Below, piece by piece: positions 1-64,000 of a DNA stretch of 64,000 nucleotides. The stretch covers positions 1 to 64,000 of the forward strand of contig NZ_JACKZY010000001.1 of assembly GCF_020833685.1 (NCBI RefSeq). Reading direction: 5' to 3'. Position numbers and translations under genes: made by a program. The stretch's first letter is position 1. Every line of letters begins with the position of its first letter. This DNA is from Nitratireductor sp. B36. Lineage in GTDB: Bacteria > Pseudomonadota > Alphaproteobacteria > Rhizobiales > Rhizobiaceae. The notes under the pieces were generated by a model that made no database searches, was not told where the DNA came from, and was given only the letters and a program-made list of their open reading frames with translations.

Positions 1-399
1 CGCAAGCTTCTGGATCAGGGCCAGGCTGGCGACAACATCGGTGCGCTTCTTCGCGGTGTCGAGCGTGAGGGCGTTGAGCGCGGTCAGGTTCTGGCCAAGC
101 CGGGTTCGGTTACGCCGCACACGAAGTTCAAGGCAGAAGCCTACATCCTGACGAAGGAAGAGGGCGGCCGTCATACGCCGTTCTTCACGAACTACCGCCC
201 GCAGTTCTACTTCCGTACGACGGACGTGACGGGCATCGTTCACCTTCCGGAAGGCACGGAGATGGTGATGCCGGGCGACAATGTGACGGTCGACGTCGAG
301 CTGATCGTGCCGATCGCCATGGAAGAGAAGCTGCGCTTCGCTATCCGTGAAGGCGGCCGCACCGTCGGTGCCGGCATCGTCGCATCGATCACTGAGTAA
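1..399 (+). CDS. tuf: Elongation factor Tu, 3' part (cut by window edge)
   Basis: The reading frame is open from the first base and ends at a TAA, giving 132 C-terminal residues of EF-Tu: part of domain 2 and all of domain 3 ([17 protein letters not shown], then [10 protein letters not shown] near the end). EF-Tu delivers aminoacyl-tRNA to the ribosome as a GTP complex. The GTPase domain lies outside the window. Its place directly before rpsJ matches the usual order rpsL-rpsG-fusA-tuf-rpsJ, so it should be the last gene of the str operon reading into the S10 cluster. No T-tract terminator separates them. Confidence 0.98.
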
Positions 400-413
400 G
401 AACGGCAACCTTC

Positions 414-438
414 CGACGCGGCGCGGTTACCCGCGTCG
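414..438 (+). other. Stem-loop in tuf-rpsJ gap
   Basis: The arms CGACGCG and CGCGTCG form a perfect 7-bp stem around an 11-nt loop. No U tract follows, so it is not a standard intrinsic terminator. An mRNA-processing or pausing role is possible but unproven. Confidence 0.45.
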
Positions 439-460
439 CAGCGGAACAAGGAAGTGACAC

Positions 461-769
461 ATGAACGGACAGAATATCCGTATCCGCCTCAAGGCGTTTG
501 ATCATCGCGTTCTTGATGCCTCGACGCGGGAAATCGTGTCTACGGCGAAACGCACGGGCGCGAACGTGCGCGGCCCGGTGCCGCTGCCCACGCGTATCGA
601 GAAGTTTACTGTGAACCGGTCTCCTCACATCGACAAGAAGAGCCGCGAGCAGTTTGAGATGCGCACCCACAAGCGGCTGCTCGACATTGTCGATCCGACG
701 CCGCAGACGGTCGACGCGCTGATGAAGCTCGACCTCGCTGCTGGTGTGGATGTCGAGATCAAGCTCTAG
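461..769 (+). CDS. rpsJ: 30S ribosomal protein S10
   Basis: This 102-residue protein has the full family length and reads [19 protein letters not shown] at the N-terminus, the S10 signature. S10 sits in the 30S head and, as NusE, also joins the NusB antitermination complex. The start has a good ribosome binding site (AAGGAAG about 6 nt upstream). It is the first gene of the S10 cluster here, about 60 nt after tuf, and is followed by an 84-nt gap with a strong hairpin before rplC. Confidence 0.98.
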
Positions 770-792
770 GGCGCAAGACAAAAAGTCAGGAA

Positions 793-830
793 CCCGAGCC
801 TCTGTCCGTGACAACGGGTGAGGGGCTGGG
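793..830 (+). other. Two-tier stem-loop between rpsJ and rplC
   Basis: The outer stem pairs AGCCTCT (797-803) with AGGGGCT (821-827), seven pairs including one G-U. The inner stem pairs CCGT with ACGG around a GACA tetraloop. It lies just before the rplC ribosome binding site (AAAGGAA), with no U run. In enterobacteria L4 autoregulates the S10 operon through a leader hairpin before rpsJ. Whether this differently placed hairpin has a similar role is only inference. Confidence 0.5.
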
Positions 831-853
831 AACCCCGAAAGGAAATCGAACCG

Positions 854-1576
854 ATGCGTTCAGGTGTTATCGCACAAAAGATCGGTATGACACGCGTCTA
901 CAACGAAGCGGGCGAGCATGTGCCCGTGACGGTTCTGCGCATGGAGAACTGTCAGGTCGTTGCGCAGCGTACCGAGGAGAAGAACGGCTATACGGCTGTT
1001 CAGCTTGGCGTTGGACTGGCCAAGGTGAAGAACACGTCGAAGGCGCTGCGCGGCCATTTCGCGACCGCTTCCGTCGAGCCTAAGGCCAAGGTGGCCGAGT
1101 TCCGTGTGTCGCCCGACAACCTTCTGGATGTCGGCGCCGAGATCACGGTCGAGCATTTCGTCCCCGGCCAGAAGGTCGATGTGACGGGCACCTCGATCGG
1201 TAAGGGCTTCCAGGGTGTCATGAAGCGCCACAATTTCGGTGGTGGCCGTGCAACCCATGGTAACTCGGTTTCGCACCGTTCGCATGGTTCGACCGGTCAG
1301 CGCCAGGACCCCGGCAAGGTGTTCAAGGGCAAGAAGATGGCCGGGCACATGGGCGCGCATCGCGTGACCACGCAGAACCTGGAGATCGTCTCTACCGACA
1401 CCGAGCGTGGCCTTATTCTGGTCCGCGGTGCCGTTCCCGGTTCCAAGGGTGCTTGGATTACAGTGCGTGACGCCGTTAAGGCTCCGCTGCCAGACAATGT
1501 GCCGATGCCGGCCGCTATCCGTAGCAATGGCGCTGCAAAGGCTGAAGAAGCTGCCGCCACCGAGGGGGCTGAATAA
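854..1576 (+). CDS. rplC: 50S ribosomal protein L3
   Basis: This 240-residue L3 is an early 23S rRNA binder that reaches toward the peptidyl-transferase centre. The start [14 protein letters not shown] is chosen because it matches the family N-terminus and follows AAAGGAA. An in-frame ATG 36 nt upstream would add an atypical extension. The central [13 protein letters not shown] and [18 protein letters not shown] motifs are family hallmarks; the Gln of the second is the residue methylated by PrmB in E. coli. An Ala/Glu-rich C-terminal tail follows residue 225. The stop overlaps the rplD start (TAATG). Confidence 0.98.
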
Positions 1577-2196
1577 TGGACATTAAAGTTACGACCCTCG
1601 CAGGCAAGGATGCCGGGAAGCTGAAGATCTCGGATGAGATTTTCGGTCTGGACCCCCGCGAAGACATCCTGCACCGCGTTGTGCGCTGGCAGCTTGCCAA
1701 GAAGCAGCAGGGCACACACAAGACCAAGGGACGCTCGGAGATCGCGCGTACCGGCGCGAAAATGTACCGTCAGAAGGGTACGGGTCGCGCGCGTCACTCT
1801 TCGGCTCGCGTGCCTCAGTTCCGCGGCGGTGGCCGTGCTCATGGTCCGGTCGTTCGCGACCACAGCCACGATCTTCCCAAGAAGGTTCGTGCGCTCGGCC
1901 TTAAGCATGCCCTGTCGGCCAAGGCGAAGGATTCCAGCCTCATCATTATTGATGATCTGGCACTCGCCGACGGCAAGACGAAGTCCCTGGTGGAGAGCTT
2001 CGCCAAGCTCGGCCTGAGCAACGCTCTGCTGATCGGTGGCGCCGAAGTCGATGCCGGCTTCAAGCGCGCTGCCCAAAACATCGCCAACATCGACGTTCTG
2101 CCGGTGCAGGGCATCAATGTTTACGACATTCTGCGCCGCGGCACGCTGGTCCTTTCCAAGGCCGCCGTCGAGGCCCTTGAGGAGCGTTTCAAATGA
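1576..2196 (+). CDS. rplD: 50S ribosomal protein L4
   Basis: L4 (206 residues) binds 23S rRNA domain I and lines the exit tunnel with its extended loop. That loop is visible as [15 protein letters not shown] and [10 protein letters not shown] at residues about 55-90. In E. coli L4 represses its own operon and interacts with RNase E; neither is shown for this organism. Translation is coupled at both ends: a 1-nt overlap with rplC and a 4-nt ATGA overlap with rplW. Confidence 0.98.
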
Positions 2197-2486
2197 CGGA
2201 GCTTCGCCACTATGACGTGATCGTCAGCCCGGCGATCACCGAGAAATCGACAATGGCGTCGGAAAACAACCAGGTGGTCTTCAATGTGGACCGCAAGGCG
2301 ACGAAGCCGGAAATCAAGGCTGCTGTCGAGGCGCTCTTTGGCGTCAAGGTGACCGGTGTCAATACGCTTGTTCGCAAGGGCAAGGTGAAGCGTTTTCGCG
2401 GAACGATTGGCCGCCAGAGCGACGTGAAGAAAGCGATCGTCACGCTGGCCGAAGGTCATTCCATCGACATCGCGACTGGCCTCTAA
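2193..2486 (+). CDS. rplW: 50S ribosomal protein L23
   Basis: L23 (97 residues) sits at the tunnel exit and is the docking site for trigger factor and SRP. The N-terminal [16 protein letters not shown] and the [16 protein letters not shown] segment are typical of the family. It starts inside the end of rplD (ATGA), implying translational coupling, and has normal family length. Confidence 0.98.
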
Positions 2487-2507
2487 TCGGGCGGCGAGGA
2501 AGAGACA

Positions 2508-3344
2508 ATGGCACTGAAGAAGTTTAAACCGGTAACCCCAGGCCAGCGCCAGCTGGTCATCGTTGACCGCTCCGGCCTTCACAAGGGCAAGCCCGTCAAG
2601 GGCCTGACCCAGGGGCTGACGGGCAAGGGCGGCCGCAACAACACGGGTCGCATCACCGCTCGCTTTCAGGGTGGCGGTCACAAGCGCACCTACCGTCTGA
2701 TTGACTTCAAGCGTCGCAAGCTTGATATCTCGGCGACGGTGGAGCGTATCGAGTACGATCCCAACCGTACGGCGTTCATCGCGCTGGTGCGTTACGAAGA
2801 CGGCGAGCTGTCCTACATCCTCGCTCCGCAGCGTCTGGCTGCCGGCGATAAGATCATCGCCAGCGACAAGGCGGTCGACGTAAAGCCGGGCAATGCGATG
2901 CCGCTCGCGGCGATGCCCATCGGCACGATCGTGCACAATGTTGAGATGAAGCCCGAGAAGGGCGGTCAGATCGCACGCTCAGCCGGCGCATATGTTCAGC
3001 TCGTCGGTCGTGACCAGGGTATGGCGATCCTTCGCCTCAATTCGGGCGAACAGCGCCTGGTGTCTGGTCGTTGCTTTGCAACCGTCGGCGCGGTGTCCAA
3101 CCCCGACCATGGCAATGTCAGCCTGGGCAAGGCCGGTCGCAAGCGCTGGATGGGCAAACGCCCGCACAACCGCGGCGTCGTCATGAACCCGGTCGATCAC
3201 CCCCATGGTGGTGGTGAAGGCCGTACCTCCGGTGGCCGTCACCCTGTGTCGCCCTGGGGCAAACCCACAAAGGGCATGAAGACCCGGTCGAACAAGTCGA
3301 CCGACAAGTTCATCATGCGCTCGCGCCACAAGCGCAAGAGCTAA
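2508..3344 (+). CDS. rplB: 50S ribosomal protein L2
   Basis: L2 (278 residues) bridges the subunits and supports peptidyl transfer. The C-terminal segment [17 protein letters not shown] contains the conserved histidine (second His of DHPHGGG) implicated in activity in E. coli L2. The N-terminal [14 protein letters not shown] and the GGGHKRTYR motif of the OB-fold domain are also clear. The ribosome binding site GAGGAAGAG stands 6-7 nt before the ATG. It is followed closely by rpsS. Confidence 0.98.
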
Positions 3345-3360
3345 GGAAAGGTAGCGGCAA

Positions 3361-3639
3361 GTGTCCCGTTCAGTCTGGAAAGGCCCCTTCGTCGACGGCT
3401 ATCTTCTGAAGAAGGCCGAGAAGGTGCGCGATAGCGGCCGTAACGAGGTCATCAAGATGTGGAGCCGTCGCTCCACCATTCTGCCCCAGTTCGTGGGTTT
3501 GACCTTCGGTGTTTACAACGGCCAAAAACACATTCCCGTTTCCGTCTCCGAGGAGATGGTCGGTCACAAGTTTGGTGAATTTGCTCCGACCCGCACCTAT
3601 TACGGCCATGGGGCGGACAAGAAGGCAAAGAGGAAATAA
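3361..3639 (+). CDS. rpsS: 30S ribosomal protein S19 (GTG start)
   Basis: S19 (92 residues) in the 30S head contacts the A-site finger. It begins with [23 protein letters not shown] is the family N-terminus, and AAGGAAAGG lies upstream. The C-terminal [20 protein letters not shown] is conserved. It is 2 nt from rplV, as in most S10 operons. Confidence 0.98.
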
Positions 3640-3641
3640 CG

Positions 3642-4031
3642 ATGGGCAAGGCCAAAGCGCCGCGCAGGCTTGCTGACAATGAGGCCCGTGCCGTATTGCG
3701 CACGATCCGCGTCAGCCCGCAGAAGCTGAACCTCGTTGCTGCGATGATCCGCGGCAAGAAGGTGGCGACTGCGCTCGCCGACCTGGAGTTTTCGCGCAAG
3801 CGGATCGCCGAAACCGTCAAGAAGACGCTGGAATCGGCAATTGCAAATGCGGAAAACAATCACGACCTGGACGTGGATGCGCTGGTCGTGGCCGAAGCCC
3901 ATGTCGGTAAGTCGATCGTCATGAAGCGGTTCCATGCGCGTGGTCGTGGCCGCGCCAGCCGCATCGAGAAGCCATTTTCACATCTGACGATTGTCGTGCG
4001 TGAAGTGGAAGAGAAAGTGGAGGCCGCCTGA
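3642..4031 (+). CDS. rplV: 50S ribosomal protein L22
   Basis: L22 (129 residues) spans the large subunit, with a beta-hairpin at the tunnel constriction. The segment [20 protein letters not shown] near the C-terminus is the hairpin loop where macrolide-resistance changes occur in other species; nothing unusual is seen there. Its stop overlaps the rpsC start by one base (TGATG). Confidence 0.98.
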
Positions 4032-4738
4032 TGGGTCAGAAAATCAATCCGATCGGGTTCCGTCTCGGTATCAACCGCACGTGGGACTCTCGTTGGTACG
4101 CCAATGACGGCGAGTACGGCGATCTGCTGCATGAGGATTTCAAGATCCGCAACTATATCGAGAAGGAGCTGAAGCAGGCTGCCATCTCGAAGGTCGTGAT
4201 CGAACGTCCGCACAAGAAGTGCCGCGTGACCATTCACTCTGCGCGTCCGGGCCTGATCATCGGCAAGAAGGGTGCGGACATCGAGAAGCTGCGCCGCAAG
4301 GTCTCGCAGATGACGAATGCGGAAACACATTTGAACATCGTCGAGGTCCGCAAGCCGGAGATCGATGCCACGCTGATCGCTCAGTCGATCGCTCAGCAGC
4401 TCGAGCGCCGTGTGGCTTTCCGCCGTGCCATGAAGCGTGCCGTCCAGTCGGCCATGCGTCTTGGTGCCGAGGGCATCCGTATCAACTGTGCGGGTCGTCT
4501 TGGCGGTGCGGAAATCGCCCGCATGGAATGGTACCGCGAGGGCCGTGTTCCGCTGCACACGCTGCGCGCCGATGTCGATTATGGCACGGCCGAAGCAAAA
4601 ACCGCTTATGGCATTTGCGGCGTCAAGGTCTGGGTCTTCAAGGGCGAGATCCTTGAGCATGATCCGATGGCTTCCGAGCGCCGTGCCACCGAGGGTGACC
4701 AGGGCGGTAGCAGCAACCGGCGTCGCGAGAACGCTTAG
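4031..4738 (+). CDS. rpsC: 30S ribosomal protein S3
   Basis: S3 (235 residues) lines the mRNA entry channel. It has an N-terminal KH domain with the [16 protein letters not shown] motif (GxxG = GKKG) at about residues 73-88, and the C-terminal [20 protein letters not shown] segment. A short polar tail ending [11 protein letters not shown] extends beyond the core. It is coupled to rplV by a one-base overlap. Confidence 0.98.
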
Positions 4739-4758
4739 GAATTTTGGAGTAGAGAACG

Positions 4759-5172
4759 ATGCTGCAACCAAAGCGCACAAAGTTCCGCAAGCAGTTCAAG
4801 GGCCGTATCCACGGCGCTGCCAAGGGCGGCACGGAACTCAACTTCGGGTCCTTCGGTTTGAAGGCGCTCGAGCCGGAGCGCGTTACTGCGCGCCAGATTG
4901 AAGCGGCCCGCCGCGCGATCACACGCTACATGAAGCGTCAGGGTCGCGTCTGGATCCGCATTTTCCCGGACGTCCCGGTCACGTCGAAACCGACCGAAGT
5001 TCGTATGGGTAAGGGCAAGGGCTCCGTTGACTATTGGGCCTGCCGTGTTAAGCCCGGCCGCGTCATGTTTGAGATCGATGGCGTTGGTGCAGACATTGCG
5101 CGTGAAGCGCTGCGTCTGGGCGCTGCAAAGCTGCCGGTCAAGACGCGCTTCGTGCAGCGTATTGCAGAGTAG
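4759..5172 (+). CDS. rplP: 50S ribosomal protein L16
   Basis: L16 (137 residues) organises the A-site region of the 50S subunit. The N-terminus [16 protein letters not shown] and the central [20 protein letters not shown] are diagnostic. The segment [18 protein letters not shown] covers the arginine/glutamine region that is hydroxylated in some bacteria (E. coli Arg81). Length is standard. It is followed 14 nt later by rpmC. Confidence 0.98.
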
Positions 5173-5186
5173 GAAAGGCGAACGCT

Positions 5187-5387
5187 ATGAAGGCTGTTGA
5201 TGTCAGGGCGATGACGCCGGACCAGCTCAACGATGAGCTGACAAAACTCAAGAAAGAGCAGTTCAACCTCCGCTTCCAGAAAGCGACCGGACAGCTCGAG
5301 AAAACCGCGCGCGTGAAAGAAATCCGTAGGGATATTGCGCGCATTAAGACAATCGCGGCCGAGAAGTCGGCCGGCAGCAAGGCCTGA
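5187..5387 (+). CDS. rpmC: 50S ribosomal protein L29
   Basis: This 66-residue, mostly helical L29 lies near the tunnel exit next to L23. The [18 protein letters not shown] and RRDIARIKT segments are family signatures. The ribosome binding site GGAAAGG is 8 nt before the ATG. The order rplP-rpmC-rpsQ is universal in bacteria. Confidence 0.97.
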
Positions 5388-5398
5388 GGACAGCGAAC

Positions 5399-5641
5399 AT
5401 GCCAAAGCGCGTTTTGCAGGGCACCGTGGTGAGCGACAAGAACGACAAGACCGTTGTCGTCCGTGTCGAGCGTCGCTTTACCCATCCGATGATGAAAAAG
5501 ACGGTGCGTATGTCCAAGAAGTACAAGGCGCATGACGAAGAGAATGCGTGCAAGGTCGGCGATGTGGTCATGATTCAGGAGACCGCGCCGATTTCGAAGG
5601 ACAAAAATTGGGTCGTCCTCAAAGACGCCCAGGCACAATAA
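5399..5641 (+). CDS. rpsQ: 30S ribosomal protein S17
   Basis: S17 (80 residues) is a primary 16S rRNA binder with an OB fold. The motif [20 protein letters not shown] and [19 protein letters not shown] match the family. The distal end of the gene is followed by a 65-nt gap with an imperfect hairpin (GGAAGCGG / CCGCTTTCC, about 5657-5683) before rplN. That gap is where the S10 cluster passes into the spc cluster, with no obvious terminator. Confidence 0.97.
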
Positions 5642-5706
5642 ACATTGAAATTGCCGGGAAGCGGAGTATCTGAGCCGCTTTCCATTGAACGAGAAGGCGG
5701 CCAGTC

Positions 5707-6075
5707 ATGATTCAGATGCAAACAAACCTCGATGTGGCGGACAATTCCGGCGCCCGTCGTGTCATGTGCATCAAGGTGCTTGGCGGTTCGAAGCGGAAGT
5801 ATGCCTCCGTGGGCGACATCATTGTCGTTTCCGTGAAAGAGGCGATCCCGCGCGGCCGCGTAAAGAAGGGCGACGTGATGAAGGCGGTTGTTGTGCGCAC
5901 GGCGAAGGACATTCGCCGCGCTGACGGCAGCGTCATCCGTTTCGACAAGAACGCAGCTGTTCTCGTCGACAACAAGAAAGAGCCCGTCGGCACGCGTATT
6001 TTCGGACCGGTTCCGCGCGAGCTTCGCGCCAAAAACCACATGAAAATCATTTCGCTCGCGCCGGAAGTGCTCTAG
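5707..6075 (+). CDS. rplN: 50S ribosomal protein L14
   Basis: L14 (122 residues) forms an inter-subunit bridge and binds RsfS/EF-G region proteins. The N-terminus [20 protein letters not shown] and the C-terminal [19 protein letters not shown] are invariant family segments. It is the first gene of the spc order, and rplX follows with a GGAGG ribosome binding site. Confidence 0.98.
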
Positions 6076-6087
6076 GAGGCCGGGGAT

Positions 6088-6402
6088 ATGCAGAAGATCA
6101 AAAAAGGCGACAACGTCGTCGTGCTCGCCGGCAAGGACAAGGGCCGCACCGGCGAAGTGGTGAAGGTGATGCCGAAGGAAGACAAGGCGCTCGTGCGCGG
6201 TGTCAACCTGGTTCGCCGCCATCAGAAGCAGTCCGCTCAGGCAGAGGGCGGCATCATTACGAAGGAAGCGCCAATCCACCTGTCGAACCTGGCGCTGGCC
6301 GACCCGAAGGATGGCAAGCCGACCCGCGTTGGCTTCAAGGTCCAGGAAGACGGCAAGAAGGTGCGCGTGGCAAAGCGCTCTGGAGAATTGATCGATGGCT
6401 AA
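6088..6402 (+). CDS. rplX: 50S ribosomal protein L24
   Basis: L24 (104 residues) initiates 50S assembly at the 5' end of 23S rRNA. The KOW motif is seen as [20 protein letters not shown] at residues 4-23. Its last codons overlap the rplE start by 8 nt, so the two are probably translationally coupled. Confidence 0.97.
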
Positions 6403-6952
6403 TGCTCAGTACCAGCCGCGCTGGAAGAAGAAGTATGATGAGGTGATCCGCAAGGAACTCCTCGATACTTTCAAGTACGAGAACGAGATGCAGGTGCCGC
6501 GCATCGACAAAATCGTCATCAACATGGGTGTTGGCGAGGCGACGGGCGATTCCAAGAAGCCGACTTCGGCTGCTGAGGATCTTGCCAAAATCGCCGGTCA
6601 GAAGCCGGTCATCACCCGTGCTTCGAAGTCGATCGCCGGTTTCAAGGTGCGCGAGGGCATGCCGCTCGGCGCCAAGGTGACGCTCCGCAAGGACCGCATG
6701 TATGAGTTTCTGGACCGCCTCGTGACGATCGCGCTTCCGCGCGTCCGCGACTTTCGCGGTCTGAACCCGAAGAGCTTTGACGGCCGTGGCAACTTCGCCA
6801 TGGGCCTGAAGGAGCATATCGTGTTCCCCGAGATCAACTATGATCAGGTCGATCAGATTTGGGGAATGGACATCATCGTTTGTACGACTGCAAAAACCGA
6901 CGACGAAGCGCGGGCCTTGCTCAAGGCCTTCAACTTCCCGTTCCGGCAGTAA
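6395..6952 (+). CDS. rplE: 50S ribosomal protein L5
   Basis: L5 (185 residues) carries 5S rRNA into the central protuberance and contacts P-site tRNA. Segments [27 protein letters not shown] and the C-terminal [19 protein letters not shown] are conserved. It starts within the last codons of rplX, with GGAG upstream. Confidence 0.98.
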
Positions 6953-6979
6953 CGGCAGGCGAGAAGAAGGACACTTTAA

Positions 6980-7285
6980 ATGGCAAAAGTCAGCGCAGTC
7001 GAAAAGAACAAGCGTCGACGCAAGATGGTCGATCGCTACGCTGCAAAGCGCGCAGAGCTCAAGGCGATCGTCAAGGATCAGTCCAAGCCGATCGAGGAGC
7101 GCTTCCAGGCGCAGCTCAAGCTTGCTGCTCTCCCGCGCAACTCGTCCAAGACGCGTATCCGCAACCGTTGCGATGTGACCGGGCGTCCGCGTGCGTATTA
7201 CCGCAAGCTTAAGATGTCGCGTGTCGCGCTGCGTGAACTGGGCAATAACGGGCTCATCCCGGGCCTGGTCAAGTCGAGCTGGTAA
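6980..7285 (+). CDS. rpsN: 30S ribosomal protein S14 (zinc-free, long type)
   Basis: S14 (101 residues) is the long C-minus paralogue: the CxxC-x12-CxxC zinc ribbon is absent, and only one Cys is present, in [16 protein letters not shown]. The C-terminal [17 protein letters not shown] is the family end. It should not need zinc. The gene lies in its usual place between rplE and rpsH. Confidence 0.97.
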
Positions 7286-7297
7286 GGGGTAAGAACG

Positions 7298-7696
7298 ATG
7301 TCCGTGAATGATCCGCTCGGCGATATGCTGACCCGTATCCGCAACGCCATCGGCCGCAACAAGCCGAAGGTTTCTACCCCGGCTTCGCGTCTGCGTGCCC
7401 GTGTGCTCGATGTTCTCAAGGCCGAAGGGTATATCCGCGATTATAGCCAGGTCGACTATGACAATGGCAAGTCCGAGATCGAAATCGAGCTGAAATATGC
7501 CGAAGGTGGCTCCGTGATCCGCGAGATCGCGCGTGTTTCGAAGCCGGGCCGTCGCGTGTATGTGTCGGTGAAATCCATCCCGCAGGTCGCCAACGGTCTC
7601 GGTATCGCCATCCTTTCAACGCCCAAGGGCGTGATGGCTGATCACGAGGCGCGCGAACAGAATGTGGGCGGCGAGGTGCTCTGCCAGATCTTCTGA
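7298..7696 (+). CDS. rpsH: 30S ribosomal protein S8
   Basis: S8 (132 residues) binds the central domain of 16S rRNA; in E. coli it represses the spc operon by binding a mimic in the rplE mRNA. The N-terminus [19 protein letters not shown] and the C-terminal [20 protein letters not shown]-type end are typical. Spacing to rpsN is 12 nt and to rplF 38 nt. Confidence 0.98.
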
Positions 7697-7734
7697 TCCG
7701 GCAGCAGGCATACGCAAAGAACGAGGGCAGACAA

Positions 7735-8268
7735 ATGTCTCGCATTGGCAAAAAGCCGGTCCCGGTTCCACAGGGTGTTACTGCCCAGGTCGAGGGCCAG
7801 ACCGTGACGGCCAAGGGGCCGAAGGGTGAACTGAAGTTCGTCGTCAACGACGAAGTTTTGGTGAAGCTCGAGAACGACGCAATCGCTGTTGACCCGCGCG
7901 ATCAGTCCAAGGACGCTCGCTCCAAATGGGGCATGTCGCGCACGCAGATCGCCAACATCCTTCAGGGCGTGAAGGACGGTTTCGAGAAGCGTCTTGAGAT
8001 CAATGGCGTCGGTTACCGTGCTGCGATGCAGGGAAAAAACCTGCAGCTTTCGCTTGGCTATAGCCACGAAGTGATTTACGAGGCTCCGGAAGGAATCAGC
8101 ATCAGCTGTCCGAAGCCGACCGAAATCGTCATCGCAGGCATCGACAAGCAGGTTGTCGGTCAGGTAGCGGCTGAGATTCGCAAGAAGCGTGGCCCCGAGC
8201 CGTACAAGGGCAAGGGCGTCAAATATGCGGACGAGACGATCGTTCGCAAAGAAGGCAAGAAGAAGTAG
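7735..8268 (+). CDS. rplF: 50S ribosomal protein L6
   Basis: L6 (177 residues), a two-domain protein near the sarcin-ricin loop, is needed for late 50S assembly. Its N-terminus [15 protein letters not shown] and the C-terminal [19 protein letters not shown] signature are clear. It is followed 11 nt later by rplR. Confidence 0.98.
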
Positions 8269-8279
8269 GAACTCGAACC

Positions 8280-8639
8280 ATGGTCTCGAAAGTCTCCGTC
8301 AAGCGGCGTGCGGGACGTGTTCGCCGGAAGATCAAGGCGGTCTCCAATGGCCAGCCCCGTCTTTCGGTCTACCGTTCCTCCAAGAACATCTATGTCCAGG
8401 TTATCGACGACGCCAAGGGCCATACGCTCGCGGCTGCTTCGACCCTGGACAAGGACCTCAAGGGTCAGATCAAGACTGGTGCCGATTCTGCTGCTGCTGC
8501 CGCCGTTGGCAAGCTGGTTGCAGAACGCGCCAAGAAGGCAGGCGTAGAGGAAGTGGTCTTCGACCGCGGCCCCTATCTTTTTCACGGTCGCGTCAAGGCT
8601 CTGGCCGATGCCGCCCGCGAAGGTGGCCTGAAATTCTAA
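8280..8639 (+). CDS. rplR: 50S ribosomal protein L18
   Basis: L18 (119 residues) binds 5S rRNA in the central protuberance. [18 protein letters not shown] and the C-terminal [20 protein letters not shown] identify it. A basic N-terminal tail ([12 protein letters not shown]) precedes the core. A stem-loop lies in the 81-nt gap before rpsE. Confidence 0.97.
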
Positions 8640-8643
8640 ACCG

Positions 8644-8672
8644 TTCGGGCGCTTCTGAAGGGGGCGCCCGAA
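8644..8672 (+). other. Stem-loop between rplR and rpsE
   Basis: A perfect 9-bp stem (TTCGGGCGC / GCGCCCGAA) encloses an 11-nt loop. AT-rich sequence follows, but no run of T. It may slow decay or set relative expression inside the spc operon; that is inference. Confidence 0.45.
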
Positions 8673-8720
8673 TTATCATTTTCAACCCCGTGCTTCCGGA
8701 AAAGAACAAGGAAAAGGGCA

Positions 8721-9278
8721 ATGGCACAAGGACGTAGGGACGATCGCCGCGAGCGTGAAGAGCGCGACAGCGAATTCGTCGACAAGCTTGTACATATCAA
8801 TCGCGTCGCCAAGGTGGTGAAGGGTGGCCGTCGTTTCGGTTTTGCCGCACTCGTCGTGGTCGGCGATCAGAAAGGCCGTGTTGGCTTCGGTCATGGCAAG
8901 GCACGCGAAGTGCCGGAGGCCATCCGCAAGGCGACCGAGAGCGCCAAGCGTGAGATGGTTTTCGTTCCGCTGCGCGGGGGCCGTACGCTGCATCACGATG
9001 TTTCGGGCCGTCATGGCGCCGGTCGTGTTCTCCTGCGCGCCGCGAAGCCTGGTACCGGCATCATCGCCGGTGGTCCGATGCGCGCCGTCTTCGAGACGCT
9101 CGGCGTTCAGGACGTGGTGGCCAAGTCGCTCGGCTCATCGAACCCCTACAACATGGTTCGTGCCACTTTCGATGCCCTGAAGCATCAGTTGCATCCCAAG
9201 GACGTTGCTGCCCAGCGCGGCATTAAATATTCCACGCTCCAGGCGCGCCGCGGCGCTGCTGCAGGCGGCGAGGAATAA
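8721..9278 (+). CDS. rpsE: 30S ribosomal protein S5
   Basis: S5 (185 residues) acts in decoding fidelity and mRNA unwinding. The double-stranded-RNA-binding-like N-domain contains [20 protein letters not shown] (about residues 26-45), and the C-domain has the AGPxR-equivalent [20 protein letters not shown]. The strong ribosome binding site AAGGAAAAGGG precedes the ATG. Length is normal for alphaproteobacteria. Confidence 0.98.
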
Positions 9279-9344
9279 GGATCACGGCAGATCGGCTCGT
9301 TTTCCAACGGGCTTTGATCGCCAGGTTTGCAAGGATTGATGAAA

Positions 9345-9545
9345 ATGGCAGAGAAGAAGAAGGGCAAGACGGTCACCGTCGAACAGATCGGCAGCCCGAT
9401 CCGCCGCCCGGCCAACCAGCGCCAGACGCTGATCGGCCTTGGTTTGAACAAGATGCACCGCCGTTCCACGCTTGAGGACACGCCGTCCGTGCGCGGCATG
9501 ATCGCGTCAGTGCAACATCTCGTCCGCGTCGTGGACGAGGCCTGA
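9345..9545 (+). CDS. rpmD: 50S ribosomal protein L30
   Basis: This small L30 (66 residues) reads [20 protein letters not shown], then LGLNKMHR. The start MAEKKKGKT is chosen because AAGGA lies 9 nt upstream; earlier in-frame ATG and TTG codons (6 and 18 nt upstream) are too close to or upstream of that site. L30 is non-essential in some bacteria but is kept here in its normal place between rpsE and rplO. Confidence 0.95.
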
Positions 9546-9564
9546 GGATCCCAGGAGCGATATT

Positions 9565-10041
9565 ATGAAACTGAACGAACTCAGGGATAAAGAAGGCGCC
9601 ACCAAGTCGCGCAAGCGCGTCGGGCGGGGCATCGGTTCGGGCACCGGCAAGACCGGTGGCCGCGGCGTGAAGGGCCAGAAGTCACGCTCGGGCGTGTCGA
9701 TCAACGGCTTCGAGGGTGGTCAGATGCCACTCTATCGCCGTCTGCCCAAGCGCGGCTTCAAGAACATCTTTGGCAACGACTTCAATGAAGTGTCGCTCGG
9801 CCGCATTCAGGCCGCGATCGACGCCAAGAAGCTTGATGGCAAGGCTGTTATCGATGTGGCAGCTCTGGTCTCTGCCGGTGTTCTGCGCCGTGCAAAGGAT
9901 GGTGTTCGCGTCCTCAGCGACGGTGAACTGAAGACCAAGGTCACGCTCGAGGTCGCCGGTGCCTCCAAGGCTGCTGTCGAGAAAATCGAGAAGGCCGGCG
10001 GAACGGTCAAACTGCTCGAAGCAGCGGCCAAGGCCGAGTAA
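9565..10041 (+). CDS. rplO: 50S ribosomal protein L15
   Basis: L15 (158 residues) assembles late in the 50S subunit. The glycine-rich N-terminal tail [20 protein letters not shown] and the [10 protein letters not shown] motif are typical. AGGAGCG precedes the ATG. The 132-nt gap to secY contains one hairpin and no terminator, so secY is probably cotranscribed. Confidence 0.98.
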
Positions 10042-10053
10042 TCCGATCCACAG

Positions 10054-10075
10054 GCGGCGGGCGATTGTCCGCCGC
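10054..10075 (+). other. Stem-loop between rplO and secY
   Basis: The perfect 7-bp arms GCGGCGG and CCGCCGC enclose an 8-nt loop just after the rplO stop. No U tract follows, so read-through into secY is expected. Confidence 0.4.
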
Positions 10076-10173
10076 TTGCATCTATGCCTGTCAGACCCTA
10101 TTTCGGGTTTTCGACAACGTGTGCCCGTATCGATTCGATAATCTGCGGGGCATGACGAAGCGGAGAATTCTTC

Positions 10174-11514
10174 ATGGCATCGGCAGCGGAACAGCTTGCG
10201 TCCAATCTCAATTTCGCGGCCTTCGCGAAGGCTGAGGATCTCAAGAAACGCATCTGGTTCACGCTCGGGGCGTTGCTGGTTTATCGGCTGGGCACCTATA
10301 TCCCGATGCCGGGCATCAACCCGGATGCTTTCGCTCAGGCTTTTCAGCAGCAGTCTGGCGGTGTTCTGGGCATGTTCAACATGTTCGCCGGTGGCGCCGT
10401 GGAGCGCATGGCGATCTTTGCCCTCGGCATCATGCCGTATATTTCCGCCTCCATCATTATGCAGCTCATGACATCGGTCGTCCCGTCGCTCGAGCAGCTG
10501 AAGAAGGAAGGTGAGCAGGGCCGCAAGGTCATCAACCAGTATACACGCTACGGCACGGTCATTCTCGCGACGGTTCAGGCCTACGGCATTGCCGTGGGAT
10601 TGGAAGGCGGCGCGAACATCGTTGCTGATCCGGGCTGGTTCTTCCGTATTTCCGCCGTTATCACGCTTGTCGGCGGCACCATGTTCCTGATGTGGCTGGG
10701 TGAGCAGATCACCGCTCGCGGTATAGGTAACGGCATCTCTCTCATCATTTTCTCCGGCATTGTCGCTGGTCTGCCTTCTGCCATCGGCGGCACGCTCGAG
10801 CTTGGCCGCACTGGCGCGCTGTCGACCGGCCTCATCCTCGCGATCATTGTTCTGGTCGTTGCGGTGATTGCCGTGATCGTGTTCTTCGAGCGCGCCCAGC
10901 GCCGCCTTTTGATCCAGTATCCCAAGCGCCAGGTCGGAAACCGCATGTTCCAGGGCGACACGTCGCACCTGCCGCTCAAGCTCAACACGGCCGGTGTGAT
11001 CCCGCCGATCTTCGCTTCGTCGCTTCTGCTGCTGCCTGCAACTGTCGCCGGTTTCTCCGACACGACACAGCTTCCTGGCTGGGCGTCCACCATGTTGGCC
11101 TCTCTGGGCCATGGTCAGCCGCTGTTCATGTTTCTCTACGCGGCGCTGATTGCATTCTTCGCCTTCTTCTACACGGCCATCGTGTTCAATCCGAAGGATA
11201 CGGCCGACCAGTTGAAGAAGCATTCGGGCTTCATTCCGGGCTACCGTCCTGGCGAGCGCACGGCAGAATATATCGACTATGTTTTGACGCGTATCACCGT
11301 TATCGGTGCCATCTATCTTGTCTTGATCTGCCTTCTGCCGGAGTTCTTGATTTCGGCCACCGGCGTTCCCTTCTATCTCGGCGGCACGTCTCTGCTGATC
11401 GTGGTGAGCGTTACGCTCGACACTGTTGCCCAGATGCAGGGACATCTCATTGCCCATCAGTATGAAGGGCTGATCAAGAAATCCAAATTGCGTGGGGGTA
11501 AGAGGGGACGATGA
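10174..11514 (+). CDS. secY: Preprotein translocase subunit SecY
   Basis: SecY (446 residues) is the channel of the Sec translocon in the inner membrane, with ten expected transmembrane helices. The first contains the conserved [20 protein letters not shown] region. The cytoplasmic loop with [18 protein letters not shown] (about residues 233-250) is a SecY signature, as is the [19 protein letters not shown] segment in the C-terminal half, where SecA and the ribosome dock. It overlaps adk by 4 nt (ATGA). Its place after rplO is standard. Confidence 0.98.
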
Positions 11515-12095
11515 GGCTTATACTTCTTGGACCGCCGGGAGCGGGTAAGGGCACTCAGGCCCAGCGGCTGGTCGAGAAGCACGGCGTTCCGCAACTCTCC
11601 ACGGGTGACATGTTGCGGGCCGCGGTTGCAGCCGGAACGGAAGTCGGCAAGCGCGCGAAAGCCGTGATGGATGCCGGGGAGCTGGTGTCGGACGAGATCG
11701 TCAACGCGATCGTTGCAGAACGTATCGATCAGCCCGACTGCGCGAACGGTTTTATTCTCGACGGATATCCGCGAACTCTTGCGCAGGCTGATGCCGTTGA
11801 GGCGATGCTGGCCGAACGCGAAGTCAAGCTCGATGCGACCATTGAGCTTGTGGTCGACGACGCGGCTCTGGTGGGGCGTATCGAAAAGCGTGCGCAGGAT
11901 GCCATCGCTGCCGGCCAGACGCCGCGCAAGGATGACAATGCTGCGGTTTTCGACGAGCGCCTGCGCGAATACTACAAAAAGACTGCAGCGCTGATTGGCT
12001 ATTATCATGCCAAGGGTTTCCTGCGGCGGGTCGATGGGATGAAGTCCATCGATGAGGTGACAGCAGAGATCGAGCAGGTCCTCGCTTCACTTTAG
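11511..12095 (+). CDS. adk: Adenylate kinase
   Basis: This 194-residue short-type adenylate kinase interconverts ATP + AMP and 2 ADP. The P-loop [11 protein letters not shown] lies at residues 6-16, the AMP-binding [14 protein letters not shown] follows, and FILDGYPRT is the Lid/NMP segment. The zinc-binding long LID is missing, as usual in alphaproteobacteria. It is coupled to secY by overlap. Confidence 0.98.
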
Positions 12096-12294
12096 GCCGA
12101 GGCGTTCTTCGGCAGTGCTTGACTGCGTGGTGTTTATCGATTAATGCCACTCGGTCTCCTGATCGAACGTAACGTTGGTCGGGCCGTCAGGCTCGGCCTT
12201 CTTGTTTGTAGGAACAATCATCTCCCGCAAGGGCCGGCCTCCACCGGACGCGGGCAAACGAAGCGCCGGGGAACCGGCTCACATGGAGAAGAAG

Positions 12295-12663
12295 ATGGCC
12301 CGTATTGCAGGCGTCAATATTCCGACCAACAAGCGCGTTGTGATTGCGCTTCAGTATATCCACGGTATCGGTCCGAAGACCGCCGGGGATATCGTCAAGC
12401 AGGTCAACATCCCGCTCGAGCGTCGCGTCAGCGAGCTTACCGATGCCGAGATTCTCGCCATCCGCGAGACGATCGATCGCGACCTGCGCGTTGAGGGTGA
12501 TCTTCGCCGCGAAGTTTCGATGAACATCAAGCGTCTGATGGACCTGGGCTGCTATCGCGGCCTGCGTCACCGTCGTTCGCTTCCGGTCCGCGGTCAGCGC
12601 ACGCACACCAATGCACGCACCCGCAAGGGCCCTGCCAAGGCAATCGCCGGCAAGAAGAAGTAA
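12295..12663 (+). CDS. rpsM: 30S ribosomal protein S13
   Basis: S13 (122 residues) sits at the top of the 30S head and contacts P-site tRNA through its basic tail ([20 protein letters not shown]). The start [15 protein letters not shown] is set by the family and by GGAGAAGAAG just upstream. The 199-nt gap after adk holds a small hairpin (GCCGA / TCGGC, 12096-12113) and a weak promoter-like pair, TTGACT at 12119 and TTAATG 16 nt on. A separate alpha-operon promoter is possible but poorly supported. Confidence 0.98.
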
Positions 12664-12665
12664 TT

Positions 12666-12746
12666 GAGTGAGTAGCGAATAGCGAATAGCGAATAGAAGC
12701 CGATCTTGTTTCTACCCGCTACTCGCTAACCACTATTCGCTTCTCC
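12666..12746. repeat. Heptamer-repeat inverted repeat between rpsM and rpsK
   Basis: The left arm holds three exact tandem copies of TAGCGAA (12673-12693). The right arm, about 12711-12745, is an imperfect reverse complement made of degenerate copies (CGCTACTCGCTAACCACTAT). Together they would fold into a hairpin with arms of about 33 nt and a loop of about 14 nt. It fills most of the 135-nt rpsM-rpsK gap. Similar TAGCGAA/TAGCGAG repeats are, to my recollection, scattered in other Rhizobiales genomes. Function unknown. Confidence 0.75.
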
Positions 12747-12798
12747 AGGTGGAGCCGCTGGTGTTACGGCGGTGTAGAGATCGACTGAAAGGAAGATT

Positions 12799-13188
12799 AT
12801 GGCCAAGGAAGCCGCACGCGTTCGGCGTCGCGAACGTAAGAATATCTCGTCGGGTGTTGCTCACGTCAATTCGAGCTTCAACAACACGATGATCACCATC
12901 ACGGACGCACAGGGCAATGCCATTGCCTGGTCGTCCGCTGGCGCACAGGGCTTCAAGGGCTCGCGTAAGTCGACCCCGTTTGCGGCCCAGGTTGCTGCCG
13001 AGGACTGCGCCCGCAAGGCTGCCGAGCATGGCATGCGCACGCTTGAGGTTGAGGTTTCCGGCCCCGGTTCGGGTCGTGAGTCCGCGCTGCGCGCGCTGCA
13101 GGCTGCCGGCTTCACCATCACGTCCATTCGCGATGTGACGCCGATCCCGCACAATGGTTGCCGTCCGCGCAAGAAGCGCCGCGTATAA
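12799..13188 (+). CDS. rpsK: 30S ribosomal protein S11
   Basis: S11 (129 residues) lies on the 30S platform at the E site. The hallmarks are [18 protein letters not shown] and the C-terminal [25 protein letters not shown] precedes the ATG. It is followed by a 97-nt gap with a UUCG hairpin before rpoA. Confidence 0.98.
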
Positions 13189-13189
13189 T

Positions 13190-13226
13190 CAGAGTTTTGC
13201 CGCAAGAGCGCTTCGGCGCTCCTCTG
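13190..13226 (+). other. UUCG-capped hairpin between rpsK and rpoA
   Basis: The inner stem GAGCGC / GCGCTC is closed by a stable TTCG tetraloop; an outer stem CAGAG / CTCTG frames it. It is followed by TGTGGTTTTCC, a weak T-rich stretch. It could be an attenuator that lowers rpoA relative to the r-proteins, but the T run is too short for a confident terminator. Confidence 0.5.
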
Positions 13227-13285
13227 TGGTTTTCCAGATCGCCCGTCACGAATGGATTGTGGCGGGGTAACGGAAGGAACCCGGA

Positions 13286-14296
13286 ATGATCCAGAAAAAC
13301 TGGCAAGAGCTTATCAAGCCGAACAAGGTCGAGTTTTCGTCCAAGGGCCGCACCGTCACCACGCTGGTGGCTGAGCCTCTTGAGCGTGGCTTCGGTCTGA
13401 CGCTCGGCAATGCACTGCGTCGTGTGCTCCTGTCGTCGCTTCGCGGCGCGGCCGTGACCGCGGTGCAGATCGACGGCGTGCTGCACGAATTCTCGTCGAT
13501 CCCCGGCGTGCGTGAAGATGTGACGGACATCGTTCTGAACATCAAGGAAATCGCGCTCTCCATGGAAGGCGAGGGGCCCAAGCGCATGGTTGTGCGCAAG
13601 CAGGGACCCGGCACCGTGACGGCTGGCGACATCCAGACCGTAGGCGATGTGGAAGTTCTCAACCCCGACCACGTGCTGTGCACACTGGACGAGGGCGCGG
13701 AAATCCGCATGGAATTCACGGTCGACAACGGCAAGGGTTATGTCCCGGCCGAGCGCAACCGCGCCGAAGACGCGCCGATCGGTCTGATCCCGGTCGACAG
13801 CCTCTACTCGCCGGTTAAGAAGGTCTCCTACAAGGTCGAAAATACCCGCGAGGGCCAGGTTCTCGACTATGACAAGTTGACCATGACCATCGAGACCAAT
13901 GGTTCGGTGACGGGCGAGGACGCGGTGGCTTTTGCTGCGCGCATCCTGCAGGACCAGCTTGCGCTGTTCGTCAACTTCGAAGAGCCGCAGAAGGAGCAGC
14001 CCGCCGAACAGGTGGCCGAGCTCGCCTTCAATCCGGCGCTTCTCAAGAAGGTGGACGAGCTGGAGCTTTCGGTTCGCTCTGCAAACTGCCTGAAGAACGA
14101 CAACATCGTTTATATCGGCGACCTGATCCAGAAGACGGAAGCCGAGATGTTGCGCACGCCGAATTTCGGCCGCAAGTCGCTCAACGAAATCAAGGAAGTG
14201 CTGGCTTCGATGGGCCTTCACCTCGGCATGGATGTCGAGGACTGGCCGCCGGAAAATATCGAAGAACTCGCCAAGCGCTACGAAGACCAATACTAG
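13286..14296 (+). CDS. rpoA: RNA polymerase alpha subunit
   Basis: The alpha subunit (336 residues) has an N-terminal dimerisation/assembly domain ([20 protein letters not shown], about residues 36-55) and a C-terminal domain that contacts UP elements and activators ([20 protein letters not shown] and [19 protein letters not shown], about residues 255-305). A linker of about 15 acidic residues joins them. The order rpsM-rpsK-rpoA-rplQ is the standard alpha operon without rpsD. Confidence 0.99.
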
Positions 14297-14346
14297 GCCC
14301 GTAGAGCCCGCCAAGATCGGGCGACGGGGATTGAAGGAGAAAGGCC

Positions 14347-14778
14347 ATGCGTCACGGAAAATCCGGCCGCAAGCTGAACAGGACGGCAAGCCACCGCAAG
14401 GCGCTCTTTGCCAACATGGCGGCTTCGCTGATCGAACATGAACAGATCGTCACCACTCTGCCCAAGGCGAAGGAACTTCGCCCGATCGTGGAAAAGCTGG
14501 TGACGCTCGGCAAGCGTGGTGACCTGCACGCCCGTCGTCAGGCCATTTCGGCCATCCGCGACGAGAGCCTGGTCAAGCGCCTGTTCGACACGCTCGCTCC
14601 GCGTTATGCAGAGCGCAATGGCGGCTACACCCGCATCATGAAGGCGGGCTTCCGCCATGGCGACAACGCACCGATGGCTGTCATCGAGTTCGTTGACCGC
14701 GATGTGGAAGCAAAGGGCGCTGCCGACCGTGCGCGTCTCGAAGCTGAAGGCGGCAACGAAGAGGCGGAGGCCGCATAA
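14347..14778 (+). CDS. rplQ: 50S ribosomal protein L17
   Basis: L17 (143 residues) sits near the tunnel exit. The N-terminus [20 protein letters not shown] and [21 protein letters not shown] are diagnostic. An acidic tail ([12 protein letters not shown]) extends the C-terminus. This is the last gene of the r-protein superoperon; a strong terminator follows. Confidence 0.98.
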
Positions 14779-14803
14779 GCCGGCCAGTCTTGTACGTGCT
14801 TTT

Positions 14804-14836
14804 AAAAAAAAAAAGGGGCTTCGCGGCCCCTTTTTT
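14804..14836 (+). terminator. Intrinsic terminator of the r-protein superoperon
   Basis: The GC stem GGGGC / GCCCC is flanked by a run of eleven A and a run of six T, so the whole hairpin extends through A-T pairs and ends in a U tract. It stands 25 nt after the rplQ stop. The A tract on the other side would give weak bidirectional activity. Confidence 0.9.
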
Positions 14837-14957
14837 GTTGCGCAAATTTCATTCTTTACGGGGCGGAGCCTTTCAATGTGCACAATGCTTTGAGAAAAGC
14901 GATTTGCGTCGCTGCACGATCATTAGCATTCTCCAGAAACGGATAGAGGCCAGGCAT

Positions 14958-16457
14958 ATGCGGATGCGTTCTGTTTTCCTAAGCGTTGTTCTTTTTGCTT
15001 CTTTTGCTGGAACCGTGGTCACGGGTTCGGTCCAAGCGCAGCAGGATGAAAACGGTACTCTGCGTGGATTCCTTTCCAACCTTCTGAATGGAGATGAAAG
15101 CAGGACGCTGGCTATCCCGCAGCAGAAAGCTGCAGAACGTCGCGTTCCTTTCGGGCGGGCCGATATTCAGTTGTCGTTCGCGCCATTGGTCAAGGAAACG
15201 TCGCCTGCAGTGGTGAATGTCTACGCATCGTCCACCGTTCAGGTGCGGTCGCCTTTCATGGGCGATCCGTTTTTCGAACAGTTCTTCGGCAGGCCTCAAA
15301 TGCCGCCGCGCGTGCGTTCCTCGCTCGGTTCCGGCGTGTTGGTCGATCCAAGCGGTGTCATCGTAACGAACAATCACGTCATCAGCGATGCAGATGAGGT
15401 CAAGGTGGCGCTTGCGGACGGGCGTGAGTTTGAAAGCGAAATCCTGCTCAAAGACAAGGCACTCGATCTCGCGGTTTTGAAGATCTCCGGCAATGATGCC
15501 TTTCCGGCCGTCGGATTGGGCAACTCTGACAATCTCGAGGTGGGTGACCTCGTGCTTGCCATCGGCAATCCATTCGGTGTCGGCCAGACGACAACCAGCG
15601 GCATCGTGTCCGCGCTTGCGCGCAGCCATGTGGGCGTGTCCGATTTCGGTTTCTTCATCCAGACCGATGCAGCGATCAATCCGGGCAATTCCGGCGGCGC
15701 GCTGATCGATATGCGGGGGCAGGTGATTGGCATCAACACCGCCATTGTCAGCCGCAGCGGCGGTTCCATTGGTATCGGTTTTGCAATTCCCGCCAACATG
15801 GTGCGTGCGGTGGTAAATGCCGCACTGTCCGGTGCAGAGACTTTCGAGCGGCCATTCTTCGGCGCTTCCTTCGATCCGGTAACTGCACAGATTGCCGAGG
15901 CGCTGGGCATGGAGCGTCCCGTCGGCGCGCTGGTGCGTGAAGTGGCGCCGGACAGCCCCGCCGAGCGTGCCGGCCTGCGACCCGGCGATGTGGTGGTCGC
16001 CATGGACGGTGCTGATATCCAGCACCCCGATGCGCTCGAGTATCGGCTCGTGACGCATCCACTTGAGGAAAAAGGCGTCATCGGCGTGTTGCGCGAGGGG
16101 CGGACGCTGGAACTGGGCTTCACGCTCGAGCGCCTGTCCGATGGAGGAGACCCGACACCGGTAACGCTCGAGGGGCGTGGGCCCTTCGCCGGCGCAGCCA
16201 TTGCCGCTCTCGAGCCGCGTCTTGCCCAGCGTCTGAAACTGCCACTGAACAAGAAGGGGGTCGTCATTCTGGAGGTCGACCGGCGTTCGCCCGCTGCCAG
16301 TGTCGGCCTGCGCCCGGGCGACATCATCCGCGAGGTCAACGGGATCGAGATTGAAGACGTGGAAACGATGCAGGTCGTGGCCGGTGACACAAGCCGCCGC
16401 TGGGCCTTTTCCGTGGAGCGGGACGGGCGCATATTGCGTCAGCGCCTGCGCTTCTGA
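14958..16457 (+). CDS. degP: Exported HtrA/Deg-family serine endoprotease (two PDZ domains)
   Basis: This 499-residue protein has an N-terminal signal peptide ending near VQAQQ (about residue 29). The trypsin-like domain carries the triad His140 (VTNNHVI), Asp170 (DLAVLKI) and Ser245 (GNSGGALID). Two PDZ domains follow (RAGLRPGDVVVAMDGADI at about 335 and SVGLRPGDIIREVNGIEI at about 450). It should degrade or refold misfolded proteins in the periplasm. The ATG is chosen for the GAGG 8 nt upstream and the signal peptide. It is 23 nt from rarA. Whether it is the DegP or DegQ orthologue cannot be told from sequence alone. Confidence 0.93.
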   Translation: MRMRSVFLSVVLFASFAGTVVTGSVQAQQDENGTLRGFLSNLLNGDESRTLAIPQQKAAERRVPFGRADIQLSFAPLVKETSPAVVNVYASSTVQVRSPFMGDPFFEQFFGRPQMPPRVRSSLGSGVLVDPSGVIVTNNHVISDADEVKVALADGREFESEILLKDKALDLAVLKISGNDAFPAVGLGNSDNLEVGDLVLAIGNPFGVGQTTTSGIVSALARSHVGVSDFGFFIQTDAAINPGNSGGALIDMRGQVIGINTAIVSRSGGSIGIGFAIPANMVRAVVNAALSGAETFERPFFGASFDPVTAQIAEALGMERPVGALVREVAPDSPAERAGLRPGDVVVAMDGADIQHPDALEYRLVTHPLEEKGVIGVLREGRTLELGFTLERLSDGGDPTPVTLEGRGPFAGAAIAALEPRLAQRLKLPLNKKGVVILEVDRRSPAASVGLRPGDIIREVNGIEIEDVETMQVVAGDTSRRWAFSVERDGRILRQRLRF

Positions 16458-16480
16458 CCTGCCTGTTCGATGACTGACCA

Positions 16481-17794
16481 ATGAGTGATCTCTTTTCCAA
16501 TCCCGATGAAAGCGGCGCGCGCGTCAACCGTCCGCTCGCTGATCGCCTGCGGCCACAGAAACTCGACGAGGTGGTGGGCCAGGAGCATCTGACGGGCCCC
16601 GATGGGGTTTTGACCCGCATGATCGCAAGCCGCTCGCTGGGGTCGCTCATCTTCTGGGGACCGCCGGGCACCGGCAAAACCACGGTCGCGCGTCTTCTGG
16701 CCGGTGAAACGGAGCTGGCCTTCGAGCAGATCTCGGCGATCTTCTCAGGCGTGGCGGACTTGAAGAAAGTGTTCGAGGCGGCCCGTCTCAGGCGCAGTCA
16801 GGGAAGGCAGACGCTTCTGTTCGTCGACGAAATCCATCGCTTCAATCGCTCGCAGCAGGATTCGTTTCTGCCGGTGATGGAGGACGGCACCGTCGTGCTG
16901 GTCGGCGCGACAACGGAGAACCCGTCCTTCGAGCTCAACGCTGCGCTTCTGTCGCGTGCCCGTGTGCTCAATTTCAACACGCTCGGACCGGAAAGCCTGT
17001 TGCGCCTGCTCGAACGCGCTGAGGCGCTGGAGGAAAAGCCTTTGCCGCTGGATGAAGAGGCGCGGGCGGTTCTTGTGCGCATGGCCGATGGCGATGGACG
17101 CGCTTCGCTCACGCTTGCCGAAGAGGTCTGGCGTGCGGCGCGGGAGGGCGAGGTGTTCGATGCGGAGGCGCTGCAGCGTGTCGCCCAGCGCCGTGCCCCT
17201 GTCTACGACAAGGGGCAGGACGGGCACTACAATCTGATTTCCGCCCTGCACAAATCCGTTCGCGGCTCCGATCCCGACGCGGCACTGTATTATCTCTGCC
17301 GCATGTTCGATGCGGGCGAGACTCCGCTCTATATCGGCCGCAGGCTTGTGCGCATGGCTGTGGAAGACATTGGTCTTGCCGATCCTCAGGCTCTCGTCAT
17401 CGCCAATGCGGCCAAGGATGCCTATGAATATCTCGGATCGCCGGAGGGCGAGCTCGCTCTGGCGCAGGCTTGTGTCTATCTGGCGACAGCACCGAAATCG
17501 AATGGCGTCTACACCGCTTTCAAACAGGCCTTTGCCGACGCGAAGGCCAACGGCTCCCTTCTGCCGCCCAAGCACATTCTCAACGCGCCGACCAAACTCA
17601 TGAAGGAGACCGGTTACGGGGCCGGCTATGCCTATGATCACGACCAGCCGGATGCGTTTTCCGGGCAAAATTACTTTCCCGAAGAGATGGGGCGCAAGCG
17701 CTATTACGACCCGCCGGAGCGGGGTTTTGAACGTGAGATCCGCAAGCGGCTGGATTATTGGGCGCGCCTGCGCAAGGAGCGGGGAGAGCCATGA
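16481..17794 (+). CDS. rarA: Replication-associated recombination protein A (AAA+ ATPase)
   Basis: RarA/MgsA (437 residues) is a clamp-loader-like AAA+ protein acting at stalled forks. Walker A GPPGTGKTTVARL is at about residues 58-70, Walker B LLFVDEIHRFNRSQQDSFLP follows, and sensor 1 is VGATTENPSFE. The C-terminal tetramerisation/WHIP-type region contains KGQDGHYNLISALHKSVRGS and YYPEEM-like FPEEMGRKRYYDPPERGFE. Length is standard. The short gaps on both sides suggest cotranscription with the upstream protease and with crcB. Confidence 0.96.
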   Translation: MSDLFSNPDESGARVNRPLADRLRPQKLDEVVGQEHLTGPDGVLTRMIASRSLGSLIFWGPPGTGKTTVARLLAGETELAFEQISAIFSGVADLKKVFEAARLRRSQGRQTLLFVDEIHRFNRSQQDSFLPVMEDGTVVLVGATTENPSFELNAALLSRARVLNFNTLGPESLLRLLERAEALEEKPLPLDEEARAVLVRMADGDGRASLTLAEEVWRAAREGEVFDAEALQRVAQRRAPVYDKGQDGHYNLISALHKSVRGSDPDAALYYLCRMFDAGETPLYIGRRLVRMAVEDIGLADPQALVIANAAKDAYEYLGSPEGELALAQACVYLATAPKSNGVYTAFKQAFADAKANGSLLPPKHILNAPTKLMKETGYGAGYAYDHDQPDAFSGQNYFPEEMGRKRYYDPPERGFEREIRKRLDYWARLRKERGEP

Positions 17795-17840
17795 TGTCGA
17801 CGCTTGTTGATTTTTGCGCAGCTTCTGCGAAAAGGGCGGC

Positions 17841-18218
17841 ATGAACCATCTGCTGATCGTAGCTGCCGGCGGGGCAATCGGCGCCAGCCTGAGACATTTG
17901 ACCGGCCTTGCTGCCATGCGGTTGCTTGGAACTGGCTTTCCCTGGGGGACGCTGACGGTCAATCTGGCCGGCTCATTTGTAATGGGCGTGTTCGTCGAGT
18001 GGCTTGCACGGCGTGTAGGGGCTTCGCCGGAATTGCGATTGTTCATGGCCACAGGGCTGCTCGGCGGGTTCACGACGTTCTCGGCTTTTTCGCTTGATGT
18101 TGCCGTCCTGTGGGAACGGGGCGAAAATTTGCTGGCCGCATCTTATGTGCTTGTTAGTGTCTGCGGCGCGATTGCCGCGCTGTTCGGCGGGCTGTATCTG
18201 GTTCGGCATTTCGCCTGA
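17841..18218 (+). CDS. crcB: Fluoride channel CrcB (Fluc)
   Basis: This 125-residue protein has four predicted transmembrane segments and exports fluoride as an antiparallel dimer in the inner membrane. The family motifs are GGAIGASLRHLTG, FPWGTLTVNLAGSFVMG (with the conserved Asn) and GLLGGFTTFSAFSLD (with the Phe-box and the central Thr-Thr-Phe-Ser). The ATG fits the family; an upstream TTG would add nine unrelated residues. No fluoride riboswitch is seen upstream: the gene sits 46 nt after rarA in the same operon. Confidence 0.95.
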   Translation: MNHLLIVAAGGAIGASLRHLTGLAAMRLLGTGFPWGTLTVNLAGSFVMGVFVEWLARRVGASPELRLFMATGLLGGFTTFSAFSLDVAVLWERGENLLAASYVLVSVCGAIAALFGGLYLVRHFA

Positions 18219-18242
18219 GACGACTTTTTATGGATATGTGAA

Positions 18243-19229
18243 ATGGCTGGCGTACAGCAGATCGAAGTGGACAAGGACGAGAGCGGAATGCGGCTTGACC
18301 GTTGGTTCAAGACGCATTTTCCAGGGCTCGGTTTCGGTCATTTGCAAAAGCTCCTGCGCTCTGGCCAGATCCGGGTGAGTGGCAGCCGTGCCAAGGCCGA
18401 CACGCGTCTCGAGCCGGGGCAGGTGGTGCGTGTGCCCCCTCTGGATGTCGACCGCAAGGGCGATGGGCAGGCGACCGCCCACAGCCTGCGCAACACAGGC
18501 GATGCTGAAGCGCTCTCTCAAATGTTGCTCTATGAGGATCCGAAGGTTTTTGTCTTCAACAAGCCGGCCGGTCTTGCCGTGCAGGGTGGTTCGGGCGTCA
18601 ATCGTCATGTGGACGGCATGCTGGAGGCGCTGCGGAACAAGAAGGGCGAAAAGCCGCGCCTGGTCCATCGCCTCGACCGCGACACGTCGGGTGTGCTCGT
18701 GGTGGCGCGCACGCGTCAGGCGGCCATGCGGCTTGCCGAGGCCTTTCGCGCCCGCGACACGAAAAAGACCTATTGGGCTCTCGTGAAGGGCGTGCCCAAC
18801 AAAGACGAAGCGCGCATCTCCACCTGGCTCGCCAAGGAGCAAACGCCCGATGGCGACCGCATGCGCGTCGTGAAACACGGCGAGCCGGATTCCGATCATG
18901 CCGTTTCCAACTATCGGATTGTGGAAAGGGCTGGTTCAGCGCTCTCCTGGCTCGAAATGGAGCCCTATACGGGCCGTACGCACCAGCTTCGCGTTCACGC
19001 TGCCTATATCGGGTGCCCGATCATCGGCGATCCGAAATATTTCGAAGCCGATCAGAACTGGGAGTTTCCCGGCGGCATCCAGAAACGTCTGCATCTGCAT
19101 GCGCGCCGCATCGTCATCCCGAATCCGGGGGGCGGCAAGATTGACGTGACGGCACCGCTGCCTCCCCATATGCGCCAGAGCTGGAACCTTCTCGGGTTTG
19201 ATGAAGCCTCTGCGGAGGAGGGCGCGTGA
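18243..19229 (+). CDS. rluC: RluA-family 23S rRNA pseudouridine synthase
   Basis: This protein of 328 residues has an N-terminal S4 RNA-binding domain (GMRLDRWFKTHFPGLGFGHL and RSGQIRVSGSRAKADTRL) and a catalytic domain with HRLDRDTSGVLVVAR (catalytic Asp in RLDRDTSG, about residue 144). The YTGRTHQLRVHAAYIGCPI motif near residue 245 is also diagnostic. RluC enzymes modify U955/2504/2580 in E. coli 23S rRNA; the exact targets here are inferred. It overlaps the next gene by 4 nt (GTGA). Confidence 0.92.
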   Translation: MAGVQQIEVDKDESGMRLDRWFKTHFPGLGFGHLQKLLRSGQIRVSGSRAKADTRLEPGQVVRVPPLDVDRKGDGQATAHSLRNTGDAEALSQMLLYEDPKVFVFNKPAGLAVQGGSGVNRHVDGMLEALRNKKGEKPRLVHRLDRDTSGVLVVARTRQAAMRLAEAFRARDTKKTYWALVKGVPNKDEARISTWLAKEQTPDGDRMRVVKHGEPDSDHAVSNYRIVERAGSALSWLEMEPYTGRTHQLRVHAAYIGCPIIGDPKYFEADQNWEFPGGIQKRLHLHARRIVIPNPGGGKIDVTAPLPPHMRQSWNLLGFDEASAEEGA

Positions 19230-20152
19230 CGGCGCTGTCTCCCGGCCAGACGACGGGTCGGCAAGACGCAATAGATGCGTTCGCGACCGTCATTATGCTC
19301 GGCTTGACCCTGACATGGGGCGTCAATCAGGTTGCCATCAAGCTGGCCAATGTCGGCTTCAATCCAATGTTGTCCATGTTTCTGCGTTCTGCGGTGGCTA
19401 CATTGCTCGTTTTCCTTTGGTGCCGCTACCGCGGCATTCACCTGTTTGAGCGCGATGGCACTCTGAGACCGGGAATACTGGCCGGGCTTCTATTCGGTTT
19501 CGAGTTCATCCTGGTATTTCTCGGTCTCGATTACACATCGGCTGCGCGCGGCGCTCTGATGCTCAACACAATGCCGTTTTGGGTCCTGCTTGGCGGCCAT
19601 TTCTTCCTCGGAGAAAAGATGTCGGCGCTGAAATTCGGCGGGCTTCTCCTGGCCTTTGCAGGCGTGGTGCTTGTTTTCTCGGACAGTCTCAGCCTACCGG
19701 GACCCGATGCGCTCTTTGGCGATGTTCTGTGTCTCGTCGCGGGCATTGCATGGGCCGCCACGATTGTCGTTATCAAACAGTCCAGCCTCTCCAATGCAGG
19801 AGCGGAAAAGACTTTGCTCTACCAACTTTCCGTTTCGGCCATTGTTACCGTTCCATTCATCCCGTTCGGCGGGTCGCTTTTGCGCGAGGTAAGCGCACTG
19901 GCAACCAGTGCATTGGTGTTCCAGGCCGTGTTCGTCGTCTCCTTCACCTATCTCGTCTGGTTCTGGCTGATGCGCCGTTATCCTGCATCAGGGCTTTCCA
20001 GTTTCGCTTTCCTGACGCCAGTCTTCGGCGTTTTGTCGGGTGGCCTTCTTCTGGGCGAACCCCTGACTATCAAAATCCTTCTGGCTCTTTGTCTGATCGC
20101 CATCGGACTGACCGTGGTCAACCGGCCGCGCCGTCGCGTCGTCCCCGCATAG
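19226..20152 (+). CDS. DMT-superfamily (EamA) transporter
   Basis: This 308-residue membrane protein has about ten hydrophobic segments in two EamA repeats (first TLTWGVNQVAIKLANVGF; second from about GDVLCLVAGIAWAATIVVIK, with GEPLTIKILLALCLIAIGL at the end). It resembles drug/metabolite exporters such as RhtA/YdcZ-type proteins; the substrate is unknown. It starts at GTG inside the rluC stop codon, so it is translationally coupled to a gene of unrelated function. Confidence 0.88.
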   Translation: MTALSPGQTTGRQDAIDAFATVIMLGLTLTWGVNQVAIKLANVGFNPMLSMFLRSAVATLLVFLWCRYRGIHLFERDGTLRPGILAGLLFGFEFILVFLGLDYTSAARGALMLNTMPFWVLLGGHFFLGEKMSALKFGGLLLAFAGVVLVFSDSLSLPGPDALFGDVLCLVAGIAWAATIVVIKQSSLSNAGAEKTLLYQLSVSAIVTVPFIPFGGSLLREVSALATSALVFQAVFVVSFTYLVWFWLMRRYPASGLSSFAFLTPVFGVLSGGLLLGEPLTIKILLALCLIAIGLTVVNRPRRRVVPA

Positions 20153-20184
20153 CGAAATGACAAACACACACTATATGTAGACCC

Positions 20185-20976
20185 ATGCGCGACCTTCTGA
20201 ACGATCTTGAAAGCGGAAAGACCCCGGCGGAGCTAGATCCGATCCGACGGGCGCAGAGCACCATTCGCAAACCACTTCCCAAGCGCTTTTACAACGAAGT
20301 CTCGCTGAGTGCCGACGAGGAGGGTGGTTTCTCGGTTCAACTCGACGGCAAGTCGGTGCGGACCCCGGGAGCAAGCGCCGTTGTTTTGCCCAACGAGGCG
20401 GCAGCGCTTTTGGTGGCAGCGGAATATGAGGCTCAAGGTGAGCACATCGATCCTGCGACGATGCCTGTGACCCGGCTTGTCAACACGGCGATAGACGGCG
20501 TTGCCGTTCACAGCCAGGCTGTGCTGGAGGATGTTCTGCGCTACAGCACGGGCGATCTTCTGTGCTACCGCGCAGCGTCTCCGGAACGACTGGTGGCACT
20601 GCAGGCAGAGGCCTGGGATCCCGTTCTGGATTGGGCGCAGGAGCATATGGGCGCGCATTTCGTGCTGGCGGAGGGGGTGATCCATGTGGAGCAGCCCCGA
20701 GAGGCAATCGCTGCCGTGAGCGCGTATTTGCGCCAGAAAAACGATCCCTTCCGACTGGCGGCTCTTCATGTAATGACCACGCTGACAGGGTCGGCGCTGC
20801 TGGCACTCGCGGTGGAAGCTGGCGCACTCGATCCCCTGGCGGCATGGAAAGCCGCTCATGTGGACGAGGATTGGAACATTTCCCTGTGGGGAGAGGATGG
20901 CGAGGCCGCACAGCGCCGCGCCTTTCGCGAACGCGACATGATGGCCGCCGCAAAGCTTTTGGCTGCGCTCGACTGA
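20185..20976 (+). CDS. ATP12-family F1-ATPase assembly chaperone
   Basis: This 263-residue protein matches the ATP12 family by KRFYNEVSLSADEEGGFSVQ, LDGKSVRTPG, the MPVTRLVNTAIDGV core and LRYSTGDLLCYRA. In mitochondria Atp12 binds the free F1 alpha subunit to prevent aggregation before hexamer assembly. Alphaproteobacterial homologues are presumed to do the same, though evidence is thinner. The ribosome binding site is weak. It converges on the following minus-strand gene across a shared hairpin. Confidence 0.92.
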   Translation: MRDLLNDLESGKTPAELDPIRRAQSTIRKPLPKRFYNEVSLSADEEGGFSVQLDGKSVRTPGASAVVLPNEAAALLVAAEYEAQGEHIDPATMPVTRLVNTAIDGVAVHSQAVLEDVLRYSTGDLLCYRAASPERLVALQAEAWDPVLDWAQEHMGAHFVLAEGVIHVEQPREAIAAVSAYLRQKNDPFRLAALHVMTTLTGSALLALAVEAGALDPLAAWKAAHVDEDWNISLWGEDGEAAQRRAFRERDMMAAAKLLAALD

Positions 20977-20978
20977 TA

Positions 20979-21016
20979 CCGGTAGGCTTCGGCTGGCTGT
21001 TGCCAGCCGCTACCGG
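20979..21016. terminator. Symmetric hairpin between convergent genes
   Basis: The inner arms GGCTGGC / GCCAGCC have a 4-nt loop, and the outer arms CCGGTAG / CTACCGG form a long two-tier hairpin. It lies directly after the ATP12 stop and includes the stop codon of the facing gene. No T run is present on either side, so it may act as a 3'-end stabiliser rather than a true terminator. Confidence 0.5.
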
Positions 21017-21369
21017 CCACCGAACATCTGGTAGATGACACCGGCAATCTCGCTTTCCAACGGAAACGAGAGCATTCCCATGACCGAGTATCCGAGCAGC
21101 CAGGGCATCAAGTAGAACCGGATCATGAAGAAGAACCAGGCGACGTAGACCGGCACCAGCGGTTCCAGCAGGAAGCCCGGCGTGATGGGCCGAAACAGTT
21201 TCAGTATCGGATCGGTGACGCGCACGAAAAAGCGCATGAAGAAAAAGCTGGAGTCTTCGGGCAGGAATATGCCCATGGCGGCACGCCCGATCAGCGTCCA
21301 CATGATGACGCCCAACACATAGTCCAGCACCAGTACCCAGATTGGAAATGCAGCCATGCTTCCCTGCAT
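21010..21369 (-). CDS. YggT-like integral membrane protein
   Basis: This 119-residue protein has about three hydrophobic segments. The region LIGRAAMGIFLPEDSSFFFM followed by FVRVTDPILKLFRPITPGF resembles the YggT (YlmG) repeat, which has RAxxxW...TDPxLxPxRR...P. YggT proteins affect osmotic tolerance and, in plastids, nucleoid/membrane organisation; no function is assigned here. The ATG is preferred because GGGAGAG lies 5 nt upstream; another ATG 12 nt downstream is possible. It lies downstream of the symporter genes but behind a strong stem-loop. Confidence 0.7.
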   Translation of the reverse strand: MQGSMAAFPIWVLVLDYVLGVIMWTLIGRAAMGIFLPEDSSFFFMRFFVRVTDPILKLFRPITPGFLLEPLVPVYVAWFFFMIRFYLMPWLLGYSVMGMLSFPLESEIAGVIYQMFGGR

Positions 21370-21392
21370 CAAGTCTCTCCCAGCACGCGAAT

Positions 21393-21416
21393 CGGGGGCG
21401 GGTTATCCCGCCCCCG
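21393..21416. other. Perfect GC stem-loop downstream of the symporter gene
   Basis: A perfect 10-bp stem (CGGGGGCGGG / CCCGCCCCCG) closes a 4-nt loop, 20 nt after the symporter stop on the minus strand. There is no U tract. It probably protects the symporter mRNA 3' end and weakens expression of the YggT-like gene behind it. Confidence 0.55.
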
Positions 21417-21435
21417 AACGCCGATCATAGCGTGA

Positions 21436-23247
21436 TCAGTGTTTGTCAGAAAGAATGGCCGGACCAGTCGGCACGCGTGTTTCTTCCACCATGCGCTGGA
21501 TTTCTTCATCGGGCGCAGGCGTCAGCAGCGTGACCACCACCATCGCAACCAGGCTCACGGCCATGCCGACAATGCCGAAGCGCAGATGGTCCAGTCCGAA
21601 CCATGGCGTTCCGCCAGTGTAGACATAGTAGAGGTAGAGGCTGCCTGCGATGAAGCCTGCGGCCATACCGGCAACCGCGCCTGGCCTGTTCGCCCGTTTC
21701 CACCACACACCGAGGGCGAGCGGGAAGAAAAGCCCGGAACAGGCAAAGCAGAATGCCCAGGCAACGGCACCAAGAATGCCTGTCAGCTGAAGCGATGCGA
21801 TCAGCGCGCCCAGAGCACCAATGCCTACCAGCAGGATGCGTGCCACGATGAGCCGAACCGCCGTGTCGGCCTTCGGGTCGATCATCTTGTAGTAGAGATC
21901 GTGGCTCAACGCGTTGGCGATCGCCAGGAGCAGACCGTCAGCGGTTGACATGGCAGCTGCCATACCACCGGCAGCGACAAGGCCGGATATCACATAGGGA
22001 AGCCCTGCGATCTCTGGTGTTGCAAGCACGACGATGTCCGGCCGCATGAAGAACTCGTTGAGCTGCAATATGCCATCGCTGTTCTGGTCGGCAATCGCAA
22101 GGAAGCCCACACTTGACCAGTTCTGGATCCAGGCCAGCGATGCCACCTCCTCAAATGGCTTGCCGATGATGGCGGTTGGCAGGTTCGGATCAAGAAGCTG
22201 CAGTTTGGTGAGTGTCGCCAGTGCCGGTGCCGTGAAGTACAGCAGGAAAATGAACAGCAGCGACCATGCCACGGATTTGCGCGCCGACCGCACGGTCGGG
22301 GTTGTGAAATAGCGCATCAGAATGTGGGGTAGGGAAGCCGTTCCGCACATCATGCAAAGAGCAAGTGTGATGAACTTCCATTCTGCATAGTCACCCACCG
22401 GGCCGGTATGCGGCGTTGTGAGCACTGAAAGGCCCGCTATAGCTTCGGCTGGCGGGTTCAGGCCGTACTGGGCCTCGAAATTCGCCATGTTTGCTGCCGC
22501 TTCGCCATAGGTGAAATGCGGGATGAGACCGAAGCCCTGGGCATTCGACATCCAGATCACCGGAACCAGATAGGCGATGATCAGCACGATGTACTGCGCC
22601 ACCTGCGTCCACGTGACAGCGCGCATTCCACCCAGCATCGAGCATAACAGAATGCCCAGAAGGCCGAACCACACACCGTAGGAGAATGGAATGTGGAGCG
22701 CGCGCGCGGCGATGGTGCCGGTCGCGTTGATCTGGGCGGTCACATAGGTGAACGATGCTACGACCAGAACGATCACGGCGCACAGGCGTGCGAGATTGCC
22801 GCCATATCGTGTGCCGATGAAGTCCGGTACCGTGTAGCAGCCGAACTTACGCAAATATGGCGCCATCAGCGAGTTGACGAGCACATAGCCGCCGGTCCAG
22901 CCGACGATGAAGGCCATATAACCATAACCGCCGAAATAGACGCCGCCGGCAAGGGCGACAAACGATGCGCCAGACATCCAGTCCGCTGCGGTCGCCATAC
23001 CATTATAAACGGCAGGAACCTGCCGCCCGGCTACATAATAGGCGTCCACTTCCATGGTGCGCGAAAGCCAGCCGATAAGGGCGTAGATCGCGATGGTGAA
23101 GGCGACGAACAGAATGCCGATCGTGTCGGCGCCAACACCTAACTGTTCCAGAACCGCCATCAACAGGATGAAGGCAAGGAACCCACCGGTGTATATCGCA
23201 TACACCCGGCCGATATTGTCGATGAACCGTCCTTGAATCAAAGCCAT
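21436..23247 (-). CDS. Sodium:solute symporter, large subunit (acetate-permease-like)
   Basis: This SSS-family protein of 603 residues has about 13 membrane segments (for example MATAADWMSGASFVALAGG and GLVAAGGMAAAMSTADGLLL, both close to ActP). It belongs with the subfamily that has a separate small subunit, encoded 12 nt upstream here. A periplasm- or loop-located insertion at residues 387-398 reads DQNSDGILQLNE, a full EF-hand calcium-loop pattern. The substrate is probably a monocarboxylate such as acetate, but this is inferred from family only. Confidence 0.88.
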   Translation of the reverse strand: MALIQGRFIDNIGRVYAIYTGGFLAFILLMAVLEQLGVGADTIGILFVAFTIAIYALIGWLSRTMEVDAYYVAGRQVPAVYNGMATAADWMSGASFVALAGGVYFGGYGYMAFIVGWTGGYVLVNSLMAPYLRKFGCYTVPDFIGTRYGGNLARLCAVIVLVVASFTYVTAQINATGTIAARALHIPFSYGVWFGLLGILLCSMLGGMRAVTWTQVAQYIVLIIAYLVPVIWMSNAQGFGLIPHFTYGEAAANMANFEAQYGLNPPAEAIAGLSVLTTPHTGPVGDYAEWKFITLALCMMCGTASLPHILMRYFTTPTVRSARKSVAWSLLFIFLLYFTAPALATLTKLQLLDPNLPTAIIGKPFEEVASLAWIQNWSSVGFLAIADQNSDGILQLNEFFMRPDIVVLATPEIAGLPYVISGLVAAGGMAAAMSTADGLLLAIANALSHDLYYKMIDPKADTAVRLIVARILLVGIGALGALIASLQLTGILGAVAWAFCFACSGLFFPLALGVWWKRANRPGAVAGMAAGFIAGSLYLYYVYTGGTPWFGLDHLRFGIVGMAVSLVAMVVVTLLTPAPDEEIQRMVEETRVPTGPAILSDKH

Positions 23248-23259
23248 GCCGGTTCCTCC

Positions 23260-23529
23260 CTATTCTTCTTCGCCAAAGCCGAACTCGTCGTCGATGGCAT
23301 CCTGGCGCCAGTTCTGCACCCAGATGATGACGACGAAAGCGATCAGCGAGCCCTGGGCAATCATGTAGAAGCCGAAGGGGAAGCCAAGAAATGTGAATTG
23401 GTTGAGTGTCGAAACCATTGCTGGAACTACAAGTGAGAAGAACGCCCACAAGGCCAGAACCACGATTGTCAGGTTCCTGGTTTTGGCCCAGTAACGATCC
23501 CTCACATCACCTGCGTCATTAGCGGACAT
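23260..23529 (-). CDS. DUF4212 small subunit of sodium:solute symporter
   Basis: This 89-residue protein has two transmembrane segments (LTIVVLALWAFFSLVVPAMV and MIAQGSLIAFVVIIWV) and the conserved FLGFPFGFYMIAQGS and an acidic tail (DDEFGFGEEE). It is the usual partner of the ActP-like large subunit and lies 12 nt before it. Its N-terminus has no signal peptide. GGAGGA precedes the start on the minus strand. Confidence 0.9.
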   Translation of the reverse strand: MSANDAGDVRDRYWAKTRNLTIVVLALWAFFSLVVPAMVSTLNQFTFLGFPFGFYMIAQGSLIAFVVIIWVQNWRQDAIDDEFGFGEEE

Positions 23530-23612
23530 GGTGTCCTCCTCCCTAAAAACGTCAGCGACGAAAGTCGTTAACTGCCGCCATTGCGGTTCTGTGGATTAGG
23601 AATCACAATGGC

Positions 23613-23658
23613 ATGTCTCAAGCATTGGGCATCTTCTGAGCAATGAAAATCGAGACAT
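23613..23658. promoter_or_regulatory. Nested inverted repeat in divergent intergenic region
   Basis: The outer arms ATGTCTC / GAGACAT are perfect 7-mers, and the inner arms CATTG / CAATG lie within. The element sits between the divergent symporter small-subunit gene and the unrecognised 220-residue gene, a place where an operator would control either. The binding protein is unknown. An RNA hairpin in the 5' leader of the plus-strand gene is the alternative. Confidence 0.35.
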
Positions 23659-23685
23659 TGGTCGTATGACAGGAGGATGTGTCTT

Positions 23686-24348
23686 ATGGGAATTGCCTGG
23701 ATCAGGGGGATGGCGTTTCTGCGTGAAGCGGCGGCTAGGCTCACGATCAAACGTGATAATGCGCCCATTGATACGGTGGACGCGCTTTGCACCTTCATTG
23801 CCACGCGGTCCTCGTTTGTCGCTCAGAAAAAGCTCTACGGCTATCTGAAGGCGCGGATGGGGACGCGCTATCCGTCAATGTTCGAGGATGATGTGTTCGT
23901 CCAATCCATCAACGTGGCCAAGCTCCATGTCTTCGCGGCCTGTCTCTCCGATCTCACCCTTCACGCTGTCGCGAAGATCGCTTCCGAAGGTCTGCTAGAT
24001 CGGGAAGAGGCTGCTGCGCTGGCCCGTCATTGCCATTCAGAGGGGCTCACCCACAATCGGGATGCACTTCCCCAGTCGGAAACGGTGGATGAATGGCGTG
24101 ACGCGTTTGAAAAGCGCATCGCGAAGACCCATTGGCAGAATGTGGCGGTAGACGGAGGGGCGTTTACCGAGAGCCCGCAGGCGCTTTTCCGTTGGGCGCC
24201 GATCGCCGATCAATTGAAGCGCCACGACAGGGAAATCGTGGAAAACTCGATCCGTTTCGCGTTCGGTGAAGTGACCCGCGCTTTTCGTGCGCGCGCCGAC
24301 TTGTCTGCTCTCGCCCGGAACTGGAAGAACCAGCTGAAAAGCGGCTGA
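23686..24348 (+). CDS. Conserved-looking hypothetical protein, 220 residues
   Basis: I do not recognise this family. The protein is soluble, with a helix-rich composition: RDNAPIDTVDALCTFIATRS, then KKLYGYLKARMGTRYPSMFE, and an aromatic-basic C-terminus (ALARNWKNQLKSG). No signal peptide, membrane segment or nucleotide motif is visible. The start is set by AGGAGG exactly 9 nt upstream; an in-frame ATG directly abutting that site is less likely. Codon use resembles its neighbours, so it appears native. It is divergent from the symporter genes and converges on glnA. Confidence 0.85.
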   Translation: MGIAWIRGMAFLREAAARLTIKRDNAPIDTVDALCTFIATRSSFVAQKKLYGYLKARMGTRYPSMFEDDVFVQSINVAKLHVFAACLSDLTLHAVAKIASEGLLDREEAAALARHCHSEGLTHNRDALPQSETVDEWRDAFEKRIAKTHWQNVAVDGGAFTESPQALFRWAPIADQLKRHDREIVENSIRFAFGEVTRAFRARADLSALARNWKNQLKSG

Positions 24349-24350
24349 AC

Positions 24351-24383
24351 AAAAAAAGGGGCCCCGTCCGTGGACGGAGCCCC
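24351..24383 (-). terminator. Intrinsic terminator of glnA
   Basis: On the minus strand the stem GGGGC-T-CCGTCC / GGACGG-G-GCCCC (one mismatch) with a two-base loop is followed by seven T. It begins 23 nt after the glnA stop and abuts the end of the convergent hypothetical gene. Confidence 0.88.
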
Positions 24384-24406
24384 CGCAATCGCCTTGGGAG
24401 GAGCGA

Positions 24407-25816
24407 TTAGACCGAGTAGTACATCTCGAACTCGACCGGGTGCGGCGTCATTTCGTAACGCAGAACTTCCGCCATCTTCAGTTCGATATAGGCGTCGATC
24501 TGATCATCGTCGAACACACCGCCAGCCTTCAGGAAGCCGCGATCCTTGTCGAGGCTCATGAGCGCTTCGCGCAGTGATCCGCAGACGGTCGGAACCTTCT
24601 TCAGCTCCTTCGGCGGCAGGTCATAAAGATCCTTGTCCATGGCCTGGCCGGGATGAATCTTGTTCTTGATGCCGTCGATGCCGGCCATCAGCATAGCTGC
24701 GAAGGCCAGATAGGGGTTTGCGCCCGGATCGGGGAAACGGACCTCGACGCGTTTGGCTTTTGGTGAGGAGCCAAACGGAATGCGGCATGAAGCAGAGCGG
24801 TTGCGGGCCGAATAGGCGAGCAAGACCGGAGCTTCAAAACCCGGAACCAGACGCTTGTAGGAGTTGGTGATCGGGTTGGTGAAGGCGTTGATAGCCTTGG
24901 CATGCTTGATGATGCCGCCGATATAGAACAGACAGTTCTCCGACAGACCTGCATATTCATTGCCAGCGAAGGTCGGCTTGCCTTCCTTCCAGATCGACTG
25001 GTGAACATGCATACCCGAGCCGTTGTCGCCATAGATCGGCTTTGGCATGAAGGTTGCCGTCTTGCCATAGGCATTGGCAACCTGATGAACGCCGTATTTG
25101 AACTTCTGAACGCTGTCTGCGCTCTTAAGCAACGTCTCGAACTTGATGCCCAGTTCATGCTGTGCGGCACCGACCTCGTGGTGATGCTTCTCGACGATCA
25201 CGCCCATCTCGGTGAGAACCGTCAGCATTTCCGAGCGCATGTCCTGAGCTGAATCGATCGGCGGCACAGGGAAATATCCGCCCTTCACGCGCGGGCGGTG
25301 GCCGAGATTGCCCGTTTCATATTCCGCATCATCGTTGCTTGGCAGTTCGCTCGAGTCGAGCTTGAACCCGGTGTTGTAGGGATCTGCCTTGTATTTCACA
25401 TCGTCGAAGATGAAGAATTCCGGTTCGGGGCCGACATACACGGTATCGCCAATCCCTTCCGACTTCAGGAAGGCTTCTGCCTTCTTGGCCGTGCCGCGCG
25501 GGTCGCGGTTGTAGGCCTCACCCGAAATCGGGTCGAGAATGTCGCAGAAAATGGCCATGGTCGACTGGGCGAAGAACGGGTCCATATGGGCCGTATCGGT
25601 CTCCGGCATCAAAACCATGTCGGATTCATTAATGGCCTTCCAGCCGGCGATGGACGAGCCGTCGAACATAACGCCGTCGGCGAACATGTCCTCGTCCACG
25701 GCGGAGACATCCATGGTGACGTGCTGCAGCTTGCCTTTGGGATCCGTGAAGCGCAGATCGACAAACTTTACGTCGTTTTCCTTGATCTGCTTCATGATGT
25801 CTTGTGCAGTGGTCAT
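24407..25816 (-). CDS. glnA: Glutamine synthetase type I
   Basis: GS-I (469 residues) makes glutamine from glutamate, ammonia and ATP as a cytosolic dodecamer. Signature segments are [20 protein letters not shown] (about residues 51-70), [17 protein letters not shown] and the ATP-binding [16 protein letters not shown]. Tyr398 in [11 protein letters not shown] is the adenylylation site used by GlnE, so activity should be shut down under nitrogen excess. It lies 72 nt after glnB in the same transcript, with a hairpin between, and ends in a clear terminator. Confidence 0.98.
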
Positions 25817-25852
25817 ATTCGCCTTCCTATTTGCGATGGTCTTGCCTGATGA

Positions 25853-25871
25853 TCCCGGAGGTGTTCCGGGA
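25853..25871 (-). other. Stem-loop between glnB and glnA
   Basis: The perfect arms TCCCGGA / TCCGGGA enclose a 5-nt loop in the 72-nt intercistronic region. No T run follows. Differential stability of the glnA and glnB parts of the message is a plausible role but not shown. Confidence 0.45.
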
Positions 25872-25888
25872 AAGAGAATAATTGCGGA

Positions 25889-26230
<342 letters not shown>

Positions 26231-26326
26231 TTAGTGGCCTCCAAATGAGTTCAGGAACGGTGATCCCGCGCCCCTTGTTGTTCCGGTTCGAATAAAGCAC
26301 GAAACATGCCAACTCCAATGAGAGCC

Positions 26327-26344
26327 TTGCATGAACCGTGCCAA
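26327..26344 (-). promoter_or_regulatory. Sigma-54 (RpoN) promoter of glnBA
   Basis: On the minus strand the sequence TTGGCACGGTTCATGCAA has the -24 GG and -12 GC separated by exactly 10 nt and matches TGGCACG-N4-TTGCA at all but one position. It lies 100 nt before the glnB ATG. This fits NtrC-dependent expression under nitrogen limitation; no clear NtrC site was found by eye upstream. Confidence 0.85.
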
Positions 26345-26507
26345 TCGCTGCATTGTGTCCTCCGGATGCTACAATCGCACGGGTTTTCAGGCAGCGACAT
26401 GTTGCGCGCTCACCTTTGAAAATCATCAAGGGACACATGTGGAGCGCGGCACAGTTTGAAGCCTGCTTAAAAAATATGCAATGCGCTCAATAAAACGGCA
26501 GCGAGTG

Positions 26508-27998
26508 ATGCATTTGGAGATCGTTACGCCTGAAGAGATGGGTAGGGTGGACCGCGCCGCCATCGCTGATGGGCCGCTGGCCGGTTATTGTCTGATGCGC
26601 CATGCGGGCGCGGCGGTGGCAGGTGAAATCCTGGCTCGCTATGCGGAAGCAGAAGGCGTTTTTGTCCTTTGCGGTCCGGGCAACAATGGCGGTGACGGCT
26701 ATGTCGTTGCGCGCCTGCTGGCAGAACGAGGCCTCCGTGTCCGCGTTTTTGCCGAGGCCAAACCGGTCGCGAGCGGCGATGTGTCGCGCGCGCTTGAGGA
26801 TTGCCCGGTTGAGGCAGAGCCATTCACCGCTTTCCAACCCACGCGAGGATGGATTGTGGTGGATGCGTTGTTCGGCGCAGGCCTGAAACGCCCGCTTGAA
26901 GGGAGGGCAGCCGAGATTGTCGCCAGGGTAAGCAGCAGTGGGCTGCCTGTGGTCGCCATCGATCTGCCTTCCGGCGTTTGCGGGGTATCCGGAAAGCCAC
27001 TCGGCGCCGCCCTCTCGGCGGAAGTGACTGTCACCTTTTTTCGCAAGAAGCCGGGGCACCTCCTGGTGCCGGGACGGCAAATGTGCGGTGACCTTGTCGT
27101 TGCGGATATCGGCATCGCAGACAGCGCGCTTGATACAGTTGGTGGAGCACTTTGGGAGAACCAGCCTGCTTTGTGGCGGGAAGCCGTGCCGAAGCCCTGT
27201 ATCAGCGCGCACAAATATTCGCGCGGTCATGTGGCGGTAATTTCTGGTGGGGCAACCTCGACGGGTGCGGCTCGGCTTGCCGCGCGGGCAGCGGCGCGTG
27301 CGGGGGCAGGGGCCGTGACGATGCTTTCGCCCACGAACGCGCTTTCGATTAATGCGATGCATTTGACATCGATCATGTTGCGCAAGGCCGACACGGTCGG
27401 CGAGTTGCAGGCCTTCCTCGCCCACCGCTTACCCTCCGGGGTGGTTCTGGGACCAGGAGCAGGCACTGGAGAGCGAACGCGCAGTTTCGCACGCGCGCTT
27501 CTCCATCAGGCCAATGACGCAAGCGGGTTGGTTTTCGATGCTGACGCCCTCACGGCCTTTAGCGACAAGCCGGATATGTTTTTCGGTATGATCAAGGGTT
27601 CCGCCGCGCAGGTCGTTCTCACGCCGCACGAAGGGGAGTTCTCCCGACTGTTTCCAGGCCTGGAGGACGCGCCAGCGATTTCCAAAGTGCAAAGAGCGCG
27701 GGAGGCGGCAAGACGGTCCGGGGCGACGATCGTGCTCAAGGGGCCTGATACGATCGTTGCGGCGCCCGACGGGCGAGGGGCAATCAATGCCAACGCTACG
27801 CCACATCTGGCAACGGCCGGATCAGGCGATGTCCTGTCAGGAATTGCCGCAAGCCTTCTGGCTCAAGGGATGCCGGCCTTTGAGGCAGCGTGCGCTGCTG
27901 TTTGGATTCACGCAGAATGCGGTCGGTCATTCGGACCCGGTCTGATCGCCGAAGACCTGCCTGAAATGCTGCCGAAGGTGCTGCAGGGACTCGCTTGA
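26508..27998 (+). CDS. nnr: Bifunctional NAD(P)HX epimerase/dehydratase
   Basis: This 496-residue fusion repairs hydrated NAD(P)H. The N-terminal epimerase (YjeF_N) half contains CGPGNNGGDGYVVARLLAER and the DALFGAGLKRPL segment. The C-terminal ADP-dependent dehydratase half, a ribokinase fold, contains FDADALTAF, LTPHEGEFSRLFP and the catalytic TAGSGDVLSGIAASLLAQG. The ATG is chosen for the family N-terminus (EIVTPEEM); an ATG 27 nt upstream is also in frame and neither has a strong ribosome binding site. It is divergent from glnB. Confidence 0.94.
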   Translation: MHLEIVTPEEMGRVDRAAIADGPLAGYCLMRHAGAAVAGEILARYAEAEGVFVLCGPGNNGGDGYVVARLLAERGLRVRVFAEAKPVASGDVSRALEDCPVEAEPFTAFQPTRGWIVVDALFGAGLKRPLEGRAAEIVARVSSSGLPVVAIDLPSGVCGVSGKPLGAALSAEVTVTFFRKKPGHLLVPGRQMCGDLVVADIGIADSALDTVGGALWENQPALWREAVPKPCISAHKYSRGHVAVISGGATSTGAARLAARAAARAGAGAVTMLSPTNALSINAMHLTSIMLRKADTVGELQAFLAHRLPSGVVLGPGAGTGERTRSFARALLHQANDASGLVFDADALTAFSDKPDMFFGMIKGSAAQVVLTPHEGEFSRLFPGLEDAPAISKVQRAREAARRSGATIVLKGPDTIVAAPDGRGAINANATPHLATAGSGDVLSGIAASLLAQGMPAFEAACAAVWIHAECGRSFGPGLIAEDLPEMLPKVLQGLA

Positions 27999-28087
27999 GA
28001 AAACGCTCCCTGGACTTCGCCAGTTGGCCCTTGAGCCCCATGTCGAATTCATGAACAGCAGCTTGGGCATGCTCCCTCGACGCCGGG

Positions 28088-28807
28088 TCAATAACGGCGC
28101 ATCAACCCCACCAGACGCCCCTGGACCTTCACCCGGTCGGGGCCGAATATCCGTGTCTCATACGCCGGATTGGCAGCCTCAAGGGCGATCGATGCTCCCT
28201 TGCGACGGAAACGTTTCAAGGTCGCTTCTTCCTGATCGACCAAAGCAACCACAATCTCGCCGGGGTTGGCAGTCTGCGTTTCGCGGATGATGACGGTATC
28301 ACCATCAAAAATTCCCGCCTCGATCATCGAATCGCCTTTGACCTCCAACGCGTAGTGATCGCCTCCACTCAGCATGTCTGGAGGCACGGCGATGGAATGG
28401 GTCTGGTGCTGGATGGCATCGATCGGAACACCCGCAGCGATGCGCCCCATGACAGGCACGGAAACGACACCGGCGAGAGCGTCGTCATTGCTGGCTGCCG
28501 GTTTGGGCGGGGCAGGTGGCGCTTTGCCGAGGCTGCCTTCGATAACGCTTGGAGAAAATTTGCGTGCGCCCGCATTCAGGCCCGGCGCAATCGAATCGGG
28601 CAGGCGCAACACCTCGAGCGCACGGGCGCGATTAGGAAGGCGTCGGATAAAGCCACGTTCCTCCAGGGCGGTGATCAACCGGTGAATGCCAGACTTGGAC
28701 GCAAGGTCCAGCGCCTCCTTCATTTCATCGAAGGAGGGCGGGATTCCGGTCTCCTTCAAGCGCTCGTGAATGAACAGGAGAAGTTCGTGCTGCTTGCGGG
28801 TCAGCAT
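28088..28807 (-). CDS. lexA: LexA repressor, SOS regulator
   Basis: LexA (239 residues) has an N-terminal winged-helix DNA-binding domain ([40 protein letters not shown]) and a C-terminal self-cleaving peptidase: cleavage between Ala112 and Gly113 ([11 protein letters not shown]), Ser160 ([13 protein letters not shown]) and Lys198. The linker (about residues 80-110) is long, as in rhizobia. The ATG start follows the family; a GTG three codons upstream is possible. Its operator lies 35-65 nt upstream, so it represses itself. Confidence 0.97.
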
Positions 28808-28841
28808 GGTCGCCACCGAGAATCAGTTAAAAACAAAACCA

Positions 28842-28871
28842 GAACATACTGTATATGTTCCAGTTGTGTTC
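28842..28871 (-). promoter_or_regulatory. LexA (SOS) box plus overlapping palindrome
   Basis: The direct repeat GTTC-N7-GTTC (28857-28871, GAAC-N7-GAAC on the lexA strand) is the alphaproteobacterial LexA box. The first GTTC is also the right end of a perfect palindrome GAACATA-N5-TATGTTC (28842-28860). The three half-sites thus share one spacing block upstream of lexA. Autorepression by LexA is expected; the extra half-site may allow a second mode of binding. Confidence 0.85.
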
Positions 28872-28904
28872 CGCAACTGCCGGTATTTTCTTCTCATTTA
28901 GGCG

Positions 28905-29537
28905 CTATGGCGCGTCAAACAGAGCCTTTGCGCCATCCGCTACGAACTGAACAGCGAGAGCAGCCAGTATCACGCCGAGAAGTCTGGTCAGGATCGATCG
29001 TCCGGTCTCGCCCAGAAAACGATCGACGCGCTCTGCGAGCGTAAAAACGGCATAGGTGATGCCGATCGTCGTCAATAGAATTGCCAGCAGTGCGGCGGTT
29101 CCGCCGAGACCGCCGAATGAGCCGGAAAGAAGCACCGTGGCCGAAATCGCGCCGGGGCCGGCAATCAGAGGTATGGCCAACGGAAAAGCTGCGATGTTTC
29201 GGATCATGTCGCGCGTGATGGCGCGTTCGGCACTTTTTTCATGCCGCTCCTGGCGGCGTTCGAATATCATTTCGAAGGCGATGAAGAAGAGAAGCAGACC
29301 GCCTGCCACACGGAAAGCAGGCAGGGTGATCCCGAAAATGGAAAGTATCGCACTGCCGGCCACGCCGAAGAGTGCAAGGACTGCGAAACCGATGATTGCG
29401 GCGCGAACTGCGACCTGATTCCGCTCAGATCGGTTCATTCCGACCGTCAACGCCAGAAAGAGCGGTGCCAGACCCGGTGGATCCACGGTCACGAGCAGCG
29501 TGACGAATGCGTTGAACAAGGTCTCGTAACCTGCCAT
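28905..29537 (-). CDS. MarC-family integral membrane protein
   Basis: This 210-residue protein has about six transmembrane segments. It has the MarC features FVTLLVTVDPPGLAPLFLAL near the N-terminus, FGITLPAFRVAGGLLLFFIA and the FPLAIPLIAGPGAISA motif. Despite the name, MarC proteins have no proven role in multidrug resistance; the transported substrate is unknown. It lies upstream of lexA on the same strand and is divergent from gyrA. Confidence 0.92.
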   Translation of the reverse strand: MAGYETLFNAFVTLLVTVDPPGLAPLFLALTVGMNRSERNQVAVRAAIIGFAVLALFGVAGSAILSIFGITLPAFRVAGGLLLFFIAFEMIFERRQERHEKSAERAITRDMIRNIAAFPLAIPLIAGPGAISATVLLSGSFGGLGGTAALLAILLTTIGITYAVFTLAERVDRFLGETGRSILTRLLGVILAALAVQFVADGAKALFDAP

Positions 29538-29768
29538 CGGGGCCTCCCTTCAGACTGTCTAACCCAGTTGGGAGGCTTCAGAAAAGCTCTGATTGCGACC
29601 CTGTGCGCGTGTGCTGCGTCAATTTGTCTACGACACCATTCACAGACCAGCCATATGCGTCTGAAATCGCGTTGGATTTCCTTGGCTTCCGTCACTGCTC
29701 CGATTGGAGAATCAACGGCGCTTCATATATAAGAAGTCAGTGATTCCTTATTCTGTGTGTGACTCGAT

Positions 29769-32555
29769 TTGACTGACCAGACAACGCCGACCGGATCGGG
29801 CGAGCCCGACGATATCGAGCCGATTTCCATCATAGAGGAGATGCAGCGCTCCTACCTCGATTACGCGATGAGCGTTATCGTGAGCCGCGCTCTGCCGGAT
29901 GCGCGCGATGGTTTGAAGCCGGTGCATCGGCGCATTCTCTACGCTTCGCATGAGAGCGGTTATCACTGGAACCGCAAGTATGTGAAATCGGCACGTCCGG
30001 TCGCCGATGTGATGGGTAAGTATCACCCTCATGGCGATGCGGCGATCTACGATGCGCTCGTGCGCATGGCGCAGCATTGGTCCATGCGTTTGCCGCTGAT
30101 CGATGGTCAGGGCAATTTTGGCTCAATTGACGGCGATCCGCCGGCGGCCATGCGCTATACCGAATCGCGGCTTACCAAAGGCGCTCACGAGCTTTTGGAA
30201 GACATCGATAAGGAAACGGTCGACTTCCAGGACACGTATGACGGTTCCGGCAGCGAACCCAAAGTGCTGCCGGCGCGCTATCCGAACCTTCTGGTCAATG
30301 GTTCCGGTGGTATCGCGGTTGGTATGGCGACCAATATTCCGCCGCACAATCTTTCGGAAGTCATCAATGGCTGCGTGGCCATGATCGACAATCCGGCGAT
30401 TGGTCTGCCTGAATTGCAGGAACTGATTCCGGGCCCGGACTTCCCGACCGGCGGTCTCATTCTCGGGCGTTCCGGCATCCGCAGCGCCTATGAGACCGGA
30501 CGCGGTTCCATCATGATGCGCGGCAAGGTTGCCATCGAACCGGCGCGCAACGACCGTGAAGCGATTGTGATTACGGAAATTCCCTACCAGGTCAACAAGG
30601 CCTCGATGATCGAGAAGATGGCCGAATTGGTGCGCGACAAGCGCATCGAGGGTATTTCCGACATCCGAGACGAAAGTGACCGCCAGGGCTATCGCGTCGT
30701 GGTTGAGCTGAAACGCGATGCGGTTGCCGATGTCGTACTGAACCAGCTTTATCGCTTTACGCCGCTGCAAACCTCCTTTGGCGCGAACATGGTGGCGCTG
30801 AATGGCGGCAAGCCCGAGCAGATGAACCTGCTCGATCTCTTGAAGGCCTTTGTCCATTTCCGCGAAGAGGTCGTCAGCCGCCGCACTAAATATCTGCTGC
30901 GCAAGGCGCGTGACCGCGCGCATGTGCTGGTCGGTCTTGCCATCGCTGTCGCCAATATCGACGAGGTGATCAAGCTTATCCGCCATGCGCCCGATCCGCA
31001 GACAGCGCGGGAGCAATTGATGGAGCGCCGTTGGCCGGCCTCTGACGTGGAAGCCTTGATCCTTCTGATCGACGATCCGCGGCATCGCATCAATGAGGAT
31101 GGCACCTATAACCTTTCCGAGGAGCAGGCACGCGCAATCCTCGAACTGCGCCTGCAGCGTTTGACGGCACTCGGTCGCGATGAAATCGCGGATGAGTTGA
31201 ACCAGATCGGCGCGGAAATCAGCGATTACCTGGAAATCCTGGCATCGCGCGCTCGGATCCAGCAAATCGTCAAGGATGAGCTTATCGCGGTCCGGGATGA
31301 ATTTGGCACGCCCCGCCGGACCGAGATCACGGAAGGTGGAGCCGACCTTGACGATGAGGATCTGATCCAGCGCGAGGAAATGGTCGTTACCGTCACGCGC
31401 AAGGGTTATATCAAGCGCGTGCCCCTTTCCATCTACCGGGCGCAGGCGCGTGGCGGCAAGGGCCGTTCGGGCATGTCGACCAAGGACGAGGATTTCGTCA
31501 CGCGGCTGTTCGTGGCCAACACGCACACACCCATTCTGTTCTTCTCCTCACGCGGCATTGTCTACAAGGAAAAGGTCTGGCGCCTGCCGGTTGGCACGCC
31601 GCAATCCGTCGGCAAATTCCTGCGCAACATGCTGCCGCTTGAGGAGGGCGAGAGCATTACGACGATCATGCCGCTGCCTGAGGACGAGGAGAGCTGGGGT
31701 GCGCTGGACGTCATGTTCGCCACCACACGAGGCACGGTGCGTCGCAACAAACTTTCGGATTTTGTTCAGGTCAATCGCAACGGCAAGATTGCGATGAAGC
31801 TCGAGGATCCGAACGATGAGATCCTCGGTGTCTACACCTGTACGGAAGATGACGACGTGCTGCTGACCGCAGCTTCGGGCCAGTGCATCCGGTTCTGTGT
31901 CTCGGATGTGCGCGTTTTTGCGGGCCGCAATTCGATCGGCGTGCGCGGAATTAATCTGGCGGAGGGCGACCGGGTTATCTCCATGGCGATACTTTCCCAC
32001 GTCGAAGCAAGCCCGGCTGCTCGTGCCGCTTATCTCAAGCAGGCAGCGGCAGAACGCCGGCAGGCAAACGGGGATGAGGAAGACGTCGCTCTTACCAACG
32101 AGGAACTGGGAGAAGAAGAGAGCCTTTCACCTGAACGCTATGAGGAATTGAAGGCCCGGGAGCAGATGGTTTTGACCGTCAGCGAATTCGGCTATGGAAA
32201 ACGCTCCTCGAGCTATGATTTCCGGGTGACTGGTCGAGGCGGTAAGGGCATTCGAGCCACTGATGTCAGCAAAACCGATGAGATCGGTCCTTTGGTGGCC
32301 GCCTTCCCGGTGGAGGAGGATGATCAGATCATGCTGGTGTCGAATGCCGGGCAGGTCATTCGCGTTCCGGTCAACGGAATACGTATCGCCAGCCGCGCCA
32401 CAAAGGGTGTTACCATCTTCAACACCGCTAAGGGGGAGAAGGTTGTTTCGGTAGAGCGCATTTCGGATACGCAGACCGAAGAGGAAATATCATCCGGCGA
32501 TGAACCCGTAGCCAGCGAAACGGATACGGAACCGCAAGGAGGGGCCACAGAATGA
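29769..32555 (+). CDS. gyrA: DNA gyrase subunit A (TTG start)
   Basis: GyrA (928 residues) breaks and rejoins DNA in the A2B2 enzyme. The catalytic Tyr130 is in [10 protein letters not shown], and the quinolone pocket is [17 protein letters not shown], where Ala91 replaces the usual Ser (E. coli Ser83) and Asp95 is kept. The C-terminal beta-pinwheel includes the GyrA box [10 protein letters not shown] (about residue 561). An acidic insert at about residues 745-800 ([19 protein letters not shown]) lengthens it compared with E. coli. The only in-frame start before the core is TTG, because a stop lies 9 nt upstream; no strong ribosome binding site is seen. A weak TTGGAG-N16-TATATA pair at 29704-29731 may be the promoter. 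Confidence 0.97.
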
Positions 32556-32601
32556 TTGGCCTTTGTACCGTTCCAGACTCTTTCGCGGCTCTGCGCCGGA
32601 T

Positions 32602-32736
32602 TTAATGAAAGCGGCGGTTGGCAGAGCTGCGGACCCGGTTTTCCAGCTTGATGCGGCTGGCTTCTTCGTGGAGACCGACGACGGTGGCAATCAGCATCGC
32701 GACGGTCATTGCGGCAGCGAGCGTAAAGATCAGCAT
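32602..32736 (-). CDS. Putative 44-residue single-pass membrane microprotein
   Basis: A short frame on the minus strand opens with a textbook ribosome binding site (AAAGGAGA, 6 nt before the ATG) and runs 44 codons to TAA. The N-terminal half is a hydrophobic helix (MLIFTLAAAMTVAMLIATVV), followed by a charged tail with EEASRIKLENRVRSS. It would be a small inner-membrane protein with the tail in the cytosol. No family is recognised. It converges on gyrA with 46 nt between the stops. The 229-nt region between its start and coaD would hold its promoter. Confidence 0.7.
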   Translation of the reverse strand: MLIFTLAAAMTVAMLIATVVGLHEEASRIKLENRVRSSANRRFH

Positions 32737-32965
32737 GGCTTGTCTCCTTTTGGCCTATTAACGTGACGAACCGCGATTTGGTTTCATTTTTCCGCGCGGC
32801 GTTCCTGTAGGCATTGGTGACCTGACTAGCCGATTGGGTTCAAACCGCTGTTGAATGAGGCATTCAGGCGTTGTTCATCTTTTGCGACCTAAGCGGTTCT
32901 GGCCAGGGCTCAAGAGGCGCGATTGTCGAATTGCCAACCCCTGTTAAGACGGATACAAGCACGCC

Positions 32966-33466
32966 ATGACCGAGCGAACAGCTTTCTACGCGGGATCCTT
33001 CGACCCTTTGACCAACGGGCACCTCGACGTGCTCAAAGGTGCGTTGACCGTGGCTGACAAGGTGGTTGTTGGAATCGGCGTGCATCCGGGCAAAAAGCCG
33101 CTTTTCAGCTATGAGGAGCGCGTTTCGCTGATCCAGCGTTCCGCGGTGGTTGAGTTGGGTCTAGACGCCGGGCGGATCGAGGTCGTGGCTTTCGACAAGC
33201 TGGTGATCGACGCTGCGCGCGCACAGGGCGCCTCGATCATGATCCGCGGTCTGCGCGACGGCACGGATCTGGATTACGAAATGCAGATGGCGGGCATGAA
33301 CGAGACCATGGCACCGGATCTGCAGACCGTTTTTTTACCAGCAAGCCCTTCGGTGCGCACCATTACCGCCACACTCGTCCGGCAGATCGCTTCCATGGGT
33401 GGAGACATCGCGCCATTCGTGCCTTCCGTGGTGCTGGCAGCGCTTAAGGCCAAATTCCCCGCCTGA
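32966..33466 (+). CDS. coaD: Phosphopantetheine adenylyltransferase
   Basis: CoaD (166 residues) catalyses the fourth step of coenzyme A synthesis, joining ATP and 4'-phosphopantetheine. The nucleotidyl-transferase motif (T/H)xGH is in [18 protein letters not shown] (residues 7-24). [20 protein letters not shown] and the [16 protein letters not shown] segment near the C-terminus also fit. The ribosome binding site is weak. It probably starts a transcript that continues through the cyclophilins, queA and tgt. Confidence 0.97.
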
Positions 33467-33484
33467 AACCAAAAGGAGAGTTTT

Positions 33485-34075
33485 ATGCAGCTTCGCAAGC
33501 TCGTTTCGTCTGCGCTCGTGGTCGGGGCCTTTCTTGCCGGGCTCGGCGTGGCATCAGCCGCCGAGCCGGAGAATACAATGATTCTAACGCTCAAAAACGG
33601 CGAGGTGACCATAGCGTTACGACCAGATCTCGCACCGAAACATGTGGAGCAGGTCAAGGCCCTGGTTGCGGAGGGGGCTTACGACAATGTCGCTTTTCAT
33701 CGGGTCATCGATGGCTTCATGGCGCAGACCGGTGATGTTCAGTACGGTGATGTCGAGGACGGATTTGATGCACGGCGTGTCGGAACCGGCGGTTCGGACA
33801 AACCCAATTTGCCGGCGGAATTCTCTGAGGCTGCGTTCACGCGCGGCACCGTCGGGATGGCACGCTCCCAGGATCCCAACTCCGCCAATTCTCAGTTTTT
33901 CATCATGTTCGCCCCTGCCGAACACCTGAACGGACAATACACGGTGATCGGTGAGGTCGAATCGGGCATGGAACTGGTCGATGCGATCAAGAAGGGCGAT
34001 GCGGCACAGAATGGTATGGTGCAGAACCCGGACAAGATCCTGAGTGCACGCATGGCAAGTGACGGCGCGAATTGA
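33485..34075 (+). CDS. ppiA: Exported cyclophilin-type peptidyl-prolyl isomerase
   Basis: This 196-residue protein has a signal peptide (hydrophobic AFLAGLGVASAAEP, cleavage near residue 23-25). A cyclophilin domain follows, with FHRVIDGFMAQTGD and the MARSQDPNSANSQFFIMFA active-site segment. It should speed proline isomerisation in periplasmic protein folding. GGAGAG precedes the ATG. It is paired with a cytosolic paralogue 27 nt downstream, from which it differs by the signal and by a short insert (VQYGDVEDGFDARRVGT). Confidence 0.94.
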   Translation: MQLRKLVSSALVVGAFLAGLGVASAAEPENTMILTLKNGEVTIALRPDLAPKHVEQVKALVAEGAYDNVAFHRVIDGFMAQTGDVQYGDVEDGFDARRVGTGGSDKPNLPAEFSEAAFTRGTVGMARSQDPNSANSQFFIMFAPAEHLNGQYTVIGEVESGMELVDAIKKGDAAQNGMVQNPDKILSARMASDGAN

Positions 34076-34102
34076 ACGCGTCGACAAAAGAAAGGTTTAA
34101 GA

Positions 34103-34579
34103 ATGGCTGATATCAAGGATCCGGAAAACACCATCGTGATGGAAACGACCAAGGGCAAGGTCATCATCCAGCTCTTTCCGGACGTCGCTCCCGAACATGT
34201 GAAGCGCATCAAGGAACTCGCGCGCGACAAGTTTTACGATGGTATCGTGTTCCATCGTGTGATCGACGGTTTCATGGCGCAAACCGGAGATCCGACCGGT
34301 ACGGGTATGGGCGGATCGGACAAGCCTGATCTCAAGGCCGAGTTCTCGAACATGGCTCATGAACGCGGCACCTGCTCGATGGCACGTTCGCAGAACCCGA
34401 ACTCTGCCAACTCCCAGTTCTTCATCTGCTTCAACAAGGCGCCTTGGCTCGATCGTCAGTACTCCGTCTGGGGTCAGGTGACTGAAGGCATGGACAGTAT
34501 CGACAAGATCAAGCGTGGCGAGCCGGTCTCCGAACCCGACTCCATCATCTCCATGCGGGTCGCGGCGGACGTTGCCTAA
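34103..34579 (+). CDS. ppiB: Cytosolic cyclophilin-type peptidyl-prolyl isomerase
   Basis: This 158-residue cyclophilin has no signal peptide. Active-site segments are FHRVIDGFMAQTGDPTGTG and MARSQNPNSANSQFFICF, with WLDRQYSVWGQVTEGMDSID near the C-terminus. It acts in the cytosol in general folding. The AAAGG before the ATG is good. It and the upstream exported paralogue look like an old tandem duplication divided between two compartments. Confidence 0.95.
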   Translation: MADIKDPENTIVMETTKGKVIIQLFPDVAPEHVKRIKELARDKFYDGIVFHRVIDGFMAQTGDPTGTGMGGSDKPDLKAEFSNMAHERGTCSMARSQNPNSANSQFFICFNKAPWLDRQYSVWGQVTEGMDSIDKIKRGEPVSEPDSIISMRVAADVA

Positions 34580-34635
34580 CATTTTGATACCGGGCGGCGC
34601 AGGGTCGCCCGGTCTTTTCTGCCGACCGGTTTGTA

Positions 34636-35712
34636 ATGCGTGTAGACATCTTTGATTTCGAGCTGCCGGAGGAGCGGATTGCGCTGAGACCTGCCAATCC
34701 GCGCGATTCAGCACGCCTTTTGAAGGTCGAAGGTGGAGCCCTGACCGATCACGTGGTCCGCGCGCTTCCCAAAATATTACGACCAGGCGATGCCTTGGTT
34801 TTCAATGACACGAAAGTCATTCCCGCTCGCCTCAGCGGTGTTCGCCGGCGAGGGGAGACCGAGGCGCGCATCGAGGCAACGTTGCATATGCGCGAAGGGC
34901 CGGATCGCTGGCGGGCATTCCTGAAGCCGGCGAAGCGCGTGAACGCAGGCGAGCGCATCCAGTTTGGCCATGATGGTGAAAGCTGTTTCCTCGGTACGCT
35001 TGAAGCAACAGTAGCGGAAAAGGGCGAAGGGGGCGAAGCGCTCCTGGTGTTTGATTTCTCAGGTCCGGTACTGGACGAGGCGATCGCGGCTGCTGGCCAC
35101 ATGCCGCTTCCACCCTATATTGCAGGCAAACGCGCAGAAGATGAGCGCGACGAAGTCGATTACCAGACGATTTATGCCCGTGAAGAGGGAGCGGTTGCGG
35201 CGCCCACGGCCGGTCTCCATTTCACCCCGGAACTGATGCAGGCGCTGGACGTAGCCGGGATCGAGCGCCATTTCGTGACCTTGCATGTAGGAGCGGGTAC
35301 CTTTCTCCCAGTCAAGGTTGACGATACGGACGACCACAAGATGCACTCGGAATGGGGGGAGGTGGATGCCGAGACGGCGGAAGCCCTGAATGCGGTCCGG
35401 AAACGGGGCGGGCGCGTTGTTTCAGTGGGCACCACCTCCTTGCGGCTCCTGGAAAGCGCATCTCAGCGCACCGGGACGCTGGAGGCGTGGTCAGGCGCGA
35501 CCGATATTTTCATCACACCTGGATATCGTTTCCGTACGGTCGACGTGTTGATGACGAATTTTCATCTGCCGCGCTCGACGCTTTTCATGCTCGTTTCGGC
35601 CTTTTGCGGGACGGAGACCATGAAGCGTGCCTATGATCATGCGATCCGCAATGAATACCGCTTCTATTCCTATGGTGATGCCAGCCTGCTTTTCAGGGAC
35701 GAACAGTTGTGA
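34636..35712 (+). CDS. queA: tRNA preQ1(34) S-adenosylmethionine ribosyltransferase-isomerase
   Basis: QueA (358 residues) transfers and isomerises the ribose of SAM onto preQ1 in tRNA, giving epoxyqueuosine. The N-terminal [20 protein letters not shown], the [15 protein letters not shown] segment and the C-terminal [20 protein letters not shown] are family signatures. [14 protein letters not shown] (about residue 195) is the SAM/product region. It overlaps tgt by 4 nt, so the two queuosine enzymes are coupled. Confidence 0.97.
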
Positions 35713-36839
35713 GTGACCAGTTCACCTTCCGCCTTCTGGCGACGGATGGCGATGCCCGACGCGGCGAAATCTCCATGCCGCGCGGTACGATCCGTACCCC
35801 CGCCTTCATGCCGGTGGGAACGGCAGGCACGGTCAAGGCCATGTATATGGATCAGGTGCGTGAGCTGGGTGCCGACATTATCCTCGGCAACACGTATCAT
35901 CTGATGCTGCGGCCAGGGGCCGAGCGGATGGCGCGGCTTGGTGGATTGCACGAATTCGCGGGCTGGCCATACCCGATCCTGACGGATTCGGGCGGATTTC
36001 AGGTCATGTCTTTGGCGGACTTGCGTAAAATCACCGAAAGAGGCGTGACCTTCCGCTCGCATGTGGATGGACAAGTGTTCGAAATGTCGCCCGAGAGGTC
36101 GATCGAGATACAGGGGCTCCTTGGTTCGGACATCCAGATGCAGCTTGATGAGTGCGTGGCATTGCCGGCGGAAGAATCCGATATTGAACGCGCCATGGAG
36201 CTGTCGCTGCGCTGGGCGGAACGCTGCAAGTCGGCGTTCGGTAATCAATCTGGCAAAGCGATGTTCGGCATCGTCCAGGGCGGAGACAAGCCGCATTTGC
36301 GCGAGCGTTCCGCGCGGGCTCTCGCTGCAATGGATCTGAAAGGCTATGCCGTGGGCGGGCTGGCCGTGGGTGAACCGCAGGCGGTCATGCTCGAGATGCT
36401 CGAGGCCACCTGTCCGGTTCTACCGGCCGAAAAACCGCGCTACCTGATGGGTGTTGGAACGCCCGATGACATTCTGAAATCGGTCGCGCGCGGCATCGAC
36501 ATGTTCGATTGCGTGATGCCGACCCGTGCTGGGCGGCACGGGCTTGCCTATACACGGCGCGGCAAGATCAACCTCAAGAACGCTCGCCATGCTGAGGATA
36601 CCCGTCCGCTCGATGAAGAGAGCGATTGCCCCGCAGCGCGGGATTATTCGCGTGCCTATCTTCATCATCTGGTGAAAGCGGGAGAGTCGCTCGCCGGCAT
36701 GTTGCTGACCTGGAACAACCTCGCATACTACCAGTCTTTGATGCAGGACATTCGTGACGCCATCGAAGCCGGTCGTTTCGAGCAGCGAGCAGCGGAAATT
36801 CGCGCGGCCTGGGAAGAGGGCGATATCCCAACGCTTTGA
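35709..36839 (+). CDS. tgt: tRNA-guanine transglycosylase with altered zinc site (GTG start)
   Basis: Tgt (376 residues) swaps guanine-34 for preQ1 in tRNAs with GUN anticodons. The base-binding [12 protein letters not shown] (Asp93) and the nucleophile Asp267 in [14 protein letters not shown] are present. In the C-terminal zinc subdomain, however, the four ligands of characterised enzymes align to Ser305, Cys307, Ala310 and Asn336 (in [17 protein letters not shown] and [11 protein letters not shown]), so three are gone. The alignment from Asp267 onward needs no gap relative to Zymomonas or E. coli numbering. It starts at GTG inside the queA stop. Confidence 0.95.
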
Positions 36840-36965
36840 ACAAGCTTGCCCAAAGAATGAGCAAGTCACTCGACTTGCAGCTCAGTAATTGTGCATCATC
36901 TCCCGTTCTCTGCTCCAATTGTCGTAACATTTAGAAACGACTTGCTTTTTTCCGGCTTCCCCGTT

Positions 36966-36990
36966 GAAATGCTTCTGAGAGGAGCATTTC
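36966..36990 (+). promoter_or_regulatory. Hairpin enclosing the ribosome binding site of the Anbu module
   Basis: The perfect 8-bp arms GAAATGCT / AGCATTTC frame a 9-nt loop (TCTGAGAGG) and end exactly at the TTG start of the ATP-grasp gene. The ribosome binding site GAGAGGAG is in the loop and the first bases of the right arm. As RNA it could gate translation; as DNA it could be a dyad operator. Confidence 0.6.
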
Positions 36991-38400
36991 TTGACGCCAT
37001 TTGACGAGATGCGCCTGGGGGGCCAGGCCCGAGATCCCTACGAAGATTACCAGAGCTGGTTTGACCGGCAGGACGCCAAACGCCTGAAGCAGAAGGCGGG
37101 CGACGCGGAACGGGTTTTCCGCAGAACCGGTATCACTTTTGCTGTCTATGGCGATCAGGAGGCGGCGGAACGGCTGATCCCGTTCGACATTGTCCCACGC
37201 ATCATCTCCGGCAAGGAATGGCGCCGGCTGGTCCAGGGGATCGAGCAGCGTGTTCAGGCGCTCAATGCGTTTCTCGAAGACATCTATCATCGACAGGAAA
37301 TTCTGCGTGCGGGGCGCATACCCCGCGAAATCATCTCCGGCAATGAGGCCTTCTTGCCGGAAATGATCGGTGTGAAACCGCCTGGAGGGGTCTACACCCA
37401 CATTACCGGCGTCGACATTGTACGGACTGGGGAAGACGACTTCTTCGTTCTGGAAGACAATGCCCGCACCCCCTCAGGTGTCTCTTATATGCTGGAAAAC
37501 CGGGAGACCATGATGCAGCTCTTTCCCGAGCTGTTTCAGCAGGTCAAGGTGCGCCCGGTCGAGAATTACCCGCAGCTCCTGCGCGATTCTCTCGCCCGCG
37601 TGAAACCGGAGCTTTGCGAGGGAAAGCCGACCATCGCCGTTCTGACACCCGGTAGCTTCAATTCAGCCTATTTCGAGCATGCTTTCCTCGCCGACCAGAT
37701 GGGCGTGGAACTGGTGGAAGGATCGGATCTCCGCGTTGTGGACGGTCATGTGGCCATGCGAACCACGCAGGGCTACAGGCGTATTGATGTTCTCTATCGC
37801 AGGATTGACGACGACTATCTCGACCCGCTGACCTTCCGGCCGGACTCGGTCCTTGGTGTGCCGGGCATCATGGATGTCTATCGGGCCGGCAAGATCACCA
37901 TTGCAAACGCTCCGGGGACCGGGATATGCGACGACAAGGCGATTTATTCCTATATGCCCGAGATTGTGGAGTTTTATACGGGGCGCAAGGCGATTTTGCC
38001 CAATGTTCCCACCTGGCGCTGCTCGGAGCCGGACAGTCTTGCCTATGTGCTTGAACATCTTGACGAGCTGGTCGTCAAGGAAGTCCATGGTTCCGGCGGT
38101 TATGGCATGCTGGTGGGGCCAGCCGCTTCGAAGAAGGAGAGGGCGGCTTTTGCAAAGAAACTGAAGGCCCGGCCGAAAAACTACATCGCCCAGCCGACGC
38201 TATCGCTCTCCACCTGTCCGATCCTGACCAGCAAGGGGCTGGCGCCACGCCATGTGGATCTGCGCCCCTTCGTCCTCGTGTCGGATCGCATTCGGATCGT
38301 ACCGGGTGGGCTCACGAGAGTGGCGTTGAAGAAGGGATCCCTCGTGGTCAACTCCTCACAAGGGGGTGGAACCAAGGATACCTGGGTTCTCGATGATTAG
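36991..38400 (+). CDS. Circularly permuted type-2 ATP-grasp protein (TTG start)
   Basis: This 469-residue protein belongs to the circularly permuted ATP-grasp group (DUF404/DUF407 type). The motifs are RTGITFAVYGDQEAAERLIP, the FLEDIYHRQEILRAGRIPRE helix, VDIVRTGEDDFFVLEDNART and VVKEVHGSGGYGMLVGP (about residues 357-373). The family is proposed to make amide or peptide bonds with ATP; the substrate is unknown. It begins with TTG 6 nt after GAGAGGAG. It heads a four-gene unit with the alpha-E, transglutaminase and Anbu genes (gaps 11, 10 and 35 nt). Confidence 0.92.
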   Translation: MTPFDEMRLGGQARDPYEDYQSWFDRQDAKRLKQKAGDAERVFRRTGITFAVYGDQEAAERLIPFDIVPRIISGKEWRRLVQGIEQRVQALNAFLEDIYHRQEILRAGRIPREIISGNEAFLPEMIGVKPPGGVYTHITGVDIVRTGEDDFFVLEDNARTPSGVSYMLENRETMMQLFPELFQQVKVRPVENYPQLLRDSLARVKPELCEGKPTIAVLTPGSFNSAYFEHAFLADQMGVELVEGSDLRVVDGHVAMRTTQGYRRIDVLYRRIDDDYLDPLTFRPDSVLGVPGIMDVYRAGKITIANAPGTGICDDKAIYSYMPEIVEFYTGRKAILPNVPTWRCSEPDSLAYVLEHLDELVVKEVHGSGGYGMLVGPAASKKERAAFAKKLKARPKNYIAQPTLSLSTCPILTSKGLAPRHVDLRPFVLVSDRIRIVPGGLTRVALKKGSLVVNSSQGGGTKDTWVLDD

Positions 38401-38411
38401 GGCGCGCTGAC

Positions 38412-39353
38412 ATGCTTCTTGGACGTTCAGCAAACGGTCTTTACTGGATGGCCCGTTACATCGAGCGGGCGGAGAACATGGCGCGTCTGGTCGATACCGG
38501 GCTGAGGCTTGCTTTGACCCAGACCAGCGCCTCATCTGATGAATGGGCATCGGTTCTCACGAGCGCCGGTGTGCGTGATCTGTTTGAACAGGGCAATGAT
38601 GCGTTTGACACGGCCACGGTGACAAATTTCCTGCTCCGGGACACGGCGAACCCCTCTAGCGTGCTGTCTTCCATAGATACGGCGCGGATGAACGCGCGGA
38701 TGGTGAGGACAGCGCTCACACGAGAGACGTGGGAGAGTGTCAACGAAGCATGGATGGCCATGCATCGCATGCTCAAACGGCGCGTCGACGAGCAGGACCT
38801 GCCTGCCGTTCTTGATGCGGTCAAACGCGAAACAGCACTTATTCGTGGCGCGTTTCAAGGCACGATGCTGCGCAACGAAATCTTCGATTTCGCGCAGATG
38901 GGTACGATGATTGAACGCGCGGACAACACGTCCCGCATTCTTGATGTCAAATACTATGTGCTTCTGCCCTCGGCCGCTTGGGTCGGTTCCCCACTCGACA
39001 ATATCCAGTGGCAAACGATCTTGCGTTCAGTCTCCGCCCTGCGGTCATACCGCTGGACCCATGAAGGTGATTTCAATCCGGCAAACATTGCCGATTATCT
39101 CATATTGAACCGGCGCATGCCGCGGTCCCTGGCGTTCTGTTACCGGCATATCTGTGATTCTCTGGACTATCTGGCGGATGAATATGGTGTGCGGCAACGG
39201 TGCAATGAGATGGCCGATGCCAAATTCGAGAAACTGAAAACGGCCGCAGTTTCGGATATATTCGATGAAGGTTTGCACGAATTTTTGAGTGATTTTATCC
39301 GCGACAATGCCGCTTTGGGCAATCAGATCGCAACAGATTTCCGCTTTTATTGA
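38412..39353 (+). CDS. Alpha-E domain protein
   Basis: This 313-residue, almost all-helical protein has the family N-terminus LLGRSANGLYWMARYIERAE and LRSYRWTHEGDFNPANIADY near residue 215. Alpha-E proteins are nearly always encoded with circularly permuted ATP-grasp and transglutaminase-like proteins. They may act as a partner or carrier in the same peptide-bond reaction. No catalytic motif is recognised. It begins 11 nt after the ATP-grasp gene and ends 10 nt before the next start. Confidence 0.92.
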   Translation: MLLGRSANGLYWMARYIERAENMARLVDTGLRLALTQTSASSDEWASVLTSAGVRDLFEQGNDAFDTATVTNFLLRDTANPSSVLSSIDTARMNARMVRTALTRETWESVNEAWMAMHRMLKRRVDEQDLPAVLDAVKRETALIRGAFQGTMLRNEIFDFAQMGTMIERADNTSRILDVKYYVLLPSAAWVGSPLDNIQWQTILRSVSALRSYRWTHEGDFNPANIADYLILNRRMPRSLAFCYRHICDSLDYLADEYGVRQRCNEMADAKFEKLKTAAVSDIFDEGLHEFLSDFIRDNAALGNQIATDFRFY

Positions 39354-39363
39354 GGGCAATCCG

Positions 39364-40158
39364 ATGCGTCTGAAAATCACTCACCGGACAGAATACCGCT
39401 ATGATGCCCCTCTTTCCTATGCGTTGCAGCGCCTTCGGCTGTGCCCTCAAAGCGGCCCGACCCAGGACGTTGTGGAGTGGTCGTTGAAGACAGAAGGCGC
39501 GACTGAGGAAGCACAATTCATCGATGGCTTTGGCAACGACACGCGTCTGGTGAGTATAGATGGCGAACCGCACACGATCGTTCTTCAAGCATCGGGCATC
39601 GTGGAAACCCGTGACACCGCGGGGGTCACGGGCAAGCATCAGGGGCTCGCTCCGTTATGGCTTTTTGAGCAGCAGACCCCACTTTGTACGGCTGGACGCG
39701 GGATAGCAGCGTTGGTGCGCGACATCACAGGTGCCGCTGATGTGGAGCGATTGCATGCCCTGATGAATGAAGTGCGCGAGCGCGTCGCCTATCGGATCGG
39801 CGCCACGGACGCGGCCACGACGGCGGAAGAGGCGCTCGCAAACGGTGAGGGGGTCTGCCAGGATCACACCCACATCTTCCTGGCATCTGCGCGACTGATG
39901 GGCTTTCCCGCGCGGTATGTGAGCGGATACCTGCGGATGGATGACAGTGATGATCAGGCTGCGAGCCATGCTTGGGCCGAAGCGCATCTGGAAGGGCTGG
40001 GCTGGGTTGCCTTTGATTGCTCCAACGGCATTTCGGCGGATGATCGGTATGTCCGGGTGGCCACGGGGCGTGACTACCGCGATGCGATGCCTGTGATGGG
40101 GATCAGAATCGGTCACGCTCAGGAAGAGCTTGCGGTTCAGATCACGGTGGAGCAGTAG
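39364..40158 (+). CDS. Transglutaminase-like cysteine protease
   Basis: This 264-residue protein has a bacterial transglutaminase N-domain (MRLKITHRTEYRYDAPLSYA) and a papain-like core with the triad Cys165 (GEGVCQDHTHIF), His202 (ASHAWAEAH) and Asp218 (AFDCSNG). Such proteins are more likely to be proteases or amidases than crosslinkers. No signal peptide is seen. The ATG matches the family start; an earlier in-frame ATG would overlap the alpha-E gene by 65 nt. In this operon it may remove or process what the ATP-grasp enzyme adds. Confidence 0.93.
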   Translation: MRLKITHRTEYRYDAPLSYALQRLRLCPQSGPTQDVVEWSLKTEGATEEAQFIDGFGNDTRLVSIDGEPHTIVLQASGIVETRDTAGVTGKHQGLAPLWLFEQQTPLCTAGRGIAALVRDITGAADVERLHALMNEVRERVAYRIGATDAATTAEEALANGEGVCQDHTHIFLASARLMGFPARYVSGYLRMDDSDDQAASHAWAEAHLEGLGWVAFDCSNGISADDRYVRVATGRDYRDAMPVMGIRIGHAQEELAVQITVEQ

Positions 40159-40193
40159 TCTTTCAGAGCGAATCTTTATGAGGCACGGTCCAG

Positions 40194-40922
40194 ATGACCT
40201 ATTGCGTCGGGCTGAAAACGCAGCATGGCCTTGTGTTCATGTCGGACACACGGACAAATGCCGGCGTGGACAACATTTCCACCTTTCGCAAAATGCATTG
40301 CTGGCAAAAGCCGGATGACCGCGTTCTGGTACTGCTTTCGGCTGGCAATCTGGCAACCACACAAGCCGTGGTCAGCCTGCTTGACGAGCGTACCAAGGCG
40401 CCGGATGAACGAACTCCCTCCATGATTGAAACGCCATCCATGTATCAGGCGGCCCGCCTGGTCGGTGATACGGTGAAGGAAGTTATCCGTCAGTCGGCGC
40501 CCGTCGGACAGAGTGCTGACGCTTTTGGCGCCTCCTTCATCCTTGGTGGCCAGATCCGCGGCATGGCACCGCGCCTGTTCCTGATTTACCCGGAGGGGAA
40601 TTTCATTGAGGTCAGCGCCGATACGCCGTTCTTCCAGATTGGCGAGACCAAATATGGCAAACCCATTCTGGTGCGTGCGTTCGATCCGGCCATGAGCCTG
40701 GAGGAAACGGTGAAGCTTCTGTTGGTTTCCTTCGATTCCACGCTGAAGTCCAATTTGTCCGTCGGCCTGCCAATCGATCTTTTATACTATGAGAACGACA
40801 CGTTCCGCATCGGCTACGAAAAGCGCATCGAAGCCGACGATCCCTATCTGCGGGAAATCTCGGAGGGCTGGTCCGACGCGTTGAAGAGGGCTTTCAAGAG
40901 TCTTCCTGACTTCAAGCGCTAG
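40194..40922 (+). CDS. Anbu, proteasome-related self-assembling peptidase
   Basis: This 242-residue protein has the Ntn-hydrolase fold of proteasome beta subunits and HslV. After loss of Met, Thr1 would be the nucleophile (TYCVGLKTQHGLVFMSDTRT), with Asp17 in SDTRTNAG and Lys32 in FRKMHCW. It lacks a propeptide. Anbu (ancestral beta subunit) homologues form lock-washer rings in published structures, and their natural substrate is not settled. No ATPase such as HslU or ClpX is next to it. GAGGCACGG precedes the ATG. It is the last gene of the module. Confidence 0.93.
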   Translation: MTYCVGLKTQHGLVFMSDTRTNAGVDNISTFRKMHCWQKPDDRVLVLLSAGNLATTQAVVSLLDERTKAPDERTPSMIETPSMYQAARLVGDTVKEVIRQSAPVGQSADAFGASFILGGQIRGMAPRLFLIYPEGNFIEVSADTPFFQIGETKYGKPILVRAFDPAMSLEETVKLLLVSFDSTLKSNLSVGLPIDLLYYENDTFRIGYEKRIEADDPYLREISEGWSDALKRAFKSLPDFKR

Positions 40923-40972
40923 GGTGTCAGGCTACCCGGCTCACATCGTTGCGCGCTTCAGATCGCAAGGTC

Positions 40973-41195
40973 TCATGCCTCTCTCAGTCTGACTGCCGAG
41001 ATCCGATAGGTACCATCGGCCTGTTGTTTCACTGTGAGGCTTCATGGCTTTTGCCGTTCGGGTCGGTCGTCAGCAGGTGCAAGACAACGGTTGTCCTTTG
41101 ATCGAAGATTGCGCTGCGCGGATTTCTGCTTCGCCTGCGAAAGCGAAAAAAGGCGCAAGCAGCACCAGCGCGATAGTCGATAACGCGGTTTTCGT
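40973..41195 (-). pseudogene. Decayed DUF4864 secreted-protein gene
   Basis: On the minus strand a good ribosome binding site (GGGAGAA) is followed 7 nt later by ACG where an ATG is expected. The frame then encodes a signal peptide and mature start (LVLLAPFFAFAGEAEIRAAQ) and stops after 41 codons (TGA at 41070-41072). In other frames of the next 100 nt come LHLLTTDPNGKSHEAS and then TVKQQADGTYRISAVRLREA with a stop at 40973. Those are the middle and the end of DUF4864 proteins. The start codon is lost, at least one frameshift is present and about 60-70 residues are deleted. The rest of the 489-nt stretch to glpR (40923-40972 and 41196-41411) shows no gene apart from the glpR operator. Confidence 0.75.
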
Positions 41196-41367
41196 GGTGT
41201 GGTTCTCCCTTTTCTGCGCCTGACCACCTCTGTTCCTTCAGACAATCCGCATTTTTGGTCCGGTTTGAAGTCACGAGACGCGCGCGGGAATGGTTTGCCG
41301 CGTGATGTCGGCCGCGATGACGGCAAGGCGTTTGGCAGGGCTGGAACCGAGGAGAGCTTGCTCGATT

Positions 41368-41398
41368 TTCGTTTTTGCATTTAAATGCCAAAAACGAA
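41368..41398. promoter_or_regulatory. Palindromic operator before glpR
   Basis: The perfect 10-bp arms TTCGTTTTTG and CAAAAACGAA enclose the near-palindromic centre CATTTAAATGC. The TTCG...CGAA half-sites resemble those of DeoR-family GlpR operators, and GATTTTCGTTT is shared with the glpD promoter region. The element would let GlpR repress itself. It covers the first in-frame ATG (41385), which argues for the later start. Confidence 0.7.
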
Positions 41399-41411
41399 CA
41401 TTGAGATCATC

Positions 41412-42185
41412 ATGAACCCTTCCTTCCTGACGCCACGGCTGGCCGAAATCCTCGAGCAGGCGAAGGAGCATGGCCGCGTCCTCGTCGATGATCTGGCCGT
41501 GCATTTCGGTGTGACGCCGCAGACGATACGGCGTGATCTCAACGAGCTTTGCGATCGGCGCCTTCTGACCCGGATCCATGGCGGGGCTCTGTTGCCTTCC
41601 GGCATAGAAAATATGGAGTATGAAGCGCGGCGTAAAATCGCTTCGGAAGAAAAGCGCGCAATCGGACAGGCTGCGGCGCGGATCATCCCCGACAGGGCGT
41701 CGCTTTTTGTGAATATCGGCACGACCACTGAGGCGGTGAGTGACGCTTTGCTCGATCATGAAGGTCTCATGGTGATCACCAATAATATCAATGTTGCCAA
41801 TCGGATGAGGGTTTTTCCTTCCTTTGAGGTGATCATTGCAGGCGGTGTGGTGCGTGGGTCGGATGGCGGGATCGTCGGCGAGGCCGCGGTGGACTTCATC
41901 CGTCAGTTCAAGGTCGACTACGCGGTCATTGGTGTCTCTTCTATCGACCCCGATGGTGCGCTCTATGATTTCGATTTTCGCGAGGTGAAGGTGGCGCAGG
42001 CCATCATCGCCAATGCGCGCCACGTGATCCTGGTGTCGGATTCCACCAAATTTGAGCGCGGTGCGCCGGTCCGGATCGGACACTTATCCCAAGTCGACAC
42101 GTTCATCACGGACCATTGCCCGCTGCCGGCGATGCGGGCGCTCTGCGAGGAGGCGGGTGTCCGGTTGATCGAGACGGAATGTTAA
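41412..42185 (+). CDS. glpR: DeoR-family glycerol-3-phosphate regulon repressor
   Basis: GlpR (257 residues) has an N-terminal DeoR helix-turn-helix (LVDDLAVHFGVTPQTIRRDL, about residues 24-43; LLTRIHGGAL) and a C-terminal sugar-phosphate-sensor domain with IGTTTEAVSDALLDHEGLMV and VSDSTKFERGAPVRIGHLSQ. It should release DNA on binding glycerol-3-phosphate. The start at MNPSFLTPRLAEILEQ is preferred because the ATG 27 nt earlier lies inside a palindrome; neither has a strong ribosome binding site. The stop codon overlaps the glpD operator. Confidence 0.93.
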   Translation: MNPSFLTPRLAEILEQAKEHGRVLVDDLAVHFGVTPQTIRRDLNELCDRRLLTRIHGGALLPSGIENMEYEARRKIASEEKRAIGQAAARIIPDRASLFVNIGTTTEAVSDALLDHEGLMVITNNINVANRMRVFPSFEVIIAGGVVRGSDGGIVGEAAVDFIRQFKVDYAVIGVSSIDPDGALYDFDFREVKVAQAIIANARHVILVSDSTKFERGAPVRIGHLSQVDTFITDHCPLPAMRALCEEAGVRLIETEC

Positions 42186-42203
42186 CGAATATTGATTTTC
42201 GTT
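42184..42203. promoter_or_regulatory. GlpR-type operator before glpD
   Basis: The inverted repeat AACGAA-N8-TTCGTT abuts the -35 hexamer of the glpD promoter. A further self-complementary TTTCGAAA lies between -35 and -10 (42219-42226). Binding there would block RNA polymerase, which fits repression by the adjacent GlpR. Confidence 0.7.
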
Positions 42204-42230
42204 TGACATTCATTTTTCTTTCGAAATAAT
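42203..42230 (+). promoter_or_regulatory. Sigma-70-type promoter of the glp operon
   Basis: A perfect TTGACA -35 is followed after 16 nt by AATAAT, which matches the -10 consensus at five of six bases. It is placed 58 nt upstream of the GTG start of glpD and overlaps operator-like repeats. Confidence 0.75.
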
Positions 42231-42287
42231 TCCTTTATTTCCAAGGCAGGAAAGTTTCCTGTGATCCCAGAGGCAGGGGAGAAACGC

Positions 42288-43847
42288 GTGCCCGCTTCCA
42301 AGTCCACCAGTTCCAGGATTTTCGACGTGTTCGTCATTGGTGGCGGAATCAATGGATGCGGCATAGCGCGTGACGCTGTCGGGCGTGGATACTCCGTATT
42401 TTTGGCGGAGATGAACGACCTGGCGAGCGGCACATCCTCCGGATCGACCAAGCTCATCCATGGTGGCTTGCGCTATCTGGAATATTACGAGTTCCGTCTC
42501 GTTCGCGAGGCGCTCATGGAGCGCGAGATCCTGTGGCGCAACGCGCCGCATATCATTTGGCCCATGCGTTTCGTTCTGCCGCTGCACAAGGGTCTCCGCC
42601 CCGCCTGGCTCGTCCGGCTCGGGCTTTTCATTTACGATCATATTGGTGGGAGGAAACTGCTTCCCAAGACACGTACGCTCGACATGCGCACCGACCCCGC
42701 CGGCAAGCCGCTCAAAGGTTCCTACCGCCGCGCGTTCGAATACTCCGATTGCTGGGTCAACGATGCCCGCTTTGTCGTGCTCAATGCCCGAGACGCCGCC
42801 GATCGCGGAGCGGATGTGCGGGTGCGCACTCGGGTCACCTCGGCTGAAGACGAAAAAGGGATCTGGAAAATTGGTATCCAGAATCTTTTGACCGGTGAGA
42901 CCGAGACCGTGCGGGCGCGCTATCTCGTCAATGCAGCTGGGCCCTGGGTGGATCACGTCATTTCGGGCGTGCTCGGTCAGAACGATGTTCAAAACGTGCG
43001 TCTGGTGAAGGGAAGTCATATCGTCGTCCGGAGCAAGTTCGACGATCCGCGCGCTTATTTCTTTCAAAACTCGGATGGACGGATCATTTTCGCCATACCC
43101 TATGAGAATGATTTCACGCTGATCGGCACCACCGATCAGGATTATGATGGCGATCCGAAGGAAGTTGCGATCAGCGACAACGAGGTCGACTATCTGTGTG
43201 CGGCCGCCAGCGCATATTTCGTCGAACCGGTGCGCCGCGATGATATTGTGTGGACCTATTCAGGTGTGCGCCCGCTGTTCGATGACGGTGCCTCTAAAGC
43301 TCAGGAAGCCACCCGGGACTATGTTCTGAAATCGGAGACCGGGCGGGGCGGGGCGCCCATGGTGCATGTGTTCGGCGGCAAGATAACGACCTATCGCAAG
43401 CTGGCTGAATCGGCGCTGGAGAAAATCGCCGAATCCATCGGCGCAAAAGGTCGACCATGGACCCACTCGGCCACGCTACCGGGTGGCGAGTTCGCTTTTG
43501 ACGGTTATGAAGCGCAGGTAGAAGCGCTGCTGCGCGACTACGCGTTTCTCGATCGCCATCATGCAGCCCGGCTGGTCAGGCTTTACGGCCTCTGTGCCCG
43601 AGAGGTTCTCGGGAATGCTCAATCGCCGCGCGATCTCGGGCGGCATTTCGGTGTCGATCTTTACGAAGCTGAACTGCGCTATTTGACCGCTCGTGAATGG
43701 GCAGTCACCGGGGAAGACGTGCTTTGGCGCAGAACCAAGCGCGGTTTGCGGCTGACGCCGGAGGAGGCGGCGGAGGTCGACGATTTCATGCGTGATATTT
43801 CGGGAATGCAAGACCAGGCGGCCAACGCTGGGGGAGGACATGCTTGA
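42288..43847 (+). CDS. glpD: Aerobic glycerol-3-phosphate dehydrogenase (GTG start)
   Basis: GlpD (519 residues) is a membrane-associated FAD enzyme that oxidises glycerol-3-phosphate to dihydroxyacetone phosphate and feeds ubiquinone. The FAD dinucleotide fold is at residues about 12-25 (FVIGGGINGCGIARDA), followed by MNDLASGTSSGSTKLIHGGL and ARYLVNAAGPWVDHV. The GTG is chosen for GGGGAG 6 nt upstream; another GTG 27 nt earlier, after AGGAAAG, cannot be excluded. Its end overlaps glpS by 8 nt. Confidence 0.96.
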   Translation: MPASKSTSSRIFDVFVIGGGINGCGIARDAVGRGYSVFLAEMNDLASGTSSGSTKLIHGGLRYLEYYEFRLVREALMEREILWRNAPHIIWPMRFVLPLHKGLRPAWLVRLGLFIYDHIGGRKLLPKTRTLDMRTDPAGKPLKGSYRRAFEYSDCWVNDARFVVLNARDAADRGADVRVRTRVTSAEDEKGIWKIGIQNLLTGETETVRARYLVNAAGPWVDHVISGVLGQNDVQNVRLVKGSHIVVRSKFDDPRAYFFQNSDGRIIFAIPYENDFTLIGTTDQDYDGDPKEVAISDNEVDYLCAAASAYFVEPVRRDDIVWTYSGVRPLFDDGASKAQEATRDYVLKSETGRGGAPMVHVFGGKITTYRKLAESALEKIAESIGAKGRPWTHSATLPGGEFAFDGYEAQVEALLRDYAFLDRHHAARLVRLYGLCAREVLGNAQSPRDLGRHFGVDLYEAELRYLTAREWAVTGEDVLWRRTKRGLRLTPEEAAEVDDFMRDISGMQDQAANAGGGHA

Positions 43848-44922
43848 ACTGCGCAAGGTTTCAAAGGTCGTTTCCGGCGAAACGCATATAGATGATGTTT
43901 CGCTGCGGCTGGAGCCGGGCTCACTCAATGTGCTGCTCGGACCGACGCTTGCCGGCAAAACCAGCCTGATGCGGCTCATGGCCGGGCTCGATCGACCCAC
44001 ATCCGGCAGCGTGTGGATGGAAGGAGAGGATGTTACCGGCATTCCCGTCCAGAAGCGCAGCGTTGCCATGGTCTATCAGCAATTTATCAATTATCCGGCG
44101 ATGACCGTTTACGAAAACATCGCCTCGCCGCTACGGGTCGCTGGCACAGAAAAGCGGGTTATCGAGGAAAAGGTCCGGCAGGCGGCAGAGCTTCTGCACC
44201 TGACACCGCATCTGGAGCGTACCCCGCTGGAACTTTCCGGCGGACAGCAGCAGCGCACCGCCCTGGCCCGCGCCATGGTCAAGGAAGCACGCCTCGTGCT
44301 TCTGGATGAACCGCTCGCCAATCTGGATTACAAGCTGCGCGAGGAATTGCGGGCAGAACTGCCCAAGATCTTTGCCGCTTCGGGCGCGATCTTCGTCTAT
44401 GCCACCACAGAGCCGAGCGAAGCGTTGCTTCTGGGGGGCAACACGGCAACGCTCAGCCGGGGACGCCTCACGCAGTTCGGCCCGACCATCGATGTGTTCC
44501 GCAAGCCGGTCGATCTCGTGACAGCGCGCACCTTTTCCGATCCGCCCCTGAACACGGTTTCGGTGGAAAAATCAGGCGCAAGTTTCCTCCTCGACAAAAC
44601 CGTTCGATTGCCTGTGCCGCAGGGGCTCGAAAGCGCGCCGGACGGTTCCTACACGCTTGGTTTCCAGCCGCATCACCTTTCTCTTGCGCCACGTGAGGCC
44701 AGTGCGGTTTCTGTCCGCGCCACCGTGTCGGTGACGGAGATCACCGGATCAGAGAGCTTCGTCCATCTCGACTTCGCGGGGCACCGCTGGGTGATGCTGG
44801 AAGAGGGGATTCATCGGCTCGACGTAGGCGAAGCCGTCGAGGTCTTCATCGACACCCGCCACATGCTGGTGTTCGACGATGCAAGCCGGCGTGTCACGAT
44901 CGGCGAAAGCCGGGCTGCATAG
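43840..44922 (+). CDS. glpS: Glycerol ABC transporter ATP-binding protein GlpS
   Basis: GlpS (360 residues) is one of two ATPases of the rhizobial glycerol importer. Walker A reads GPTLAGKT (residues 34-41) with Leu instead of the third glycine. The Q-loop (Gln80), the signature LSGGQ (132-136) and Walker B LVLLDE (152-157) are normal. The H-loop position is Thr190 (VYATTEPSEAL) where His is usual. A TOBE-type C-terminal domain follows. GGGGAGG precedes the ATG, which lies within the glpD 3' end. Confidence 0.92.
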   Translation: MLELRKVSKVVSGETHIDDVSLRLEPGSLNVLLGPTLAGKTSLMRLMAGLDRPTSGSVWMEGEDVTGIPVQKRSVAMVYQQFINYPAMTVYENIASPLRVAGTEKRVIEEKVRQAAELLHLTPHLERTPLELSGGQQQRTALARAMVKEARLVLLDEPLANLDYKLREELRAELPKIFAASGAIFVYATTEPSEALLLGGNTATLSRGRLTQFGPTIDVFRKPVDLVTARTFSDPPLNTVSVEKSGASFLLDKTVRLPVPQGLESAPDGSYTLGFQPHHLSLAPREASAVSVRATVSVTEITGSESFVHLDFAGHRWVMLEEGIHRLDVGEAVEVFIDTRHMLVFDDASRRVTIGESRAA

Positions 44923-44931
44923 GAGGCGGGA

Positions 44932-46019
<1,088 letters not shown>

Positions 46020-46023
<4 letters not shown>

Positions 46024-46883
46024 CCAAGACATGGAACAACCGCGCCTGGTTTCTCGTCCTGCCGGTCCTGCTGCTGGTGGCCTTCAACGCCATCATTCCG
46101 TTGATGACGGTTGTGAACTACTCGGTTCAGGAAACCTTCGGCAACAATCTGTTCTTCTTCGAGGGAACGAAATGGTATGAGGATGTGCTCACCTCCGACC
46201 GTTTTCACGCCTCGCTTTTCCGGCAGTTTCTGTTCACCGGGATCATTCTTCTGATCGAGGTGCCGCTTGGTGTTGCCATCGCTCTCACCATGCCCCGTTC
46301 CGGCCCCTGGGTGTCGGTCTGTCTCGTTTTGATGGCACTGCCGCTGCTCATCCCGTGGAATGTGGTCGGCGCCATGTGGAACATCATGGCCCTGCCGGAT
46401 ATCGGCCTTCTGGGCTATGGGCTCAATGCACTCGGCATCCCCTACAACTTCACGCGTCAGCCTATCTCCGCATGGTTCACCGTGGTGTTGATGGATGTCT
46501 GGCACTGGACGTCACTCGTTGTGCTGCTTGCCTATGCGGGCCTGCGTTCCATTCCCGAAGCCTATTACCAGGCTGCGAGGATCGATGGCGCATCGCGCTG
46601 GTCGGTGTTCCGCTACATCCAGTTGCCCAAGATGAACCGTGTCCTGACGATCGCAATTCTCCTGCGCTTCATGGATTCCTTCATGATCTACACCGAGCCT
46701 TTCGTCTTGACCGGAGGCGGGCCGGGCAATGCCACGACCTTCCTGTCCATCGATCTGGTGAAGGCGGCTCTGGGTGAATTCAATCTCGGCATCGCAGCAG
46801 CCATGAGCATCATCTACTTCCTGATGACGCTCCTGGTGAGCTGGATCTTCTACACGCTGATGACCCGGGGAGAAGACCAATGA
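46020..46883 (+). CDS. glpP: Glycerol ABC transporter permease GlpP
   Basis: This 287-residue inner-membrane permease has six expected helices and the EAA loop AARIDGASRWSVFRYIQLP (about residues 184-202) that docks an ATPase. The N-terminal helix is FLVLPVLLLVAFNAIIPLM. It pairs with GlpQ to form the translocation path. It overlaps both neighbours by 4 nt. Confidence 0.94.
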
Positions 46884-47680
46884 GAGTGACCCGCTGGCTT
46901 GTTCCAACGCTCTACATCATCTTCCTGCTCCTGCCGATCTACTGGCTCGTGAATATGTCCTTCAAGACGACCAACGAGATCCTCGGCGGCTTCAGCCCAT
47001 GGCCGAAAAACTTCACCATCGACAGCTATGTGGAGATCCTCACCAATCCGGTCTGGTACAACGGTTACATTAGCTCCATCAGTTATGTTCTTATAAACAC
47101 GGTGATTTCCGTCGCCTTTGCACTGCCTGCCGCCTATGCGTTCTCACGCTATCGCTTCCTGGGCGACAAGCACCTGTTTTTCTGGCTCCTGACCAACCGG
47201 ATGGCGCCGCCGGCGGTCTTTGCCTTGCCGTTCTACCAGCTCTATTCCGCCGTCGGCCTGTTCGATACACCGTGGGCCGTTGCGCTCGCCCACTGCCTCT
47301 TCAACATTCCGCTGGCGGTGTGGATCCTCGAAGGCTTCATGTCTGGCGTGCCCAAGGAGATCGATGAAACAGCCTATATCGACGGCTATTCGTTTCCGCG
47401 TTTCTTCGTGAAGATCTTCATGCCGCTCATTGCGTCGGGCATCGGTGTCACGGCCTTCTTCTGCTTCATGTTCTCATGGGTGGAGCTGCTTCTGGCCAAG
47501 ACGCTGACCTCTGTCGCTGCCAAGCCGATCGCCGCCGTCATGACCCGCACGGCGAGCACATCTGGCTACGAGCTGGGGCTTCTGGCGGCTGCCGGGGTTT
47601 TGACCATTATCCCGGGTGCCATCGTGATCTGGTTCGTGCGCAATTACATCGCCAAGGGCTTTGCCCTCGGGCGCGTCTAG
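46880..47680 (+). CDS. glpQ: Glycerol ABC transporter permease GlpQ
   Basis: GlpQ (266 residues) is the second permease, with six helices. The first is VPTLYIIFLLLPIYWLV, and the EAA loop is DETAYIDGYSFPRFFVKI (about residues 160-177). It is not the glycerophosphodiesterase also called GlpQ. GGGGAGAAG precedes the ATG. It is followed 10 nt later by the small membrane protein. Confidence 0.94.
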   Translation: MRVTRWLVPTLYIIFLLLPIYWLVNMSFKTTNEILGGFSPWPKNFTIDSYVEILTNPVWYNGYISSISYVLINTVISVAFALPAAYAFSRYRFLGDKHLFFWLLTNRMAPPAVFALPFYQLYSAVGLFDTPWAVALAHCLFNIPLAVWILEGFMSGVPKEIDETAYIDGYSFPRFFVKIFMPLIASGIGVTAFFCFMFSWVELLLAKTLTSVAAKPIAAVMTRTASTSGYELGLLAAAGVLTIIPGAIVIWFVRNYIAKGFALGRV

Positions 47681-47690
47681 GGAGGACTTC

Positions 47691-47984
47691 ATGCCCCATT
47701 GGCTTGATCTCACATGGATGGCCTGGACGTGGCAGACGGCCACATTCTTCCTCGTCATCTTCGCGCTTCTGTGCGCCATGACCGTCTGGGAATGGGCGAG
47801 CCCCGGCGGAGGGCCGCGGCACGGGATTCTCGGTCTCGATACCACGCGGGGAGACCGTCTTTTCATCTCGTTGCTCGGCAGCGCCTTTATCCATCTGGGG
47901 TGGCTGGGCCTGACTGATATGCCGCTTTGGGGCGGCACGATTTTGTCTTTGATCTATGCCTATGCGGTGTTCCGCTGGGTGTAG
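47691..47984 (+). CDS. glpU: DUF2160 small membrane protein GlpU
   Basis: This 97-residue protein has two or three hydrophobic segments (WQTATFFLVIFALLCAMTVW; LFISLLGSAFIHLGWLGL; GGTILSLIYAYAVFRWV). It is found only with glycerol ABC operons in rhizobia, where it is called GlpU. An accessory role in transporter assembly is likely, but the mechanism is unknown. GGGAGGA precedes the ATG; an earlier in-frame codon overlapping glpQ is less likely. It precedes a hairpin and the binding protein. Confidence 0.88.
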   Translation: MPHWLDLTWMAWTWQTATFFLVIFALLCAMTVWEWASPGGGPRHGILGLDTTRGDRLFISLLGSAFIHLGWLGLTDMPLWGGTILSLIYAYAVFRWV

Positions 47985-48001
47985 GTTCCGGACAAAGCAA
48001 A

Positions 48002-48022
48002 GCGGGATGCAAAGCGTCCCGC
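48002..48022 (+). other. Stem-loop between glpU and glpV
   Basis: The 9-bp arms GCGGGATGC / GCGTCCCGC (one T-G pair) close a three-base AAA loop. It lies in the 127-nt gap before the binding protein and lacks a T run. Such hairpins often separate the highly expressed binding protein message from the rest. Confidence 0.5.
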
Positions 48023-48111
48023 AAACCGGCGGTCAAGAGCTCCCAAATGGGCTCATTGAGCGTCAAACCACATTCATCGAATGAGTGTGGAAACAGGAGG
48101 AGGAGTTTGAA

Positions 48112-49842
48112 ATGAAAGCGCATTTGAAGACTTCTGTCGCAGCGCTTGCCCTGCTCTGGCTGCCCGGCCAGGCCATGGCAGACATGGCGGCTGCGGAAAA
48201 GTGGATCGACAGTGAGTTCCAGCCTTCCTCTCTCAGCCGTGAGGAGCAGCTGGCCGAAATGGAATGGTTCATCAAGGCAGCGGAACCGTTTCAGGGAATG
48301 GAGATCAACGTTCTCTCCGAAACCATACCGACACATTCCTACGAATCCGAAACCCTGACCAAGGCATTTCAGGAGATCACGGGCATCAAGGTGAACCACC
48401 AGCTTCTGGGAGAAGGCGAGGTGGTGCAGGCTGTACAGACCCAGATGCAGACCAACCGCAATCTCTATGACGCCTATGTCAACGATGCCGATCTGGTGGG
48501 AACGCATTCGCGCCTGCAAAGTGCAGTCAACCTCACCGACTGGATGGAAGGCGAAGGTGCAGACGTCACGTCGCCGACCCTCGATCTTGAGGATTTCATC
48601 GGCGTCGCCTCTGCTACCGGACCGGACGGCAAGCTCTGGCAATTGCCGGACCAGCAATTTGCCAACCTCTACTGGTTCCGAAAGGACTGGTTTGATCGCC
48701 CTGAAATCAAAGAGAAATTCAAGGAGAAATACGGGTACGAGCTTGGCGTTCCAGTCAACTGGTCGGCCTATGAGGATATCGCCGACTTCTTCACCAATGA
48801 CGTGAAGGAGATCGATGGTGTTCGCGTCTATGGTCATATGGACTACGGCAAGCGCGCACCGGATCTCGGCTGGCGCATGACGGACGCCTGGCTCTCCATG
48901 GCCGGTGCTGGCTCCAAGGGGCTGCCCAATGGCCGCCCGATCGATGAATGGGGCATCCGCATGGAGGAGGGGTCGTGCAATCCTGCCGGCGCTTCCGTCA
49001 CTCGGGGTGGTGCTGCCAATGGACCTGCCGCCGTCTACGCCATCCGCAAATGGGATGAGTGGCTGCGCCAGTATGCGCCTCCAGGTGCCGCCGATCTCGA
49101 CTTCTATCAGTCGCTGCCGGCGCTCAGCCAGGGCAATGTCGCCCAGCAGATATTCTGGTACACCGCCTTCACCGCCGATATGGTCAAGCCGAAAAGCGAG
49201 GGCAACAACACCGTCGATGACGAAGGCAATCTGCTCTGGAAGATGGCACCGTCACCGCATGGGCCCTACTGGGAAGAGGGCATGAAGCTCGGTTATCAGG
49301 ATGTGGGCTCCTGGACGCTGTTCAAATCCACGCCTGTGGATCGCCGCAAGGCGGCCTGGCTCTACGCCCAGTTCGTCACCTCGAAAACGGTCGACGTGAA
49401 GAAGAGCCATGTCGGTCTCACGATCATTCGCGATTCCACGGTGAATCACGAATCCTTCACCGAGCGCTCTCCGAAGCTCGGCGGTCTCGTGGAGTTCTAT
49501 CGCTCGCCGGACCGGGTTCTGTGGACAGACACGGGCGTCAATGTGCCGGACTATCCAAAGCTCGCCCAGATCTGGTGGCAGCAGATCGGCGATGTGAACT
49601 CCGGCGCGTTCACCCCGCAGGAGGCCATGGATCGTCTGGCCGGTGAAATGGATATCACCATGGCCCGCATGCAGGCAGCGGACGAAAGCGCCAATGTCTA
49701 TGGCGGTTGCGGTCCACGCTTGAATGAGGAAAAGGATCCCTCCGAATGGATCGGTAAGGGCGGCGCTAAAGCCAAACTCGAAAACGAAAAGCCCCAGGGC
49801 GAAACCATCGTTTACGAGGAAATCGTCAAGCGCTGGCAGTGA
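48112..49842 (+). CDS. glpV: Glycerol ABC transporter periplasmic binding protein GlpV
   Basis: This 576-residue exported protein has an N-terminal signal peptide (LKTSVAALALLWLPGQAMA, cleavage near residue 23). It resembles family 1 extracellular binding proteins but is longer than usual. Segments include FQEITGIKVNHQLLGEGEV and FWYTAFTADMVKPKSEGNNT. It should capture glycerol or a related polyol for GlpPQST. The ribosome binding site AGGAGGAGG is very strong. Short stem-loops on both sides suggest separate mRNA dosage for this subunit. Confidence 0.92.
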   Translation: MKAHLKTSVAALALLWLPGQAMADMAAAEKWIDSEFQPSSLSREEQLAEMEWFIKAAEPFQGMEINVLSETIPTHSYESETLTKAFQEITGIKVNHQLLGEGEVVQAVQTQMQTNRNLYDAYVNDADLVGTHSRLQSAVNLTDWMEGEGADVTSPTLDLEDFIGVASATGPDGKLWQLPDQQFANLYWFRKDWFDRPEIKEKFKEKYGYELGVPVNWSAYEDIADFFTNDVKEIDGVRVYGHMDYGKRAPDLGWRMTDAWLSMAGAGSKGLPNGRPIDEWGIRMEEGSCNPAGASVTRGGAANGPAAVYAIRKWDEWLRQYAPPGAADLDFYQSLPALSQGNVAQQIFWYTAFTADMVKPKSEGNNTVDDEGNLLWKMAPSPHGPYWEEGMKLGYQDVGSWTLFKSTPVDRRKAAWLYAQFVTSKTVDVKKSHVGLTIIRDSTVNHESFTERSPKLGGLVEFYRSPDRVLWTDTGVNVPDYPKLAQIWWQQIGDVNSGAFTPQEAMDRLAGEMDITMARMQAADESANVYGGCGPRLNEEKDPSEWIGKGGAKAKLENEKPQGETIVYEEIVKRWQ

Positions 49843-49878
49843 GGCCGGTTGCAACATGCCTGAATGGCATCAAAATGG

Positions 49879-49907
49879 ACGGGGAGCCGGCAAGCCCGGC
49901 TCCCCGT
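49879..49907 (+). terminator. Strong hairpin between glpV and glpK
   Basis: Perfect 12-bp arms (ACGGGGAGCCGG / CCGGCTCCCCGT) surround a five-base loop, followed by TTTG. The stem is strong, but the T run has only three bases, so partial termination with some read-through into glpK is most likely. Confidence 0.6.
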
Positions 49908-49941
49908 TTGGCAAACAGTTTCTGACCGATCCGGAGGACCA

Positions 49942-51435
49942 ATGAGCGGTTATGTATTGGCGATAGACCAGGGCACGACATCCAGCAGGACCATCCTGTT
50001 CGACGCTTCAATGCAGCCGGTGGCGACCGGGCAAAAGGAATTTCAGCAGCACTATCCGAATTCGGGCTGGGTTGAACACGATCCCGAAGACATCTGGAAG
50101 GGTGTTGTGTCGACCGCGCGCAGCGCCCTGCGTAAGGCGAAGCTGGAAGCAACCGATGTAGCAGCCATCGGCATCACCAATCAGCGCGAAACCATCGTCG
50201 TGTGGGAGCGCGATACCGGCAAGCCCGTTCACAATGCAATCGTCTGGCAGGACCGTCGCACCGCCCCCATGTGCGAAAAGCTGAAGGCGGAAGGGCTGGA
50301 AAAAACCTTTACGGCAAAAACCGGTCTGCTTCTCGATCCCTATTTTTCCGGAACCAAACTCGCCTGGATCCTCGATGAGGTGAAAGGAGCGCGCGAGCGG
50401 GCAGAGAAGGGGGAACTCCTTGCCGGCACCATCGACACGTTTCTGATCTGGCGCCTGACCGGCGGCAAGGCGCATGTCACGGATGCCACGAATGCCTCGC
50501 GCACGCTTCTTTACAACATCGAGACCAATGAATGGGATGACGAACTCCTGAAAATCCTGCGCGTGCCGAAAACACTCTTGCCTGAGGTGAAGGACAGCGC
50601 CGCAGATTTCGGTGTCACCGAGAAGAAGCTTTTCGGCACGGCAATTCCTATACTCGGCGTTGCCGGCGATCAGCAGGCAGCCGTGATCGGTCAGGCCTGT
50701 TTCGAACCGGGCATGCTCAAGGCCACCTATGGCACGGGATGTTTTGCCGTGCTCAACACGGGTCAGACGATGGTGTCCTCCAAAAACCGTCTTCTTACGA
50801 CCATCGCCTACCGGCTCGACGGGGTGACAACCTACGCGCTTGAAGGCTCGATCTTTGTCGCTGGTGCAGCCGTTCAATGGCTGCGCGACGGCTTGAAGAT
50901 CATCGGCAAGGCTGCCGATTCGGGCGCCCTGGCGGAGAAAGCCGATCCCACCCAGCAGCTCTATCTCGTGCCCGCCTTTGTCGGGCTTGGCGCCCCACAC
51001 TGGGATGCGGAAGCGCGGGGAGCGATCTATGGCCTCACACGCAATTCTGGCCCGGCAGAATTCGCGCGCGCCACGCTCGAATCGGTCGCATACCAGACAC
51101 GCGACCTGCTTGATGCCATGCGCAAGGACTGGCACGACGGGGAAAACGACACCGTGCTGCGGGTCGATGGCGGTATGGTTGCCAGCGACTGGATGCTGCA
51201 ATTCCTGGCCGACATGCTCGACGCGCCGGTCGACCGGCCGACTCAGCTCGAAACCACGGCGCTGGGCGCTGCCTGGCTTGCGGGATCGCGGGCCGGTGTC
51301 TGGCCCGGCGCCGAGGAATTCGCTGCCGGCTGGAAGCTTGATCGTCAGTTTTGCCCGCAAATGGACGCAGCCGAACGGGAAACGAGGCTGAAGGGCTGGC
51401 GTGATGCGGTGCGCAGAACGCTCAGCACCACTTGA
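49942..51435 (+). CDS. glpK: Glycerol kinase
   Basis: GlpK (497 residues) phosphorylates glycerol to glycerol-3-phosphate, trapping it after uptake. FGGY-family landmarks are [16 protein letters not shown] (residues 6-21), [31 protein letters not shown] and [16 protein letters not shown]. The ATG is set by CGGAGGACC just upstream. It is the last gene of the operon; its product is the substrate of GlpD and the probable inducer read by GlpR. Confidence 0.98.
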
Positions 51436-51469
51436 AACCCTTGTGGGAGAGGGACTTTGATACGGGAAC

Positions 51470-51497
51470 AAAAAAGTCGGGCGAAAGACGCTTTTTT
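51470..51497 (+). terminator. Possible terminator after glpK
   Basis: AAAAAAG and CTTTTTT arms surround a partly paired GTC / GAC centre, and the right arm ends in six T. The stem is AT-rich, so this is a weak prediction. Its position 34 nt after the glpK stop fits. Confidence 0.4.
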
Positions 51498-51565
51498 CCG
51501 GTTGACCGCAGATAAGCCCCTCTCTATGTTCCGCCGCAATTTCCGGGGTTCGAAAAACCCGCAGG

Positions 51566-51641
51566 GAGCGCGTAGCTCAGTTGGTAGAGCAACTGACTTT
51601 TAATCAGTAGGTCCAGGGTTCGAGCCCCTGCGCGCTCACCA
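51566..51641 (+). tRNA. tRNA-Lys (anticodon TTT)
   Basis: The cloverleaf is complete: acceptor GAGCGCG / CGCGCTC, D arm GCTC...GAGC, anticodon stem ACTGA / TCAGT with loop CTTTTAA (anticodon TTT), and T arm CAGGG / CCCTG with TTCGAGC. The discriminator is A, and CCA is encoded. It is 76 nt long. No integrase gene or repeat of its 3' end is seen in the window. Confidence 0.97.
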
Positions 51642-51809
51642 TATTTCTGCTCCATCCAGATAAGACAAAATTCTCGTGTCTCGATGTGTTCACGGGCATT
51701 CATCGCGACGGTATGCCACGCAAAGGTGATTGGCGTGTGCGGGTGCGTCTGCTTATAGGGAAGGCGCATTCAAAGACGCGCGGTTTGCGCTTTCAGTTTG
51801 AGACGAAGC

Positions 51810-52568
51810 ATGGCGATTGATGTCGGATATTTAAGCGCGGCGGGTGCTGGAGCACTATCATTTCTGTCTCCCTGCGTGTTGCCGCTTGTTCCGCCTTATC
51901 TGTGCTACATGGCCGGCGTTTCGGTTGAGCAGTTCCAGGGTGAGGGGGCAAGCAAAGCCAGTTCGGCCTCCATGAGCACCACGCGCTTTGCGCTCTTCTC
52001 GGCATCTCTTTCCTTCGTGCTTGGCTTCACCACGGTCTTTGTGCTCCTGGGGGCCGGCGCGTCGACCATTGGCGCCGTCTTGCGGACATGGCAGCAGGAA
52101 CTCGCCATCGCGGCAGGCATCGTCATCATCGTCATGGGGCTCAACTTCCTTGGCGTGGTGCGCATCCCCTTCCTGTCGCGGGAGGCGCGCATTCAGGCGG
52201 GCGGAAAGCCAGCCACGAGAATTGGTGCTTACGTAATGGGGCTCGCCTTCGCCTTCGGATGGACGCCGTGCATCGGCCCGGTGCTCGGCCCGATCCTGAC
52301 ACTGGCTGGAGGGCGCGAGACCGTGGCTGATGGCGCATTGCTTCTGGCGGTGTATTCGCTGGGCCTTGGTGTGCCCTTTCTTCTCGCAGCGCTTTTCTCG
52401 GGAAGCTTCATGCGCTTCCTTTCCCGCTTCCGCATGCATCTGGGGCGCGTCGAAAAGGTGATGGGCGGTTTGCTCGTCCTGGCCGGTGTCCTTTTCTTAA
52501 CCGGCGGCATGCAATCCATGGCGTTCTGGCTTCTTGAGACCTTTCCGGCCCTTGGCAAACTCGGTTGA
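51810..52568 (+). CDS. ccdA: Cytochrome c biogenesis protein CcdA
   Basis: CcdA (252 residues) is a six-helix inner-membrane protein that carries electrons from thioredoxin to periplasmic thiol proteins. The two conserved cysteines lie in membrane motifs, [19 protein letters not shown] near residue 20 and [19 protein letters not shown] near residue 150. It resembles the central domain of DsbD. The ATG fits the family N-terminus ([17 protein letters not shown]). It stands between tRNA-Lys and glmU; a shared transcript with glmU is possible. Confidence 0.94.
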
Positions 52569-52639
52569 GAGCGGATTGGTGCCGTAAGGGCAGGATGCTA
52601 GAAAAGACGAATCGTCAAAAGCATTACGGGCATCAATCC

Positions 52640-54001
52640 ATGAGCGAACGCACCTGCCTTTCGGTTATCCTCGCAGCGGGCGAGGGCACGCGCATGAAAA
52701 GCGCAACGCCCAAGGTGCTGCACAAGATTGCCGGGCTGGAGATGCTTGGCCATGTGACACGGGCACTCAATGCAGCCGGTGCCGGTGACATGGCGCTGGT
52801 GGTGGGCCATGGCGCCGAGGCGGTGTCCCGTGCAGCCGAGGGCTTTGCTCCCGGTGCCGAGACATTCGTTCAATCGGAGCGGCTGGGCACTGGCCACGCG
52901 GTGCTGGCAGCACGCGCTGCAATCGCCCGTGGATATGACGATGTTCTCGTCTCCTTTGGCGACACGCCGCTTATTTCGCTCGAGGCTCTTAAGGCGCTGC
53001 GCGCAGGCCTTTCCGAAGGCGCACACGTCGTCGTTATGGGATTTCGCACTGAGCGGCCTTCTGGCTATGGGCGGCTGATCGAAGATGGCGAGGCGCTGGT
53101 TGCCATCCGTGAGGAGAAGGACTGCACCGATGAAGAGCGCCGCATCACCTTCTGTAATGGCGGAGCAATGGGGATTGCCGGCAGCCAGGCGCTGGAGCTG
53201 CTCGAAGCCATCGGCAATGACAACGCCAAGGGTGAATACTACCTGACGGACATCGTCAAGATCGCAACCGCCCGAGGGCTCAAGGTGCGCGCCATCGAGG
53301 CCGATTATGAAAGCGCGCTCGGCATCAACAACCGCGCCGAACTCGCAGCCGCGGAAGCCATCTGGCAACAGCGCTGCCGAAATAGGGTGATGCTTGACGG
53401 CGTGACCCTTATCGCACCGGAAACCGTGTATTTTTCGCATGATACCGTCATCGGTCGCGATACGATCATCGAGCCCAATGTCTTCTTCGGTCCCGGTGTG
53501 ACAATTGGAGATAACGTCACCCTCAGGGCAAATTCGCATCTCGAGGAGGCGCGTGTCGACGCGGGCGCCTCAGTCGGCCCCTTCGCGAGACTGCGCCCGG
53601 GTGCCGAAATCATGGACGGTGCGAAGGTCGGAAACTTCGTAGAGATCAAGAAGGCGCGTGTGGAGCCGGGTGCCAAGGTCCCGCACCTTTCCTATGTGGG
53701 CGATGCACGGGTGGGAGCAGGAGCCAATCTCGGTGCCGGCACCATCACCTGTAACTATGACGGTTTCTCAAAACATTTCACCGATATCGAGCCTGGCGCG
53801 TTTGTCGGAACCAATTCATCTCTGGTTGCACCGGTCACCATCGGGGCGGGCGCCTATGTGGCATCCGGTAGCGTGATCACCGAGTCCGTGCCTGCCGACG
53901 CCTTGGCTTTCGGACGCGCCAGACAGTCCAATCGGGAGGGGCTCGGAAAACGCCTGCGCGACCGGCTGGCGGCGCTTAAGGCCCGCCGTTCGAGTAGCTG
54001 A
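52640..54001 (+). CDS. glmU: Bifunctional GlmU (UDP-GlcNAc pyrophosphorylase / GlcN-1-P acetyltransferase)
   Basis: GlmU (453 residues) acetylates glucosamine-1-phosphate and then makes UDP-GlcNAc for cell wall and lipid A. The N-terminal uridylyltransferase contains [15 protein letters not shown] (residues 11-25) and FGDTPLIS. The C-terminal left-handed beta-helix has hexapeptide repeats and the catalytic [16 protein letters not shown]...NYDGFSK segment. The start [11 protein letters not shown] matches the family; upstream ATG codons would add about 15-25 atypical residues. The partner glmS follows after 135 nt. Confidence 0.97.
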
Positions 54002-54136
54002 TGTAGGGGCATCAAAACGGCCGTACCGGCTTGATACGAAGTGAAAGACTTGTTGATTTTCATCCCCTTCTTCCGCGACCTAGAAGAATTGCGTGAATCG
54101 GGGATCGATTGTTTGGTGGGAGGCTGAGACAGCCAT

Positions 54137-55960
54137 ATGTGTGGAATTGTTGGCATTGTCGGGCAGACGCCGGTGGCGCCGCTCATCGTCGACGCGCTGA
54201 AGCGGCTTGAGTATCGCGGATATGATTCAGCCGGTGTTGCAACCCTGGATAATGGCAGGCTCGATCGACGCCGTGCCGAGGGCAAGCTGGTAAACCTTGA
54301 GAAGAGGCTGGGGGAGGATCCCCTAGGCGGCTTGATCGGCATCGGCCACACGCGCTGGGCAACCCACGGTGTTCCCAACGAAACCAACGCGCATCCGCAT
54401 TTCGCCGGCGACGTGGCCGTCGTCCACAACGGCATCATCGAAAATTTCGCTGAATTGCGCGATGAATTGAAAGCCGGTGGTGTTTCGTTTTCCTCACAAA
54501 CCGATACGGAAGTCGTCGCACATCTCGTTGCGAACGAACTGAAGAAGGGATCTGCTCCCCAGGAAGCGGCTTTCGCGGCGCTGAAGCGTCTGCGCGGTGC
54601 CTTTGCCCTGGCGATCCTGTTCCGCGGTGATGAGGACATGATCGTCGGTGCTCGCAATGGCCCGCCGCTTGCGGTCGGCCACGGTGAGGGAGAGATGTAT
54701 CTTGGATCCGACGCCATCGCGCTCGCACCGTTCACGAACACGATCACCTATCTGGAAGACGGCGACTGGGTGATCGTGCGGCGTGGGGGCATGGAGATCT
54801 TTGGCATGGATGGCCGGCCGGTCGAACGCGCACGGCAACAGTCCGTTGGCACCAGTCTGCTTGTCGACAAGGGTAACCATCGCCATTTCATGGAAAAGGA
54901 AATCCATGAACAGCCGGAGGTCATTTCCCACACGCTCGCCCATTATCTCAATTTCGCTGAGGGCGGAGTGGCGGAATTCGATCTGCCCTTCGACTTTGCG
55001 AAGATCGAGCGTCTGGCGATTTCAGCCTGCGGCACGGCCTACCTGGCCGGGCTGATCGGCAAATACTGGCTGGAGCGCTATGCACGTCTGCCGGTCGATA
55101 TCGATATTGCCTCCGAGTTCCGCTATCGCGAAATGCCAATGCCAAAGAACAGCGCGGCTCTGTTCATTTCTCAGTCGGGCGAAACGGCCGACACACTGGC
55201 CTCGCTGCGCTATTGCCGCGGAGAGGGGATCCCTATCTCGGCTATCGTCAATGTGCGGGAATCGACCATCGCGCGCGAAAGCGATGGCATTTTCCCCACG
55301 CTCGCCGGCCCGGAAATCGGCGTTGCCTCCACCAAGGCATTCACCTGTCAGCTCAGTGTCCTTGCGGCACTGACGCTCCGGGCTGCCAAGGCGCGCGGTA
55401 CCATCTCGGCAGACGAAGAAAAGGCGCTTGTGCGTCAGCTTTCGGAAGCGCCGCGGTTTGCGTCCCAGGCGCTGAAATTGAACGCGAGCATAGAGAAGGT
55501 CGCACGCGAACTCTCGCATGTGCGTCATGTGCTCTATCTCGGCCGCGACACGAACTATCCGTTGGCGCTGGAAGGCGCGCTGAAGCTCAAGGAAATCTCC
55601 TACATTCACGCCGAAGGTTACGCCGCCGGCGAACTAAAACATGGTCCCATCGCGCTCATCGATGAGCAGATGCCGGTGATCGTGATCGCCCCGCATGATC
55701 GCATATTCGAGAAAACCGTCTCGAACATGCAGGAGGTCGCCGCACGTGGCGGGCGGATTATCCTGATCACGGACGAAAAGGGCGCGAAGAATGCAACGCT
55801 CGACACGCTGGAGACGGTGGTTCTGCCGGATGTTCCGGAGTTCGTTGCCCCAATCATCTACGCTTTGCCGATCCAGATGCTTGCCTACCACACGGCCGTC
55901 ATCATGGGGACGGATGTGGACCAGCCCCGCAATCTGGCAAAATCCGTTACGGTCGAATAG
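54137..55960 (+). CDS. glmS: Glutamine-fructose-6-phosphate aminotransferase
   Basis: GlmS (607 residues) makes glucosamine-6-phosphate, the first committed step of amino-sugar synthesis. The N-terminal class-II amidotransferase starts MCGIVGIVG, with Cys2 as nucleophile, and contains GHTRWATHGVPNETNAHPH. Two SIS domains follow (ISACGTAYLAGLIG and the FISQSGETADT motif; then LGRDTNYPLALEGALKLKE). The C-terminus ENDS-like QPRNLAKSVTVE is standard. No glmS ribozyme-like region is apparent in the short 135-nt leader, as expected outside Firmicutes. Confidence 0.98.
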   Translation: MCGIVGIVGQTPVAPLIVDALKRLEYRGYDSAGVATLDNGRLDRRRAEGKLVNLEKRLGEDPLGGLIGIGHTRWATHGVPNETNAHPHFAGDVAVVHNGIIENFAELRDELKAGGVSFSSQTDTEVVAHLVANELKKGSAPQEAAFAALKRLRGAFALAILFRGDEDMIVGARNGPPLAVGHGEGEMYLGSDAIALAPFTNTITYLEDGDWVIVRRGGMEIFGMDGRPVERARQQSVGTSLLVDKGNHRHFMEKEIHEQPEVISHTLAHYLNFAEGGVAEFDLPFDFAKIERLAISACGTAYLAGLIGKYWLERYARLPVDIDIASEFRYREMPMPKNSAALFISQSGETADTLASLRYCRGEGIPISAIVNVRESTIARESDGIFPTLAGPEIGVASTKAFTCQLSVLAALTLRAAKARGTISADEEKALVRQLSEAPRFASQALKLNASIEKVARELSHVRHVLYLGRDTNYPLALEGALKLKEISYIHAEGYAAGELKHGPIALIDEQMPVIVIAPHDRIFEKTVSNMQEVAARGGRIILITDEKGAKNATLDTLETVVLPDVPEFVAPIIYALPIQMLAYHTAVIMGTDVDQPRNLAKSVTVE

Positions 55961-56078
55961 CAAGCACGGGGCTGTCATATGGCGGCCCGAATTCCTATTC
56001 TATTGTTCAGCCTGGTGGCGTAATGTCCACCGGGCTGTTCTTCCTTAATCCATCACATTCGAGGCCCGTTTCCGCATC

Positions 56079-56786
56079 ATGATGACCCGCCTGCGCAACT
56101 ATTTTCTCACGGGCTTTATTGTCACAGCGCCACTGGCGATCACCGCCTATCTTGCCTGGTCAATGATCGGCTGGGTGGATTCCTGGGTCAAACCCTACAT
56201 TCCCTTCCGATATAACCCTGACAATTATCTTCCATTTGCGGTTCCGGGTTTCGGGTTGATTGTCGCCCTCGTCCTGATCACGCTGATCGGGTTTCTTACA
56301 GCGAATTTCATTGGGCGCACCATCATCGCCACCGGCGAGAAAATCCTGGGGCGCATGCCGCTGGTTCGCAGCGTCTACCGAGGGCTCAAGCAAATCCTTG
56401 AGACCGTGCTTTCGGAAAGATCGGACACCTTCAAGAAGGTCGGCCTCATCGAATACCCTCGAAAGGGACTTTGGGCGCTTGTCTTCATCGCCACCGAAAC
56501 GCGAGGCGAGGTCCAGGCGAAGATCGATGACGATATGGGACAGACAATCGCGGTCTTCCTGCCGACCACACCCAATCCGACTTCCGGTTACCTCTTATTC
56601 GTCCCTAAAAAGGATGTGATAGAACTCAAAATGACGGTGGAGGAGGGAGCCAAGCTTGTCATTTCGGCTGGTCTTGTGGCGCCGGAATACCAGGCAAAGA
56701 CAGAGGCGCTTGCCGCCGAGGCGAAGGCGAAATCCGCTCAGCCCGCCCGCAACAAGCGAATCGCCTCATCGCGCCCGAACAAATAA
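56079..56786 (+). CDS. DUF502 membrane protein
   Basis: This 235-residue protein has two N-terminal helices (TGFIVTAPLAITAYLAWSMI and GFGLIVALVLITLIGFLTAN). They are followed by the conserved RMPLVRSVYRGLKQILETVL and FLPTTPNPTSGYLLFVPKKD. DUF502 proteins are widespread; some relatives take part in membrane or plant plastid processes, but no biochemical role is established. An Ala/Lys-rich tail ends the protein. Its last 49 nt overlap the end of recG on the other strand. Two adjacent ATG codons are possible starts. Confidence 0.88.
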   Translation: MMTRLRNYFLTGFIVTAPLAITAYLAWSMIGWVDSWVKPYIPFRYNPDNYLPFAVPGFGLIVALVLITLIGFLTANFIGRTIIATGEKILGRMPLVRSVYRGLKQILETVLSERSDTFKKVGLIEYPRKGLWALVFIATETRGEVQAKIDDDMGQTIAVFLPTTPNPTSGYLLFVPKKDVIELKMTVEEGAKLVISAGLVAPEYQAKTEALAAEAKAKSAQPARNKRIASSRPNK

Positions 56787-58846
56787 AGGAGAAGCCTAAG
56801 CGCTTCGCCACGTGGGGATTGCAGATCCGGATCGCGTGACAGGATCAGGCGCGCATCGTCGCGCGCGGCCTGCAGAAGGTCCACATGGGCCTCGATCCGG
56901 GCGACCCGAAATCCCGGCGTCCCCGACTGTTTTGTTCCCAGAAGATCGCCTTCACCGCGCAATTTGAGGTCTTCTTCCGCGATGACGAAACCGTCTTCCG
57001 TCTCGCGCATGACTTCGAGCCTGCGGGTTGCTGTCTCGCCGAGCGGTCCCTTGTAGACGAGCACGCAGGAGGAGGCGAGCGCACCGCGCCCCACACGCCC
57101 TCGCAACTGATGCAATTGCGCCAGGCCGAATCGTTCGGCGTGTTCGATCACGATGATTGTTGCATCGGGCACATCCACACCCACCTCAACCACTGTGGTG
57201 CCGACAAGAATGCGTGTTCGCCCGTCCTTGAAGGCGCGCATTGCCTCGTCCTTGTCCGCTCCCTTCATGCGCCCATGAATGAGACCGACCTTGTCTCCAA
57301 AGACTTTTTGAAGCGAAGCATGACGGTCTTCCGCCGACATCAGTTCAAGCTCTTCGGATTCTTCCACAAGCGGGCAGATCCAATAGACCTTCTGTCCTTC
57401 CGACAACGCTTTTTTTATTCGGTCCACCAGTTGCGGCAGGCGCTCGACCGGCAGTGTAACGGTGCGGATCGGCTGGCGACCGGCGGGTTTTTCGGTGAGG
57501 CGCGACACATCCATGTCGCCGAAGGCAGAGAGCACGAGCGTGCGCGGGATCGGCGTTGCTGTCATGACAAGCATGTCGGGCGCATTCCCTTTGGCCGTCA
57601 TCGCAAGGCGTTGATGCACGCCGAAACGGTGTTGCTCGTCGACAACAGCAAGCGCCAGATCACGGAACTCGACCGTTTCCTGAAAGAGCGCATGGGTGCC
57701 GATCACAAAATCGGCCGCACCCGTCGCAATCTCCTCGAGAATGCGCTGGCGCTCCCGACCCTTTTCACGTCCGGTCAGGACCGCAACACGCAGCCCGGCG
57801 GCCTCTGCCAGCGGCGTGATGGTCGCTGCATGCTGACGGGCGAGAATTTCCGTGGGTGCCATAAGGGCCGACTGTCCGCCTGCTTCGGCGGCGCGGGCCA
57901 TGGCCAGGAGCGCCACCACGGTCTTGCCGGCTCCCACGTCACCCTGCAGGAGGCGCACCATGCGCTCTTCGCCTGCGAGATCCTCAAGGATGTCAACTAC
58001 GGCATTTTCCTGCGCGGCAGTCAGCGAATAAGGCAGTGCTTGACGGATCTTTTTCTCAAAACGCCCGTCACCCTGGAGGGGCCGGCCAGACAGGCGCTTG
58101 ACCTTTGCACGCACGAGCGCGAGTGAAAGCTGGCCGGCGAGAAACTCGTCATAGGCGATGCGCCGCCAAGCGGTGCTTTCGGGCTGAATGTCGTCTGGTG
58201 CCTGCGGATCGTGAAGCCTTTTGAGGGCGGCCTTGAAGGGCGGCATCGGGTTTCGTGATAGAAAGCTCTCGTCCTGCCATTCAGGCAGATCCGGCAGGCG
58301 CTCCAGCGCTTGTAAAATGGCGCGGCGCAACACTTTTGCCGAAAGGCCGGCTGTCAGCGGGTATACCGGCTCCAGCATCGGCAGCGTATGGGCTTCTGCT
58401 TCCGGGACAACGAAATCAGGATGCACCATGGAGGCGCGGCCATTGAACCATTCCATCCTGCCGCTCACCAAGACCCTTTCCCCTTCGGGAAGAATTTTCT
58501 CGATCCATGGCGCGCGTGCATGGAAGAAGGTGAGGGCGATCTCGCCAGTCTCGTCGAATGCGAAGACCCGGTAGGGAACATTTCTGCGGCCGGGCGGAGA
58601 GGGGAGATGGCGCCCCACTGTCAAATCGAGTGTGACGATCGACCCTTCCGGTGCGTTGGCGATGCCGGGGCGGCTGCGCCGATCAATCAGCGAATGCGGC
58701 AGCACGAAGAGCAGGTCGCCCACGCGAAGTTCACGCCCTGTCCCGTCGCCCGGAGCTATGTTCGCCAGAAGGTCGGCAAGTTTGGCTCCAACGCCATCGA
58801 GCGCAGTCACAGGAGCAAAAAGGGGATCGAGCAGTGTAGGACGCAT
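56738..58846 (-). CDS. recG: ATP-dependent DNA helicase RecG
   Basis: RecG (702 residues) is a monomeric helicase that regresses stalled forks and processes R-loops. The N-terminal wedge (OB) domain contains LPHSLIDRRSRPGIANAPEG. Walker A is LQGDVGAGKTVVALLAMA (about residue 300), motif II is VVDEQHRFGVHQR, and motif VI is QLRGRVGRGALAS. The start MRPTLLDPLFAPVTAL matches the family; a TTG seven codons upstream is also in frame. It is divergent from sdhE, and its 3' end overlaps DUF502. Confidence 0.97.
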   Translation of the reverse strand: MRPTLLDPLFAPVTALDGVGAKLADLLANIAPGDGTGRELRVGDLLFVLPHSLIDRRSRPGIANAPEGSIVTLDLTVGRHLPSPPGRRNVPYRVFAFDETGEIALTFFHARAPWIEKILPEGERVLVSGRMEWFNGRASMVHPDFVVPEAEAHTLPMLEPVYPLTAGLSAKVLRRAILQALERLPDLPEWQDESFLSRNPMPPFKAALKRLHDPQAPDDIQPESTAWRRIAYDEFLAGQLSLALVRAKVKRLSGRPLQGDGRFEKKIRQALPYSLTAAQENAVVDILEDLAGEERMVRLLQGDVGAGKTVVALLAMARAAEAGGQSALMAPTEILARQHAATITPLAEAAGLRVAVLTGREKGRERQRILEEIATGAADFVIGTHALFQETVEFRDLALAVVDEQHRFGVHQRLAMTAKGNAPDMLVMTATPIPRTLVLSAFGDMDVSRLTEKPAGRQPIRTVTLPVERLPQLVDRIKKALSEGQKVYWICPLVEESEELELMSAEDRHASLQKVFGDKVGLIHGRMKGADKDEAMRAFKDGRTRILVGTTVVEVGVDVPDATIIVIEHAERFGLAQLHQLRGRVGRGALASSCVLVYKGPLGETATRRLEVMRETEDGFVIAEEDLKLRGEGDLLGTKQSGTPGFRVARIEAHVDLLQAARDDARLILSRDPDLQSPRGEALRLLLYLFGRDEAIRLLRAG

Positions 58847-58953
58847 CCTGTCATGATTAAGGGCCAAATTCGCCGACGCAAGGCTGACAGACGCTCATGC
58901 ACACGCTATATCCGCCCGGGCGACCGACCGCTGCAGAGCATGAAAGCAAAACC

Positions 58954-59232
58954 ATGACAGGTACCACCCGTTCCAGCCACGATCTCGATCCACGCCGCCG
59001 CCGAGCACTCGTGCGTTCCTGGCGCCGTGGCATGCGCGAGATGGATCTTGTGCTGGGTGGCTTTGCCGATGCCGAGATCGATCGGCTCAGCGACCAGGAA
59101 ATGACTCAGTTCGAAGCGATTTTGAATGTGCCGGATACCAATCTCTTCAAGTGGGTCACGGGCGAACTTCCGGTGCCGCCGGATTATGATACGCCGTTGT
59201 GGAGTCGCATTATCGCATCGCAGGGACGCTGA
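58954..59232 (+). CDS. sdhE: FAD assembly factor SdhE
   Basis: This 92-residue helical protein helps attach FAD covalently to SdhA of succinate dehydrogenase. The RGxxE motif is seen as RRGMREMDLVLGGFAD (about residues 26-41), and the C-terminal TNLFKWVTGELPVP is typical. It is the bacterial relative of mitochondrial Sdh5. The ATG fits the family; one 57 nt upstream would give an atypical N-terminus. It lies 12 nt before mfd, a pairing I recall from other alphaproteobacteria. Confidence 0.92.
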   Translation: MTGTTRSSHDLDPRRRRALVRSWRRGMREMDLVLGGFADAEIDRLSDQEMTQFEAILNVPDTNLFKWVTGELPVPPDYDTPLWSRIIASQGR

Positions 59233-59244
59233 GGCACGACGTCG

Positions 59245-62200
59245 ATGACACTCATCAATGCTTTGAATCTCCCGCGCGCGGGGGTCGGCGCCGTTACCGT
59301 CGATGGAGTTGCCGATGGGTTTGAAGCATTCGCCCTGGCCGCCGCGGCGAGAGAGGTGGCACCCGACGGTCCGATCATCTTTGTGTTGCGCGACGGGCAG
59401 CGTCTACCGTCGCTCGTCGACACGCTTCGGTTCGTGGATCCCGGTCTGCCGGTTCTTGATCTTCCGGCGTGGGATTGTCTTCCCTATGATCGCGTATCGC
59501 CAGGGGCGGATGCAGCCGCGCGCAGGCTTGCCGCCATGAGCGCAATGGCGGAACTGCGTGCGAATCCCCACCGCGCGGCAGTGATTGTGAGCGCCAATGC
59601 GCTGTTGCAACGCATGCCTCCTGCAGAGCAGATCGGCGCGCAGGGCTTTTCCGCCCGGCCCGGGAATCAGGTGGACATGACGGCGCTGACGGCGCGGCTT
59701 GAAACCAGCGGGTTCGAGCGCGTTTCCACCGTGCGCGACGTGGGCGAGTACGCGGTGCGCGGCGGCATTCTGGATCTCTTCGCACCCGGTTGGGACGAAG
59801 CGTTGCGTCTCGATTTCTTTGGCGACACGCTCGAATCGATCCGCGCTTTCGACATCGCTACCCAGCGCACCACCGGCCAGCGCAAGGAAGTTTCGCTCCA
59901 GGCCATGAGCGAGATCACACTGTCTCCCGAGGTGATAAGCCGGTTTCGCCGAAACTATATCGAAACGTTCGGCGCTCCCTCACGCGATGACGCGCTTTAC
60001 AGCGCAGTGAGCGAGGGGCGGCGTTTTGCCGGAATGGAGCACTGGCTGCCGCTGTTCCACGAGCGGCTTGACAGCGTGCTCGATTATCTGCCCGACGCGC
60101 CGCTTGTATTCGACCACCTTGCCGAAGAAGCGCTGGGCGAACGGCATGCGCTGATTGTCGATCACTATGAGGCCCGCCGTACGCAGATGGAGGGCACCGA
60201 GCTCGGCGGGGCCGTGCCCTATAAGCCAGTGTCACCCGAGACGCTCTATCTCGATCCGAAGGAAATCAATGCAGCCGCAGCTGCACGGCGCGTGATCCAT
60301 TTTACGCCCTTTGCCACGCCAGAGACCACCAAGGCGCGCATCTATCATGCGGGTGCTGTTGCCGGGCGCAACTTTGCCGAGGAGCGTGCCGACCCCAAAG
60401 CCAATGTATTCGATCACGCCGTCAAGCACATTGGAGCGTTACGCGCCAATGGCAAGCGTGTGTTGATCGCGGGATGGAGCGAAGGCTCTGCCGAAAGGCT
60501 GTCCCAGATCCTTGCCGAGCACAATCTTGGCAATGTGGCCCGCATCGACACGCTGGGGGAACTGGAGAAACTTCCGCCTGAAAAGGCAGGAATCGGTGTC
60601 TTGCCGCTGGAAGCTGGCTTTGAAACGCCCGTCCTTGCCGTCATCGGTGAACAGGACATTCTGGGTGATCGCCTGGTCCGACGGGCCAAGAAGCGCAAGA
60701 AAGCTTCGGACTTCATCTCTGAGGTGGCAGCACTTTCGGCAGGAGACATCGTCGTACATGCCGATCATGGCATTGGCCGTTTTGTCGGTCTCAAGACCAT
60801 TGAAGCCATGGGCGCGCCGCATGACTGTCTGGAGCTGCGGTATGCGGGTGATGACCGGCTGTTCCTGCCGGTCGAGAATATCGAGCTTCTGTCGCGCTAC
60901 GGGTCTGATGGTCCCGACACCATGCTCGACAAGCTGGGCGGTGTGGCCTGGCAGTCGCGCAAGGCCAAGCTCAAGAAGAAGCTTTTGGAGATGGCGGGTC
61001 ATCTGATCCGCATCGCCGCTGAGCGCGAGATGCGTCCCGGTGTCAGGCTTGCTCCGCCGGAAGGGCTTTACGGCGAGTTCGCCGCGCGTTTTCCCTACGA
61101 GGAGACGGATGATCAGCAGGCGGCCATTGACGCCGTCATTGACGATCTCGGTTCGGGCCGTCCTATGGACCGTCTGATCTGCGGCGACGTCGGCTTCGGC
61201 AAGACGGAAGTCGCGCTGCGCGCAGCGTTCGTGGCTGCGATGGAGGGGCTGCAGGTTGCCGTTGTCGTACCAACGACACTGCTTGCCCGCCAGCATTTCA
61301 AGACGTTCCGCGACCGTTTTGCCGGTCTGCCGCTGCGTGTGCGTCAGGCGTCGCGCCTTGTCGGCGCGAAGGAGCTTTCTGAGACCAAGAAAGGCATTGC
61401 CGACGGTACGGTCGATATTGTTGTAGGCACGCATGCGCTTCTCGGCGGCTCGATCTCGTTCAAGAATCTCGGCCTTCTCATCATCGATGAGGAGCAGCAT
61501 TTTGGCGTCAAGCACAAGGAGCGGCTGAAGGAGCTGAAGTCCGATATCCACGTGCTCACCCTGTCTGCGACACCGATCCCGCGCACGCTGCAACTGGCAC
61601 TGACGGGCGTGCGTGAGCTTTCGCTCATCACCACGGCACCCGTGGACCGCATGGCGGTGCGCAGCTTCATCTCGCCGGTCGACCCACTGGTGATACGCGA
61701 GACGCTTTTGCGCGAGCGTTATCGTGGCGGCCAGAGCTTCTATGTCGTCCCGCGCATTTCGGATCTGGCGGAGGTGCGCGCATTCCTCGAAGAACATGTG
61801 CCGGAACTGAAAGTGGCCACCGCTCATGGGCAGTTGCCGCCGGGCGAACTCGACGACATCATGAACGCCTTCTATGACGGGCAATATGATGTTCTCCTGT
61901 CCACCACGATTGTGGAATCAGGCCTCGACATCCCCACGGCCAACACCCTGATCGTACACCGCGCCGATATCTTCGGTCTTTCGCAGCTCTATCAGCTGCG
62001 TGGACGCGTGGGGCGCTCCAAGGTGCGGGCCTATGCGCTCTTCACCCTGCCGCCGAACCGGACGCTTACATCGACTGCGGAGCGGCGGCTCAAGGTGCTC
62101 CAGTCGCTCGACACGCTTGGCGCAGGCTTCCAGCTTGCAAGCCACGATCTCGACATTCGCGGCGCCGGCAACATTTTGGGCGAAGAACAGTCCGGTCATG

Positions 62201-62748
62201 TCAAGGAAGTTGGCTACGAACTTTACCAGCAAATGCTGGAAGAAGCGGTTGCCGAACTGAAGGGATCGGACGAGGCGGTCGATACCGGCTGGTCGCCGCA
62301 GATCACGGTCGGCACCGCCGTCATGATCCCCGAATCCTATGTTTCCGACCTGCAGTTGCGGCTCGGCCTCTATCGCCGCATCGCGGAACTGCAAACGCCG
62401 GAAGAGATCGACGCCTTCGGCGCGGAGTTGATCGACCGTTTCGGGCCGCTTCCGCAGGAGGTGGAACACCTGTTGAAGATCGTTTTCATCAAGGCGCTTT
62501 GCCGAAAGGCCAATGTGGAAAAGCTCGACGCCGGTCCCAAGGGCGCGGTGGTGCATTTCCGCAATCAGGAATTCCCCGAGCCCGTGGGGCTCGTGCGCTT
62601 TATTGGCGAACAGGGTTCATTGGCAAAAATCCGGCCCGACCACAGCATCGTGTTCATTCGTGACTGGGCGACACCGGAAAAACGCCTCGCCGGCTCCGCC
62701 GTCATCATGACGCAGCTTGTGCGGCTGGTCGAGAAAAAGGCGGCCTGA
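59245..62748 (+). CDS. mfd: Transcription-repair coupling factor
   Basis: Mfd (1167 residues) removes RNA polymerase stalled at lesions and recruits UvrA. Order: UvrB-like N-terminus (LPAWDCLPYDRVSPGADAAA), UvrA-binding region, RNA-polymerase-interaction domain (GDIVVHADHGIGRFVGLKTI, about residue 500), then a RecG-like motor with Walker A ICGDVGFGKTEVALRAA (about residue 647), IIDEEQHFGVKHKERL and YQLRGRVGRSKVRAYAL. The C-terminal TRCF domain (ELQTPEEIDAFGAELIDRFG) completes it. It is coupled to sdhE by a 12-nt gap. Confidence 0.98.
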   Translation: MTLINALNLPRAGVGAVTVDGVADGFEAFALAAAAREVAPDGPIIFVLRDGQRLPSLVDTLRFVDPGLPVLDLPAWDCLPYDRVSPGADAAARRLAAMSAMAELRANPHRAAVIVSANALLQRMPPAEQIGAQGFSARPGNQVDMTALTARLETSGFERVSTVRDVGEYAVRGGILDLFAPGWDEALRLDFFGDTLESIRAFDIATQRTTGQRKEVSLQAMSEITLSPEVISRFRRNYIETFGAPSRDDALYSAVSEGRRFAGMEHWLPLFHERLDSVLDYLPDAPLVFDHLAEEALGERHALIVDHYEARRTQMEGTELGGAVPYKPVSPETLYLDPKEINAAAAARRVIHFTPFATPETTKARIYHAGAVAGRNFAEERADPKANVFDHAVKHIGALRANGKRVLIAGWSEGSAERLSQILAEHNLGNVARIDTLGELEKLPPEKAGIGVLPLEAGFETPVLAVIGEQDILGDRLVRRAKKRKKASDFISEVAALSAGDIVVHADHGIGRFVGLKTIEAMGAPHDCLELRYAGDDRLFLPVENIELLSRYGSDGPDTMLDKLGGVAWQSRKAKLKKKLLEMAGHLIRIAAEREMRPGVRLAPPEGLYGEFAARFPYEETDDQQAAIDAVIDDLGSGRPMDRLICGDVGFGKTEVALRAAFVAAMEGLQVAVVVPTTLLARQHFKTFRDRFAGLPLRVRQASRLVGAKELSETKKGIADGTVDIVVGTHALLGGSISFKNLGLLIIDEEQHFGVKHKERLKELKSDIHVLTLSATPIPRTLQLALTGVRELSLITTAPVDRMAVRSFISPVDPLVIRETLLRERYRGGQSFYVVPRISDLAEVRAFLEEHVPELKVATAHGQLPPGELDDIMNAFYDGQYDVLLSTTIVESGLDIPTANTLIVHRADIFGLSQLYQLRGRVGRSKVRAYALFTLPPNRTLTSTAERRLKVLQSLDTLGAGFQLASHDLDIRGAGNILGEEQSGHVKEVGYELYQQMLEEAVAELKGSDEAVDTGWSPQITVGTAVMIPESYVSDLQLRLGLYRRIAELQTPEEIDAFGAELIDRFGPLPQEVEHLLKIVFIKALCRKANVEKLDAGPKGAVVHFRNQEFPEPVGLVRFIGEQGSLAKIRPDHSIVFIRDWATPEKRLAGSAVIMTQLVRLVEKKAA

Positions 62749-62755
62749 ACACTCA

Positions 62756-62774
62756 AGCCGCCTTTGGCGGGGCT
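62756..62774. terminator. Short hairpin between convergent mfd and DsbA-like genes
   Basis: AGCC-GCC pairs with GGC-GGGGCT (two-base bulge) around TTT, in a 28-nt gap between facing stop codons. It is followed by CTTT on the plus strand. A bidirectional terminator is plausible but weak. Confidence 0.4.
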
Positions 62775-62776
62775 CT

Positions 62777-63454
62777 TTACGCCTGGTCCTGGTCAAGCGT
62801 TCCTTCGGCCTTGGCTTGCGCCACCTGACGAATCGCGTCGGCAAGCGTGGCCGGCTCCTGAGCGCCGACCACCGCATAGCGGCCTTCAAGCAGAAAGCAG
62901 GGCACACCCGTCACCCCCATTTGCTGTGCGGTGGCGATTTCCTGTTCCACCTCTGCCTTGTCGGCATCGGTTGCCAACAGTGTTTCGACCACGGCAGCAT
63001 CCATGCCCGCATCCCGTACAGCCTGAACGAGCACAGCGGAATTGCCGATATCCGCGCCTTCCTCGAAATAGAGCGCGAAAAGGCGTCCAACCAGCAGATC
63101 CTGTACACCCGGTTCGGCGGTTGCCGCCCAGCGGATCACCCGATGTGCGTTGAGCGTGTTCGGAGAGATATCAATGGCTTCGAAATTGAAATCGATCCCT
63201 TCCGCCGCACCGAGAGTGCTGATTTGCTCATGCATCTGGCGGATGCGTTCCGCATCGCCGAATTTTTCGGTCAGATAAGCTTTTCGGCTCTTGCCTTCGG
63301 GCGGAATGGTGGGGTCGAGCTGGAAAGGGCGCCAGCGTATATCGACCGCCAGGTCCGCAACGGTTTCAAGTGCTTTTTGCAGGCGCGCGCGCCCCACATA
63401 ACACCAGGGGCAGACAACGTCGGACACGACGTCGACAGTCACGGTAAGAGACAT
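62777..63454 (-). CDS. DsbA-family oxidoreductase, FrnE-like
   Basis: This 225-residue thioredoxin-fold protein has CPWC (Cys15, Cys18) in VVSDVVCPWCYVGRARLQKA, a helical insert, and the cis-proline loop GVTGVPCFLLEGRYAV near residue 180. No signal peptide is present, so it is expected in the cytosol. The FrnE group includes polyketide-related and stress-related oxidoreductases and 2-hydroxychromene-2-carboxylate-isomerase-like proteins; the substrate is unknown. It is 12 nt downstream of the following binding-protein gene. Confidence 0.88.
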   Translation of the reverse strand: MSLTVTVDVVSDVVCPWCYVGRARLQKALETVADLAVDIRWRPFQLDPTIPPEGKSRKAYLTEKFGDAERIRQMHEQISTLGAAEGIDFNFEAIDISPNTLNAHRVIRWAATAEPGVQDLLVGRLFALYFEEGADIGNSAVLVQAVRDAGMDAAVVETLLATDADKAEVEQEIATAQQMGVTGVPCFLLEGRYAVVGAQEPATLADAIRQVAQAKAEGTLDQDQA

Positions 63455-63466
63455 ATGGTTCTGGCC

Positions 63467-64000
63467 TTAATCTGCGTCTGGCTTGTGCCACCAGGTCTGC
63501 AGCTTGTATCCGTAGAGGGGTGTTTTTTCCGGGTGAGCCAGATCGTTCCAGTAGGCCACCCATTCGTCGCTGTCGTGTTGCATCGGAACCACATAGGCCC
63601 CCGACATCAAAAGCCGGTCGAGCGCGCGCACGGCAGCAGCATAATCATCCATGTCGCGTGCGTTCAGCATCGCATCGATCATGGCATCGATTGCCGGATC
63701 GGCTGCGCCCGAGAGGTTGAAACTGCCTTCGGCTTCGGCTGCGGCAGATCCCCAGCGGTTGATCTGCTCGATGCCCGGCGAAAGAGAACCGGAAAAGCCC
63801 ACCGACGCGATGATGACGTCGAAGTCGTAGCGCTGTTTGCGCTGCTGCGCCTGTGAATCGTCCAGCAGGCGGATCGAAACACCGATACCGATCTTCCTCA
63901 GAGCGCGCTGGAAAACGGCAGCCAGTTTCTCGCCTTCCTCGGATGTGACAAGAATTTCGAAGGTGAGAGCCTCGCCCTCGGCATTCACCAGAGCGTTGCC
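63467..64000 (-). CDS. Extracellular solute-binding protein, family 5 (3' part)
   Basis: The frame is open to the window edge; 177 C-terminal residues are present. Segments AEGEALTFEILVTSEEGEKL, FQRALRKIGIGVSIRLLDDS and LYGYKLQTWWHKPDAD are typical of the C-terminal lobe of oligopeptide/microcin-C binding proteins such as YejA. It would supply peptides to an ABC importer whose other genes should lie upstream, beyond the right edge. The N-terminus and signal peptide are missing from the window. Confidence 0.9.
   Translation of the reverse strand, partial: GNALVNAEGEALTFEILVTSEEGEKLAAVFQRALRKIGIGVSIRLLDDSQAQQRKQRYDFDVIIASVGFSGSLSPGIEQINRWGSAAAEAEGSFNLSGAADPAIDAMIDAMLNARDMDDYAAAVRALDRLLMSGAYVVPMQHDSDEWVAYWNDLAHPEKTPLYGYKLQTWWHKPDAD

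Follow-up and report, generated by a model that had tools for sequence, protein, structure and literature searches.

An Anbu operon in Nitratireductor sp. B36: a possible ATP-driven amide ligase served by exchangeable hydrolases

The DNA analysed here (the window, a stretch of 64,000 nucleotides from Nitratireductor sp. B36) carries four complete, closely packed genes on the plus strand at positions 36991–40922, as found from the list of open reading frames and Pfam. An earlier note, made from the sequence alone, had assigned them to the ATP-grasp, Alpha-E, transglutaminase-like and Anbu families, and each gene has its Pfam match. The operon is laid out as follows.

36931..36990, plus strand: operon leader with the conserved block AGAAAC-N2-CTTGC and an AGGAG ribosome site
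36991..38400, plus strand: circularly permuted ATP-grasp protein (PF14403/PF04174), 469 aa, TTG start (ORF; CP_ATPgrasp_2 E 2e-168; PDB 3n6x E 1e-194)
38412..39353, plus strand: Alpha-E protein (PF04168), 313 aa (ORF; Pfam E 1.2e-91)
39364..40158, plus strand: transglutaminase-like cysteine hydrolase (PF08379+PF01841), 264 aa, Cys165-His202-Asp218 (Transglut_core E 6.9e-23, Bact_transglu_N E 2e-20)
40194..40922, plus strand: Anbu, proteasome-like Ntn hydrolase, 242 aa, Thr1-Asp17-Lys32 (Proteasome E 9.7e-10)

The intergenic spacings are 11, 10 and 35 nt, in gene order. The leader block (36933–36945) is kept in three Nitratireductor-like sequences. Two Nitratireductor relatives carry the block AGAGGAGCATTTCTTGACGC unchanged, in support of the TTG start codon of the ATP-grasp gene.

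The window copy is a standard, ordinary Anbu operon. Genes, order and catalytic residues are all shared with the operon described in the available excerpts of the literature (Valas and Bourne 2008 and Iyer et al. 2009, as cited; PMC5666114; PMC6376114), and no departure from it was seen. The window Anbu is up to 75% identical to Anbu of the same-family genomes sampled and is close to PDB 5nyj. Both the operon and the idea of a peptide tag are already in print, and the window copy adds no new system. What is new in the present analysis is the co-occurrence in 377 genomes, the link to Peptidase_Mx and the counts of sigma-54 elements.

Conserved residues were tallied in 83 ATP-grasp, 80 Alpha-E, 83 transglutaminase-like and 101 Anbu proteins; here and in the promoter counts, an ORF had to span 70% or more of the profile to be used, and second and fused copies were counted. 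The ATP-grasp protein passed the Pfam CP_ATPgrasp profile above cut-off and retains the conserved positions. Its nearest PDB entry, 3n6x (E 1e-194), is titled putative glutathionylspermidine synthase. The glutathionylspermidine synthetase/amidase of E. coli (gss), a ligase fused to an amidase according to its record annotation, may serve as a working analogue; hhalign revealed no sequence relation to its synthetase part (probability 0.1–0.2), a weak test as gss was entered as one sequence. The Alpha-E protein, found as a single copy in the genome, is all-helical in its AlphaFold model (pLDDT 90), and its ER motifs (E18-R19 and E168-R169) are present in 77–80 of 80 proteins and invariant in the 36 of a second alignment.

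The catalytic residues singled out in the earlier note are correct, as the positions are conserved across the aligned families. Cys165, His202 and Asp218 of the transglutaminase-like protein (C190/H227/D243 in alignment numbering, which begins at a GTG 25 aa further upstream) are retained in 82/83, 82/83 and 83/83 proteins. In Anbu, T2 (Thr1 after removal of Met) is retained in 100/101, and D18 and K33 in 101/101 each; in alignment A1, one of 16 Anbu proteins has Ser1 instead of Thr1. The nearest PDB chains carry the name Anbu (5loy, E 2e-96; 5nyj, E 7e-86), not that of a proteasome or HslV. Altogether the top matches comprise three entries named Anbu and two named Peptidase (E 2e-96 to 8e-64), followed by a proteasome beta subunit at E 2e-4; 5lox, titled Peptidase in the PDB, is an Anbu (PMC8665760). 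An open-ring (lock-washer) assembly has been published for Anbu homologues (excerpts of PMC5666114 and PMC6376114).

As far as the locus goes, the observation that no AAA+ unfoldase is nearby is correct. Among the 150 of 185 candidates scored within the 64 kb, a single AAA/AAA_2 match was found, a 437-aa protein at 16481–17794, about 19 kb away, which may be RarA. The second proteasome-family protein of the genome is encoded on another contig with an AAA_2 protein adjoining, and is probably HslV.

To follow gene order, we used 101 Anbu loci, namely the window and 100 others chosen, not at random, from matches with a listed position (matches without one, e.g. in G016 and G257, were omitted); most genera are represented by about one locus, and a few by a second one. 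Stretches extended up to 8 kb on each side, some terminating at a contig end. The order proposed for a search in the earlier note, already known from the literature, recurs identically and on the same strand in 64/101 loci; the arrangement is therefore not due to chance. In these 64 loci, consecutive genes lie no more than 60 nt apart in 53, 62 and 47 cases, respectively. No recurrent fifth gene at a fixed place was found among the Anbu loci (families in at least four loci considered), nor any conserved small ORF adjoining the operon in the 64 four-gene loci, the largest family reaching 4/64.

Co-occurrence was analysed in 377 genomes of Pseudomonadota. Only the first candidates per genome were scored (maxima of 7, 6, 5, 14 and 7, depending on the search), so that an absence in these tallies may be a miss; none of the tallies carries a correction for phylogeny. 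The genomes with ATP-grasp and those with Alpha-E are the same 217, the three weakest ATP-grasp matches being counted as below cut-off, and this ligase pair is spread over 127 of 222 genera. Anbu was detected in 148 of the 217 genomes and in three others (Fisher 6e-46, uncorrected for phylogeny). All 217 have the transglutaminase-like family, Anbu or both. The count of zero ligase-pair genomes lacking both hydrolases may, however, be a matter of chance (p ~0.10 with 6 genomes, 0.07 with 7).

A third hydrolase family, Peptidase_Mx, a putative zinc hydrolase, was found in 77/377 genomes, 74 of which have the ligase pair (Fisher 5.6e-17, uncorrected for phylogeny). We fetched one match from each of 40 genomes out of the 77; the copies omitted from G137 and G155 are those less than 1 kb away from a transglutaminase match. 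All 40 contain an HExxH motif. Nine lie less than 1 kb from a module gene, and 29 are in stretches without any module gene. In genomes without the transglutaminase family there is a weak excess of Peptidase_Mx (4/6, p 0.18, or 5/7, p 0.047).

The earlier note called the biological role still undescribed, and thereby left out published control of such genes by nitrogen starvation. According to the available part of PMC7801951, PP_2686–PP_2688 of Pseudomonas putida are 11- to 37-fold up in nitrogen limitation, with NtrC control called likely; the Anbu gene is up only 1.1- to 4.8-fold and is outside the list of significantly raised genes. These genes belong to the run PP_2688–PP_2685, probably NtrB/NtrC-controlled, in which PP_2686 has a transglutaminase domain and PP_2685 is proteasome-beta-like; judging from gene order, PP_2687 would be the Alpha-E and PP_2688 the ATP-grasp protein. 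In Burkholderia cenocepacia (excerpt of PMC5491218), the cluster I35_5080-83 (DUF404/407-DUF403-transglutaminase) is lowered in an ntrC mutant and depends on NtrC and sigma-54. It shares the ATP-grasp, Alpha-E and transglutaminase-like parts with the window, but includes an extra large transglutaminase-domain protein, and no Anbu is named in that excerpt.

A sigma-54 element matching at least 10 of 11 positions precedes 17/83 ATP-grasp genes, spread over 11 families, compared with 0/83 on the reverse strand, 2/128 neighbour genes and 11/1849 control ORFs, which include ORFs that are not genes. The window copy has no recognisable element: in its upstream region no −24/−12 site at 9/11 or better keeps both GG and GC, and the best sigma-54-like site there (9/11) has GT replacing GG. 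Among close named relatives of the locus (72 loci, the best 80 of 595 minus eight dropped), only one has the element at 10/11 or better. For Nitratireductor sp. B36 a nitrogen link would be an extrapolation.

Several readings of these data can be weighed. Anbu may be a true protease: the ATP-grasp pair would tag proteins, the transglutaminase-like enzyme would remove the tags, and protein nitrogen would be recycled in starvation. Anbu does have the fold family and catalytic residues of the proteasome, and in the available text of PMC5666114 Thr1 of Pa-Anbu reacts with epoxomicin and MG132, Anbu is raised in nitrogen-limited P. putida, and the authors favour protein degradation. However, the same text reports that casein and many peptides are not cleaved, the excerpt of PMC6376114 reports no activity on the proteasome substrates tried, the locus is without an unfoldase, and no tag-sized gene was seen at the loci examined. 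Anbu has been put forward as a precursor of the proteasome, and the excerpts of both papers name no substrate. The co-purification suggested as a check in the earlier note has already been tried: on co-expression of the operon products, no specific interaction was detected (PMC6376114, in excerpt). We consider protein turnover unlikely. Those negative pull-downs would fit with an Anbu that is functionally apart from its neighbours, the shared operon reflecting nothing but shared nitrogen regulation. At 19/101 loci, no module gene was found in the fetched stretch (up to 8 kb each side), and the three genomes without a detected ligase pair retain Anbu under selection (pN/pS 0.09–0.15), so Anbu can do something alone. 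Nevertheless, 148 of the 151 Anbu genomes carry the ligase pair somewhere, and such a separation appears quite improbable.

Alternatively, the operon might serve to make or trim either a protein modification or a peptide natural product; Anbu and the transglutaminase-like protein would then be peptidases acting in maturation (Iyer et al. 2009, via excerpts of the citing papers PMC5666114 and PMC6376114). Membership of the ATP-grasp family and tight operon packing agree with this printed hypothesis. Against it, no conserved precursor gene was found beside the four-gene loci, and no fifth gene holds a fixed place in four or more loci. Moreover, the spread of the ligase pair over 127 genera is unlike that of most special metabolites, and we regard this origin as rather improbable.

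The earlier note's proposal, synthesis of a tag, its removal and cleavage of the tagged product, is partly supported. Its enzyme classes are right, and the make-then-cut idea has been published (Iyer et al. 2009, as cited in the excerpts of PMC5666114 and PMC6376114). The hydrolase part finds support, since the six of 217 ligase-pair genomes without the transglutaminase family all have Anbu, and at 3/101 loci Peptidase_Mx adjoins Anbu and no transglutaminase gene does. Several results speak against the tag part: the excerpts report neither a specific interaction of the products nor Anbu activity on the substrates tried, and the loci offer neither the recurrent fifth gene nor the conserved small ORF.

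The reading that we favour, with a probability of roughly 0.4, is an ATP-driven amide ligase, which some lineages induce on nitrogen starvation, together with interchangeable hydrolases that cleave its product. ATP-grasp and Alpha-E would act as a single unit that spends ATP to link a carboxylate with an amine. In the part of the published work available, an ATP-grasp protein from an Anbu-type operon frees phosphate from ATP, and glutamine, glutamate and Anbu give no stimulation; amide synthesis is therefore something that we infer. The amide would more likely be a small molecule or short peptide than a protein tag, and hydrolases with differing nucleophiles (the transglutaminase-like Cys, the Anbu Thr and a zinc enzyme present in certain lineages) could cut it. 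The gene set appears to be turned on by nitrogen starvation in several lineages, and the cycle therefore probably serves to store, shuttle or recover amine nitrogen. More doubtful is the specific form of this amide-ligase reading in which the constant core of ATP-grasp and Alpha-E is a nitrogen-starvation amide ligase and Anbu is functionally not a proteasome, but one of three swappable amide hydrolases (Cys, Thr, Zn) reversing its reaction; a small molecule or a short peptide would thereby be made and broken in a nitrogen cycle. If Anbu is indeed one of several exchangeable hydrolases for an amide ligase, the hunt for its substrate would move from proteins to the amides of nitrogen limitation.

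The window operon (36991–40922, forward strand) is an ordinary member of an operon family that is already known. The genes for the ATP-grasp protein, Alpha-E, the transglutaminase-like hydrolase and Anbu are separated by gaps of 11, 10 and 35 nt; the first starts with TTG, and its ribosome site is identical in two Nitratireductor relatives. The catalytic residues proposed in the earlier note (Cys165, His202 and Asp218 of the hydrolase; Thr1, Asp17 and Lys32 of Anbu) are correct and nearly invariant in aligned homologues. In the genome, one copy each of Alpha-E, ATP-grasp and the Bact_transglu_N protein was found, along with two proteasome-family proteins. Among the best 80 of 595 matches, the nearest named relative of the window Anbu is from Nitratireductor aquibiodomus (96%). 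Against an expectation of 1.9 promoter-like and 4.5 (SD 2.2) terminator-like sites, a simple scan of both strands gave 3 and 8, respectively, and no forward-strand terminator-like site falls in the operon gaps. The surroundings are as follows.

33485–34579: two neighbouring ORFs for similar, putatively cyclophilin-like proteins (labelled by reading the sequence), the first with a signal-peptide-like start
Upstream flank of the operon: queuosine-synthesis and tRNA-ribosyltransferase genes (Pfam)
36933–36945, upstream of the operon: AGAAAC-N2-CTTGC block, kept in three Nitratireductor-like sequences, not sigma-54-like
39234–39262, forward strand: promoter-like site within the Alpha-E gene (simple scan)
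Downstream flank of the operon: DeoR-type regulator and glycerophosphate-oxidase-like gene (Pfam)

The distribution of the module was determined with five queries in 377 Pseudomonadota genomes, scoring the first candidates per genome, so that an absence may be a miss; tallies are uncorrected for phylogeny. Matches were found in 151 genomes for Anbu, 217 for Alpha-E, 220 for CP_ATPgrasp_2 (217 above cut-off), 214 for Bact_transglu_N (213 above cut-off) and 77 for Peptidase_Mx, a putative zinc hydrolase family. The ATP-grasp and Alpha-E genome sets are identical if the three weakest ATP-grasp matches are those below cut-off. Anbu accompanies this ligase pair in 148 genomes and occurs without it in three; 69 genomes have the pair alone and 157 have neither. 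Because the pair shares one distribution and Anbu is nested within it, ATP-grasp and Alpha-E look like the core, with Anbu as an addition that accompanies it in all but three genomes that have Anbu. The transglutaminase family occurs without the pair in three genomes and is absent from six of the 217 pair genomes, all six of which have Anbu. None of the 217 lacks both, but this could be chance, at about 0.10 by our own arithmetic, or 0.07 if the weak match in genome G165 counts as absent.

Of 101 Anbu loci (the window and 100 hand-chosen loci, about one per genus, with up to 8 kb on each side), 64 have the four genes in the same order on one strand; among the 80 best named loci (of 595), 65 match the four-gene pattern exactly. 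In four of the 101, the ATP-grasp and Alpha-E genes precede Anbu without an intervening transglutaminase gene, 14 are arranged otherwise, and 19 have no other module gene in the fetched stretch. A large system shares the stretch with Anbu at L082–L085, L089, L092, L124 and L125, with a long ATP-grasp protein (840–872 residues, L082–L085) and/or a transglutaminase-domain protein of 1035–1221 residues. Genome G204 has two Anbu matches (L106, L107), with an ATP-grasp match in neither surrounding stretch.

The three genomes with Anbu but no ATP-grasp or Alpha-E match (L095, L127 and L128; family f48, genus g137) encode an intact Anbu, and the genes beside it are conserved within the lineage. As pN/pS between these copies is 0.09 to 0.15, Anbu is under purifying selection there, which counts against it as a mere servant of the ligase.

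At 3 of the 101 loci (L096, L100, L112), Anbu adjoins a Zn_ribbon_DZR_6 and Peptidase_Mx protein, with no transglutaminase gene in the fetched stretch. The ligase pair is present in 74 of the 77 Peptidase_Mx genomes. Among 40 fetched Peptidase_Mx loci, 11 also carry a module gene (9 within 1 kb), mostly with Peptidase_Mx adjoining a large transglutaminase-domain protein. Since 29 of the 40 are unlinked to module genes, and the excess in genomes without the transglutaminase family is weak (4/6, p = 0.18; or 5/7, p = 0.047), a replacement of the transglutaminase by Peptidase_Mx is at most suggested.

Passages of PMC7801951 report that nitrogen limitation raises PP_2686–PP_2688 of Pseudomonas putida 11- to 37-fold and the Anbu gene PP_2685 1.1- to 4.8-fold, and call NtrB/NtrC control of the run PP_2685–PP_2688 likely. 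Parts of PMC5491218 assign a related Burkholderia cenocepacia cluster to the NtrC and sigma-54 regulon, and in marine metagenomes PMC3597751 connects these domains with urea metabolism. Sigma-54 elements that keep GG and GC and match the consensus at 10 or more of its 11 positions precede 17 of the 83 ATP-grasp genes, spanning 11 families including the window's own (L033). The opposite strand of this DNA gave 0/83, conserved neighbour genes 2/128 and other ORFs 11/1849. At a minimum of nine positions the counts are 30, 4, 3 and 99. The 72 close named loci gave one element (nine at the looser level; reversed, 0 and 3), and the window operon has none with GG and GC intact, even at nine. The nitrogen link is therefore good for several lineages and without promoter support in the close relatives of the window.

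The operon, its gene order and the peptide-synthesis idea are already in print (PMC5666114, PMC6376114, both citing Iyer et al., 2009, and Valas and Bourne, 2008). According to the portions of PMC5666114 consulted, Pseudomonas aeruginosa Anbu reacts through Thr1 with epoxomicin and MG132 and is inactive on the substrates tried, the operon genes are non-essential without stress, and the authors regard degradation as likelier than peptide synthesis. PMC8665760 states that no Anbu function is known. Nodule competitiveness candidates in PMC8407117 include a regulatory region belonging to the circularly permuted ATP-grasp COG2308. No tag gene was found at the operon loci examined.

We tentatively propose, at roughly two chances in five, a make-and-break amide module with a ligase core, exchangeable hydrolases and induction by nitrogen starvation in several lineages. 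ATP use by an ATP-grasp from such an operon, the reactive threonine and the P. putida induction come from published work (PMC6376114, PMC5666114, PMC7801951); our analysis shows the shared distribution of the pair, the nesting of Anbu, the conserved catalytic residues and the promoter elements in other lineages. The ligase core would carry out an amide reaction that the hydrolases may reverse, and the product would be a small molecule.
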